The notes under the pieces were generated by a model. It was given only the letters and a program-made list of their open reading frames with translations, was not told the origin of the DNA and ran no database searches. Positions 1 to 46,452 of a DNA stretch of 46,452 nt are shown piece after piece. The DNA is taken from NCBI GenBank assembly GCA_900317925.1, contig ONIQ01000016.1, forward strand, positions 1 to 46,452, written 5' to 3'. Source of the DNA: an uncultured Bacteroidales bacterium (GTDB taxonomy: Bacteria; Bacteroidota; Bacteroidia; Bacteroidales; UBA932). Position 1 is the stretch's first letter, and each line of letters begins with the position of its first letter. A program made the position numbers and the translations under genes.

Positions 1-305
1 CTAGCCCGGAGCACCCATTCCGCACGTGTGCAGGCTAAATGCTTGACATACATTCATTTGCTAAAAGCCGGTTCTTAATCTGAGAACCGACTTTCAGGAA
101 CTTGCTCATTGCTAATCACTTAACCTGCACAAGGCTTTCGACGATTAATAGTCATACACGTATATATTCTTATGGATTTTCCAAATGATTCGGAAAGAAG
201 TTGGGATATGAGTCATCACTTCGATTCAACGGTGTAGATTATGGATATTAATTGCGCTCATAGGGGCGTCCCGCCCCTGGCCGCGCGGCCACCCCTGGAG
301 CGTGT
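1..305. other. gene-free, structured left flank of the IS110 element
   Basis: I see no gene here. The stretch is rich in inverted repeats. 27-37 pairs with 121-131 (10 of 11 bases) and encloses a hairpin at 64-94 (arms 69-75 and 83-89, extended by 64-67 and 91-94 after one mismatch). Next to the transposase stop, 262-268 and 272-278 form a perfect 7-bp stem with a 3-base loop, followed by a perfect 14-bp palindrome at 278-291. This should include the transposase-proximal end of the IS, but I cannot place the exact boundary without an empty-site comparison. Confidence 0.5.
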
Positions 306-1313
306 CTAACATGCAGGCTTATATTCCTTTGTGTATTCGGCGTCTCGTTTTATAACGGAGAACATTCTGTGAACGAGCTTTGCTCGAAGCACATTTAGGA
401 TACACATAATGTGCTTACCTTCTTTGAGTTTGCGTTCGTAGTAGTCCTTATATTCCCCGGCTTTCATGCGTGTTGCCACGTTCACTGCGCTCATGTGTAG
501 TAGAGCCTTCATGGTTTGATTTGCTCGTTTGGATATTTTGGCCTTTGACCGAACTGACGTTCCGGAGTCGTACTTGTATGGCGTGAGTCCGGCGAAGCTG
601 CAGAACTGCCGTGCGTTCTGGAAGCGTGTGAAGCCACCGGTGACGGCAATCATATTGATGGCGATGCGCTCCCCAACGCCGTCGATGCTTACAAGAAGAT
701 CCTTTTGGCGAGTCAATACCGGGTCAGCTTCAATAAGCGCTTCTATCTCGGCATCAATAGCTGCGATCTGCTCGTCAATGGATTTGATGACCTTCTTCCA
801 TCGGCTGTTCTTGTGTTTGAAGTCGCCAGGAGCCATATACTTCTTCTGGTCAGTGAGTTGAGACTGATATCTTTTCCTGTCGATAAGAAGGAACTCGCGG
901 TCTGCAAGGAGGCTCTTCATTGAGACCAGTGCCGCATCAGGGATAGCGTAGCGTTCGGCCTTATCACTGTACCTGAAAGCATATTCGGCGATTCTGGCCG
1001 CGTCAATGGCATCATTCTTACCACGGGTGAGGCCCATAGAGTTCTTGATGCGGGTGGGGTCGTCCATCCAGAGGAAGATGTCCAGTTCCTGACAGGCTAC
1101 GGTCAGAGGATAGATATATCGTCCAGTGTACTCGGCGCAGACGAGGACATCCTCAAATGACGCTCCAAGCACTTTCAATGCTGCTTTGAAGGCCTTCTTG
1201 AGTGCCTTCACATCATTGGGACACTCTTCTTCGCGGACAATCTCAAGACCGCTACGGTAGCAAAGATTACACTTTTCTTTGCTGATGTCGATGCCGACAT
1301 GGATTTTTTTCAT
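306..1313 (-). CDS. IS110-family DEDD transposase/recombinase
   Basis: A 335-residue transposase of normal length for IS110 elements. The N-terminal RuvC-like DEDD domain shows D9 (GIDISKE), E61 (CAEYTG), and D101 and D104 (GKNDAIDAARIAEYA). The C-terminal transposase-20 domain has the DGVGERIA helix-hairpin segment near 211 and the AGLTPYKYDSG motif, whose S250 matches the catalytic serine of this family. IS110 enzymes recombine DNA guided by a bridge RNA made from the noncoding end of the element (established for IS621-type members). The frame is intact from ATG (1311-1313) to TAG (306-308), so the element may be active. No terminal inverted repeats are evident, as expected for IS110. Copy number and exact ends are unknown. 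Confidence 0.93.
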   Translation of the reverse strand: MKKIHVGIDISKEKCNLCYRSGLEIVREEECPNDVKALKKAFKAALKVLGASFEDVLVCAEYTGRYIYPLTVACQELDIFLWMDDPTRIKNSMGLTRGKNDAIDAARIAEYAFRYSDKAERYAIPDAALVSMKSLLADREFLLIDRKRYQSQLTDQKKYMAPGDFKHKNSRWKKVIKSIDEQIAAIDAEIEALIEADPVLTRQKDLLVSIDGVGERIAINMIAVTGGFTRFQNARQFCSFAGLTPYKYDSGTSVRSKAKISKRANQTMKALLHMSAVNVATRMKAGEYKDYYERKLKEGKHIMCILNVLRAKLVHRMFSVIKRDAEYTKEYKPAC

Positions 1314-1412
1314 AACTTGCGTTGCTTTTTTAGCGGACAGTGGGCCGTCGATCCTTCACCTACAAACCTTATTCGTACTAAGGCAATATTCTTATTCAGG
1401 TCCTGGATCAAC

Positions 1413-1479
1413 GGGCCGGGCGGGGCACAAAATATACACGGGTCTTACCCATTTGCCAAAATTGAGAACCGCCCGGCTC
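1413..1479 (-). ncRNA. candidate IS110 bridge-RNA stem in the transposase leader
   Basis: Upstream of the transposase start, a perfect 9-bp GC-rich stem (1415-1423 with 1469-1477, extendable by a wobble and a GC pair) encloses a 45-base loop. In IS110-group elements the bridge RNA comes from the noncoding segment 5' of the recombinase gene, so this is the expected position. The fold and its assignment are inference: I could not identify donor and target guide loops or the element's end. Confidence 0.35.
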
Positions 1480-1497
1480 CATTGTCCTTTGTTAAAC

Positions 1498-1528
1498 TTT
1501 CTTTATCGGCATAAATTTACTACTTTTG
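1498..1528 (+). promoter_or_regulatory. Bacteroidota-type promoter for the sulfatase gene
   Basis: TACTTTTG at 1521-1528 matches the -7 consensus TAnnTTTG. TTTC at 1498-1501 is an acceptable -33 element with 19 bases between. Transcription would start near 1535, giving a short leader before the TTG start at 1573. Confidence 0.6.
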
Positions 1529-1572
1529 TCGTACAAACCTTGGAGCAGAAAACTACGCTGCAAATCTAAGGT

Positions 1573-3240
1573 TTGAAACCCAACTCTTTCCTGAAATATT
1601 CCCTGGGGCTGGCTTTTGCCGCCACCGGCTTCCAGCGTTCCGACAATCGTCCCAACATCATTTTCTTCCTGGCAGATGATTTTGGATGGACCGATACCCA
1701 GGTAGCCTTCGGTCCGGAGGTCTATCCCCAGAACGAGCGGCATCATACGCCCCAGTTTGTGCAGATGGCATCGGAGGGCGCCATCTTCACCCAGGCCTAT
1801 GCCTGCCCGCTGTCCTCCCCCACCCGTTCAAGCATCCTGACCGGCGTCCACAGTGCCTGTACCCATATCACCAATCCGCTGGGCAGCCTCCGGGGCGCAG
1901 AAACGGCCTGCAGGACCCCGGACGATTCGCCATGGGCTACCGTAGACTCGCTCGCGGCCGGTTGCCTGGACACACCGCACTGGGCCCTGAACGGAGTCAA
2001 CCCGGACCTTCCCGACAGCCTCAACATCGAAGACAGCTTTTATGCCACTCCGTATGTACGCCTGCTGCGCGATGCCGGCTACTTTACCATCCACGTAGGA
2101 AAGGCACACTGGGCTACGGCCGGCACACCGGGGTGCTCGCCCTACAACATGGGCTTTATCGTCAATATTGCCGGGGGCGTAGTGGAATTCTCCAAATGCG
2201 GATATCGGCCCGAGGACAACTACGGCAACAAGAAAGATGGTCGAGGCGTGCCCTTTACCCCGCACAACCTGATGGAGTACTATGGCACGCAGACGCACAT
2301 TACCCAGGCCCTCACCCGCGAAGCCTTGAAGACCCTGGACTATCCCATCCGGCAAAAAAAGCCCTTCTACCTCTTCCTGTCGCACTATGCCGTTCATACC
2401 CCCATCCAAGACGACCCGCGCTTCTACCAAAAATACCTGGATGCCGGCATGGACGAGGGACAGGCCCGTTTCGCTTCCATGGTGGAAGGGGTCGATGTCT
2501 CACTGGGCGAAATCCGCGCCTACCTGAAAGAGAAAGGCATCGAGCGGAATACCGTCCTCATCGTGATGGGCGACAATGGCGGCAATTCCGAGAACAAGAG
2601 CAAAGGCGGGATCCTGCATACCCAGAACAAGCCGCTCCGCGAAGGAAAGGCATCGTGCTATGAAGGCGGCATCCGCGTTCCGATGCTCGTCTGCTGGAAG
2701 GGTCGGGTGGCACCCGGTACCCGGCTGAATACGCCGGTCACCTGTGAAGACCTTTTCCCCACCCTCCTCCACTTGGGCGGCGTCCGCCGCTATTCCACCG
2801 TGCAGCAGGTGGACGGCCAGGACCTCTTCGATCTCATGACAAAGGGATCACAACTGGCTGCCAGACAAACGTTCGCCTCGCAGGAAGAAGCCAATCAATT
2901 TGTCATTCCCGCTTCGGTTTCGGGCGTTGATCCGGACCGATGCATCATCTCGCACTACCCGCACCAGTGGAAGAGTTACGTGCTGGATGATATCGACTAC
3001 CTCTCCGCCATTCACCGCGGCGACTGGAAACTGGTTTATCGCATGCGCACCGGGGCGCTGGAACTGTACAACCTGAAAGAAGATATCGGGGAGCAGACCG
3101 ACGTTGCCGCCGCGCACCCCGATATCGTTCGTTCACTCGCTACAGAATTGTCGGACCGCCTTCGTGGCTGGAACGCGCAGTTGCCCGTCATCCGATCAAC
3201 ACAGACCTGCGTTCCCTGGCCCGATGAGGTCCTCCGCTAA
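1573..3240 (+). CDS. S1-family sulfatase, serine-type, probably exported
   Basis: A 555-residue sulfatase that should hydrolyse sulfate esters, most likely from host or dietary glycans, in the periplasm. The alkaline-phosphatase-like fold starts with the metal-binding ADD of FFLADDFGW (D35, D36). The maturation signature is S81-S-P-T-R85 followed by SSILTG. The residue to be converted to formylglycine is therefore serine, which needs an anaerobic radical-SAM maturase (anSME) rather than aerobic FGE. VGKAHW (near 176) and GDNGG (near 335) are further family motifs. The start is TTG at 1573, since an in-frame stop lies just upstream. Residues 8-20 form a short hydrophobic stretch that looks like a signal peptide. 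The stop TAA overlaps the convergent gcvPB stop. The specific substrate cannot be told from the sequence. Confidence 0.9.
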   Translation: MKPNSFLKYSLGLAFAATGFQRSDNRPNIIFFLADDFGWTDTQVAFGPEVYPQNERHHTPQFVQMASEGAIFTQAYACPLSSPTRSSILTGVHSACTHITNPLGSLRGAETACRTPDDSPWATVDSLAAGCLDTPHWALNGVNPDLPDSLNIEDSFYATPYVRLLRDAGYFTIHVGKAHWATAGTPGCSPYNMGFIVNIAGGVVEFSKCGYRPEDNYGNKKDGRGVPFTPHNLMEYYGTQTHITQALTREALKTLDYPIRQKKPFYLFLSHYAVHTPIQDDPRFYQKYLDAGMDEGQARFASMVEGVDVSLGEIRAYLKEKGIERNTVLIVMGDNGGNSENKSKGGILHTQNKPLREGKASCYEGGIRVPMLVCWKGRVAPGTRLNTPVTCEDLFPTLLHLGGVRRYSTVQQVDGQDLFDLMTKGSQLAARQTFASQEEANQFVIPASVSGVDPDRCIISHYPHQWKSYVLDDIDYLSAIHRGDWKLVYRMRTGALELYNLKEDIGEQTDVAAAHPDIVRSLATELSDRLRGWNAQLPVIRSTQTCVPWPDEVLR

Positions 3241-4712
3241 GCCGACGCATCGCCGAATTTGAGAATCGGCTGGCGAGCCGCCCGCGTCTCATCGGGACGG
3301 CGAACCGGCGTCGTGTGCGGAGCTTCCTGCAGGATCGTAGGATCCTGGGCTGCCTCGGCCGCAATCTTGTGCATGACCTCGATAAAGGCGTCCATCGTCT
3401 CTTTCGACTCCGTTTCCGTGGGCTCAATCATGATGGCCTGGTGGAACAGGAGCGGGAAATAGATGGTGGGCGCATGGAAACCGAAGTCCAGCAACCGTTT
3501 GGCAACATCCAGCGTCGTGGCGCCGTGCACCTCGTCGTGCGCGCCGTCGTTGATGAGGCCGTCGAAGACGAATTCGTGCTTGCACACCGTGGGGATGGGC
3601 AGCTTGTAGGCATCTTTCAGGCTCTCCTTGATATAGTTGGCACCCAGCACCGACAGTTTGCCGGCCAGCTTGATGTTCTCCTTTCCAAGGGCAAGGATGT
3701 AGGCATAGGCCCGGAGGATAATCCCGAAATTGCCCAGGAATCCGGACACCTGACCGGCCGTCTTCTCGGACGCACCCACCACCTGGAAGGTACCATCCGC
3801 CTGACGGACCACCTTCGGAACGGGGATGATCTCTGCCAGACGGGCCGCCACACCCACCGGACCGCTGCCGGGACCGCCTCCGCCATGCGGCGTAGAGAAG
3901 GTCTTGTGCAGGTTCAGGTGCATGATGTCAAAGCCCATGTCTCCCGGACGGACCACGCCCAGCATCGGGTTCATATTGGCCCCGTCGTAATAGAGCAGGC
4001 CGCCGCAGGCGTGTACCAGCGAGGCGATCTCCACAATCTCCTTCTCGAAGAGACCGAGGGTGTTCGGGTTGGTCATCATGATGCCGGCGATGGTATCGTC
4101 CAGCAGGGGTTTCAGGTCGTTCACATCCACCAGACCTTCCGGCGTGGATTTGACCACCACCACCTCCAGGCCGCAAACGGCCGCACTCGCGGGATTGGTA
4201 CCGTGGGCGCTGTCCGGGACGATGACGCGCGTGCGCTTGACATCGCCGCGCAGCAGGTGGTACTGCCGCATGATCATCAGACCGGTCAGTTCACCGTGCG
4301 CACCCGCACAGGGGTTGAAGGTAAAGAGGGACATGCCCGTAATGGCCGCCAGGGCCTTGTTCATCTCGTAATATACCTCCAGGGCGCCCTGGACCGAGCA
4401 GGCGGGCTGCAGCGGATGCAGGCGCTGGAAACCGGGCATGGCGGCGATTTCTTCGTTGATCTTGGGGTTGTACTTCATGGTACAGCTGCCCAGCGGATAG
4501 AAACCGGTGTCCACACCGAAGTTCATCTGCGAGAGATTGGTATAATGGCGCACCACATCCACCTCCGACACTTGCGGCAAGGCGGCAGGGGCGCTGCGAC
4601 GAAGCCCGGCAGGAAGCGTATCGGCCCCCTTGTTCCAAGGATTCGCCGGAAGCGAATAGCCGGTCCTTCCCTCCCGGGAAAGCTCGAATACCAGTTTATC
4701 GTAATATTTCAT
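3237..4712 (-). CDS. gcvPB: glycine dehydrogenase (decarboxylating) subunit 2, P-protein beta
   Basis: The 491-residue PLP-binding half of the split P-protein. With GcvPA it decarboxylates glycine and transfers the aminomethyl group to the lipoyl arm of GcvH. The PLP lysine is K270 in NLHKTFSTPHGGGGPG, followed by the Gly-rich loop typical of the family. PDSAHGTNPASA (near 166) and TNPNTLGLFE (near 214) are also diagnostic. It is the last gene of gcvT-gcvH-gcvPA-gcvPB, with its ATG only 2 bases after the gcvPA stop. Its TAG (3237-3239) overlaps the TAA of the convergent sulfatase gene, leaving no room for an intergenic terminator. Length and motifs are normal. Confidence 0.97.
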   Translation of the reverse strand: MKYYDKLVFELSREGRTGYSLPANPWNKGADTLPAGLRRSAPAALPQVSEVDVVRHYTNLSQMNFGVDTGFYPLGSCTMKYNPKINEEIAAMPGFQRLHPLQPACSVQGALEVYYEMNKALAAITGMSLFTFNPCAGAHGELTGLMIMRQYHLLRGDVKRTRVIVPDSAHGTNPASAAVCGLEVVVVKSTPEGLVDVNDLKPLLDDTIAGIMMTNPNTLGLFEKEIVEIASLVHACGGLLYYDGANMNPMLGVVRPGDMGFDIMHLNLHKTFSTPHGGGGPGSGPVGVAARLAEIIPVPKVVRQADGTFQVVGASEKTAGQVSGFLGNFGIILRAYAYILALGKENIKLAGKLSVLGANYIKESLKDAYKLPIPTVCKHEFVFDGLINDGAHDEVHGATTLDVAKRLLDFGFHAPTIYFPLLFHQAIMIEPTETESKETMDAFIEVMHKIAAEAAQDPTILQEAPHTTPVRRPDETRAARQPILKFGDASA

Positions 4713-4714
4713 GG

Positions 4715-6040
4715 CTATACCTCCTTCACAGCTTCCACCAGGGCGTCGATTTCAGCCTTGGTGCGTTTTTCGGTTACACAGAAACTCACATAGCCTTCTT
4801 CCGTCTGCAAGGCGGCAAAGAAGCCTTTCTTCAACAGTTTGGCCTGCAGGGTGGCAGGATCCACCAGCGGTTTCAGGACAAACTCCTTCAAGAAGGGTTT
4901 GTCAAACACTTTCTGGAACTTTCCCGTCGCCAGCAAGGCGTCGTACAGGTAATGCGCACCGGCATAAGACAGGTCGTTCACCTGCTGCATGCCCTTGGGA
5001 CCCATCAGCGACAGGTACACCGTGGCCCAAAGCGCCATGAGGCTCTCGTTGGAGCAGATGTTGCTGGTGGCCTTCTCGCGGCGGATATGCTGCTCGCGCG
5101 CCTGCAGGGTAAGCACGAAGGCCCGCTTTCCGTCACGGTCTTCCGTCTGGCCCACGATACGGCCGGGCAGTTTGCGCAGATACTCGGTCTTGCAGGCCAT
5201 AAAGCCCACGTACGGGCCGCCGTAATTCAGCGGAATGCCCAGGGACTGGCCGTCGCCCACGGCAATGTCGGCCCCCCATTCGGCAGGGCTTTTCACCACT
5301 GCCAGGGCACTGGGGTCGCAATACTGGACCAACACGGCTTTCTGCTCGTGCAGGGCATCGGCAAAACCGGTCAGGTCCTCTACGATCCCATAACGGTTCA
5401 CGGACGGGACGATCGCACCCGCCACATCACCCGCGGCAAGGGCTTCCTGCAAATCGGCCAGAGAGGTCTGTCCGCTTTCGGCGGAAAGGTATCCCAGGTC
5501 GATTCCGGCATATTTCGCATAGGTTTCCACCACATGCAACACATTCGGCAGCAAGGCTTTGGAAAGCAGGACGCGATTCTTCTTCTTGGCACTGGCCACG
5601 GCCATCTTCATGGCTTCCGCCGCAGCGGTAGGGCCGTCGTACATGGAGGCGTTGCTCACATCCAATCCCGTCAGGGTGCAGATCATGCTCTGATACTCGA
5701 AAATGTACCGGAGCGTTCCCTGGGAGATCTCGCACTGATAGGGCGTATAAGCCGTCAGGAACTCGGAACGGGAGGTAAGATAAGGAATGACAGAGGGCGT
5801 ATAATGGTCATAGGCCCCCGCCCCCACAAAGACCTTCAGGGGCACATCCTTCGCATCCAGTGAAGCGAACCAGTCGCGCACTTCCTGTTCGGACAGGGCC
5901 GAAGGAAGGTCGTACTCCCCTTTGTATTTAACACCGTCAGGCACATCGGAGTAGAGGTCGTCCAGCGACCCCACACCAATCCGCTGAAGCATCTGACGGA
6001 TATCCTCCTCCGTATGGGGGAAATAGGCAAATCCGGCCAT
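4715..6040 (-). CDS. gcvPA: glycine dehydrogenase (decarboxylating) subunit 1, P-protein alpha
   Basis: A 441-residue N-terminal half of the split P-protein, partner of GcvPB in the cytoplasmic glycine cleavage system. The start MAGFAYFPHTEEDIRQML and the segments GAGAYDHYTPSVIPYL, YQCEISQGTLR (about 140) and SNASMYDGPTAAAEA are strongly conserved in this subunit. The fold is aspartate-aminotransferase-like, but the PLP lysine sits in the partner subunit. It lies 6 bases after gcvH and 2 bases before gcvPB, so the genes are clearly co-transcribed. Separate P-protein subunits are usual in many bacteria including Bacteroidales. Confidence 0.96.
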   Translation of the reverse strand: MAGFAYFPHTEEDIRQMLQRIGVGSLDDLYSDVPDGVKYKGEYDLPSALSEQEVRDWFASLDAKDVPLKVFVGAGAYDHYTPSVIPYLTSRSEFLTAYTPYQCEISQGTLRYIFEYQSMICTLTGLDVSNASMYDGPTAAAEAMKMAVASAKKKNRVLLSKALLPNVLHVVETYAKYAGIDLGYLSAESGQTSLADLQEALAAGDVAGAIVPSVNRYGIVEDLTGFADALHEQKAVLVQYCDPSALAVVKSPAEWGADIAVGDGQSLGIPLNYGGPYVGFMACKTEYLRKLPGRIVGQTEDRDGKRAFVLTLQAREQHIRREKATSNICSNESLMALWATVYLSLMGPKGMQQVNDLSYAGAHYLYDALLATGKFQKVFDKPFLKEFVLKPLVDPATLQAKLLKKGFFAALQTEEGYVSFCVTEKRTKAEIDALVEAVKEV

Positions 6041-6046
6041 AGGTGC

Positions 6047-6427
6047 TTATTCGTTGATGGTTGCTTGATAGGCAGCCGCATCCAGCAGGGCGTCCACCTC
6101 GGCGGGATCGCTCATTTCCACCTTGATCAGCCAGTTGGCATAGGCATCCTCGTTCACCAGTTCGGGGCTATCCTCCAGGGCGGCGTTTACTGCCACCACC
6201 TTGCCGGAAACCGGGGCGTAGAGTTCGCTGGAAGCCTTTACGCTCTCCAGGGCGCCGAATTCCTCACCGGCCTGCACCTCATCTCCCTCTTCGGGCAGAT
6301 CTACATAGGTAATGTCCCCCATTTCGGCCTGTGCGAAATCCGAAACACCGATGACGGCAATGCCGCCTTCCACCTTGACCCATTCGTGCGATTCGCTATA
6401 ACGCAAACCTTCAAGTACTTTGCTCAT
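6047..6427 (-). CDS. gcvH: glycine cleavage system H protein (lipoyl carrier)
   Basis: A 126-residue lipoyl-domain protein that shuttles the aminomethyl group and electrons between P, T and L proteins. The lipoylated residue is K64 in the canonical GALESVKASSELYAPVSG context. The opening SESHEWVKVEGG and the segment ADAYANWLIKVE-like tail (NEDAYANWLIKVEMSDP) are standard for GcvH. ATG at 6425-6427 follows the gcvT stop by 27 AT-rich bases. No lpd (L-protein) gene lies in the operon; it must be elsewhere in the genome. Confidence 0.97.
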   Translation of the reverse strand: MSKVLEGLRYSESHEWVKVEGGIAVIGVSDFAQAEMGDITYVDLPEEGDEVQAGEEFGALESVKASSELYAPVSGKVVAVNAALEDSPELVNEDAYANWLIKVEMSDPAEVDALLDAAAYQATINE

Positions 6428-6454
6428 AATGATTGATATTTAATTATTTATTAT

Positions 6455-7540
6455 TTACTTTTTATAATTCGTCTGATAGAAACGCTTCTTGACCACCTTT
6501 CCGGGGAAGACTTTCTTGCGGATGCGGATCCACAGCGGCGTGTCCAGCGCGCTGACTTCCGTCTTCACCAGGGCAAAGCAGATGCTCTTGTCCAGCGAGA
6601 TGGAATGATAGCCCGTGGTGACCACGCCCACTTCCGTACCGTCTTCCAGTTCCACGGGATAACCGGCACGCGGGATGGCCTTGTCTTCGATTTCGATACC
6701 CACCAGTTTCTGCTTCGTTCCCTCCGCCTTCTGGGCAGCCAGGGCGTCGCGGCCGATGAAGTCTTTGTCCAGCTTGCAGAACATGCCCAGGCCGGCTTCC
6801 ACCGGGGAAATCTCGGCGCTGAGCTCATCGCCATACAGGGGCAGGCCCGCCTCGAAGCGCAGGGTGTCGCGGCAACCCAGGCCGCAGGGCTCCACGCCCG
6901 CATCCAACAACTTCTGCCACAGGGCCTTCGTCTCGGCGATGCCGGAATAAACCTCGAAGCCATCCTCTCCCGTATAGCCCGTACGGCTCACGATTAGGTC
7001 GCCTTCCCGATAATAGGTATAAAAGGTAAGGTCCGCCGCCTTGGGGAAGCCCAGTTTCACCAGGGTCTCCTCCGCTTTCGGACCCTGGACGGCAATCTGG
7101 CCCCAGGCATCGCTCTGATTATCCACTTTCACATCGAATCCGGCCTTCTGCTCCAGCATCCACGCGTAATCCTTGTCGATGTTGGCCGCGTTGACCACCA
7201 GCAGGTAGTGGTTTTCCGCCGCCTCACGATAGACCAGCAGGTCGTCCACCACCCCACCGTCGGGATAGCACATCATGCCGTACAGGATCTTACCGGGCTC
7301 CATCCCGGCTACCTGATTCGTAAAGATATGGTTTACAAAAGCTTCTGCATCAGGGCCGGAAACGAAGATTTCGCCCATGTGCGACACATCGAACATTCCC
7401 ACATTCTGCCGGACGGCCAGGTGTTCCTGGGTGATACCGGCATACTGGATGGGCATGTCGAACCCGGCAAAGGGGCTCATTTTGGCTCCAAGGGCCACGT
7501 GGCTGTCATGCAGACAGGTAACTTTCAGATTTTCTTCCAT
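6455..7540 (-). CDS. gcvT: glycine cleavage system T protein, aminomethyltransferase
   Basis: A 361-residue tetrahydrofolate-dependent aminomethyltransferase that releases ammonia and forms 5,10-methylene-THF from the aminomethyl-loaded H protein. The N-terminal MSPFAGFDMPIQYAGI, MFDVSHMGEI, the central RTGYTGEDGFEVY and GCRDTLRFEAGLPLYGDEL match the folate-binding GcvT family. It is the first gene of the gcv operon and lies 42 bases after the SUMF1-fold gene. I see no good -7/-33 pair and no room for a long riboswitch in that gap, so it may be read through from upstream or use a weak promoter in the AT-rich gap. Confidence 0.97.
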   Translation of the reverse strand: MEENLKVTCLHDSHVALGAKMSPFAGFDMPIQYAGITQEHLAVRQNVGMFDVSHMGEIFVSGPDAEAFVNHIFTNQVAGMEPGKILYGMMCYPDGGVVDDLLVYREAAENHYLLVVNAANIDKDYAWMLEQKAGFDVKVDNQSDAWGQIAVQGPKAEETLVKLGFPKAADLTFYTYYREGDLIVSRTGYTGEDGFEVYSGIAETKALWQKLLDAGVEPCGLGCRDTLRFEAGLPLYGDELSAEISPVEAGLGMFCKLDKDFIGRDALAAQKAEGTKQKLVGIEIEDKAIPRAGYPVELEDGTEVGVVTTGYHSISLDKSICFALVKTEVSALDTPLWIRIRKKVFPGKVVKKRFYQTNYKK

Positions 7541-7582
7541 TTATTTATATTATAATCAATTATTTGCGTTTTCTTATCTAAA

Positions 7583-8935
7583 TTAAAGCGCAAGACGCAG
7601 GCCAAAGGTGGACTTGACACTTGTCGCGGGTATTTTGGAGCGGTTGCTGACCCGGCAGGCATCCCAGAGACTGGCCGCACTGCCACCCCGCATCACGCGC
7701 CATTCATCGTGGACCTCTTCTTTGCCATAGAGATGGAAACCATTGCGGCACCATTCCCAGGCATTTCCGCTCATATCGTACAAGCCCAGTCCATTCGGCC
7801 GAAGACTCTTGACCGGCTTCATCCTGGCAGGCTTTTCGCTGCCATTGGGCGTATAGACGGCCACTTCGCCCAGCACCGTAGAGCCGGCATAACGAAGGTC
7901 TCCGCCCTTCTTTCCACCCCTCGCGGCATACTCCCATTCTTCCTCTTCCGGAAGACGGAACTTCCTGCCGGTCAAGGCATTCAGTTTCATGATGAACTCC
8001 TGGGCCCCGTACCACGACACATTCCCCACCGGTATTTCCGGCGTGCGGGGATTGTTCCCATAGGGCAGGCTCCCCATGACGGCCTGCCACAGGCCGACGG
8101 TCACTTCCGTCTCGCCCAGGGCAAAATCCGAAACAATCACGTCATGAGCGGGTTTCTCATCCTCCTTGGCATAATCGAAGGCCGTCTGAGAAGGCGTGGC
8201 ACCCATGGTGAATGCACCGCCCTCGATGGCGATCATCTTGAAGGAAACACCGTTAACCGTAAGGGTTTCTCCCGGTTTCATGGCCTGATAATCAATGGCT
8301 TCCCGAATAGGCGGCTTGTTTTCTACGAAGGTGGAATACACCTCTGAAGGGATGGCTTTCCCGGTATTCCAAGTCAGGCGGAAACTGATATCGCCCGCCT
8401 TGGTATAGGAAGCTATCGGCGCCCGTTCCGTTTCGGTACGGACCACCGCCCCTATCTTTTCATCGTCCCACCGGGAGGTCAGTTCGCGGATACCTTTGAC
8501 CGGATGGATGCCTCCATCGCCCGACCAACCCTTCCGCACGGCATATTCCCATTGGTCCTCCCATGCCACCTGGACGGGCAGGCCGGTCCATTTGGCCACC
8601 TTGGCGGCGAACTTCACGGCTTCGTCATACGAAATCTTACCGTCCTTTCCGGTGACGGCCTTCCACAGTTCGGGTGAAACCGGCTGCGCCATAATGGCAT
8701 AGCCGGGAATAACGACCTGGTGGATTTCCTCTGCCCCGGTGAGTTTCCGGCCATCGGGCACGCAGCCCATGGAAAAGGTTCCCGGCTGCATTTCCACCAT
8801 CTCCACCGGGATGCCTTTTACGTCCAGAACGGGCTGGAACGGTGCCTCGGCCGTCTGATTCTTCCGGCCGCACGAGAACGTTATCAGAAGCAGGATACCG
8901 ACAAACAGTACGGTAACGCGATGCACAATCTTCAT
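7583..8935 (-). CDS. SUMF1/FGE-fold lipoprotein with a duplicated domain
   Basis: A 450-residue protein with two formylglycine-generating-enzyme-like (PF03781) halves. The first, degenerate half (about residues 40-190) contains PVEMVEMQPGTFSMG and WEDQWEYAV. The second (about 235-450) has GGAFTMGA, VSWYGAQEFI, FRLPEEEEWEYAARGG, MSGNAWEWCRNG and RVMRGGS followed by CRVSNR. True aerobic FGE has a pair of copper-binding cysteines after RGGS; only one Cys is present here, so sulfatase maturation is unlikely. It more likely has a structural or binding role at the cell envelope. A lipobox (LLITFSC) gives a predicted lipidated Cys22 from the chosen ATG at 8933-8935. The upstream in-frame TTG at 8947 is less likely given the promoter position. 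The gene sits between an SPFH gene and gcvT. Confidence 0.85.
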   Translation of the reverse strand: MKIVHRVTVLFVGILLLITFSCGRKNQTAEAPFQPVLDVKGIPVEMVEMQPGTFSMGCVPDGRKLTGAEEIHQVVIPGYAIMAQPVSPELWKAVTGKDGKISYDEAVKFAAKVAKWTGLPVQVAWEDQWEYAVRKGWSGDGGIHPVKGIRELTSRWDDEKIGAVVRTETERAPIASYTKAGDISFRLTWNTGKAIPSEVYSTFVENKPPIREAIDYQAMKPGETLTVNGVSFKMIAIEGGAFTMGATPSQTAFDYAKEDEKPAHDVIVSDFALGETEVTVGLWQAVMGSLPYGNNPRTPEIPVGNVSWYGAQEFIMKLNALTGRKFRLPEEEEWEYAARGGKKGGDLRYAGSTVLGEVAVYTPNGSEKPARMKPVKSLRPNGLGLYDMSGNAWEWCRNGFHLYGKEEVHDEWRVMRGGSAASLWDACRVSNRSKIPATSVKSTFGLRLAL

Positions 8936-8964
8936 GTAGAAAAACAATCCTTTAATCTATCTTT

Positions 8965-8995
8965 CAAAGTTACGAAAAGCGAACGGATTGTGCAA
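8965..8995 (-). promoter_or_regulatory. Bacteroidota-type promoter for the SUMF1-fold gene
   Basis: On the minus strand TAACTTTG (8972-8965) matches the TAnnTTTG -7 box, and TTG (8995-8993) lies 20 bases further upstream as the -33 box. The start site would fall near 8958, about 23 bases before the ATG at 8935. The -33 box sits right beside the stop of the upstream SPFH gene (8998-9000). Confidence 0.65.
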
Positions 8996-8997
8996 CC

Positions 8998-9858
8998 CTA
9001 TTTTCCCAAATTGATAAAAGGAAGGGCATTGGTTCCATTGTAGGTGGGCATTTCACCGTTCCATTTCTCAATGGCGTACTGCTGCACCAGCAGGGCGTTC
9101 AGCGAGGCCGCCACCACGCGGTTGTAGTAGGCTTCACCATCGCCCTGGATCCGCTGCGCCTCGGCTTGGCCCTTTGCCTTGGCGATGGCAATTTTGGCCT
9201 CCGCCTCCGCTTCCTTCACCTTATTCTCGGCCTTCAAGGCATTCTGGACCGCCTCGTTTTTCGCGTTGATGGCCGCGGTCAGCGATGCCGGCGGGTCGAT
9301 CTTGGTCGTAAATTCCCGTACGATGAAACCTTCCTGGTTCATCGATTCATCCAGCCGGGCTCGCACTTCCAACTCAAATTTGGCACGGTTCGCCATCAGT
9401 TCGTCCGACGTGTAATTGTTCGCGCAGGTACGATAAGCCTCGAAAATGCAGGTATTGATATAGCCCATCTCCAGCTCGCGGACCGGTTTGCGGTATTTGA
9501 CGAAGATGTCCACCGCCTTGCTCTCATCGATCTGGTAAGCCAGCGTCGGGGTCATGGAGAAAATGGCGGCATCCTTGGGATTCACCGTAAAGGGTTCATA
9601 GGTAACGCGCTGGATATAGGTCGGATACTCGAAGATGTTCTCCGTGATGGGGTTGTACCAGACCCAGCCGCGGCAGGTTCCTTCCACGCCGCCGCGCAGG
9701 TTTTCGTTGGAGGACCACTTCTTGAAACGGATTCCGACCGATGCCGAATCGATGGTGGTACAGCAGGACATCATGAGCAGGATGACGGCGATTGTTACGC
9801 CCAAAGAGCTCCAAAGGATCTTCGGAGCAGCGCTTCCCGTAGTTTTTACGTTAGCCAT
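8998..9858 (-). CDS. SPFH/band-7 (prohibitin-like) membrane protein
   Basis: A 286-residue stomatin/prohibitin-family protein. One hydrophobic segment (about residues 14-32) is followed by the SPFH domain (about 40-190), with YPTYIQRVTYEPFTVNPKDAA and the FIVREFTTKIDPPASL segment. A Lys/Glu/Ala-rich helical region (about 195-245) ends in a QAEAQRIQGDGEAYYNRVV motif typical of band-7 proteins. Such proteins oligomerise into membrane microdomain scaffolds and often modulate proteases or channels. The hydrophobic segment ends MMSCC, so lipoprotein processing at C32 or C33 is possible, although the n-region is long. It lies 24 bases after the arginase-fold gene and is probably in its transcript. 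Confidence 0.88.
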   Translation of the reverse strand: MANVKTTGSAAPKILWSSLGVTIAVILLMMSCCTTIDSASVGIRFKKWSSNENLRGGVEGTCRGWVWYNPITENIFEYPTYIQRVTYEPFTVNPKDAAIFSMTPTLAYQIDESKAVDIFVKYRKPVRELEMGYINTCIFEAYRTCANNYTSDELMANRAKFELEVRARLDESMNQEGFIVREFTTKIDPPASLTAAINAKNEAVQNALKAENKVKEAEAEAKIAIAKAKGQAEAQRIQGDGEAYYNRVVAASLNALLVQQYAIEKWNGEMPTYNGTNALPFINLGK

Positions 9859-9882
9859 AATATTGATTTTTAATAAATTAGT

Positions 9883-10617
9883 TTATTTTATTTTTAGAAG
9901 TAATTCAATTATATTGTTTCGCAGTTCCGCATTGATCCGGAAGTCCTCGGCATGGCCGCCTTTGGCCGCCGTAATCCCGCCGCAGATATCCACACCCAGC
10001 ACCCGGTTGCGGGCAAAAACCGCCTCCAGATACGTCTTTAGCTGCTGCAGCGTCATACTTCCCTGATCCCAGTTGGTCCGAGCATCCTCCGGACGCAGGA
10101 CATCCAGGTCCAGCGAGACATAAACAGGGTTGGAAAAGACCGGTTCCGGCAACTGCAGAAGGTCTTCCTCGGTATAGCAATGGACCTTGAGCCCCTCCAC
10201 TTCCGAAGCCAAAGCCGGATCGATCCCCACCATCGTGAAATCCTGCACAAAAGGATCTTTTTCCAACAATTCCCGCGCCCAGCTGCCACAGCTCAAAAGC
10301 GGATCATCCACCTCCGCCATGATACCGAAAGACGGCGCCTGAACATCCGGGTGATGATCCAGCAAAAGCAAGGAAAAAGGCACCCCCAGACGAGCGGTCC
10401 AAAGGCGGGTCATATAGTGATAATCGCCCGTGTCGATCCAATGGATTCCAGCCGCCGGATAAGCGGCAATACGAGCCTCCAACTCCGCCCTCGCATCCCC
10501 GTCGCACCAACACTCCGTACCCCCAATATTGGAGCAATCCAAGACTCGAAAACCGGTCTTTTCAGCAAAATCGGTCAACAAATCCGAAAAATTCACGATC
10601 AGAGGGTCAAAATACAT
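9883..10617 (-). CDS. arginase/agmatinase-superfamily (ureohydrolase-fold) protein
   Basis: A 244-residue protein with the Mn-binding signatures of the ureohydrolase superfamily: G64-D65-Y-H67 in place of GGDHS, D87-H-H89-P-D91 (the DxHxD motif), and S168-L-D170-L-D172-V. The usual glutamate-containing SxDxxExxP segment is altered to GVDICGGIT near 208-216, so the substrate may differ from arginine or agmatine. It hydrolyses, by inference, a guanidino-like or amide bond. I chose ATG at 10615-10617 because the protein there aligns with the family start. The longer in-frame extension to 10761 is AT-rich and contains a non-family hydrophobic stretch. It is followed by the SPFH gene after 24 bases. 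Confidence 0.8.
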   Translation of the reverse strand: MYFDPLIVNFSDLLTDFAEKTGFRVLDCSNIGGTECWCDGDARAELEARIAAYPAAGIHWIDTGDYHYMTRLWTARLGVPFSLLLLDHHPDVQAPSFGIMAEVDDPLLSCGSWARELLEKDPFVQDFTMVGIDPALASEVEGLKVHCYTEEDLLQLPEPVFSNPVYVSLDLDVLRPEDARTNWDQGSMTLQQLKTYLEAVFARNRVLGVDICGGITAAKGGHAEDFRINAELRNNIIELLLKIK

Positions 10618-10875
10618 AAGTACCTGATTCAGAACTAATAAAACAAAAGTGTTTAGAATTGTAACAAAAATGTTAACCTCCTTTTTCGCTATAATTCGCC
10701 ATTTTTCGTCATAAATATAGCCATTTTTTACCGAAACAGAAAAATAGTTTTCCCCAAGCAATTAGACGGTCCCAACACCTTCTCTAACCGCTGTCTTTCT
10801 GGGTGCATCTTGGTCCTTCCCCTACCCTCCATCTTTACATGTCATTTTGCCAGTTCTTCGAGCCAGCCGTCGGCG

Positions 10876-11009
10876 GCTCTTTCCAGCCCTTCCGCCGCGG
10901 GCGGCGTGCCGGGCAACTGCCCCTCTTTTCCGGCCCTTCTGCCAAGGGCGGCGTGCCGGGCAACTGCCCCTCTTTTCCAGCCCTTCTGCCAAGGGCGGCG
11001 TGCCGGGCG
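10876..11009. repeat. 47-bp tandem repeat, two full and two partial copies
   Basis: Full units are 10899-10945 and 10946-10992, differing at one base. A third unit starts at 10993 and breaks off at about 11008. The bases before 10899 resemble the second half of a unit, so roughly three copies can be recognised. The unit length is not a multiple of three and shifts the reading frame each time, which argues against a coding repeat. Confidence 0.9.
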
Positions 11010-11323
11010 GCCGGAGCCGTCTCGCTACGCTCGACCCCACCGTTCACTGCCGTTCACGGTCCCCCCTCTTACGATGCCGAGGGTGGCACGGGCTCCGGCC
11101 ATCCCACCACCTCCGCCCGCCGCTTCTTCTGCACCCTCGTCCCTTTGCCGCCGTGTGCCAGGGCGGCACCGGAGACCCCCGCCTGCCCTGCACACAAAGT
11201 CCACCGCTTCGCAGGCACCCCCTAGCCCGGGGTGGCATATCGCCTCGTGCCGCCCCGGCACGCCTTGCCACCCAAGCCCGCTCCCACCGCCCGAACCGGC
11301 TTCGCTCGCCACTTCGCCCTTGC

Positions 11324-11453
11324 CATCCACCAAAAAGCCCTATTTGGTGGACGAAATGCCTTTTTGTCTCCGTCATCCACAAAAACGGCTCTTTTGGTGG
11401 ATGAACCGCCATTATTAACCCTGCTATCCACGAAAACCCCTTTATTTGTGGAC
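11324..11453. repeat. three related hairpins spaced 50-51 bp (TCCAC/GTGGA family)
   Basis: Hairpin 1 has arms 11326-11334 and 11343-11351 (perfect 9 bp, 8-base loop). Hairpin 2 spans 11374-11403 with arms 11374-11380 and 11397-11403, plus an inner A/T stem. Hairpin 3 spans 11427-11452 with arms 11427-11431 and 11448-11452, plus an A/T inner stem. The stems share TCCAC...GTGGA while loops and spacers differ. Starts of the shared arm are at 11326, 11376 and 11427. Confidence 0.85.
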
Positions 11454-11523
11454 GGACACCCTTTCCTAAGGGGAACCGTCCATGCCAGAGACCCGATTCC
11501 CGGATAGTCCCACCGTTTCACAA

Positions 11524-11614
11524 GGGACCTGCCACGTCTGGGGCCGGTTTTGTGGCAGGTCATTCATTTTAAGAGGGACCTGCCACGTCTGGGGCCGGTT
11601 TTGTGGCAGGTCAT
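11524..11614. repeat. two identical 40-bp hairpin repeats, 51-bp period
   Basis: 11524-11563 and 11575-11614 are the same 40-base sequence. Each has a perfect 10-bp stem (11526-11535 with 11552-11561 in copy 1; the same arms shifted by 51 in copy 2) and a 16-base GC-rich loop. The 11 bases between the copies are AT-rich. The perfect identity including the loop suggests recent duplication or selection on the whole unit. Confidence 0.92.
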
Positions 11615-11640
11615 GGGGCTGAGGGACTGGAAGGTGGTGC

Positions 11641-11723
11641 TACCCTCATGAATTTTGCCGAGGGTACAGCCAAAAACGGCCGTTTTTGAGGGTACCCACC
11701 TTCGTTTCACCGATGGTACCCTC
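11641..11723. repeat. nested palindrome cluster (GAGGGTACC family)
   Basis: TACCCTC at 11641-11647 pairs with GAGGGTA at 11660-11666. A perfect 18-bp palindrome follows at 11671-11688. GAGGGTACC at 11688-11696 pairs perfectly with GGTACCCTC at 11715-11723 (9 bp, 18-base loop). Alternative pairings between the four related arms are possible, so the region could switch between folds. Confidence 0.85.
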
Positions 11724-11833
11724 AGTATGGCCCCCAGCAGACGCCATCCGACTTCATCCCGCACCACACCCGCAACAACGCGCCGGGGAGGAGAGCCTTT
11801 TGGGTTGAGCTCCCCGGACCCGGCGCGATTGTA

Positions 11834-11917
11834 GCCGCCGGTAGTGCTTGATTCCGGCGGCGGTGCGGACCGTCGCGGCCGGCCAGAAGCCGCCGCTCCT
11901 GGCCGTTGAGCGGCGGC
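11834..11917. repeat. two GC-only hairpins
   Basis: Perfect stems are 11834-11841 with 11854-11861 (8 bp, 12-base loop) and 11889-11897 with 11909-11917 (9 bp, 11-base loop). Both have GCCGCC/GGCGGC arms and start 55 bases apart, so they look like another member pair of the same hairpin island. Confidence 0.75.
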
Positions 11918-11937
11918 GGTGCCGGCCAAAAGGCCCT

Positions 11938-12005
11938 AATTGGTGCGTTCCAGGGCAGTTTTGGCGGTAGAAAGCACCAGAAGGACCGAATTGGTGCGTT
12001 CCAGG
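11938..12005. repeat. 17-bp direct repeat, 51-bp period
   Basis: The identical 17-base sequence AATTGGTGCGTTCCAGG occurs at 11938-11954 and 11989-12005, exactly 51 bases apart. Similar C/G-rich text follows each copy. Confidence 0.88.
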
Positions 12006-12035
12006 CCGGTTTGTCAGGGAGGGGACCGTCACTGG

Positions 12036-12072
12036 TGGACCTGGTCCAGCACAAGGAATTGGACCTGGTCCA
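12036..12072. repeat. 13-bp odd palindrome, two copies 24 bp apart
   Basis: TGGACCTGGTCCA is present at 12036-12048 and 12060-12072. Each copy is a palindrome around one central base, the form of a dimeric protein-binding site or a small cruciform. It closes the repeat island just before the terminator of the DUF4332 gene. Confidence 0.85.
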
Positions 12073-12091
12073 AGGTTAGTCCCGGCCGAAT

Positions 12092-12161
12092 AAAAAGGCA
12101 GCCCGGAAGCGGTAAGGCTTTCGGGCCATTCTGGGATTGAAAGACAAGCCGTTGCTTGTCT
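12092..12161 (-). terminator. double hairpin terminator of the DUF4332 gene
   Basis: Read on the minus strand, a first hairpin lies at 12161-12142 (perfect 8-bp stem, 4-base loop), 12 bases past the stop. A second hairpin at 12126-12101 (10-bp stem with one G-U pair) is followed by a T-rich run (12096-12092). This is a good intrinsic terminator. Confidence 0.75.
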
Positions 12162-12173
12162 GACCTAAAGCGA

Positions 12174-12581
12174 TTAGTAGCTGACGACGCGGTCCAGTTT
12201 CTTCGCCTGGGCGATCATCTTCTCTACCTCGACAAGGGCGGGAACACGGCGGACCAGTTTCTTGGCCTCGTTCACCTCATTCAGCTTGGCAACCAGGTTT
12301 TCAGGTTTGCGGTTGGCCAGTTCTACAACCGTATCGACGCCGGCAGCCTCGAGCAGCTCGGAGAACTGCGGGCCAACACCGTTGATGCGGAACAGGTCGG
12401 CATGATTCACCCAGGTCAGGATGAACTTGCCGGAGATCCCGGTCACATCCTCCAGTTCTTTGCGGCCCTTCGGGGTCTTGCCTTTCTCCAGCAGCTGGTC
12501 AACAGTAACGATACCGGCGGCGATTAACTTTTCGGCATACACGGGTCCAATGCCCTCGATGTCAACAATCTTGTACGACAT
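12174..12581 (-). CDS. DUF4332 helix-hairpin-helix protein
   Basis: A 135-residue small cytoplasmic protein. It opens with MSYKIVDIEGIGPVYAEKL, a helix-hairpin-helix motif of the DUF4332 type (as in the C-terminal parts of some polymerase and ligase folds). A second HhH copy is at about residues 61-75 (LFRINGVGPQFSELL). The protein is Lys-rich at its C-terminus. DUF4332 proteins have no firmly established role; the paired HhH motifs suggest nonspecific DNA or protein binding. I chose ATG at 12579-12581 because the longer in-frame extension (to 12665) runs through the promoter -7 box and is not family-like. It is monocistronic, with its own promoter and a double terminator. Confidence 0.85.
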   Translation of the reverse strand: MSYKIVDIEGIGPVYAEKLIAAGIVTVDQLLEKGKTPKGRKELEDVTGISGKFILTWVNHADLFRINGVGPQFSELLEAAGVDTVVELANRKPENLVAKLNEVNEAKKLVRRVPALVEVEKMIAQAKKLDRVVSY

Positions 12582-12642
12582 AATAAACGTTGTTTTAGAA
12601 ATAAACGATGTGATTGATAAGTGTTTCCACCTTTTCCAATTC

Positions 12643-12650
12643 CAAAGATA
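12643..12650 (-). promoter_or_regulatory. -7 box for the DUF4332 gene
   Basis: TATCTTTG on the minus strand (12650-12643) matches TAnnTTTG. The -33 element is weak; a T-run-plus-G lies closer than usual. The leader would be about 55 bases. Confidence 0.5.
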
Positions 12651-12692
12651 ACAAAATTTGGACAAAAACCAGCATTTTTTTGAAACGTTTTA

Positions 12693-15515
12693 CTATTCCG
12701 CATTCTCGAAGCCGAAGTACTCCCCTTTCCGGGATACGGGAATACCGGTTTTCATCCAAGCAGGAAGCGGTCCACCCTTCATATAATAATCGAAGAACTG
12801 TTGCAGACGGCGCGTCAGGTCACGCGTGTTGCGGCGATGGACCAGGTTGTGGGCCTCCCCATTGTACTGGAGCATCCAAACCTCCTTTCCGAGGCGGCGA
12901 AGGGCCGAGAAATACTCGATTCCCTGATACCACGGAACGGCCCCGTCGGCGTCATTGTGCATGATCAGCAGCGGCGTATTCACCTTATCAGCCGCGAAGA
13001 GCGGAGAGTTCTCGATATACAGGTCCAGTCCGCCCGGTTCCCACATCGACTTTCCGATTCGGCTCTGGCCATGCTCGTACTGGACGGAACGGACATTGCC
13101 CGATCCCCAGCGGATGCCGCCGTACGCGCTGGTCATGTTGCTCACGGGCGCACCCGAGCCGGCGCAGCAGAACATATCGGTCCGCGTCACCAGCCAGGCC
13201 ACCTGATAACCGCCCCAGCTCTGGCCCTGGATGGCCATGCGGCTACGGTCGATGAACGGGAACTGCTCGCACATGGCCTCGGCACCGGAGCAGATGCAAT
13301 TGTAGGCGCTCTGGCCGGGATGGCCGTCCTTATAGACGATATCCGGGACAAACACCACATACCCGCGGCTGCAATAGGTGGTGATGTTGATGATGGAGCG
13401 GCTGAAAACCGGCGGGAAATAGCCATACAGCGAACGGGAATCCTTCTCGTAGAAGTACACCATCATGGGCAGTTTATCGCCCGGAGCGATGTCTTCCGGA
13501 ATATAAAGTTTTCCTTTAAGTGCCGTACCGTCATAGGCCTTCCACTCAACGAGTTGTACATTCCCCCATTTATACTGAGCCTGCTGGGGATTGATATCCG
13601 AAATCCGGGTAGCCGAAGCAATCCCGCCGCAGGCATCCCACTGGTCATAGCAGTGGTGATAATTGCCTTTGCGGAAGAACAGGATGCGGGCATTGTCACG
13701 CGCCCGGACGATGCCCTCGAAGGTCATGGTATCCAGGACGATGGCCGGGTCGGCGGCGTTCTGCAGGCCGGAATAGGCCAGGCCGGTCTTCATGGTCTGG
13801 TCGTCGAAGGCCGTCAGCATCACCTGCTCGTCCGGGCCATAAAGGTTGGTCCGGCGGTCCAGGGAACGTTCGGTACCGGAAAGATAATGGTCCACCGGAT
13901 CCATCGTGCGCATCTGCACATGATGCTTCCGGCCATAGCCATTCGTCAGGTTCACCGGAGCGAATGCCCCCGTCGGGGAGAACTTCCACAGGTCGTAGCG
14001 GTCGGTCAGGACCACGGCCTCCTCCCCTTTCACCCAGCGCGGCGTATAATCGTACGGAGCTTTCTTCGACGGATGGTCGTCATCGTCCTGCCAGAAGTTC
14101 ACGCCCGCCTCGCGGGTGATGTTGCGGATCGTTCCCGTGGCGATTTCATAGGTATAGAAATGGCTGTCTTCGAAGTCGTACCAGATGAGAAAACGGCCCT
14201 CCGGCGACAGTTGGACACCGCCGTTCAAGCCTTCCACCACCTTCCGGCGGGAACCGTCCAACAGGTTCACCAGGGCGATGTCCCGCTTGTGGTTGTCGTC
14301 CCAGGTGGAGGAAATCCGGTAGCGCGTATCGTCCTGCGCCAGCGCCCACGTGCCCATTCCGCAATCCGGCAGGGCGATGCCCTCGAAATACGAGGTCGTC
14401 AGCGGGATGATGCGCAACGGCGTCCGGTTCAGGTGGATAATGGAACGATAGGTCTTGGATTTGATCCCGTTCGCCTGCAGTTTGGCCTGCGGCGGGGTTA
14501 TCTGCATATCATGCACCCAGATATCCAGGCCCGCCTTTTCGAAATCCACCAGCGAGGTATCGTTCGGCGGCAGGCAGGGAGCCACGCCCAGGATGATCCG
14601 GTTGCCATCCGGCGTAAACAGCGGCGATGCGTTCTGGTTCACGGTCCATCCTTCCGGAAGGCCTTCCGAATAGCCCTGCGGGATGATTTCGCGGGTTTCC
14701 CCGCCTTCGAACAGAAGCAGGGAGCAATGCTTGTCACCGCTTTTCGCCGAGTCGATGGAAGCCAGCACCATCAGTTTGTCGCCGGCCTCGCTGAACACCG
14801 GATTGCCATAGAATTTCTTCCCCTCGGAGATGATCGTCTTTTCACGGGAGCCCGGATTGTACAGGATCACCGCATTCTTCGACAGGGTGTCCTTCGCGTC
14901 CTTCTTCGTGGTATAGGCCATCATCTGACCGTCACGGGAGAACAGGTAGTGCTCTACGTGGAGCAGGGTATCCGCCGCCAGTGTAACCGGGTCCACCACG
15001 ACCATCCCCTCGAACGACTTCTTTCCTTTTTTATAGGAGGTCTTATAGGCCACGTAAGGCTTGGCGTCGTGTCCGGTCGTAAACGAGTTCAACGAAGGCA
15101 ACTTCTTCACCGTGAACGTTTTCAGGTCCAGGATACCGAGCGAATCCTTCGGCATGTCCTCTTTCTTTTTCTTGGCAATCTTCGCCTTCCGGGTAGCCGC
15201 GAAAGGAGCCTTGATGCGGAAATAGGCGAAATAGCCGTCCGGCGAAACGGAGATGCCGGTTCCGCGCGGGATTGCGATTTCACGGTTTAGTTGGGCTTTT
15301 CCACGCTTGCGCATGGGTTCGATGGCCCGGCGCACCACCAGGGTGCCGTCGCCTTCCTGCGACAGGATTTCATAAGATAGGAAAGCCCCGTCCGGGGTCA
15401 GTTTGGTCCCGTCGATGCGCTTCCACGCATCAAAAGCGGAGTATTCCAGCTCCTTTTTCTGCGCCCCCAGGCACAGCGGCAACAGGAGCGATGCCAGCAA
15501 CAACCATTTTTTCAT
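12693..15515 (-). CDS. S9-family (prolyl-oligopeptidase/DPP-like) secreted peptidase
   Basis: A 940-residue serine peptidase with an N-terminal signal peptide (hydrophobic stretch ending LGAQ, residues 4-19). A long beta-propeller-like region (about 20-620, with repeated SPDG/SPEG/TPDG strands) leads to a C-terminal alpha/beta-hydrolase domain. The nucleophile is S766 in IQGQSWGGYQ. The probable acid is D857 in HNDADGAVPW and the histidine H889 in GEAHNL. Such enzymes trim peptides in the periplasm or at the surface of Bacteroidota. It lies 25 bases after the leucine-rich-repeat gene, so it is probably co-transcribed with it. The substrate is unknown; the propeller makes large proteins unlikely substrates. 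Confidence 0.93.
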   Translation of the reverse strand: MKKWLLLASLLLPLCLGAQKKELEYSAFDAWKRIDGTKLTPDGAFLSYEILSQEGDGTLVVRRAIEPMRKRGKAQLNREIAIPRGTGISVSPDGYFAYFRIKAPFAATRKAKIAKKKKEDMPKDSLGILDLKTFTVKKLPSLNSFTTGHDAKPYVAYKTSYKKGKKSFEGMVVVDPVTLAADTLLHVEHYLFSRDGQMMAYTTKKDAKDTLSKNAVILYNPGSREKTIISEGKKFYGNPVFSEAGDKLMVLASIDSAKSGDKHCSLLLFEGGETREIIPQGYSEGLPEGWTVNQNASPLFTPDGNRIILGVAPCLPPNDTSLVDFEKAGLDIWVHDMQITPPQAKLQANGIKSKTYRSIIHLNRTPLRIIPLTTSYFEGIALPDCGMGTWALAQDDTRYRISSTWDDNHKRDIALVNLLDGSRRKVVEGLNGGVQLSPEGRFLIWYDFEDSHFYTYEIATGTIRNITREAGVNFWQDDDDHPSKKAPYDYTPRWVKGEEAVVLTDRYDLWKFSPTGAFAPVNLTNGYGRKHHVQMRTMDPVDHYLSGTERSLDRRTNLYGPDEQVMLTAFDDQTMKTGLAYSGLQNAADPAIVLDTMTFEGIVRARDNARILFFRKGNYHHCYDQWDACGGIASATRISDINPQQAQYKWGNVQLVEWKAYDGTALKGKLYIPEDIAPGDKLPMMVYFYEKDSRSLYGYFPPVFSRSIINITTYCSRGYVVFVPDIVYKDGHPGQSAYNCICSGAEAMCEQFPFIDRSRMAIQGQSWGGYQVAWLVTRTDMFCCAGSGAPVSNMTSAYGGIRWGSGNVRSVQYEHGQSRIGKSMWEPGGLDLYIENSPLFAADKVNTPLLIMHNDADGAVPWYQGIEYFSALRRLGKEVWMLQYNGEAHNLVHRRNTRDLTRRLQQFFDYYMKGGPLPAWMKTGIPVSRKGEYFGFENAE

Positions 15516-15540
15516 ATCGATAAAGAACGTATTTCCAAGT

Positions 15541-16137
15541 TCATCGTCCCTCGCGGAGGTAACGATGCAAAGATTTGGGAATCATCGCCTTAAAGTGGCT
15601 CGACATTCCCGCGGGAACCCGGATCTCCCGCAACGCGTCACACCGCGAAAACGCGCCCTTCCCGATGGCTTCCAATCCGGCGTTCAGGGTCACCTTCTGC
15701 AATTCATAGCACTCGCAAAAGGCATCCGGACCGATCACACGCAGGCTCTGCGGGCAGGTCACCGTTTTCAGCGAAGCGCAAAAGGCAAAAGCGCCCGCGC
15801 CGATGGAAACCAGCGTTTTGGGCAGCCGGATACTCCGAAGATAAGCGCACCCGTCAAAAGAGCCGTCCCCGATGTGGGTAAGTCCCTCCGGAAGGGTAAT
15901 CTTTTCCAGGTAGGAGGCTTCGTTTTCATCGTCCATGTACTCCTGGTAGGCGAAGGCGTCGTCGCAGATGATTTTCGTTCCTTCACGGACCACCACTTCG
16001 GAGGGAAAGGCTTCCGCCTCCAGCAGGCAGGTCCCGTCTGCGGAATAATTGCAGTTGAAGGCTTCGTCCCACACATCGGTAGTACGAAGTTTTTCATCAG
16101 GGAATGTATTGATTTCCAGGGCTTCCTTCCAGGTCAT
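15541..16137 (-). CDS. BspA-type leucine-rich-repeat (LRR_5) protein
   Basis: A 198-residue protein whose second two-thirds is made of about four LRR_5 units of roughly 23 residues (LPEGLTHIGDGSFDGCAYLRSI, LPKTLVSIGAGAFAFCASLKTV and so on), the fold of BspA-like proteins. There is no signal peptide, so it is likely cytoplasmic, unlike the secreted BspA adhesins. The ATG (16135-16137) overlaps the stop of the preceding gene by 4 bases, implying translational coupling. A protein-binding role is an inference from the repeat fold only. Confidence 0.88.
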   Translation of the reverse strand: MTWKEALEINTFPDEKLRTTDVWDEAFNCNYSADGTCLLEAEAFPSEVVVREGTKIICDDAFAYQEYMDDENEASYLEKITLPEGLTHIGDGSFDGCAYLRSIRLPKTLVSIGAGAFAFCASLKTVTCPQSLRVIGPDAFCECYELQKVTLNAGLEAIGKGAFSRCDALREIRVPAGMSSHFKAMIPKSLHRYLREGR

Positions 16138-16625
16138 TTCCCGAGATTATTCATATAATCGATATCCTTCTTCAGGAGTTGTTTCCGATCCATCAGAAAG
16201 ACTTTCTGGAAGAGTTTCAACTGATTGATTTTGGACAGATAGACCTTGTCCTCATGTTTGAGTTTGCGCCACCATTTGTAGAAGCCCACCGGATCATTTT
16301 CAAAAGGGATGCTGGCTACCACGCCCGAAGAGGCATACCCCGGAAAATCGATCGTGACCTTCAGGCCCATGAAACGCTTGAAATAATCGGGATCCGCATG
16401 GCGGAGCTTGCTCAGCAGAGGGGTCAGGACTTCGAAGGAATCCACCTGCAGCACCTTCTCCCGCACAATCATCTTGTGAATGCGTACAGGATCGACATTC
16501 AGCCATGCTCCCATCCGCAGGGTCCGGGCGCCTTCCTCCGTATCCAACGTAAGAAAATCCATCGAATAGTACACCTTCCCGCTATCGAGCGGAAAGACTT
16601 CTGCTATGACCGTATTCTCTGGCAT
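16134..16625 (-). CDS. conserved hypothetical protein, 163 residues
   Basis: I do not recognise this family. From ATG at 16623-16625 it gives 163 residues with no signal peptide or membrane segment. It is of mixed composition with a basic C-terminal third containing WWRKLKHEDKVYLSKINQLK. The longer in-frame start (TTG at 16646) lies inside the -7 box, so the ATG is preferred. Its stop overlaps the start of the LRR gene by 4 bases. The pair and the downstream S9 peptidase appear to form one transcript. Confidence 0.7.
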   Translation of the reverse strand: MPENTVIAEVFPLDSGKVYYSMDFLTLDTEEGARTLRMGAWLNVDPVRIHKMIVREKVLQVDSFEVLTPLLSKLRHADPDYFKRFMGLKVTIDFPGYASSGVVASIPFENDPVGFYKWWRKLKHEDKVYLSKINQLKLFQKVFLMDRKQLLKKDIDYMNNLGK

Positions 16626-16643
16626 TTTCTGCTTAAAATCGTA

Positions 16644-16651
16644 CAAATATA
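16644..16651 (-). promoter_or_regulatory. -7 box of the minus-strand hypothetical-LRR-peptidase operon
   Basis: TATATTTG on the minus strand (16651-16644) fits TAnnTTTG exactly. A GTTT lies about 20 bases upstream (around 16672-16675). It faces away from, and nearly touches, the plus-strand promoter at 16664-16671. Confidence 0.55.
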
Positions 16652-16663
16652 CAAAAAAAAGCG

Positions 16664-16671
16664 TACTTTTG
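16664..16671 (+). promoter_or_regulatory. -7 box of the coiled-coil/MetH-like operon
   Basis: TACTTTTG at 16664-16671 fits TAnnTTTG, 26 bases before the ATG at 16698. The -33 region is AT-rich without a clear TTTG and overlaps the divergent minus-strand promoter. Confidence 0.55.
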
Positions 16672-16697
16672 TAAACTTGAAAACAAAAAATTACGAT

Positions 16698-17264
16698 ATG
16701 TTTAAATTTTTCTCCCTAATCGTCGCGTGCCTGACCTTGTCCATCAGCCTTTCCGCGCAGAACAACACGACTGCCGAAACCATAGAACATACCCGCGCGG
16801 CCGTAGCGTCCGCCCAGCAGACGCACGAAAAGCACGCTAAGGCGGCCAAACAGACCGTCTCCGAATCCAACGAGATCATTGACAATGCGAAGGATCGGGC
16901 CAAGAAGGCGAAAGAAGCCGCCAAAACGCTGAAAGCCTCCATCCGGGAGCAGGAATCCGAACTGCATGTGCAGAAACAGAGCCTGAAGGTCCAGAAGAAA
17001 TCCATGAAGATGGACGGCACGGTTTCCGCCCTGGAGAAACAGGAACTGAGCGCCCTTCAGCGAGACATCAACCAGCGGACGAAGAAGATCAAGAATGACA
17101 AGGCGATGCTCAAGCAGCACAACGCCCAGATTCGCTCCGCCCAAAAATCCATAACCGAGGCCAAGCGCAAAGCGGCCGCGGCCAAGAAGACTGCCAAAGC
17201 CAGCCAGTCCCGGCTGAAAGAGGCCCAGAAAGCCCACAAGGCCATGGAGAAAATGGCCAAATGA
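16698..17264 (+). CDS. secreted Lys/Ala-rich coiled-coil protein
   Basis: A 188-residue protein with a signal peptide (MFKFFSLIVACLTLSISLSAQ, predicted cut after about residue 20). An almost uninterrupted charged helix runs from about residue 25 to 188, rich in Lys, Ala, Gln and Glu with heptad-like spacing. There are no cysteines after the signal and no recognisable domain. It should be an elongated periplasmic protein; the function is unknown. Its stop overlaps the start of the MetH-like gene in an ATGA arrangement, so the two are translated together, although one is exported and the other cytoplasmic. Confidence 0.8.
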   Translation: MFKFFSLIVACLTLSISLSAQNNTTAETIEHTRAAVASAQQTHEKHAKAAKQTVSESNEIIDNAKDRAKKAKEAAKTLKASIREQESELHVQKQSLKVQKKSMKMDGTVSALEKQELSALQRDINQRTKKIKNDKAMLKQHNAQIRSAQKSITEAKRKAAAAKKTAKASQSRLKEAQKAHKAMEKMAK

Positions 17265-19477
17265 TCGACCAGAAGTTACTCGGTAAGAAAATATGGGTGC
17301 TGGACGGGGCGATGGATACCATGCTCCTTGCCGGAGGCGTGGAAGATCCCGATCTCGAACGCGTAAACCTGACGCACCCCGCCGTCGTCGCCGACGTGTA
17401 CCGGGAGTACATCGAGGCGGGAGCAGATATCATCCGGAGCAATACCTTCGGAGCCGATCCCCTTACCCAGAAAGATTTCGGCCTTGAGAAACTGGCCGCA
17501 GACATGACCCGTGCCGGCATCAGCATCGCCCGGGAAGCCGCCGATGCCGCCGACTCCTACGCCGGACGGCCCATTTTTGTCGCCGGCACCATCGGCCCTA
17601 CCAGCCTGTCCCTCGGCCTGTCCGCCCAACTCGGAAGCCAGGACGGGGAGGATGCCGTCTTCCAAGCCTTCCAGACCCAGATCCGCCTGCTCTCGGAAGG
17701 CGGAGCGGATCTCTTCCATTTTTCCGCTTTCCGCGATTTGCGCAATGCGCAACTGGCGCTTCAAGCCTGGCAGGAAACGGCTCCCGGCACCCCCGCCATG
17801 CTGACCTTTTTCATCAGCGGGAAATCCGGTGAAATCCTTTCCGGACACACGCTGAAAGACTGTTATGAAGCCGTCCAGGATTTCCCACTGACCGGCTTCG
17901 GGATCGAGTCCATCGAAGAGGGCAACGTCATTCTGGCCCTTGTCAAAGACATGAACGCATGGTGCCGTTTTCCGATTATCTGTCTGCCGGGCGCCGGTCT
18001 CCCCGGCGACGCCTCCTCCCATGACCAGAAACCCATCGTCCTAGCCTGCGATTTACGAAAAGCCACCCGCCGCGGCCTGCTGAACTTTGCCGGCGGCGGA
18101 ATGGGGACCGCTTCGGAGCATCTCTGCGCCATCGCCACGGCCCTCCAGAACGAGAAAATCCGCAAGATCCAAATCGGACAATGGCAGAAGAAACGGCCCC
18201 GCATGGCCATCGAGCCCGTTTTGGGCGATCTTCGTCAAACCCCGCTCCTGGTGGCCGACGCCCTCCGCAAGGCCGGCTTCGACATCCCGTCCAGAACCGG
18301 GAAAAAGGATCCCGACCTCTTCTGCATGGGCAGTCTCACCCTCCCCGGCCTGCTCCAGGCCGAAGCCTTCTGCCAGCAGCTGGCCGCCCGGAATGCCGAA
18401 GCGCCCCTGCTGCTCTGGGGCAATGCATCCTCCCCCAGCCATTGCCTCCACGTGCTGAACGCCATCTATCCGCACTGCTACTATGCCAAGGATATTCCTG
18501 CGCTGACAGACAGCGCGTTACGCTGTGCCACCGACCGGAACGCTTTTGAATCCGAGGAACAGGCTCGGTATCAGGAACTCCTGGATCAGAAAGCCCGTTC
18601 CCTCAACAACCAGAACGTCCCGGCAAATCCCCAGTTCAAGAACCGCACCTACATCCTCACGGACAAGCGTTTCCTGCACAGCAAGCCCACCTTCTCCCTG
18701 TCCATCGGGAAACTGGCCGATTGTATTTCCTGGGAGGAATTCCTCTCCGATTGCGGGTGCCCGCGGACCCGGAGCCGCAGCAAGGTCAAACGCGCCGCCC
18801 GCCAGCAGACCCTCCAGGACGGCAAGGATCTGCTCCAGAAAATCATTGAGACCGATGCCGTCCGCATGCGGGTTTCCGTCCGCGTGGTGGATGCCTGCAA
18901 CGACGACGACTGCATCTGCTTTACCGACCGGTACAAAAACGATGAAGCCGTCCGCCTCCCCATGCTGCGGCAAGAAGAGGATTCCTCGCTGGTTACGGGA
19001 CTGCGCGGCCGTTTTTCGATCGCCGATTTCGTTCCGGACAAGCTTTTTGGGAAGACGGGGCCCATCGGTTTCTTTGGCGTAACCCTGGAACTGGACCGGG
19101 AGGCCCTTCCACAAGGGGATGAAACGGAAGCCGCCCGTCTCCCGTTCATCTGGAAAGGTTTGCTGCAAGCCGCCGTCCGACGCATCCGGGACACCTACGC
19201 TTCCATCCTAAAAGAGCGGGCCGGAAGAGGCTTCAGCATCGCCCTGCCCCTGGTGGGCGAAGACGCCTGTCCCGACGTGAGCCTCCGGCGCGATATCCTG
19301 GAGCACCTTCCCGCTTCCGATGCCCTGGGCGTTACCCTGGACAAGGATTTCATGCCCACCCCCGCCGATACGGTGTTCGGGCTGATTTTGTTCCACCATC
19401 ATGCCTGCTGCCCGGCCCTCGGGGAAATCAGCCCGGAGCAATGGGCCGCTTATCGGAAAAAGCGGGGCCTTTCTTGA
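17261..19477 (+). CDS. degenerate MetH-like protein (Hcy + B12-like + activation domains, ligands lost)
   Basis: A 738-residue protein that follows cobalamin-dependent methionine synthase in order but lacks the pterin-binding domain and Cap. Residues 1-300 are a homocysteine-methyltransferase barrel (WVLDGAMDTML, RSNTFGA, VAGTIGPT, PGAGLP). The zinc cysteines are gone: GGCCGT is G278-G-G-M-G-T283, and the TGFGIE segment has no Cys. Residues 315-460 resemble the B12 domain (GSLTLPGLLQAE, YYAKD), but DxHxxG is D323-L-R-Q-T-P328, so the cobalt-ligand histidine is missing. Residues about 475-738 resemble the SAM-dependent activation domain (ISWEEF, IADFVPDKLFGKTGPIGFFGV, AYRKKRGLS), with the RxxxGYPACP motif reduced to GEDACP. 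The frame is intact, so it is a maintained paralogue rather than debris. The catalytic function is probably lost; a regulatory or binding role is inference. Confidence 0.8.
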   Translation: MIDQKLLGKKIWVLDGAMDTMLLAGGVEDPDLERVNLTHPAVVADVYREYIEAGADIIRSNTFGADPLTQKDFGLEKLAADMTRAGISIAREAADAADSYAGRPIFVAGTIGPTSLSLGLSAQLGSQDGEDAVFQAFQTQIRLLSEGGADLFHFSAFRDLRNAQLALQAWQETAPGTPAMLTFFISGKSGEILSGHTLKDCYEAVQDFPLTGFGIESIEEGNVILALVKDMNAWCRFPIICLPGAGLPGDASSHDQKPIVLACDLRKATRRGLLNFAGGGMGTASEHLCAIATALQNEKIRKIQIGQWQKKRPRMAIEPVLGDLRQTPLLVADALRKAGFDIPSRTGKKDPDLFCMGSLTLPGLLQAEAFCQQLAARNAEAPLLLWGNASSPSHCLHVLNAIYPHCYYAKDIPALTDSALRCATDRNAFESEEQARYQELLDQKARSLNNQNVPANPQFKNRTYILTDKRFLHSKPTFSLSIGKLADCISWEEFLSDCGCPRTRSRSKVKRAARQQTLQDGKDLLQKIIETDAVRMRVSVRVVDACNDDDCICFTDRYKNDEAVRLPMLRQEEDSSLVTGLRGRFSIADFVPDKLFGKTGPIGFFGVTLELDREALPQGDETEAARLPFIWKGLLQAAVRRIRDTYASILKERAGRGFSIALPLVGEDACPDVSLRRDILEHLPASDALGVTLDKDFMPTPADTVFGLILFHHHACCPALGEISPEQWAAYRKKRGLS

Positions 19478-19504
19478 TTTTATCTATAAGTATTATTATA
19501 TTTG
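19474..19504 (+). promoter_or_regulatory. promoter of the V-type ATPase operon
   Basis: TATATTTG at 19497-19504 is an exact TAnnTTTG -7 box. TTG at 19474-19476 is the -33 element with 20 bases between, overlapping the stop codon of the MetH-like gene. The leader to the subunit E start is about 30 bases. Confidence 0.7.
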
Positions 19505-19541
19505 TGAGTTTTATTAAACCAGATAATAATACTTCAAAAAA

Positions 19542-20144
19542 ATGGATAAATTACAGGAACTGACAGACAAACTGTTTAACGAGGGTTTGTCAAAAGGCAA
19601 AGCCGAGGGTGAAGCCCTCCTCGCCAAGGCCAGGAAAGAAGCGGAAGAAATCATCGCCCATGCCAACAAAGAGGCAGAGACCATCGTTGAAAAGGCCCGC
19701 CGTGAAGCCGAAGACCTTGCCACCAAGGTAAACGGTGACCTGCGCATGGCCGGTGCCCAGACGCTTCAGGCCACCCGGAAGGACATCGAAGACCTGATCA
19801 TCACGAAAATCACGGATACCCAGGTCAAAGAGGCCCTCTCGGCTCCTGCATTCATCAAAGAGATCATCGAAGCCGTTGCCCGGAACTTCAACGCCGGACA
19901 GGCCGGAGACCTGGCCCTGGTGCTCCCCGAGAGCCTGCGCAACCAGCTGGAGCCCTTCGTCAAGAACGAACTGGGGAAGATCCTGGGCAGCAACGTAGAA
20001 GCCTCCTTCTCGAAGAAAATCGCCGGCGGCTTCACCATCGGTCCCAAAGACGGCAGTTATTTTATCAGCCTCACGGATGAAACCTTCCGCGCGTTGATCG
20101 GCGAGTATCTCCGTCCCACCACCAAGAAGCTCCTGTTCGGATAA
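19542..20144 (+). CDS. atpE: V-type ATP synthase subunit E
   Basis: A 200-residue peripheral-stalk subunit. The N-terminal half (1-75) is a long charged helix (KAEGEALLAKARKEAEEII), and the C-terminal half (about 95-200) is the globular head-binding domain ending in RPTTKKLLFG. It connects the catalytic A3B3 head to the membrane part of a V-type rotary ATPase. It is the first gene of the operon, with its own promoter. The TAA overlaps the next ATG by one base. Confidence 0.9.
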   Translation: MDKLQELTDKLFNEGLSKGKAEGEALLAKARKEAEEIIAHANKEAETIVEKARREAEDLATKVNGDLRMAGAQTLQATRKDIEDLIITKITDTQVKEALSAPAFIKEIIEAVARNFNAGQAGDLALVLPESLRNQLEPFVKNELGKILGSNVEASFSKKIAGGFTIGPKDGSYFISLTDETFRALIGEYLRPTTKKLLFG

Positions 20145-20743
20145 TGAGCAATTTCGAATACATCATCGCCAGTCTCCCCTACCTGACGCCCGGCTACCAT
20201 TATGCCGAGGGGAAGGGGTTCCAGGATGTGCTCGGTGAAATCCGACGGGACCTTTCCGCCCGGGACAATGCCACGCTGGACTTCCTGTTGAAGGGGTTCG
20301 ACGCCGATTCGCTGGACGCGCCGTTCTACGAAGAGGCCCTGCACGGCGGCAACCGTTTCCTGCGGGAGTATTTCCGGTTCGACCTGAACCTGCGCAACGC
20401 CAAGGTCCGTTACCTGAACCGGCAACTGGCCCGCGACGCCGAGCAGGATGTCCTGGGAATCGACGGAGGCGAATTCGAGGAGGCTTCGAAAGTGGACGCC
20501 GTGCTGCAAGGGACCGACCTCATCGCCCGTGAAAAGGGGCTGGACGACCTGACCTGGGCCAAGGTGGATTCCCTTTCCACCTTCCATTATTTCGACCTCA
20601 CCGCCGTCCTGGCCTATGTGGCCAAGCTCCACATTGCCGACCGCTGGCTGGCCCTGGACGAAGCCCGCGGACGGGAACTGTTCCGCAAGCTCGTAGATGA
20701 GGTGCGCGGCACCTTCAAGGGCGTACATTACAATGAACAATAA
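20144..20743 (+). CDS. DUF2764 protein, V-ATPase subunit C-like
   Basis: A 199-residue helical protein of the DUF2764 family, which sits in V-type ATPase operons of Bacteroidota and some other bacteria at the place of subunit C. The opening NFEYIIASLPYLTPG is typical, and the rest is rich in helical, acidic segments. By position it should be the central-stalk-to-ring connector or an assembly factor; this is inference from gene order. It starts one base into the preceding stop (TAATG) and ends 13 bases before the subunit A start. Confidence 0.85.
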   Translation: MSNFEYIIASLPYLTPGYHYAEGKGFQDVLGEIRRDLSARDNATLDFLLKGFDADSLDAPFYEEALHGGNRFLREYFRFDLNLRNAKVRYLNRQLARDAEQDVLGIDGGEFEEASKVDAVLQGTDLIAREKGLDDLTWAKVDSLSTFHYFDLTAVLAYVAKLHIADRWLALDEARGRELFRKLVDEVRGTFKGVHYNEQ

Positions 20744-20756
20744 AAATAAAGGATAT

Positions 20757-22511
20757 ATGAAAACCACTGGTATCGTAACCGGAATCGTTTCCAACCTCGT
20801 GACCGTCCGTGTAGACGGCCCGGTTGCCGAAAACGAGATCTGCTACATCACCCTGGACGACACCGCCCTCATGGCGGAGGTCATCAAGGTGACGGGCAAG
20901 AACGCATCGGTGCAGGTATTCGAAAGCACGCGCGGCCTGAAGAACGGCGACAAAGTCGAGTTCCAGGGCCGGATGCTGGAGGCTACCCTGGGACCCGGCC
21001 TGCTGACCGGCGTCTATGACGGCCTCCTGAACGACCTCACCACCATGAAGGATGTCTTCCTCAAGCGCGGCGAATACACCGACCCGCTGGACCACACCAA
21101 GCTCTGGGACTTCACGCCCATCGCCGCCCCCGGCGACAAGGTCGTGGCCGCAGACTGGCTGGGCGAAGTCAAGGAAGGCTGGCTGCCTCACAAAATCATG
21201 GTCCCTTTCTCCTTCAAGGGAGAATTTACCGTCAAATCCGTCGCCCCTGCCGGACAATACACCATCGACAAGGAAGTGGCCGTCCTGGTGAACGAAGAGG
21301 GAGAAGAAGTCCCTGTCTGCATGTGGCAGAAATGGCCTGTCAAGGTGGCCGTCAAGGGCTATAAGGAGAAACCGCGCCCCAGCCGCATCATGGAAACGGG
21401 CGTGCGCGTCATCGACACCCTCAACCCCATCGCGGAAGGCGGCACGGGCTTCATTCCCGGACCGTTCGGCTGCGGCAAGACCGTGCTCCAGCACGCCATC
21501 GCCAAGCAGGGCGATGCCGAAGTCATCGTGATGGCGGCCTGCGGCGAGCGTGCCAACGAGGTGGTGGAAATCTTCACCGAGTTCCCGGAACTGATCGACC
21601 CGCATACCGGCCGTCACCTGATGGAACGGACCACCATCATTTGCAACACCTCCAACATGCCGGTGGCGGCGCGTGAGGCATCGGTCTATACGGCCATGAC
21701 CATCTGCGAGTACTACCGGGCCATGGGTCTGAAGTGCCTGCTGCTGGCCGATTCCACTTCCCGCTGGGCCCAGGCGCTCCGTGAGATGAGTAACCGTATG
21801 GAAGAACTTCCGGGTGCGGATGCCTTCCCGGTGGACCTTTCCGCCATCATCTCCAATTTCTACGCCCGCGCGGGCATGGTGGTGCTGAACAATGGCCAGA
21901 CGGGTGCCGTCACCTTCATCGGAACGGTCTCCCCTGCCGGCGGTAACCTGAAGGAACCGGTGACCGAGAGCACCAAGAAGGCCGCCCGCTGTTTCTATGC
22001 CCTGGAGCAGAACCGCGCCGACCAGAAGCGCTACCCGGCCGTGAACCCCATCGATTCGTATTCCAAATACCTCGAGTACCCGGAAATCCAGGCCTACCTG
22101 GACGAGACGGTCGAGCCGGGCTGGACCAACAAGGTATCCCGCGCCAAAAACATCATCCGCCAGGGACGCGACGCCGCCGAACAGATCAACATCCTCGGTG
22201 ACGACGGCGTGCCGATGGCCTATCACGAGACCTTCTGGAAGTCCGAACTCGTGGACTTCGTCATCCTCCAGCAGGATGCCTTCGACCCCATCGACAGCCT
22301 CTGCCCGATGGAACGCCAGCAGTTTATGCTGGACCTGGTCCTGGACATCTGCGCGAAGGAATTCTCCTTCGAGAACTTCGAGGAATGCCGCAACTACTTC
22401 AAGGAAATGATCAACCTGCTCCGGCAGATGAACTATTCCGAATTCCACGGCGAATCCTTTGAAAAATATGTGAAAGAACTCAATAACCTCCTGGAAAGCA
22501 ATGGCAAATAA
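20757..22511 (+). CDS. atpA: V-type ATP synthase catalytic subunit A
   Basis: A 584-residue catalytic subunit that hydrolyses or makes ATP. The N-terminal beta-barrel starts TTGIVTGIVSNLVTVRVDG. The non-homologous insertion is at about 110-190. The Walker A loop is G235-P-F-G-C-G-K241-T242, and SNMPVAAREASVYT and the LADSTSRWAQALREMSNRMEE region follow. ATG at 20757 gives the family start; the frame is open further upstream to 20697 but only over the end of DUF2764. It overlaps subunit B by 11 bases. Confidence 0.97.
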   Translation: MKTTGIVTGIVSNLVTVRVDGPVAENEICYITLDDTALMAEVIKVTGKNASVQVFESTRGLKNGDKVEFQGRMLEATLGPGLLTGVYDGLLNDLTTMKDVFLKRGEYTDPLDHTKLWDFTPIAAPGDKVVAADWLGEVKEGWLPHKIMVPFSFKGEFTVKSVAPAGQYTIDKEVAVLVNEEGEEVPVCMWQKWPVKVAVKGYKEKPRPSRIMETGVRVIDTLNPIAEGGTGFIPGPFGCGKTVLQHAIAKQGDAEVIVMAACGERANEVVEIFTEFPELIDPHTGRHLMERTTIICNTSNMPVAAREASVYTAMTICEYYRAMGLKCLLLADSTSRWAQALREMSNRMEELPGADAFPVDLSAIISNFYARAGMVVLNNGQTGAVTFIGTVSPAGGNLKEPVTESTKKAARCFYALEQNRADQKRYPAVNPIDSYSKYLEYPEIQAYLDETVEPGWTNKVSRAKNIIRQGRDAAEQINILGDDGVPMAYHETFWKSELVDFVILQQDAFDPIDSLCPMERQQFMLDLVLDICAKEFSFENFEECRNYFKEMINLLRQMNYSEFHGESFEKYVKELNNLLESNGK

Positions 22512-23820
22512 AGTATATCAAAGAGTCTATACGCAGCTGGAAGCCATCACGAAAGCCACCGTGGCCCTTCGCGCGACGGGTGTTTCGAACGATGAGCTGG
22601 CCACCGTGCACGGCCGTCTGGCCCAGGTGGTGAAGACCAAGGGCGACACCGTCACCCTGCAGGTATTCTCCGGAACGGAGGGCATCCCCACCAATGCGGA
22701 AGTCGCCTTCCTGGGCGCTCCGCCTACCTTAAAAGTCAGCGATCAGCTCTCCGGCCGTTTCTTCGACGCTTACGGCCACCCCATCGACGGCGGGCCCGAG
22801 GTGGAAGGGGAAGAACGTCAGATCGGCGGTCCTTCCGTGAACCCGTACAAACGCCGTCAGCCCTCGCAGCTGATCCCGACGGGCATCGCGGGCATCGACC
22901 TGAACAACACCATCGTCTCCGGACAGAAGATTCCGTTCTTCGCCGACCCGGACCAGCCGTATAACGCGGTCATGGCCGATGTGGCCCTGCGCGCCGATGT
23001 GGACAAGATCATCCTGGGCGGCATGGGTCTTTCGAACGACGACTACCTGGCCTTCCGCCACGCCTTCGAAGGTGCCGGCGCCCTGGAGAAGATCATCAGT
23101 TTCGTGAACACGACGGAAGAGCCGCCGGTGGAGCGTCTGCTCATCCCGGACATGGCCCTGACCGCCGCCGAATATTTTGCCGTTGACAAGAACGAGAAGG
23201 TGCTCGTCCTGCTGACGGACATGACCCTGTACGCCGATGCCCTGTCCATCGTTTCCAACCGTATGGACCAGATCCCGTCCAAGGATTCCATGCCGGGCTC
23301 GCTGTATTCCGACCTCGCCAAGATTTATGAAAAGGCCGTGCAGCTGCCCTCCGGCGGCTCCATCACCATCATCGCGGTGACCACCCTGAACGATGGCGAT
23401 ATCACGCACGCCATCCCGGACAATACCGGTTACATCACGGAAGGCCAGCTCTTCCTGCGGGCCGATGCGGATTCGGGCAAGGTCATCATCGACCCGTTCC
23501 GTTCCCTGTCCCGTCTGAAACAGCTGGTCCAGGGCAAGCAGACCCGCGACGACCACAGCCAGGTCATGAACGCCGGCGTACGGCTCTATGCCGACGCGCA
23601 GAACGCGAAGACCAAGCTGGAGAACGGTTTCGACCTGTCCGACTACGACCATCGCTGCCTCGCCTACGCGAAGGAGTATGCCACCCGGTTGCTCTCCATC
23701 GATGTAAACATCAAGATCGACGAGATGCTGGACACCGCGTGGGAGCTCTTCGCCAAGTACTTCTCGAAGGCCGAGACCGGTATCAAACAGACATTCATCG
23801 ATAAATACTGGAAAGGATAA
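22501..23820 (+). CDS. atpB: V-type ATP synthase regulatory subunit B
   Basis: A 439-residue non-catalytic nucleotide-site subunit that alternates with A in the head. It has the N-terminal barrel (KATVALRATGVSNDELATV), then NPYKRRQPSQLIPTGIAGID, LLTDMTLYADALSIVSNRMDQIPSKDSMPGSLYSDLAKIYEKA and the C-terminal helical domain. No P-loop is present, as expected for B. The start lies inside the end of the A gene (11-base overlap), and TAATG joins it to subunit D. Confidence 0.97.
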   Translation: MANKVYQRVYTQLEAITKATVALRATGVSNDELATVHGRLAQVVKTKGDTVTLQVFSGTEGIPTNAEVAFLGAPPTLKVSDQLSGRFFDAYGHPIDGGPEVEGEERQIGGPSVNPYKRRQPSQLIPTGIAGIDLNNTIVSGQKIPFFADPDQPYNAVMADVALRADVDKIILGGMGLSNDDYLAFRHAFEGAGALEKIISFVNTTEEPPVERLLIPDMALTAAEYFAVDKNEKVLVLLTDMTLYADALSIVSNRMDQIPSKDSMPGSLYSDLAKIYEKAVQLPSGGSITIIAVTTLNDGDITHAIPDNTGYITEGQLFLRADADSGKVIIDPFRSLSRLKQLVQGKQTRDDHSQVMNAGVRLYADAQNAKTKLENGFDLSDYDHRCLAYAKEYATRLLSIDVNIKIDEMLDTAWELFAKYFSKAETGIKQTFIDKYWKG

Positions 23821-24424
23821 TGGCCATCAAGTTCCAATACAACAAGACCGCCCTGAACAACCTGTCCAAGCAGCTGAAAATGCGGCAGAAGGCGCTTCCT
23901 ACCTTGCAGAACAAGGAGAGTGCCCTGCGGCTGGAGGTGCGCAAGGCCAAGGAGCAGGCGGAGTCTCTGCTGAAGGATCTTGACAACGCCCTGGCCCGGT
24001 ACGACTACCTGGCCGCCCTCTGGAACGAATTCGAGCCCGGCCTGATTGCCATCACGGACATCGACCTGGTAACGGTAAAGGTGGCGGGCGTGAAAACCCC
24101 GCACCTGGACGGCATCCACTACGAGCTGCGCCCCTTCAACGCCTTCGTCAAACCGGCCTGGTATGCCGACGGCGTGGCCATCCTCAAGGAACTGAGCCGC
24201 CTGGGCATCGAATCGGAAGTGTATCGCGAGAAAGCACGCATCCTGGACTGGCAGCGCAAAAAGACCACCCAGAAGGTGAACCTGTACGAAAAGGTTCAGA
24301 TTCCGGGTTACCAGGAGGCCATCCGCAAGATCAAACGGTATATGGAGGACGAGGAAAACCTTTCCAAGGCTTCCCAGAAAATTGTCAAGAGCCGTCATGC
24401 GGCTGAAGAAGAGGAGGAAGAGCT

Positions 24425-24428
<4 letters not shown>
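23820..24428 (+). CDS. atpD: V-type ATP synthase subunit D (central rotor)
   Basis: A 202-residue central-shaft subunit. Two long helices (about 1-70 and 125-195) make the coiled coil that rotates inside the A3B3 head; FQYNKTALNNLSKQLKMRQKALP is typical of the family start. The acidic tail EEEEEEL lies over the beginning of the subunit I gene (4-base overlap). No subunit F gene follows, as is usual for this Bacteroidota operon type. Confidence 0.93.
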
Positions 24429-26672
<2,244 letters not shown>

Positions 26673-26676
26673 GGTT

Positions 26677-28089
26677 ATGACACTGATCAAATCCATCTCC
26701 GGTATCCGGGGAACCATCGGTGGGGAGCCGGGCCAGGCCCTGACCCCCATCGATATCGTTAAATTCACGGCCGCCTATGCGGCGACCCTGCCCCAGCGGA
26801 AGAGCGCCCCGAACGGGGATCGCTACAAAATCGTGGTGGGCAAGGACGCCCGCATCAGCGGTGAGATGGTGGAACAGCTGGTGGTAGGAACCCTGGTGGG
26901 CTGCGGCATAGACGTGGTCAAATGCGGCTTCGCCTCCACCCCCACCACGGAAATGGCCGTCCTCTTCGCCGAGGCCGACGGCGGTATCATCTTGACCGCC
27001 AGCCACAACCCGCGCCAGTGGAATGCCCTGAAACTCCTGAACGACAAGGGAGAATTCCTTACCGCAGCCGAGGGACAGGCTGTCCTGGATCTCGCGGAGA
27101 AGGAGACCTTCTCCTTTGCAGAGGTGGACAACCTGGGCACGATCGAGGAAGAAGACTTCACGGACAAACACCTGGACGCCGTCCTGGCGCTTCCGGCCGT
27201 GGATGTGGATGCCGTCAAGGCCGCCAAATTCACGGTGGTGGTGGATGCCGTCAACAGCGTGGGCGGTATCATCATGCCCCGCCTGCTGAAACGGCTGGGC
27301 GTGAAGTGTATCGGCCTCAACTGCAACCCTACCGGCGATTTCGCCCATAATCCCGAGCCCCTTCCCGCCAACCTGACGGACCTCTGCCAGACCGTGGTAA
27401 AGGAAAAGGCCGACCTGGGCGTGAGCGTAGATCCGGATGTAGACCGGCTGGCCTTCATCTGCGAGAACGGGGAGCCCTTCGTGGAAGAATATACCCTTGT
27501 CAGCGTGGCCGACTACCTCTGTGAACTCGCTGCAAAGGAAGGCAAGCCCATCGCAACCGTCTCCAACCTCTCCTCTACCCGCGCCCTGCGGGATGTAACG
27601 GAAAAGCACGGAGGCAAGTATTACGCTGCTGCCGTGGGCGAGGTGAACGTAACCACCAAGATGCACGAGGTGAACGCCCTTATCGGCGGCGAAGGCAACG
27701 GCGGCGTCATCTATCCCGCCATCCACACCGGACGCGATGCCATGGTGGGTGTAGCCCTCTTCCTGAGCAATCTCGCCCATAAGAAGATGAAGGTGAGCGA
27801 GTTGAAGCAGACCTACCCGCAGTATTTCATTGCCAAGAACAAGATCCAGCTCAGCGATTCCGCCCTTATCGGGAAAATTCTGGAACAGCTGAAGGTCATC
27901 TACGCCCGGGAAGATGTCAACACCCTCGACGGCGTGAAGATCAGTTTCGAGCAGAAAAAACAGTGGGTCCATTTGCGTAAATCCAACACCGAACCCATCA
28001 TCCGCATCTATGCCGAGGCCGGAACCATGGCTGAAGCGGAAGCCCTCGCCAACGAGGTGATCGGAGTGGCCAACCGGATCATCGGCTGA
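26677..28089 (+). CDS. glmM: phosphoglucosamine mutase-type phosphohexomutase
   Basis: A 470-residue alpha-D-phosphohexomutase. The phosphoserine loop is T107-A-S109-H-N-P112, the metal loop D252-P-D-V-D256-R, the sugar-binding loop GGEGNGGVIYP (about 337), and the phosphate-binding loop RKSNTEPIIRIY near the C-terminus. The start LIKSISGIRGTIGG matches the Bacteroidales GlmM type, which interconverts glucosamine-6-phosphate and glucosamine-1-phosphate for peptidoglycan synthesis. Specificity for glucosamine over mannose or glucose is inferred from overall likeness. It follows the K subunit by four bases and overlaps the next gene (TGATG), so it is probably in the V-ATPase transcript. Confidence 0.88.
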   Translation: MTLIKSISGIRGTIGGEPGQALTPIDIVKFTAAYAATLPQRKSAPNGDRYKIVVGKDARISGEMVEQLVVGTLVGCGIDVVKCGFASTPTTEMAVLFAEADGGIILTASHNPRQWNALKLLNDKGEFLTAAEGQAVLDLAEKETFSFAEVDNLGTIEEEDFTDKHLDAVLALPAVDVDAVKAAKFTVVVDAVNSVGGIIMPRLLKRLGVKCIGLNCNPTGDFAHNPEPLPANLTDLCQTVVKEKADLGVSVDPDVDRLAFICENGEPFVEEYTLVSVADYLCELAAKEGKPIATVSNLSSTRALRDVTEKHGGKYYAAAVGEVNVTTKMHEVNALIGGEGNGGVIYPAIHTGRDAMVGVALFLSNLAHKKMKVSELKQTYPQYFIAKNKIQLSDSALIGKILEQLKVIYAREDVNTLDGVKISFEQKKQWVHLRKSNTEPIIRIYAEAGTMAEAEALANEVIGVANRIIG

Positions 28090-29156
28090 TGTTCTCGTTC
28101 CGCACCACACCGCTGGAGGACCAGCTGGACAGGGCCCTGATGGATGGCAGGGTGGGCTGTTTCTGCACCCAGAACTGCTGGGATACCGCAAGGGGACGAT
28201 ACCTGTACGACCTGTTCCGGCAGCGCGGCAACCTCTCCGCCCTGTTCATGCCCCAGGGTGCCGAGCTTACACCCGGCACCAACCACATCGTCTTCGAGGT
28301 CGACCAGCTGAAAGACTTGCATGCCGTCGTCGTGGAAATCCAGGACGCCGGCGCCCGGTATTTCAACTACACCAAGGATGTCTTCCGGCTGATGGAAGGC
28401 CTTTGTTCGATGGGAGAAGCCTCCCCTGCCCTCTACGTGGTAGATCATATCAATCCGGCCGGACGCTATGTGGAAGGCACCATGCCTGCGGGCCCCGTTG
28501 AGCCGCACACGCCCAAAGTGGCCCACCGGCACGGCCTTACGCTGGGAGAATTGGTGACACTGTATTACAACGAGATCGGCGCCCGCTTCCCCCTGCACAT
28601 CGTATCGGCCCTGGCGGGAGCCCAGGCCCGGCAGATCCTGCCGTGGACCATCGCCCCCGCATCGGACATCCCCGGGATGTTCACGTGCGAGATGTATAGC
28701 GGCGGCGGCCTGTGGAACAACACCACCATCACCCCGGGCATCGGCACGGCACGGCCGTACGAGTATTTCGGCGCCCCGTTCATCAAACCGAACGCGCTGG
28801 AAACCGTCCCCGCCCCGCAAGGCGTTCTGATGCGTCCGTGTACCTTCACCCCGGCTGCCGGACGATACCAGGGCGAGCGTTGCGCGGGCTGGCAGATCAT
28901 GCTGGAACCGGGAGCCGAGTACCACTCGCTCCTGCACACCCTCCAGCTGATGCGCTTCCTTTCGGAACGATACTCGCAGTTCGAGTACACGGAAGGCTTC
29001 CGTGCCAAGCTGGCCGATCCAGTCCTGGAGACCTACCTTCGGGGCGACATCTCTTTCCAGGAAGCGCGTGAACACGTCAAACTGGAAGAGCAGAAATGGA
29101 TCCGCAAGGCCAAACGTTTCTCTCTGTACGATGATCAGCCCTACCGAATCAAATAA
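28089..29156 (+). CDS. DUF1343/NamZ-like (GH171) protein without a signal peptide
   Basis: A 355-residue relative of exo-beta-N-acetylmuramidase NamZ (DUF1343, GH171), which removes terminal MurNAc from peptidoglycan fragments. Family motifs are recognisable: VVEIQDAGARYFNYTKD, VDHINPAGRYVEG, VAHRHGLTLGEL, the WTIAPASDIPGM segment, GGGLWNNTTITPGIGTARPYEYFGAPF. The usual N-terminal TNHTG and SPEHG motifs are replaced by TQNCW and MPQGAEL, and there is no signal peptide, so it should act in the cytoplasm and its activity may differ. Coupling to the GlmM-type gene points to amino-sugar or cell-wall recycling, by inference. Confidence 0.82.
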   Translation: MFSFRTTPLEDQLDRALMDGRVGCFCTQNCWDTARGRYLYDLFRQRGNLSALFMPQGAELTPGTNHIVFEVDQLKDLHAVVVEIQDAGARYFNYTKDVFRLMEGLCSMGEASPALYVVDHINPAGRYVEGTMPAGPVEPHTPKVAHRHGLTLGELVTLYYNEIGARFPLHIVSALAGAQARQILPWTIAPASDIPGMFTCEMYSGGGLWNNTTITPGIGTARPYEYFGAPFIKPNALETVPAPQGVLMRPCTFTPAAGRYQGERCAGWQIMLEPGAEYHSLLHTLQLMRFLSERYSQFEYTEGFRAKLADPVLETYLRGDISFQEAREHVKLEEQKWIRKAKRFSLYDDQPYRIK

Positions 29157-29171
29157 AATTGCGGGAAAGAG

Positions 29172-29202
29172 TTGGAAATGCCGAAAAATGTGCGTATCTT
29201 TG
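29172..29202 (+). promoter_or_regulatory. promoter of the L31 gene
   Basis: TATCTTTG at 29195-29202 matches the -7 box and TTG at 29172-29174 the -33 box, with 20 bases between. The leader is about 35 bases and AT-rich. Confidence 0.75.
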
Positions 29203-29244
29203 CGGCCCGATTTAGAAACAAAGTTTAATTATTATAGTATAGCA

Positions 29245-29496
29245 ATGAAAAAAGGAATTCATCCCGAAACCTACCGTCTTGTAGCTTTCAAGGATATGTC
29301 CAATGAAACGGTGTTCATCACCCGTTCCTGCGCCGAAACCAAAGAGACCCTTATGGTTGACGGTGTTGAGTACCCGGTTGTCAAGGTGGAAATTTCCAAC
29401 ACTTCCCACCCCTTCTATACGGGCAAGGTCAAACTCGTGGATACCGCCGGTCGCGTGGACAAATTCTACCAGCGATACAAGAGCCGTCAGAAATAA
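29245..29496 (+). CDS. rpmE2: 50S ribosomal protein L31, type B
   Basis: An 83-residue L31 of the zinc-independent type B: MKKGIHPETYRLVAFKDMSN at the start, ISNTSHPFYTGKVKLVDTAGRVDKFYQRY at the end, and a single Cys instead of the CxxC pairs of type A. The start ATG at 29245 follows its own promoter. An in-frame extension upstream overlaps the DUF1343 gene and is not part of the protein. It is followed by an intrinsic terminator. Confidence 0.96.
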   Translation: MKKGIHPETYRLVAFKDMSNETVFITRSCAETKETLMVDGVEYPVVKVEISNTSHPFYTGKVKLVDTAGRVDKFYQRYKSRQK

Positions 29497-29516
29497 AACT
29501 GACAGACACGGTTACA

Positions 29517-29549
29517 AAAGCGGCTACCCCAGGCGGGCAGTCGCTTTTT
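29517..29549 (+). terminator. intrinsic terminator after the L31 gene
   Basis: Arms 29517-29525 and 29539-29547 form a 9-bp stem with one G-U pair around a 13-base loop that can itself pair (CCCC with GGG), and the 3' arm ends in a T run to 29549. It lies 20 bases after the stop. Confidence 0.75.
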
Positions 29550-29561
29550 CATAGAAAAAAC

Positions 29562-29930
29562 ATGAAAGCACTCGGAACCATCCTCCTTCTCCTCTGTTCC
29601 AACGTCCTCATGACGCTGGCCTGGTACGGCCACTTGAAACTGCAGCAGATGAAGGTTACGGACAACTGGCCGCTCATCGGCGTAATCCTCTTTTCCTGGG
29701 GAATCGCCTTCTTCGAATACACGTTTATGGTGCCCGCCAACCGGATGGGCTTCTCGGAGAACGGCGGTCCGTTCTCGCTCATCCAGCTCAAGGTCATTCA
29801 GGAAGTCATTACGCTGACGGTATTTACCGTCGTCGCCCACTTCCTGTTCCAGGGACAGACCTTCCACTGGAATCACTTTGTGGCTTTCGGCCTGCTGGTT
29901 TTGGCCGTTTTCTTCGCTTTTTTGAAGTAG
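29562..29930 (+). CDS. DUF486 (DMT-superfamily) small membrane protein
   Basis: A 122-residue protein with four hydrophobic segments (about 3-22, 37-55, 75-95 and 103-121). It matches the DUF486 family, a small relative of drug/metabolite transporters: WYGHLKLQQM, ILFSWGIAFFEYTFMVPANRMG and FSLIQLKVIQEVITL are characteristic. The substrate is unknown. It starts 12 bases after the terminator of the L31 gene without an obvious promoter, so it may depend on read-through. Confidence 0.9.
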   Translation: MKALGTILLLLCSNVLMTLAWYGHLKLQQMKVTDNWPLIGVILFSWGIAFFEYTFMVPANRMGFSENGGPFSLIQLKVIQEVITLTVFTVVAHFLFQGQTFHWNHFVAFGLLVLAVFFAFLK

Positions 29931-29944
29931 AGTGCCCAGAAATA

Positions 29945-29975
29945 TTTGGAGATACGGATTTTTTTCGTACCTTTG
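29945..29975 (+). promoter_or_regulatory. consensus Bacteroidota promoter of tRNA-Glu
   Basis: TTTG at 29945-29948 and TACCTTTG at 29968-29975, with 19 bases between, form a full-consensus -33/-7 pair, 15 bases before the tRNA. Confidence 0.85.
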
Positions 29976-29990
29976 CAATCCAAACCTAAC

Positions 29991-30065
29991 GCTCGGTTCG
30001 TATAACGGTTAGTACTCAAGATTCTCAATCTTGCAATAGGAGTTCGATTCTCCTACCGAGTACCA
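29991..30065 (+). tRNA. tRNA-Glu (anticodon CTC)
   Basis: A complete cloverleaf. The acceptor stem is 29991-29997 with 30055-30061 (last pair G-U). The D-arm is 30000-30003 with 30012-30015. The anticodon stem is 30017-30021 with 30029-30033, anticodon CTC at 30024-30026. The variable loop is 4 bases. The T-arm is 30038-30042 with 30050-30054. The discriminator is A30062, followed by an encoded CCA (30063-30065). CTC reads GAG, hence glutamate. Confidence 0.95.
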
Positions 30066-30068
30066 GAA

Positions 30069-30096
30069 ACGGTGGCCTTCCGGTCACCGTTTTTTT
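30069..30096 (+). terminator. intrinsic terminator after tRNA-Glu
   Basis: A 9-bp stem (30069-30077 with 30082-30090, one G-U pair) with a 4-base loop is followed by a run of T to 30096. It separates the tRNA from the fimbrial operon. Confidence 0.88.
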
Positions 30097-30149
30097 GTGA
30101 TATGGCCTACTGTTTTTTGGGAAAAAATGTGATTTTCGAAAAAAAATAC

Positions 30150-30157
30150 TATCTTTG
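30150..30157 (+). promoter_or_regulatory. -7 box of the fimbrial operon
   Basis: TATCTTTG at 30150-30157 fits TAnnTTTG; the -33 region is A-rich without a clear TTTG. Transcription would begin near 30164. This is the only good promoter I see before the string of closely packed fimbrial genes. I found no inverted repeats around it that would suggest invertible phase variation. Confidence 0.6.
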
Positions 30158-30227
30158 CAACAAATTATCGGATGTGGTGGACAATGATAATTCCGCTGCA
30201 CTTTTGCTTGTGAGAATGAATGTGAGA

Positions 30228-31919
30228 ATGATTTTACGCAAAAGAATTTGTTTCATGCTCTTGCTCGCGGCACTGCTCTCAGTGTCCCGAACGGGGTTGT
30301 ACGCCGCTCCCCCTCCGGCGGATTCCGCTCGCTGGGAAGGCATGTCCATCCGCACCAATCTGCTATGGAATGCAGCGGCGGAGCCCAATATCGGCCTTGA
30401 ATTCCCTGTTGGAGACCACTGGAGCGTGGGTGCCAATGCCGGCATCAAAGCATGGCCCGGCTGGCTGGCCTGGGACTGGGACAACAGCAAGCCTGCGCAT
30501 TGGCGCAACTTTGCCGTAGTGCCGGAGGTCCGCTATTACCTGGACCAGGTGTACAAGGGTTTCTTTGCCGGTGCAGATTTCATCTACACGCATTTTAACG
30601 TGGGCGCGGTGAAATTTCCCTTCAACATGTATCCGGAGACGGTGGACAATCGTGTCCAGGGTTCCTACTGGGCCGGAGGCCTGTTTGCGGGCTATGCGTG
30701 GTGGCCGTTTCAGCATTGGAGAATCGAACTGGAAGCAGGCGTAGCGGCGGGCCTTGCCGCGTATGACCGCTTCGACTGCGACCAATGCGGCAGCAAGACG
30801 GGCGAAATCCGGAAAACTGCCGTGGTCCCCAAACTGGGCCTGAACGTGGCGTTCAACCCGGTCCGGCGAAAGGAGGCCCAGAGACGCCGTGCCGCACGTT
30901 GGCCGGCCCCTTCCGGAACGGACACCCTGACCGTGTTCAGCGCTCCCGTGGCCTTTGTGGTGAACCTGAAAGAGGTAGAAGACCCCGAGAGTGCCGGAGA
31001 CCGCCTGGCCAAGGAGAAACCCTGGGTGATTCCCATCGAGAAGTACCGTCCGCTGGATTATCTTACCCGTCCCGGGAAAGACAGCATCCAGTACGTGGTT
31101 TTCCCTGTGGGCAGCGCCGGTGTGGACAGGCAGCTGGGCCGGAACGCGGAAGTGCTGGACCAGCTCCAAAGCGCCATAGAGACCATCCGTAACGACGAAA
31201 CCACGGACGAGATACTGGTTTCCATCGTGGGTCTCGCCTCCATTGAAGGTCCCCGGATGCAGAACGACACCCTGTCGGTGCACCGTGCCCGTGCCGTGGC
31301 CGACTACCTGAACGGGCGCACCTTCTTGAACCGCAAATTCTTTGAGACCATTGGCAAAGGAGAGGCATGGGACTGGTTCAAAGACCAGCTGGAGGCCATC
31401 CCGGACGGAGGAAAGGGTCTCACCGCCGAAGAGGTGTCCCTGTTGCGGGATTGGATCTATCACGTATCGGATGCCGACGAACGCGAGCGGCAGCTCCGCG
31501 CCCGCCCCGCCCTGTACAAGAAAGTGGTCAATACCCTCTTGAAAGACCAGCGCAACGCCGGCTATATCCGGGTGTACTATAGCGACAAACCGGATCCCGC
31601 CACCCAGAAGCTCAACGGCCCTGTTTATGCGCTTATCGGCGCCAAGAAATACCACCATGCCGTAAAGGAAATCCAGGCCGACAAGGCGGTGATGGAACTG
31701 GTGCACAGCAATCCCGAAGCGGCCAATGCTTACGGCGTGGCCCTGTATTTCACGGCGCTGGACAACAAGGATGCGGCGGCGGAACTTCAGGCGGTGAGCC
31801 TTTTGCAGAAGGCTGCCCGCGAAGGCTCCGAGGCTGCCGCGCAGAATTTGAAAGGAATAGAAACCTACGGCCCTGCCCGCAAGGAGTACGAGGCTTGGAA
31901 AGAATTGATAAACGATTAA
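30228..31919 (+). CDS. DUF3575 outer-membrane protein with OmpA-like C-terminal part
   Basis: A 563-residue protein from ATG 30228 (an ATG at 30216 is an alternative; frames further upstream precede the transcription start). The signal peptide is residues 1-26. Residues about 38-210 are a DUF3575 beta-barrel (SIRTNLLWNAAAEPNIGLEFPVG, WSVGANAGI, YWAGGLFAGYAW). Residues about 290-430 resemble an OmpA-like periplasmic domain (VSIVGLASIEGP, LSVHRARAVADYL, ETIGKGEAWDWF). The C-terminal 110 residues are helical and TPR-like. DUF3575 proteins commonly lead Bacteroidales fimbrial loci; a role in pilus export or anchoring at the outer membrane is inferred. Twelve bases separate it from the first fimbrillin. 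Confidence 0.82.
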   Translation: MILRKRICFMLLLAALLSVSRTGLYAAPPPADSARWEGMSIRTNLLWNAAAEPNIGLEFPVGDHWSVGANAGIKAWPGWLAWDWDNSKPAHWRNFAVVPEVRYYLDQVYKGFFAGADFIYTHFNVGAVKFPFNMYPETVDNRVQGSYWAGGLFAGYAWWPFQHWRIELEAGVAAGLAAYDRFDCDQCGSKTGEIRKTAVVPKLGLNVAFNPVRRKEAQRRRAARWPAPSGTDTLTVFSAPVAFVVNLKEVEDPESAGDRLAKEKPWVIPIEKYRPLDYLTRPGKDSIQYVVFPVGSAGVDRQLGRNAEVLDQLQSAIETIRNDETTDEILVSIVGLASIEGPRMQNDTLSVHRARAVADYLNGRTFLNRKFFETIGKGEAWDWFKDQLEAIPDGGKGLTAEEVSLLRDWIYHVSDADERERQLRARPALYKKVVNTLLKDQRNAGYIRVYYSDKPDPATQKLNGPVYALIGAKKYHHAVKEIQADKAVMELVHSNPEAANAYGVALYFTALDNKDAAAELQAVSLLQKAAREGSEAAAQNLKGIETYGPARKEYEAWKELIND

Positions 31920-31931
31920 CAAATTGGTAAG

Positions 31932-34241
31932 ATGACAACTTGCAAAAAAGAATGGGTTTTATTGTGTTGTCTGATGGTTGCCGCAGCCTGCCAGCGTGAG
32001 CCGATGGGGGAAATTGACCCCGAAGTCAGAGAGGTGAACACGCAGTTTGTGTTCAACATTGCTACGTCTGCGGCCCAGACCAAGCAGGCATCCGACGCCG
32101 TGCAGGAAGGGGCAAATCCGGTGTTCCGCGGCATTTCCGACGCCAAGCTCATGTCCTACACCCTTTCCCAGGACGGAGAAATCCTGAAACAAGATGCTGC
32201 GCCCAGTAAGGTGTACGACCTGTCCCAGCTGGTGGCATCCGGTTCCGGCCCCCGTCGTGTCCTTGAAATGTCGCTGCCCATCCAGACCAACACGCTCCTT
32301 CTGTATGGCCGCGCCCCTGTGCGTACAGATGTCACAGGTGGTTTTTCGGCCAAGGATTATTATGGCTATCTGGATGATTATACGGTCTCGAATGTGGTGG
32401 GCTCCGGTAATTTCCAGCTTGGAAAGCGCCTGCAGAATGAAACCGGTTTTTATGCCATGGAAAAGCTCATCGCAGGTGTCCTGACGGTAATCATGAATAC
32501 CAGCATGACGACGGAAACCGGAAGAGAAAGCATCACCTTTGGCGATGTTACCATAACTACGGATGAGTACCCCGACCTTTGGTGGTACATGTATTATAAG
32601 CCGGATGGCCATTCGGACACGGGCAAAAGCCCTGTCGAGACAGACAAAGACCGCTATCCGCTGGAAGAAAAACTGGGACACCTGTACAAAGAGATGACCT
32701 CGATTTATTACAATACTACTACACAGGAAACCGAACTTCGCGCCGGTTCCGGTGTGGCCACTCTTAGAATTGTAACGGATTTGTGGTCGGTCATCAATTC
32801 AGTACGCTGCGCTACGCCCCTTTCCAAGGCGGAGGCAGTGGCCAAGGCATTTGCTGAGCGGGTACACATACATATACAGAAATACTTTACAGGAAGCGTT
32901 CCTTCCACTGGAGGCCCGGTTACCGATGTGGCTTTCAAGTCTGTATCTGATATAGGTGCCAATCTTATAGGAGGTTCCATTAACGCTGAACCCGTGTCCC
33001 CAGATCTCTATTGGCCCAACAATGAAACGGTGAAAAGCTATAAGCCTACGACTGATGAATTGGCAGGCTTAACAGCCAAGTCTCCCGCAGATTTCCCCGC
33101 CAATTTTGACATTATGCGCGGAGCCGCTTACATGGCTTTTGATGCGACACACTATTTTTTCTATTATCCCAAGTATTTCAATACCAGCGCAACCGGCGGC
33201 ATTCCGGACGGTGACGTTACTAATGGTTTTTCCGCTGGCAGCTATTATTACCCGGCCGAACTGCTGTACTTCGGCAATTCTCCGCTGCGCACCTCCGCCC
33301 TGGAGCACAAGGTAAACGATTATCCCGAAACCGTAGCAGCTTGGAATACGGATACAGAATGGGCAAAAACAACAACGGACGGGAAAGATGACTGGAAGGG
33401 TACGCATGTGTCTTCCACAACGCACAGTGTGGCCATGCAATATCCTATCCGTTACGGTGTGTCCATGCTGGAGACCAAAGTAGGGTACACAAGTGAAGTG
33501 ATGAGCCAAAGGTATCTGCTGGACAACAACCACGCCGTGCAGAAGCGAGTTGTTGAGGCACAAGGCGGTACCTTGGGCGATAACGAAGAGCCTGACAAGC
33601 ATATTGCCATAACGAATGGCAGTTTTAAATTGGTAGGCGTTGTGGTGGGCGGACAGCCCCAGAATGTGGGATGGGATTTCCTGCCGCGGAAGGCTCCGGG
33701 GACGGAGAAAATCGTGACCGGATTCATTTACGACAAAGCGGTCACAAACCAAGCTGTTCCTGCCGACGGTTCCCCCTTCACCCCCAACTATACGGTTGTC
33801 TTTGACAACTATAGCGAGAGTGGCTATGAAAGCCGGACAGAAGGGAATTTTGGCCAGGAAAAAGTGTATGTGGCCCTGGAGTTCCAGAACTGCACCGGCG
33901 AAGATTTTTACGGCAATTTCAACCTGATTCGCAACGAGGGGTATTTCTATCTCATTGGAGAGGTGGATCCAGCCAAAGGCGGAGAGGTCTCCTGGCCTAC
34001 GGACGGATATGTGATACCCCCGTATAAATATGATAACAGCGGAATTTATATCGGAATTCCCCGCGTTTTCATCCAAGACTACAAGACCAGTGTCACCTTC
34101 AAGTTCGGCCTCAATTCCCTCAAGTACGCCTACCTTACCGTACCGGACCTGAGGGCCAGCTCCCTGACCATGGGCCTGTCGGTGGATATTGAATGGAAAC
34201 AAGGACTTAAATATGACGAAGTCGTCATTGGCGGCAATTGA
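31932..34241 (+). CDS. large Mfa1-like fimbrillin lipoprotein
   Basis: A 769-residue lipoprotein with lipobox VAAAC (Cys20), first strand NTQFVFNIAT and then T50-K51, the likely processing motif. The C-terminus ends in a strand pair TVPDLRASSLTMGLSVDIEW shared with the next gene. It is about 200-300 residues longer than Porphyromonas Mfa1. By family knowledge it would be lipidated, moved to the outer surface, cleaved near the first strand, and polymerised by donor-strand exchange. Its sequence is more AT-rich in the middle than the V-ATPase genes, compatible with exchange between strains. It could be a shaft subunit; I cannot tell shaft from accessory subunit by sequence alone. Confidence 0.78.
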   Translation: MTTCKKEWVLLCCLMVAAACQREPMGEIDPEVREVNTQFVFNIATSAAQTKQASDAVQEGANPVFRGISDAKLMSYTLSQDGEILKQDAAPSKVYDLSQLVASGSGPRRVLEMSLPIQTNTLLLYGRAPVRTDVTGGFSAKDYYGYLDDYTVSNVVGSGNFQLGKRLQNETGFYAMEKLIAGVLTVIMNTSMTTETGRESITFGDVTITTDEYPDLWWYMYYKPDGHSDTGKSPVETDKDRYPLEEKLGHLYKEMTSIYYNTTTQETELRAGSGVATLRIVTDLWSVINSVRCATPLSKAEAVAKAFAERVHIHIQKYFTGSVPSTGGPVTDVAFKSVSDIGANLIGGSINAEPVSPDLYWPNNETVKSYKPTTDELAGLTAKSPADFPANFDIMRGAAYMAFDATHYFFYYPKYFNTSATGGIPDGDVTNGFSAGSYYYPAELLYFGNSPLRTSALEHKVNDYPETVAAWNTDTEWAKTTTDGKDDWKGTHVSSTTHSVAMQYPIRYGVSMLETKVGYTSEVMSQRYLLDNNHAVQKRVVEAQGGTLGDNEEPDKHIAITNGSFKLVGVVVGGQPQNVGWDFLPRKAPGTEKIVTGFIYDKAVTNQAVPADGSPFTPNYTVVFDNYSESGYESRTEGNFGQEKVYVALEFQNCTGEDFYGNFNLIRNEGYFYLIGEVDPAKGGEVSWPTDGYVIPPYKYDNSGIYIGIPRVFIQDYKTSVTFKFGLNSLKYAYLTVPDLRASSLTMGLSVDIEWKQGLKYDEVVIGGN

Positions 34242-34265
34242 TGAATAATAATAAAATCAGTATAT

Positions 34266-36692
34266 ATGAAACGTAGTTTAACCCTTCTGGGCGCAGCCCT
34301 TGCAGTGAGTTTCACTGCCTGTCAGCGGGAAGCGGACGTGGCACAGACCAATCCCACCTACGATCCCGAGACCAATACCGTCAAGACGAACTTCGTCTTG
34401 AACATCTCCACCGAAACCGGCAAGGACACCAAGACCACCGCCGAGTTTGTACAGGCCGACAATACCCCCTTCCTGGGTTTGGACGCCGTGCACCTGCTCA
34501 CTTACAAGCTGGACAATCCCAGCGGTACCGCCCACGGCTACTTCCTCTATACCCCCAGGCCCAGGGGAAAGGCCGCAGCCGCCGAGCGCGACTACGACCT
34601 GGGCTCCCTGGTCTCCGCCGGAACGTTGGACCGCAACAATTCCTCCCGCGTGCTGGAACTGGCCCTTCCCTTGGGTACCAATGCGGTGACCTTCTATGCC
34701 AAAGCCCTCAAAACCACGTCGGACGACTTGCAGGGCAAGGTGGACATTTCGGGAAAGTCCGAGGATCTTTCCACCCTGCAGTTCAAGTTGGTGCCGCGCC
34801 TGAGCAGCGAGGCGGCCTTTGACGCCGGTTCCTTCTTCTTCTCCCGCATGCTCACCTATTTCCTCCTTGCCGGCGCCGTAAACGAAAACGACTTCTGGGA
34901 AGAGAAAACCGGCGATGCAGACAAGAGCTACAAGTTCTGGTGGCCCGTTCCTTCGGCCGCCGATGCGGCTGGGCTTCCCGCCAATCCGTACGACCAGCAG
35001 ACGGCTACCGTTAACGGTGTGGATTATAAGTATTATAAGGGACAACTTTCCTGGAAACAGCTGGGAACCATGTACCTGTACGAGTCGGACAAGAGCGATG
35101 CCACCCAGTCCGACGATGTGGTCAAGACCGAGGGGGCTTCGGGTGTAGCTCCTGCAGCGATGCGCCTGTCCGCATTGGGTGAGGTTATGGGTGATGCCTA
35201 TGCCGAGCTCACGACCATCCGCAAAAAAGGCAGTCTGGAAGAACTCCGTGCCGGCAGCGCTTCCGCTGTCCTGAGAATTTCGCAGGATCTCTATGCCATT
35301 GTGGAACGTGTCGTGCATGCCGAGCCCACCGGTTGGGAAGAGTATGCCACCCAGTTTGTGGCGCAGGACCTCAAATCCCGGATGGACCGTTATTTCACCA
35401 TGAACAGCGGGTCGCTCGGTTATCTGCGTGATGATGCGGGTCTGTTGGATGTAGGGAAACTGAAGAGCCGTATTCTTGAGAACTGCCCGATAGCGGACAG
35501 GAGTACGTACGGCAGCATTCTCAACACCTATTTTGATGACAACTACTTGACCGAGGCCGGTAATCAGGGTTTCCCCGTAAATGTGGGGCTTCCCTTCGGC
35601 GCCGCTATCATGAGTATTGTGCCCGGGTCGGCCATCAACGCGATAGACCGCTTTGTCTACAATAAGGATATTCCCGCTTACGGTTTTGATCAGGCCACGT
35701 TCCCTATCGGCAATTACCGGTATCCGGCCGAACTCATGTATTTGGGAAATTCGGCCATCCGTGTGAGCGACAATGTGTCGAACGCAGACGCTTATCCTCA
35801 GACTCCGGAACAGTGGAAAACCAATGCCAACTGGCCGGGCTGGACGGCGAATGCGGCGGTATCCTCTACCACCCGCAGCGTGGCCATGATGAATTCCATC
35901 AATTACGGAACCGCCCTGCTGGCTTCCACCGTCAAATTCGGCGACTCCGTTCTTAAGGACAACAACGCCGCCCTGCACGAAAGGGAAAGTGACAACGAAA
36001 TACCTACGACTTACGCTGATCCCAACCAGGGCTTCTTCGTAACCGGCATCATTATAGGCGGTCAGGCCGATGTGGTGGACTGGTGTTTTGTGCGCAAGGC
36101 CGGCATGACACCCGGAACGATTCCCGCCTTCGACGGCTCCAAATTCACCGGGCTGGACTTTACCGGCAATGCCTTTGACAAGTTCATTTATGACAAGGTG
36201 ACCACCCAGTACAAGGTTGGCGCTACAACAGCCCCTATCTATACCATGGTATGGGACAACTACGATGCCACCAAAGCTGCAAACGAGCAGAGTGACGTGT
36301 ACATTGGCGTGGAAATTAAAAACATGACCGACAAGGACTTCTGGGGCGAGATGAACCTGGTCCGTCGCGGCGGTACCTTCTATCTGCTGGGCAAACTGGA
36401 TTTGAGCACGGCCCTGGCTGCCGCAGAAGCCGGCGCGTTTGACAACCTGGACCGCAGCGATTATTGCTATCCGCCGTTCAACCCGGCCAATGGCGAAACC
36501 ATCAACGCTCCGCGCGTATTCATGCAGGATTATATGACCAAGGCCAACCTGATTCTGGGAAAGGATGCCCTCAAGCACGCCTATGTGACTGTGCCGGATT
36601 TACGCTCCAGTCAGGTTTCCCTGGGCCTTTCCATCGATATGACTTGGACTCCCGGTCTGGCCTTCGAGGTGAACATGGGCGTTCTGGAGTAA
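34266..36692 (+). CDS. large Mfa1-like fimbrillin lipoprotein, tandem paralogue
   Basis: An 808-residue paralogue of the preceding protein, with lipobox SFTAC (Cys19), first strand NFVLNIST, then T55-K56, and the C-terminal TVPDLRSSQVSLGLSIDMTW. Shared internal landmarks include a YRYPAELMYLGNSAIR/YYYPAELLYFGNSPLR block, SSTTRSVAM/SSTTHSVAM, the VVGGQ/IIGGQ segment and VYxGVEIKNMTDKDFWGEMNLVRRGGTFYL, so the two arose by duplication. It lies 24 bases after its paralogue and 10 bases before the anchor gene, the position of the main shaft subunit in mfa-type operons. Confidence 0.8.
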   Translation: MKRSLTLLGAALAVSFTACQREADVAQTNPTYDPETNTVKTNFVLNISTETGKDTKTTAEFVQADNTPFLGLDAVHLLTYKLDNPSGTAHGYFLYTPRPRGKAAAAERDYDLGSLVSAGTLDRNNSSRVLELALPLGTNAVTFYAKALKTTSDDLQGKVDISGKSEDLSTLQFKLVPRLSSEAAFDAGSFFFSRMLTYFLLAGAVNENDFWEEKTGDADKSYKFWWPVPSAADAAGLPANPYDQQTATVNGVDYKYYKGQLSWKQLGTMYLYESDKSDATQSDDVVKTEGASGVAPAAMRLSALGEVMGDAYAELTTIRKKGSLEELRAGSASAVLRISQDLYAIVERVVHAEPTGWEEYATQFVAQDLKSRMDRYFTMNSGSLGYLRDDAGLLDVGKLKSRILENCPIADRSTYGSILNTYFDDNYLTEAGNQGFPVNVGLPFGAAIMSIVPGSAINAIDRFVYNKDIPAYGFDQATFPIGNYRYPAELMYLGNSAIRVSDNVSNADAYPQTPEQWKTNANWPGWTANAAVSSTTRSVAMMNSINYGTALLASTVKFGDSVLKDNNAALHERESDNEIPTTYADPNQGFFVTGIIIGGQADVVDWCFVRKAGMTPGTIPAFDGSKFTGLDFTGNAFDKFIYDKVTTQYKVGATTAPIYTMVWDNYDATKAANEQSDVYIGVEIKNMTDKDFWGEMNLVRRGGTFYLLGKLDLSTALAAAEAGAFDNLDRSDYCYPPFNPANGETINAPRVFMQDYMTKANLILGKDALKHAYVTVPDLRSSQVSLGLSIDMTWTPGLAFEVNMGVLE

Positions 36693-36702
36693 ACTTCCTG
36701 CC

Positions 36703-37716
36703 TTGAAGAGTTTGCGCAAATATTTTGCCTTTCTGGTTCTCGGGGTTGCAGCCTGCCCGGGCTGCAGCCTCGTGGACGAGGATATGCGTGACTGCGAGGC
36801 CGACACCCGGCTGGACTACGAGTTGCGCCTGGTCACCAACATGACTACGGAACTGCAGACGCAGTTGAGCCTTGAAACCGACGCGAAGGTGGCGGCTGCC
36901 CTGAAAACCTGTTGGCAAGAGGTTTTCACCGACCGGGCGCACGACGTGGACCTTTCGTTCTACGATGTGGTGGAACCTTGGGGACGCCTGCACCATGAGC
37001 AGCATGTGATGGATGCTTCTCAAACCAGTTATTCCCTGTACATTCCGGTGAGGCGCTACATGCATTTGGCGGTGGCCAACCTGGAGGGGAACGGAAGCCT
37101 GCGGCTGGAGGATGACCTTTATTCCACCACGGCCACGCTCCGGGAAACGCTTGCCGACACGCTGGACTCCCAGAGCAAGGGCATCTTTACGGCCCGTCTT
37201 CCCATGGATATACACAAAGGCGAGAACCAGGAGTTCGATGTTCGCCTGTACATGGCCAACAGTGCGTCCGCCCTTGTGCTGGACACGCTGGACAGCCACG
37301 TGAAGGATGTCCGCGTTTACGGAGCCGGTTTTGCCACGGAGTTCAGCATGGCCGACAGCGTGTACCATTTCCCCTACACGCCCATATACCGGGCCAGGAA
37401 GGTGGAAGTGGGGACTGCATCCGGCGAACAGCTCTGTTACACCACGGTCACTTTCCCTTCCCGCTCCTCGCGGGAAAGCAAGGCCGAAGCCTCCAACGCC
37501 CTTTGGCAACTGCGCGTGTATGCTACAATGCCAGACGGGAAAATTACCGAGTCGGTGGTGTATGTAACCGCCCCGCTGGAGGCCGGAAAGGTGAAGATTA
37601 TCAAAGGAAAAATTTACGGGAACGGAGCTTTGGTTCCCGATAAGGGTGACCCCACCGTGGGGGTTACGGTTCAATTGGACTGGAGTCCGGGCATGGAGCA
37701 TCAGGTGATTCTATGA
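36703..37716 (+). CDS. FimB/Mfa2-family fimbrial anchor lipoprotein
   Basis: A 337-residue lipoprotein of the FimB/Mfa2 family: the opening GCSLVDEDMRDCEAD with lipidated Cys21 is characteristic, followed by two beta-sandwich regions and the end VTVQLDWSPGM. In Porphyromonas Mfa2 keeps the pilus attached to the outer membrane and limits its length. In line with this it has a first strand (DYELRLVTNM) but no Thr-Lys processing motif after it, unlike the six pilin-like proteins around it. The start is TTG at 36703, since no ATG or GTG fits before the signal peptide. Its stop overlaps the next ATG (ATGA). Confidence 0.87.
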   Translation: MKSLRKYFAFLVLGVAACPGCSLVDEDMRDCEADTRLDYELRLVTNMTTELQTQLSLETDAKVAAALKTCWQEVFTDRAHDVDLSFYDVVEPWGRLHHEQHVMDASQTSYSLYIPVRRYMHLAVANLEGNGSLRLEDDLYSTTATLRETLADTLDSQSKGIFTARLPMDIHKGENQEFDVRLYMANSASALVLDTLDSHVKDVRVYGAGFATEFSMADSVYHFPYTPIYRARKVEVGTASGEQLCYTTVTFPSRSSRESKAEASNALWQLRVYATMPDGKITESVVYVTAPLEAGKVKIIKGKIYGNGALVPDKGDPTVGVTVQLDWSPGMEHQVIL

Positions 37717-39602
37717 TGAATCTGAAGCGAATATTTACAAGGATAAACTTGCCGGCGCTGGCAGCAGCGCTGGCAGGCTTGGTGTCTTGTGCTCGGGAGG
37801 CTGTGGATGTGATAGGTACAGAATCCGACGCCTCCCAGCCTGTGCGTATGAGCCTCACGCTGGGTGACGGACGTGCTACCAAGGCCGATGTGGGTTTCAT
37901 CACGGAAATGGGTGACAAGGAAGGTCGCTTCCGCGGTGTTGCAGACCTTCGCCTACTGCCTTTTTCCTCCCGGAGTGTCGTATCATCGCAAGATGCCGTC
38001 TTGTCGGGCACCGTCTATTTCCCTTTTTTAGAATCTCCCAGAGCATCCCGCAACAATGTTCTGTATTTTACACAAGATCTTTTTTTGCCGCGTCGTACGG
38101 CATCGGCCCTGCTCTATGGGAAAGCCCGCAAAGCCGGTAACAAGGCCGACGGCTCGGTGGCAGACAAGCAGTTGAACGGTTCGATTTTGGAACCGGATTT
38201 TTTTCATGCAAAAACGTTGACGGCAGGAGATTTCATCTTCACTCCCGAGGCGATGCTCCCCTCTGGAGATTCGGCGCCGGACGCCGCCATGCAAGACATT
38301 GTTTCGGCCCTTGATGGCGTTGTTTTGGGCGTTTCTTATTCTGTTGACGTTACTTTCAATGGCAGTGAGACAAAAACGGTAACGGTGAATTGGAACGGAG
38401 AGGTGGAGGATGAAAACCTGCGCAGCTGCTATGCGGCCATTACGGAGGAGGGTAAACTGATGCCCGGATCCGGCCGCAATGTGGAGGCACTGCTCACTAC
38501 GCTTTATCGTACTGTGGATTCGTATGTGAGCCAGAATGCCCTGGCGTATGAAGTGGAAAAGAACGGCAGTTTTTTTACGGCATATAAACAAGAGGATGGA
38601 AGCGTTTTACAATATAAAGATTTGTACAACGGTCTCTGTCAGGCCATCAAGGATAAATTTTCCGCCTGCGGAAACATTACCATTACGGATGACAAAAGTG
38701 TAAAATTCAAGGATTCAGCCACCTCTTCTTATCCGGAGTCTTACGGTCTTCCTTCCGGTGCTGCTGCGGTGCGTTGGTCTCCTTCGGGTTATGTGGTGCC
38801 GCTGGAGAACGGACTGGAAGGCATAGCCCCCATTTCACGCTTCTGTTTTCCGCCGGCCTTATACTATTTTGCCAATTCCCCGCTGGTCACTTCTACCAGT
38901 GACGATGTTCTCGAACACTATTCTGGTGAGAATACATGGGAAAGCATTCTTTCCCATTATACGGAGAATCCGGTTTCTGCAGATACCAAGGCTGTCGCTG
39001 TTGAGGAGACCCTGCAATATGCCGTGGGCATGCTCAAGGCTACCGTTCAAGCGTCCTCCGGGCTGCTTCAGGACAATGACGGCCTGGATTATACGCTGGT
39101 GGATGCCAGCGAGGGCAAACTTCCCTTGAAAGGAGTCATCATCGGCAGCCAGTATCCGCAGCAATATAATTTTTCTCCGGATATGGAGACCGCTCAGTAC
39201 TTTCTGTATGACAGCCAGTTTTCCGACGTTTGCCTGAAACCGTATGAGCCGGAGGCATCTCTCCCGGATTTTCGGGTATTGTCGCTGGAAACGCCTGAGA
39301 ATCAAACTGTTTATTTCTGCTTGGAGTTCGAGAATAACACAGGAAAGACTTTCTACGGCGCCGAAGGACGCATCCTTCCGGGGCATCGCTTCTACTTGAC
39401 CGGCAGTTTGGACTTGCCGGAAAATGCATCTTTCAGGAGTGTTTTCCTAAAAGACCGTGTAACTACGGTAAACTGTAAAGTAAACACCTTGGAAAATGCG
39501 CATTGTGCCATTCCGGATTTGGGCGTCCCGCAACTCACCCTGGGCGTCCAGACGGAAGTGAGCTGGATAATGTCTACACCCGTTACCGTCATTATGGAGT
39601 GA
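37713..39602 (+). CDS. fimbrillin-like lipoprotein (accessory pilin)
   Basis: A 629-residue lipoprotein with lipobox GLVSC (Cys26), first strand VRMSLTLGD and T56-K57. It shares with the two large fimbrillins the FPPALYYFANSPL block, the VIIGSQYPQQYNF segment, CLEFENNTGKTFYGAEGRILPGHRFYLTGSLDL and the end CAIPDLGVPQLTLGVQTEVSW. It is therefore a third, shorter and diverged paralogue. The 4-base overlap with the anchor gene and the TGATG junction to the next gene imply coupled translation. By position it corresponds to the accessory subunits mfa3-mfa5. Codon use is more AT-rich than the upstream operons. Confidence 0.75.
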   Translation: MMNLKRIFTRINLPALAAALAGLVSCAREAVDVIGTESDASQPVRMSLTLGDGRATKADVGFITEMGDKEGRFRGVADLRLLPFSSRSVVSSQDAVLSGTVYFPFLESPRASRNNVLYFTQDLFLPRRTASALLYGKARKAGNKADGSVADKQLNGSILEPDFFHAKTLTAGDFIFTPEAMLPSGDSAPDAAMQDIVSALDGVVLGVSYSVDVTFNGSETKTVTVNWNGEVEDENLRSCYAAITEEGKLMPGSGRNVEALLTTLYRTVDSYVSQNALAYEVEKNGSFFTAYKQEDGSVLQYKDLYNGLCQAIKDKFSACGNITITDDKSVKFKDSATSSYPESYGLPSGAAAVRWSPSGYVVPLENGLEGIAPISRFCFPPALYYFANSPLVTSTSDDVLEHYSGENTWESILSHYTENPVSADTKAVAVEETLQYAVGMLKATVQASSGLLQDNDGLDYTLVDASEGKLPLKGVIIGSQYPQQYNFSPDMETAQYFLYDSQFSDVCLKPYEPEASLPDFRVLSLETPENQTVYFCLEFENNTGKTFYGAEGRILPGHRFYLTGSLDLPENASFRSVFLKDRVTTVNCKVNTLENAHCAIPDLGVPQLTLGVQTEVSWIMSTPVTVIME

Positions 39603-41149
39603 TGCGGAGAGGAAGAGTCATATCGCTGTTGGTTGCCGTCGGGGTGGTCATGTCCTGTATTTTTGACACTCCGTACGAGGGTGCCTGTTCCGATTTGAAC
39701 ATTACCCTGGAGTTCCCTGCCCCCATGGCCACCAAGTCCGATGTGGGACAAGTCCCGGCCTCGGATGCGGAGAACGCCGTGACTGATTTGACTCTGTGGG
39801 TTTTCCGGAGTAATGATCATGAATTTGTTTGTTCCCTCCGGCTGCCGGAAGAGGACTCGGAGGCGGGATTTCCGCAAAGCGGGACAGTCCGCCGATATAC
39901 CTTGCCCGTACCGTCTTCATTTGCCCTTGAGCGTCCGAAAATTGACGTTTACGTCCTGGTGAATGCCGCTTCTGTCGGAAAGCAAGATTTGCGGAATAGC
40001 GAGGATTGGAACGAAGTGAGTACGGCTTTTTTCGGGGAAGGCTTTTTCGGCCCGCAGCAGCAGTGTACATCAGTTCCCACAAGCGGCCTTCCCATGAGCG
40101 GGGTTCGTACAAACCTTTCAATTCAAGGTAAAGAACCGTCGCTTAGCGTGGGCACCATCCCCATCACACGGGCGGTGTCCAAGCTCCGCTATGTCTTCAG
40201 CCAGTTGTATACGGAAGCGGAGGATGACGAGTTGGAGAAAGTCTATATTGACCGGATTGTATTGGATGGTGACCAAATTCCTGTGAGGGAAAAGGTCTTT
40301 TCCGAAAGCGGTGCGGCCATTGTTTCGGAGGCCGGATATGTTTCCGGCACAATGGTTACATCCGGACCCGAAGATGCCATCAATACTTCGGTATCACCGG
40401 AACGCTATACCTATGCCGGGCAGGACGGCCCCACTTACGAGCGCCTGATCCAGGACGGTATCTCGGGTGGAATGCTCACACAGGTGGGAGCCGGGGCCAT
40501 TTATCTCCGGGAGAGTGACAAAGCACTCAAGGGCACTGTCTATTATCGTGTGCAGAAGGGGTCGGAAGAACCGGTAGAAAAACCGCTTTCCTTCTCCATG
40601 AATGCACCGGGCGATTTTTCCCGCAACCATACCTGGACGCTCTATGGGTATTATGTAAGCGGACGTACGATGGAACTTGCCGTGACGGCCCTTCCCTGGG
40701 ACTGGAACAGGTTTACCATTGATTTTTCCGTTTCCTCCCTGATGGTGACGGACAAGCTCAAGGTGGATGGCAGTACGGTCAATGGCGTTGTTTCTACGGG
40801 CGTGAAGGACCATTACTATGTTTATCTTAAGCCCCATCAGGCGGCACGGGCCTATCTTTACGTAGCAACGCCCATGGGCGGGCAGCTGCAGGTGATTCCT
40901 GTAGAGGCTACGCCGGGGGCGGCGAACGCTTTCAAGGTGACGATGGGCGAATCCGGGAGTCAGGAGACCAATATTAACCCAGACAAGGACAAAGGGCGCA
41001 TCGATATCTACGTGGACAGGAATGATGACTACGTAGGAGAAACATCCGGGAAAATGATTACCCTGTCGTTCAAGGCGTTTATCAATGAACGGGAAATCCC
41101 GGGCGCATCGGAGACGATTGACCAGATTTACTATTTTGTATTGCCCTGA
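39602..41149 (+). CDS. fimbrillin-family lipoprotein (accessory/tip subunit)
   Basis: A 515-residue lipoprotein from ATG 39602 (TGATG with the previous stop), lipobox VVMSC (Cys19), first strand NITLEFPA, then T44-K45. The segment AVTDLTLWVFRSNDHEF is the typical second strand of Mfa-type pilins, and ITRAVSKLRYVFSQLY resembles the strand that ends their N-terminal domain. The C-terminal half (from about SLMVTDKLKVDG) looks like an added immunoglobulin-like domain. A longer in-frame extension upstream overlaps the preceding gene and lacks a signal peptide. It is likely a minor or tip subunit. Confidence 0.75.
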   Translation: MRRGRVISLLVAVGVVMSCIFDTPYEGACSDLNITLEFPAPMATKSDVGQVPASDAENAVTDLTLWVFRSNDHEFVCSLRLPEEDSEAGFPQSGTVRRYTLPVPSSFALERPKIDVYVLVNAASVGKQDLRNSEDWNEVSTAFFGEGFFGPQQQCTSVPTSGLPMSGVRTNLSIQGKEPSLSVGTIPITRAVSKLRYVFSQLYTEAEDDELEKVYIDRIVLDGDQIPVREKVFSESGAAIVSEAGYVSGTMVTSGPEDAINTSVSPERYTYAGQDGPTYERLIQDGISGGMLTQVGAGAIYLRESDKALKGTVYYRVQKGSEEPVEKPLSFSMNAPGDFSRNHTWTLYGYYVSGRTMELAVTALPWDWNRFTIDFSVSSLMVTDKLKVDGSTVNGVVSTGVKDHYYVYLKPHQAARAYLYVATPMGGQLQVIPVEATPGAANAFKVTMGESGSQETNINPDKDKGRIDIYVDRNDDYVGETSGKMITLSFKAFINEREIPGASETIDQIYYFVLP

Positions 41150-43767
41150 TGTTGCACAGGCTTTCATATCTGTTTGCGTTGCTGCTTGTCATCGCTGCCT
41201 GCTCCCGCGAAAATATCCCGGAGGAGTGGGACGGTCCTGTCATGGAGCTGAAAATCGTTTGTGACGAGTCTCCGGAAACCAAGGCCGACGACGAGGCCAC
41301 GGCTGCCGCCGATAGGGCCTACCATGAAAGCCAGATAGACTGGGTGGACTTCTATTTCTATCCCGGCGGGAACACGTCGGCACCTGCCACCCTTCACGTC
41401 CATATAGATGTGGAGGAGGGTGCCATGGGTTTCAAGACCTTCCTCCTGAACCTTGACTTCAACCAAGTGAACCGCATCTTTCCTGCCATTTCCGGCACGG
41501 AGCAGGCAACGGTATTTGCCCTCATCAATGGTCCCCGGACAGCTTTGGAGGCGCTGGAGTCGGCAGGAAACACCTCCCTTCCCGCCATTCAGGCTCTTGT
41601 TGTGAACACGGACTTCGTTTCTCCTTCCAACCATCGGCAGGTCCGTTTTATCATGAGCGGGCAGGCGGACATAGGGCTGGCAGGCCGTTCTCGCAAACTG
41701 GTAGCGCAGGGACAAATCAATGTCAGGCGCTATGCCAGCAAGATAACCGTTGGCATCAAGGCCGATGAGTATGTGGAACTGAGTACAGGCAGGGTGGATG
41801 AGGAAACGCTGGAGACCATTATGGAAGTATGGACTCCCTGCTTTGAAGAAATGCGCATTTACTTGGTGGACGGCGTTTCCAACGTCAACCTGTCCGGGAC
41901 ACCGGCCGGCATCGCGGGCGGAGTGGAAAGTCCGGAATTCCTGTCCTACCAAAGCAATCCCATGTATTTCTTTGAAGCCCAGGGGAATGACGCCAACATC
42001 ACCTACAAGCCGGTTTTTGACAAGAGTGCCGACGGTTTCTTCAACACCTATCCCATGTACACCTATCCCCGCTATTGGAAAGTGGGTCAGGAGACAGGAA
42101 ATACCCGGGAGCCCTATCTGAAACTGGTTCTTCCCTGGGAACGGAGGGCAGACCAGGCCCACGTCATCGATTATGCCAAGAAGGAGTTCTACTATAAAAT
42201 TCTTCTTCCCAACGACGGCTATTTCCTGCGGAACAACTGGTACCACTACGATGTGAATGTGGGTATGCTGGGGGCCGATGTGGAGGATGCTGCGGTGAAC
42301 GTGAATCCCATTGCCTTCTATATCAATTACTGGCAGGACAAGAATGTGGTGGTCAAGCATGCCAATATAGGCAATGCCCGTTATCTTGCCGTGGACAAGA
42401 CAAAATATGAACTGCACAACCAGACGGAAGTGGCCATGCGTTACACGACCTCCCATCCTGTCAATTTTGAGGTGGTGAGCGTCACCCGTCCCTATTATGG
42501 CAAGTCCACGAGTGCGGCAAGCATCAATGGGGTACCGCTCCGCAAGGTTGGCGCCCCCGATCCGCAGGGAATCTATGCCGAGACGGACAAGCTATACGGG
42601 GAAGGCTATTACCTTATCTATGGCGAAGATAAGTATGGCGGGTGGTTTACGGACAATGGGGAGGCCATTGTCTTCCAACATGCCCTTGACAATAAGGTTT
42701 CCAGCTCCACTTTGGACTACGCGCCCTATACGGCCATCATTTCCCTTTCCCACGCCGATAACGCCGGAGCCGCCTACACAAAGCGGGACACCGTCATACA
42801 GTATCCGGCCATGTATATCTTTGCCGAGCAGAATTCAGATCCCAACTTGGGCGTATTAAAGGACGAAGCGGAAAACTCAATCAAGGACAAGAACCCTTGG
42901 CTTAATTATAAGCATCTGGGATATGTCCTCATTGACGGCAAGTGCCGGAGCCGGAAGGCCCAGGACGGAGGAAGCGGACAGTTTGACTTGACGTTAGAAG
43001 AGTTGAAGACGCACGGGTATGGAGGATGGTCCGAAGGTGGCAATAATGCAACCAATCAGGCTCTTCGGTGGTTGCAGTGGCGCACTGTGAACTTTACCGG
43101 CGGCAACAGGAACATTTACAACATCACGGTGACCGTTTTGCCGGAAGGCAGCAATTATGTGATTGGTGACCCCCGCACCGCCAAACCGGATCCGCAGCTC
43201 AACGGGAAGGGAAACTTGAGAGAAAGCGGTTATGTGCTGGTGGCTAACCCCGAAGGCTACGACTTCAGGGAAGGGGGACCGGGGTGGTCGGACGATATTG
43301 TTCTCAGCCCCGGAAAAGATATCAATACCGGCGATACCCGTTACCTAGAGAACTACCGTCCGGCGGAGAGCTCTGACCGAACCCGTTATATGGTGGCACC
43401 TTCCTACCGCGTAGCTTCCAAATTCGGAGGCATGGAGTATGGCGGGGCGCCCTATCTGTCGGCCTACTACAAATGTGCCACCTACCAGGAAGACGGCTAT
43501 CCGGCCGGTCGCTGGCGTCTTCCCACGGCGGCAGAGATCCAGTTTATCGCCAGTATCCAGAAACAGGATTTCGTAACGTTGTTTGGTTCCGGCAACTATT
43601 GGTCGGCCAACGGACTCGTCAACGGAAGCGGCACTTATACGCAGGCAAAAGAAGGCGATTTGGCCCTGGCCCGCTGCGTGTATGATTCGTGGTATTGGGA
43701 TCAGTTTAAGGATCGCCTTCCTAGGGAGAAGCGTGACACTTATTATCTGGGAGATTTGCCGCAATGA
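41149..43767 (+). CDS. large fimbrial tip-type lipoprotein with Lcl/FISUMP-like C-terminus
   Basis: An 872-residue lipoprotein with lipobox VIAAC (Cys18), first strand MELKIVCD, then T44-K45. The N-terminal region carries the Mfa-type pilin pattern (VDFYFYPGG, ATVFALINGP, VRRYASKITVGIKADEY) as in DUF4906-type proteins. The last 100 residues (GRWRLPTAAEIQFI, GNYWSANG, ARCVYDSWYW) match the C-type-lectin-like Lcl/FISUMP fold often placed at the end of Bacteroidales surface proteins. This suggests a ligand-binding tip. It is joined to its neighbours by TGATG and ATGA overlaps. Confidence 0.78.
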   Translation: MLHRLSYLFALLLVIAACSRENIPEEWDGPVMELKIVCDESPETKADDEATAAADRAYHESQIDWVDFYFYPGGNTSAPATLHVHIDVEEGAMGFKTFLLNLDFNQVNRIFPAISGTEQATVFALINGPRTALEALESAGNTSLPAIQALVVNTDFVSPSNHRQVRFIMSGQADIGLAGRSRKLVAQGQINVRRYASKITVGIKADEYVELSTGRVDEETLETIMEVWTPCFEEMRIYLVDGVSNVNLSGTPAGIAGGVESPEFLSYQSNPMYFFEAQGNDANITYKPVFDKSADGFFNTYPMYTYPRYWKVGQETGNTREPYLKLVLPWERRADQAHVIDYAKKEFYYKILLPNDGYFLRNNWYHYDVNVGMLGADVEDAAVNVNPIAFYINYWQDKNVVVKHANIGNARYLAVDKTKYELHNQTEVAMRYTTSHPVNFEVVSVTRPYYGKSTSAASINGVPLRKVGAPDPQGIYAETDKLYGEGYYLIYGEDKYGGWFTDNGEAIVFQHALDNKVSSSTLDYAPYTAIISLSHADNAGAAYTKRDTVIQYPAMYIFAEQNSDPNLGVLKDEAENSIKDKNPWLNYKHLGYVLIDGKCRSRKAQDGGSGQFDLTLEELKTHGYGGWSEGGNNATNQALRWLQWRTVNFTGGNRNIYNITVTVLPEGSNYVIGDPRTAKPDPQLNGKGNLRESGYVLVANPEGYDFREGGPGWSDDIVLSPGKDINTGDTRYLENYRPAESSDRTRYMVAPSYRVASKFGGMEYGGAPYLSAYYKCATYQEDGYPAGRWRLPTAAEIQFIASIQKQDFVTLFGSGNYWSANGLVNGSGTYTQAKEGDLALARCVYDSWYWDQFKDRLPREKRDTYYLGDLPQ

Positions 43768-46452
43768 GAAAGCACATCCTTCATATTTGTTTACTGCTGG
43801 TTCTCGCGTTGCTGTCCTGCGCACGGGAAGTGGATTTTGTGCCTGCCGGGGAAGAGGAAGACGGCGCGCCGGATGGCCGGGTGACGGTAACTTTCTCGGT
43901 GCTTACAGAACATAATCCTGACACAAAAGCCCTGGGCGAAGAAACCAATTTGAATACGGACCGGATGTATCTGGCCGTTTTCGGCGGTTCCGGTTATTTC
44001 AAGGAATATATCAATGCCACCTTTGTATCCCAAACCAGGGAGAAGCATTCTTTTAAGGTGGAAGACAGTCAGGGGAATGAGGTGGATGTGGAAAAGGAGG
44101 TGGACGCCTATACGTTCCAGGCCGACTTGAAACTGTCCAATACGCCCCGGACCATCCATTTCCTGGGGAACGGACCCACCACCATCCGGACCGGCCGCGA
44201 CCGGGAAGTGCTTCCCCACCTTTTGGGAGAATATGAGACGGCTTTCTGGCAAATGGTTACGCTTCAGGAGATAACGGCCAAGCAGATAGATGGCGTATAT
44301 GTAAAGCCGGACGGGATGGGTGGTTACACGGAACGTACCAGCACCAATGACCCTTATGTGATCAGCGATGAGACCAAAGCCTATTTCCCGGAAACCGGCA
44401 TTGCGCTTGTTCGAAACTGGTCTAAGATTATCCTGCGGAATTCGCCCACTTCCAATTTTAAGCCCATCAGTTATGCCGTGGTGAATGTCCCCAAAAAAGG
44501 AACGCTGGTTCCCTATGGCGGACGTACAGGCTGGATTCCCGATTATCAGACCAAGGATTTCGATGACTTGTTTGATGCGGATCGCCCGTATGCATATGGA
44601 GGTAACCTGCCGGAAGGCACCGAATTTGACGACACGGTACCCGAAATCGAAGATTTTATCAATGGAACCAACGGGGTGGTGAAGTATGATGTCCGTTTCG
44701 ATGAGCTCCAGGAGGAGTATGATGCTCAGCTGGATTCGGATTTGGAAAATGCGGTGTATCTTTACGAGCGTCCCGCCCCGCAGGGCCTTATTCCTCCCTC
44801 CTACGTCATTGTTTACGGTACGTATTACAGGGAGGATGACACAGCGCTCACTGACGAAGAAAAGAACGCCGGCGGTGTAAAATGCTTCTATAAGATTGAC
44901 TTGATGAACAATGGGGTTTATTATCCCGTCTACCGGAATTTCAAGTACAAGATTGAGATAGACAAGATTACCGCCCGCGGACACAACAACCCCAAGTCGG
45001 CGGCGGCATCGGCCGGCAGTGCCGATGTGTCGGCCGACGTAAATGCCAAGCACCTGCAGGATATTTCCGACGGCACGCGGCGCATGCGGGTGGAGCCCTG
45101 GCTTTCCAAGACTTTTATCGCCGGCGAGGAGACGCAGGATGCGCTCTATGTGGTTTTCTATGACGATGTTTCCGGTAGCGATCCTAAGCCGAATATCGAA
45201 AAGGAGAGTGTCACGTATCAACTGCTCCCTGCCGACGTGGGAGCCCTCACTGACATTGTGCTAGGTGATCCGATACTGGATCAGGGTGGCGGCAATTACG
45301 GCTGGCGTACTCTCTCTTTCACCTTGAAAGATTCTGATGACGGGCAAAATGTTTCCCGGACGCAGACGCTTCGCATCCTTTGCAATAAGGTGGGGGCTAC
45401 GGAATCCCCGCTATACCGCGACATCGTCATCACCGTGCAGCCCAGACAGGAGATGCGCGTAGCATGCCAGAATAAAAGAGTTTTGCGCCAGTCCGGTGTC
45501 AAGCAGGTCGTAGATATCAGCATCCCCGACGGATTGCCGCAGTCCATGTTTCCCCTGGTTTTCACACTGGAGCCTCAAAGACTGACTTTGACGCCGGACA
45601 ATACCAAAGATGTCAACATGCCTGTGTTGTCCGGAAAGTCCCTGTCCGGTTCCGGAAATCCGGCTTTCCAGTTTGAACGTACCCTCAGTTGGACCGATTA
45701 CAACGCCCTTGAGGTGGAATACGATTTCGAAGAAGAAACCCGTTGGCGCACTTTCTCCTCTTATTTCAAGACCAATTGCGAAGAGAGCAATACCGACATA
45801 CTGGTAGCCAACAAATACTTCTTGCCCTCTTCTGCGAGTTTTGATACCTATATGACCTTCACGGGGGGACGTTTTACCACATCCATTCCTCGCGAAAAAG
45901 GCCGCGAAGTGCAGGCTGTCGCCAGCCTGCTCTCTTCCTCGCAAGGCTTTCAACGGGTGTATCTGGATTTACAAGGACTGGAACCCTCGGACGAAACCAT
46001 TCAATGGGATTCGGAGGCCCAGGCCTATTACTATAATCCTTCAGAACTGAAGATGACCTTTAATCTTAAGACAACGGTTTCTGACGGAGATGTATCCATT
46101 ACACTAAAATGCGATGAACAGGCCTACGAGCCCCAGACACTCTGCCCCTGGCACTTCAAGGATATGAAGATTATGGATGAAGCGCTGCCTTACAGCTCCT
46201 CGAGAGGCGGCATCACCTATCATACCGGTAATGGCAACAATTTTTCCAATGTGGCCTACGGGCATGTTACGGCCTCGTCCGGCCGCAAATTGCTGGTGGG
46301 CTATTTTACGGACCCGGACAGCTACGACTACACGGCGGAAGATAAAATCAACCTCTCCGTTCCAGCTGTTTCCGGCGTGAACATGCCCAATAACTGGAAC
46401 AATGGCGGGAGTCTGGACCCTGCCGCCCTGGATCACTACAGGGAACGCTGGT
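43764..46452 (+). CDS. DUF4906-like fimbrial lipoprotein, incomplete at the window end
   Basis: At least 896 residues from ATG 43764 with no stop before the window ends. Lipobox ALLSC (Cys19), first strand VTVTFSVL, then T54-K55, and MYLAVFGG as the second strand. RNFKYKIEIDKITARGHNNPKSA (about 390-415) is the strand-loop typical of DUF4906 proteins, and after it come at least four repeated Ig-like beta segments (LRILCNKVGA..., VRVACQNKRVLRQSG...). It would be the largest subunit of the cluster, a good tip-adhesin candidate. Four bases overlap the previous stop. The C-terminus lies outside the window. Confidence 0.8.
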   Translation, partial: MRKHILHICLLLVLALLSCAREVDFVPAGEEEDGAPDGRVTVTFSVLTEHNPDTKALGEETNLNTDRMYLAVFGGSGYFKEYINATFVSQTREKHSFKVEDSQGNEVDVEKEVDAYTFQADLKLSNTPRTIHFLGNGPTTIRTGRDREVLPHLLGEYETAFWQMVTLQEITAKQIDGVYVKPDGMGGYTERTSTNDPYVISDETKAYFPETGIALVRNWSKIILRNSPTSNFKPISYAVVNVPKKGTLVPYGGRTGWIPDYQTKDFDDLFDADRPYAYGGNLPEGTEFDDTVPEIEDFINGTNGVVKYDVRFDELQEEYDAQLDSDLENAVYLYERPAPQGLIPPSYVIVYGTYYREDDTALTDEEKNAGGVKCFYKIDLMNNGVYYPVYRNFKYKIEIDKITARGHNNPKSAAASAGSADVSADVNAKHLQDISDGTRRMRVEPWLSKTFIAGEETQDALYVVFYDDVSGSDPKPNIEKESVTYQLLPADVGALTDIVLGDPILDQGGGNYGWRTLSFTLKDSDDGQNVSRTQTLRILCNKVGATESPLYRDIVITVQPRQEMRVACQNKRVLRQSGVKQVVDISIPDGLPQSMFPLVFTLEPQRLTLTPDNTKDVNMPVLSGKSLSGSGNPAFQFERTLSWTDYNALEVEYDFEEETRWRTFSSYFKTNCEESNTDILVANKYFLPSSASFDTYMTFTGGRFTTSIPREKGREVQAVASLLSSSQGFQRVYLDLQGLEPSDETIQWDSEAQAYYYNPSELKMTFNLKTTVSDGDVSITLKCDEQAYEPQTLCPWHFKDMKIMDEALPYSSSRGGITYHTGNGNNFSNVAYGHVTASSGRKLLVGYFTDPDSYDYTAEDKINLSVPAVSGVNMPNNWNNGGSLDPAALDHYRERW

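Follow-up and report, generated by a model that had tools for sequence, protein, structure and literature searches.

Cobalamin-dependent methionine synthase (MetH) is a textbook enzyme built of several modules, which shuttle among three active sites. The stretch of DNA analysed here (46,452 nucleotides; hereafter, the window) contains a forward-strand open reading frame at 17261–19477 that encodes a protein resembling MetH but devoid of its catalytic ligands. A sequence-only reading had noted these 738 open codons, a frame that is indeed present, and had proposed a pseudoenzyme kept for another role. The locus raises the question of whether this MetH look-alike is a decaying gene, a new enzyme, an accessory of true MetH or a protein doing other work.

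Modules and ligands of the look-alike

Two Pfam families were found in the 738-aa protein. S-methyl_trans (PF02574) covered residues 13–295 (E 5.1e-48), within a homocysteine-methyltransferase-like barrel at 17261–18160 (residues 1–300), and Met_synt_B12 (PF02965) covered residues 482–736 (E 1.2e-21), an activation-domain-like module at 18704–19468. Beyond these, no Pfam family was detected at E ≤ 1, including the pterin (PF00809), B12-binding and Cap (PF02607) families. The middle of the protein (18161–18610, residues 301–450) was identified as the cobalamin-binding Rossmann domain of MetH when the four look-alikes found were compared, profile against profile, with four MetH proteins of the genus (hhalign, 99.4%, E 5.6e-21). 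Sequence searches against solved MetH structures matched the barrel to 4ccz (E 8.1e-35) and 9ssp (E 1.3e-34), and residues 345–738, the C-terminal half, to 1k7y (E 9.5e-10). On these sequence comparisons, the descent of the barrel, Rossmann and activation modules from an ancestor shared with MetH can be regarded as secure. The metH model TIGR02082 requires 1010.85 bits and gave 208.9, so the protein did not qualify as an equivalog. An AlphaFold model on the window protein and its closest relative had a mean pLDDT of 36 and a pTM of 0.29.

The earlier description of a protein that is MetH-like from end to end except for a missing pterin domain was therefore right about the three modules and about the pterin domain, but incomplete, since the Cap (B12-binding_2) domain has gone as well. 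When the window look-alike was aligned with 20 genus MetH proteins, its barrel ended directly at the first Rossmann strand: from residue 295 to residue 319 it had 25 residues, where MetH had 421–484. About 400 residues are gone, corresponding to the pterin and Cap domains, which occupy residues 338–575 and 634–707 in the true MetH of the window's genome. The junction (18146–18214, residues 296–318) was of equal length in all four look-alikes known to us, E/T-P following ATAL after 22 residues in each.

The same alignment was used to read the ligand columns, with zinc and AdoMet roles taken as in MetH. E216-S217 (17906–17911) replaced the Asn-Cys that holds the first zinc Cys, and G280-M281 (18098–18103) replaced the zinc Cys pair of GGCCGT, both of which were present in 20/20 genus MetH proteins. 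A barrel Glu that is likewise universal in these proteins, and that presumably contacts homocysteine, was S155. In the activation module, the degenerate AdoMet motif LPLVGEDACPD (19244–19276) took the place of (K/R/M)PAAGY...CPD: CPD was kept, LPLVGE stood where (K/R/M)PAAGY is expected, and the Tyr present in all 20 MetH proteins was lost. R325 (18233–18235) stood in the column of the DxHxxG His, present in 20/20 MetH proteins and described as the cobalt ligand in PMC10567725. The alignment thus agreed with the zinc, cobalt and activation-motif losses that had been read from the window sequence.

These losses were common to the four look-alikes. Their zinc Cys columns held S/G, G and M/L/A, their cobalt-ligand column held R or Q, and none retained the PAxGY motif; three Ser/Thr columns, which we take to form the B12 tail pocket, were also changed in all four. 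One of the proteins (from genome G291) carried Cys at columns 219 and 279, neighbouring the zinc columns, and a shifted metal site is conceivable there. It shared a Cys at column 242 and an Asp kept at column 490 with the look-alike of genome G014.

Orthologues, selection and probable common ancestry

A contig scan found one relative of the window look-alike, 88% identical, in the metagenome-assembled genome RUG14513 (L033). This contig and genome G087 of the genus sample are the same record or a copy and were counted as one look-alike. Among 400 genomes of the genus, at least four had full-length matches: the window's own genome (G000), G087, G014 (about 33% identity to the window protein, 32–33%) and G291 (31%). 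This count refers to matches listed to E of about 6e-66, with at most two candidates scored per genome, and more distant copies may exist. Scans at strict thresholds, in samples that overlap, yielded 2/398 genomes in the family (E ≤ 1e-85; G000 and G291), 2/393 in the order (E ≤ 1e-70; G000, and G253 with a true MetH) and 3/199 among relatives of G291 (E ≤ 1e-88; G291, G014 and G087). The distribution in these scans was therefore one genus and four genomes, with three well-separated sequences. Viral contigs gave 31 stretches that matched a pattern, none of them a relative of the look-alike. Contamination or a single assembly error was rejected, because separate assemblies carry this gene at an identical location. 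Orthologues retaining the Cys/His ligands would have pointed to a window copy that is merely decaying; all three other orthologues found lacked the ligands in the MetH columns.

Codon comparison of the window and G087 look-alikes gave dN 0.065 and dS 0.43, with dN/dS 0.150 (bootstrap 95% 0.114–0.195), rather than the value near 1 that would have refuted the sequence-only reading; the YN00 estimate was 0.09. By domain, the ratio was 0.096 in the barrel, 0.092 in the Rossmann domain and 0.272 (95% 0.19–0.40) in the activation module. The 738 codons contained no stop and no indel between the two genomes, and 189 of the 282 differences lay in third positions. By contrast, 500 neutral simulations with an equal number of changes produced 7 stops on average and at least 2 in every run. 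For the same genome pair, the V-ATPase E and B genes gave dN/dS 0.096 and 0.028. The G014 and G291 look-alikes gave 0.23 (NG86, dS 1.46), higher than their neighbours atpE (0.15) and atpA (0.07) and than the values for three true MetH pairs (0.07, 0.09 and 0.19). Judged from these sequences, the look-alike is under purifying selection, on these few pairs weaker than that on most true MetH proteins, with the tightest constraint in the barrel and Rossmann domains.

These data bear directly on the possibility that the gene is a slowly decaying leftover of metH, its frame still unbroken although the cell had found a substitute for the enzyme or could do without it. MetH loss seems to be common in the genus: the look-alike/MetH profile found no match at E ≤ 0.001 in 163 of the 400 genomes, many of which are incomplete, and MetH looked frameshifted, lying in two frames, in G173 (L134) and G212 (L136) and truncated in G190 (L137), through decay or assembly errors; it was truncated in G087 also. 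In addition, the look-alike evolves much faster than its neighbours, the window and G014 proteins being 33% identical versus 84% for V-ATPase A and 93% for V-ATPase B. The codon data contradict this reading, since the frames are intact and the ratios are 0.15 and 0.23 over dS values of 0.43 and 1.46. It also fits poorly with an ancestor that had probably lost the domains and ligands already (see below), and we consider decay improbable.

The four look-alikes formed one clade in the barrel tree (support 99/99) and in the tree of the B12 and activation domains (100/99), although the branches united in it are very long and long-branch attraction is possible. A V-ATPase E tree did not unite the four genomes, but their union was not rejected (p 0.24). 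Independent decay of two pairs of look-alikes was not favoured, given the equal junction and the clade support, long branches notwithstanding. The sequences suggest that the shared ancestor of the four was probably already without the domains and ligands.

Homology to an enzyme together with loss of catalytic residues, by which pseudoenzymes are recognized, was found in 4/4 sequences, and purifying selection was found as well. In its enzyme descent, predicted lack of catalysis and retention by selection, the look-alike resembles metabolic pseudoenzymes such as plant PDX1.2 (PMC6829848). Pseudoenzymes are an established kind of protein; searches of the open literature listed none derived from MetH.

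A probable remodelled metH in the place of metH

Upstream of the look-alike lies a gene for a coiled-coil protein (16698–17264, +, from an internal ATG), whose stop codon overlaps the start of the look-alike in an ATGA sequence (17261–17264); the arrangement is the same in G087. The suggestion that the gene is surrounded by intact promoters consequently fails on the 5' side. Given this overlap, the look-alike probably lacks a dedicated promoter immediately 5' of its start and would depend on one further upstream. The upstream genes of the other two genomes are a DUF819 protein gene that overlaps the look-alike (G014) and an acyltransferase gene 3 bases from it (G291).

On the 3' side, an AT-rich gap precedes the start of a V-type ATPase gene group (19542–23820, +) with E-subunit-like, DUF2764, A and B reading frames, in the same order in L034, L065 and L066. 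Subunits A and B were clear by Pfam, whereas the first frame was E-subunit-like only below the cut-off. In L065 (G087:C41, 12491–14795) the second V-ATPase frame and subunit A are each split over two frames with no N there, and the adjoining look-alike is intact.

The look-alike was located directly upstream of the V-ATPase genes in 4/4 genomes. Of 20 genus regions retrieved, 14 had a true metH upstream of these genes and in the same orientation, a count that is not a frequency since 10 of the regions had been picked for linkage. Inspection by eye placed metH and atpE on one contig in at least 10 of 27 genomes for which both places were listed, a lower bound because contigs are short, and the gene after metH was metF (PF02219) in 7/7 loci checked. 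Since true metH-metF adjoins the V-ATPase genes in the genus, the look-alike stands in a known place of metH from which metF has gone. It looks like a remodelled positional copy of metH, to judge from gene order and alignment. Remnants of metH near V-ATPase genes elsewhere were sought with tblastn (MetH and look-alike queries) at the atpE loci L080–L107, within up to 1.5 kb on each side, and none was found; three of the 28 loci (L084, L100 and L104) gave hits, all of them ends of a true linked metH.

A functional link to the V-ATPase was considered and not favoured. The adjacency can be inherited, because true metH occupies the same place in part of the genus. Two further arrangements were observed at V-ATPase loci. 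In G021 an insert (L117:6413–14894) separates metH-metF from the V-ATPase genes and encodes a protein kinase (PF00069), a protein with three AAA modules, a zinc-ribbon/FHA protein and a PP2C phosphatase. G083 has two V-ATPase E genes on different contigs (L116 and L082), only one of which was seen beside metH.

Compared with MetH (TIGR02082), the look-alike has a homologous barrel, Rossmann domain and activation module, ordered alike, and occupies the chromosomal place that metH takes in part of the genus; it differs in lacking the pterin and Cap domains and in its replaced zinc, cobalt and AdoMet residues. In split MetH the ligands are retained. MetH modules are likewise separated in split MetH, and the core methionine synthases MesA–MesD also have no folate-binding domain, but all of these are methionine synthases (PMC7857596). 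The core families were found via the MetE family; the look-alike has no MetE-type catalytic domain (PF01717) and matches only PF02574 and PF02965.

We consider it reasonably probable that the look-alike is a pseudoenzyme that was derived once from the metH of the genus metH-metF-V-ATPase locus and has been kept by selection for a role other than methionine synthesis. In the proposed course of events, metF would have disappeared from the locus, the metH copy would have shed its pterin and Cap domains in frame, and its zinc, cobalt and AdoMet residues would have been replaced. The resulting protein of barrel, Rossmann and activation modules would have been maintained by selection and inherited in at least two deep lineages. 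A maintained, ligand-less descendant of MetH, as proposed in the sequence-only reading, is borne out by three orthologues that also lack the ligands and by the dN/dS of 0.15. The case would illustrate how an enzyme can turn into a different protein without leaving its position in the chromosome.

Methionine synthesis in the host genomes and the possible role

Outside the window, on another contig, the window's genome encodes a complete MetH of 1132 aa with five Pfam domains, with metF adjoining. A genuine metH elsewhere in the genome, one of the points left for checking, is therefore present. The barrel tree placed this protein together with the unlinked MetH of G003 (support 100/97). In G087, where the look-alike is intact, the closest MetH relative (L141:4695–6095, −, G087:C102) is a 466-aa remnant that has kept a barrel with the zinc Cys residues and a partial pterin domain, and has no DGAMGT motif and no part of MetH beyond. 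The remnant groups with the MetH of the window's genome (95/87) on a long branch. MetF was not found in G087, and a separate corrinoid protein was. Neither MetH, MetE (PF01717), MetF nor a B12-binding domain was found in G014 (70% complete) or G291 (91%), where incompleteness could hide genes, most of all in G014. PF01717 gave nothing in any of the four look-alike genomes.

One proposal, in the direction of the sequence-only reading, was that the look-alike regulates or assists the cell's true MetH, or that it senses corrinoid or SAM. The complete MetH and MetF of the window's genome speak for it. As a general role, however, partnership with MetH or corrinoid sensing is unlikely, because the look-alike is kept in G014 and G291, in which no MetH, PF01717, MetF or B12-binding domain was found; it is also kept in G087 although the nearest MetH relative there is truncated. 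SAM sensing is unlikely because the AdoMet motif is lost in all four proteins. The cobalt-ligand and B12-tail-pocket columns are changed in all four as well, and no Rfam riboswitch reached the gathering score in eight sources, which yielded only a tRNA. Taken as a whole, this reading is the least probable of those considered.

The residues that the four look-alikes share bear on the remaining readings. Positions were called MetH-invariant when at least 95% of the 20 genus MetH proteins agreed. Of 245 such positions, 73 were kept in the four look-alikes, 16 had one shared other residue and 156 varied. The polar switches E59R, N66D, N216E and G252S were common to 4/4 look-alikes, as was C280G, whereas D15, N61, T62, Q70 and C241 were kept. 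Since the shared switches lie beside kept residues, these sequences hint at a barrel mouth that was altered and has since been maintained.

A new enzyme, in which the re-lined barrel performs another reaction without zinc, corrinoid or AdoMet, would account for such switches among kept residues and for the barrel and Rossmann domains being the most constrained parts. Yet the shared switches number only 10 among 128 MetH-invariant barrel positions, several of them conservative; the low-confidence AlphaFold model does not reveal whether they converge on a single pocket; and no genetic neighbour hints at a substrate. We regard this possibility as unlikely, and rank ahead of it a non-catalytic binding or scaffold protein, for and against which our judgement from sequence is evenly balanced. 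Methyl-transfer activity, in particular, is predicted to be absent. Binding or scaffold work would most likely proceed via the re-lined mouth of the barrel, where we assume from the MetH fold that E59R, N216E and C280G lie beside D15, N61 and T62. The conserved activation-domain stretches PMLRQE, ADFVP and CPDxSLR may offer an alternative surface, although the activation part of the G014 and G291 proteins scores under the Pfam cut-off.

Tentatively, and with rather low confidence, the four proteins may represent a new family: along a single lineage, a MetH would have given up its chemistry with folate, corrinoid, zinc and AdoMet, and the three modules left over would have acquired a ligand or reaction of their own, kept even by bacteria that seemingly no longer make methionine. 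A look-alike in cells apparently without methionine synthase would be a clean case of folds apart from their chemistry. For annotation, PF02574 together with PF02965 in such a genome does not indicate the ability to make methionine.

A corrinoid methyltransferase cluster was observed in G087 (L142, G087:C3:7000–16000, at 1212–8932). It encodes a URO-D-family protein (PF01208), a second protein that is alike by eye, a corrinoid protein (PF02310 and PF02607), a transporter-like protein and a 221-aa MetH-activation-like protein (PF02965) with a PGY motif. By eye, the cluster adjoins pectinase-like genes, and it looks like a system for the use of methyl groups from pectin.
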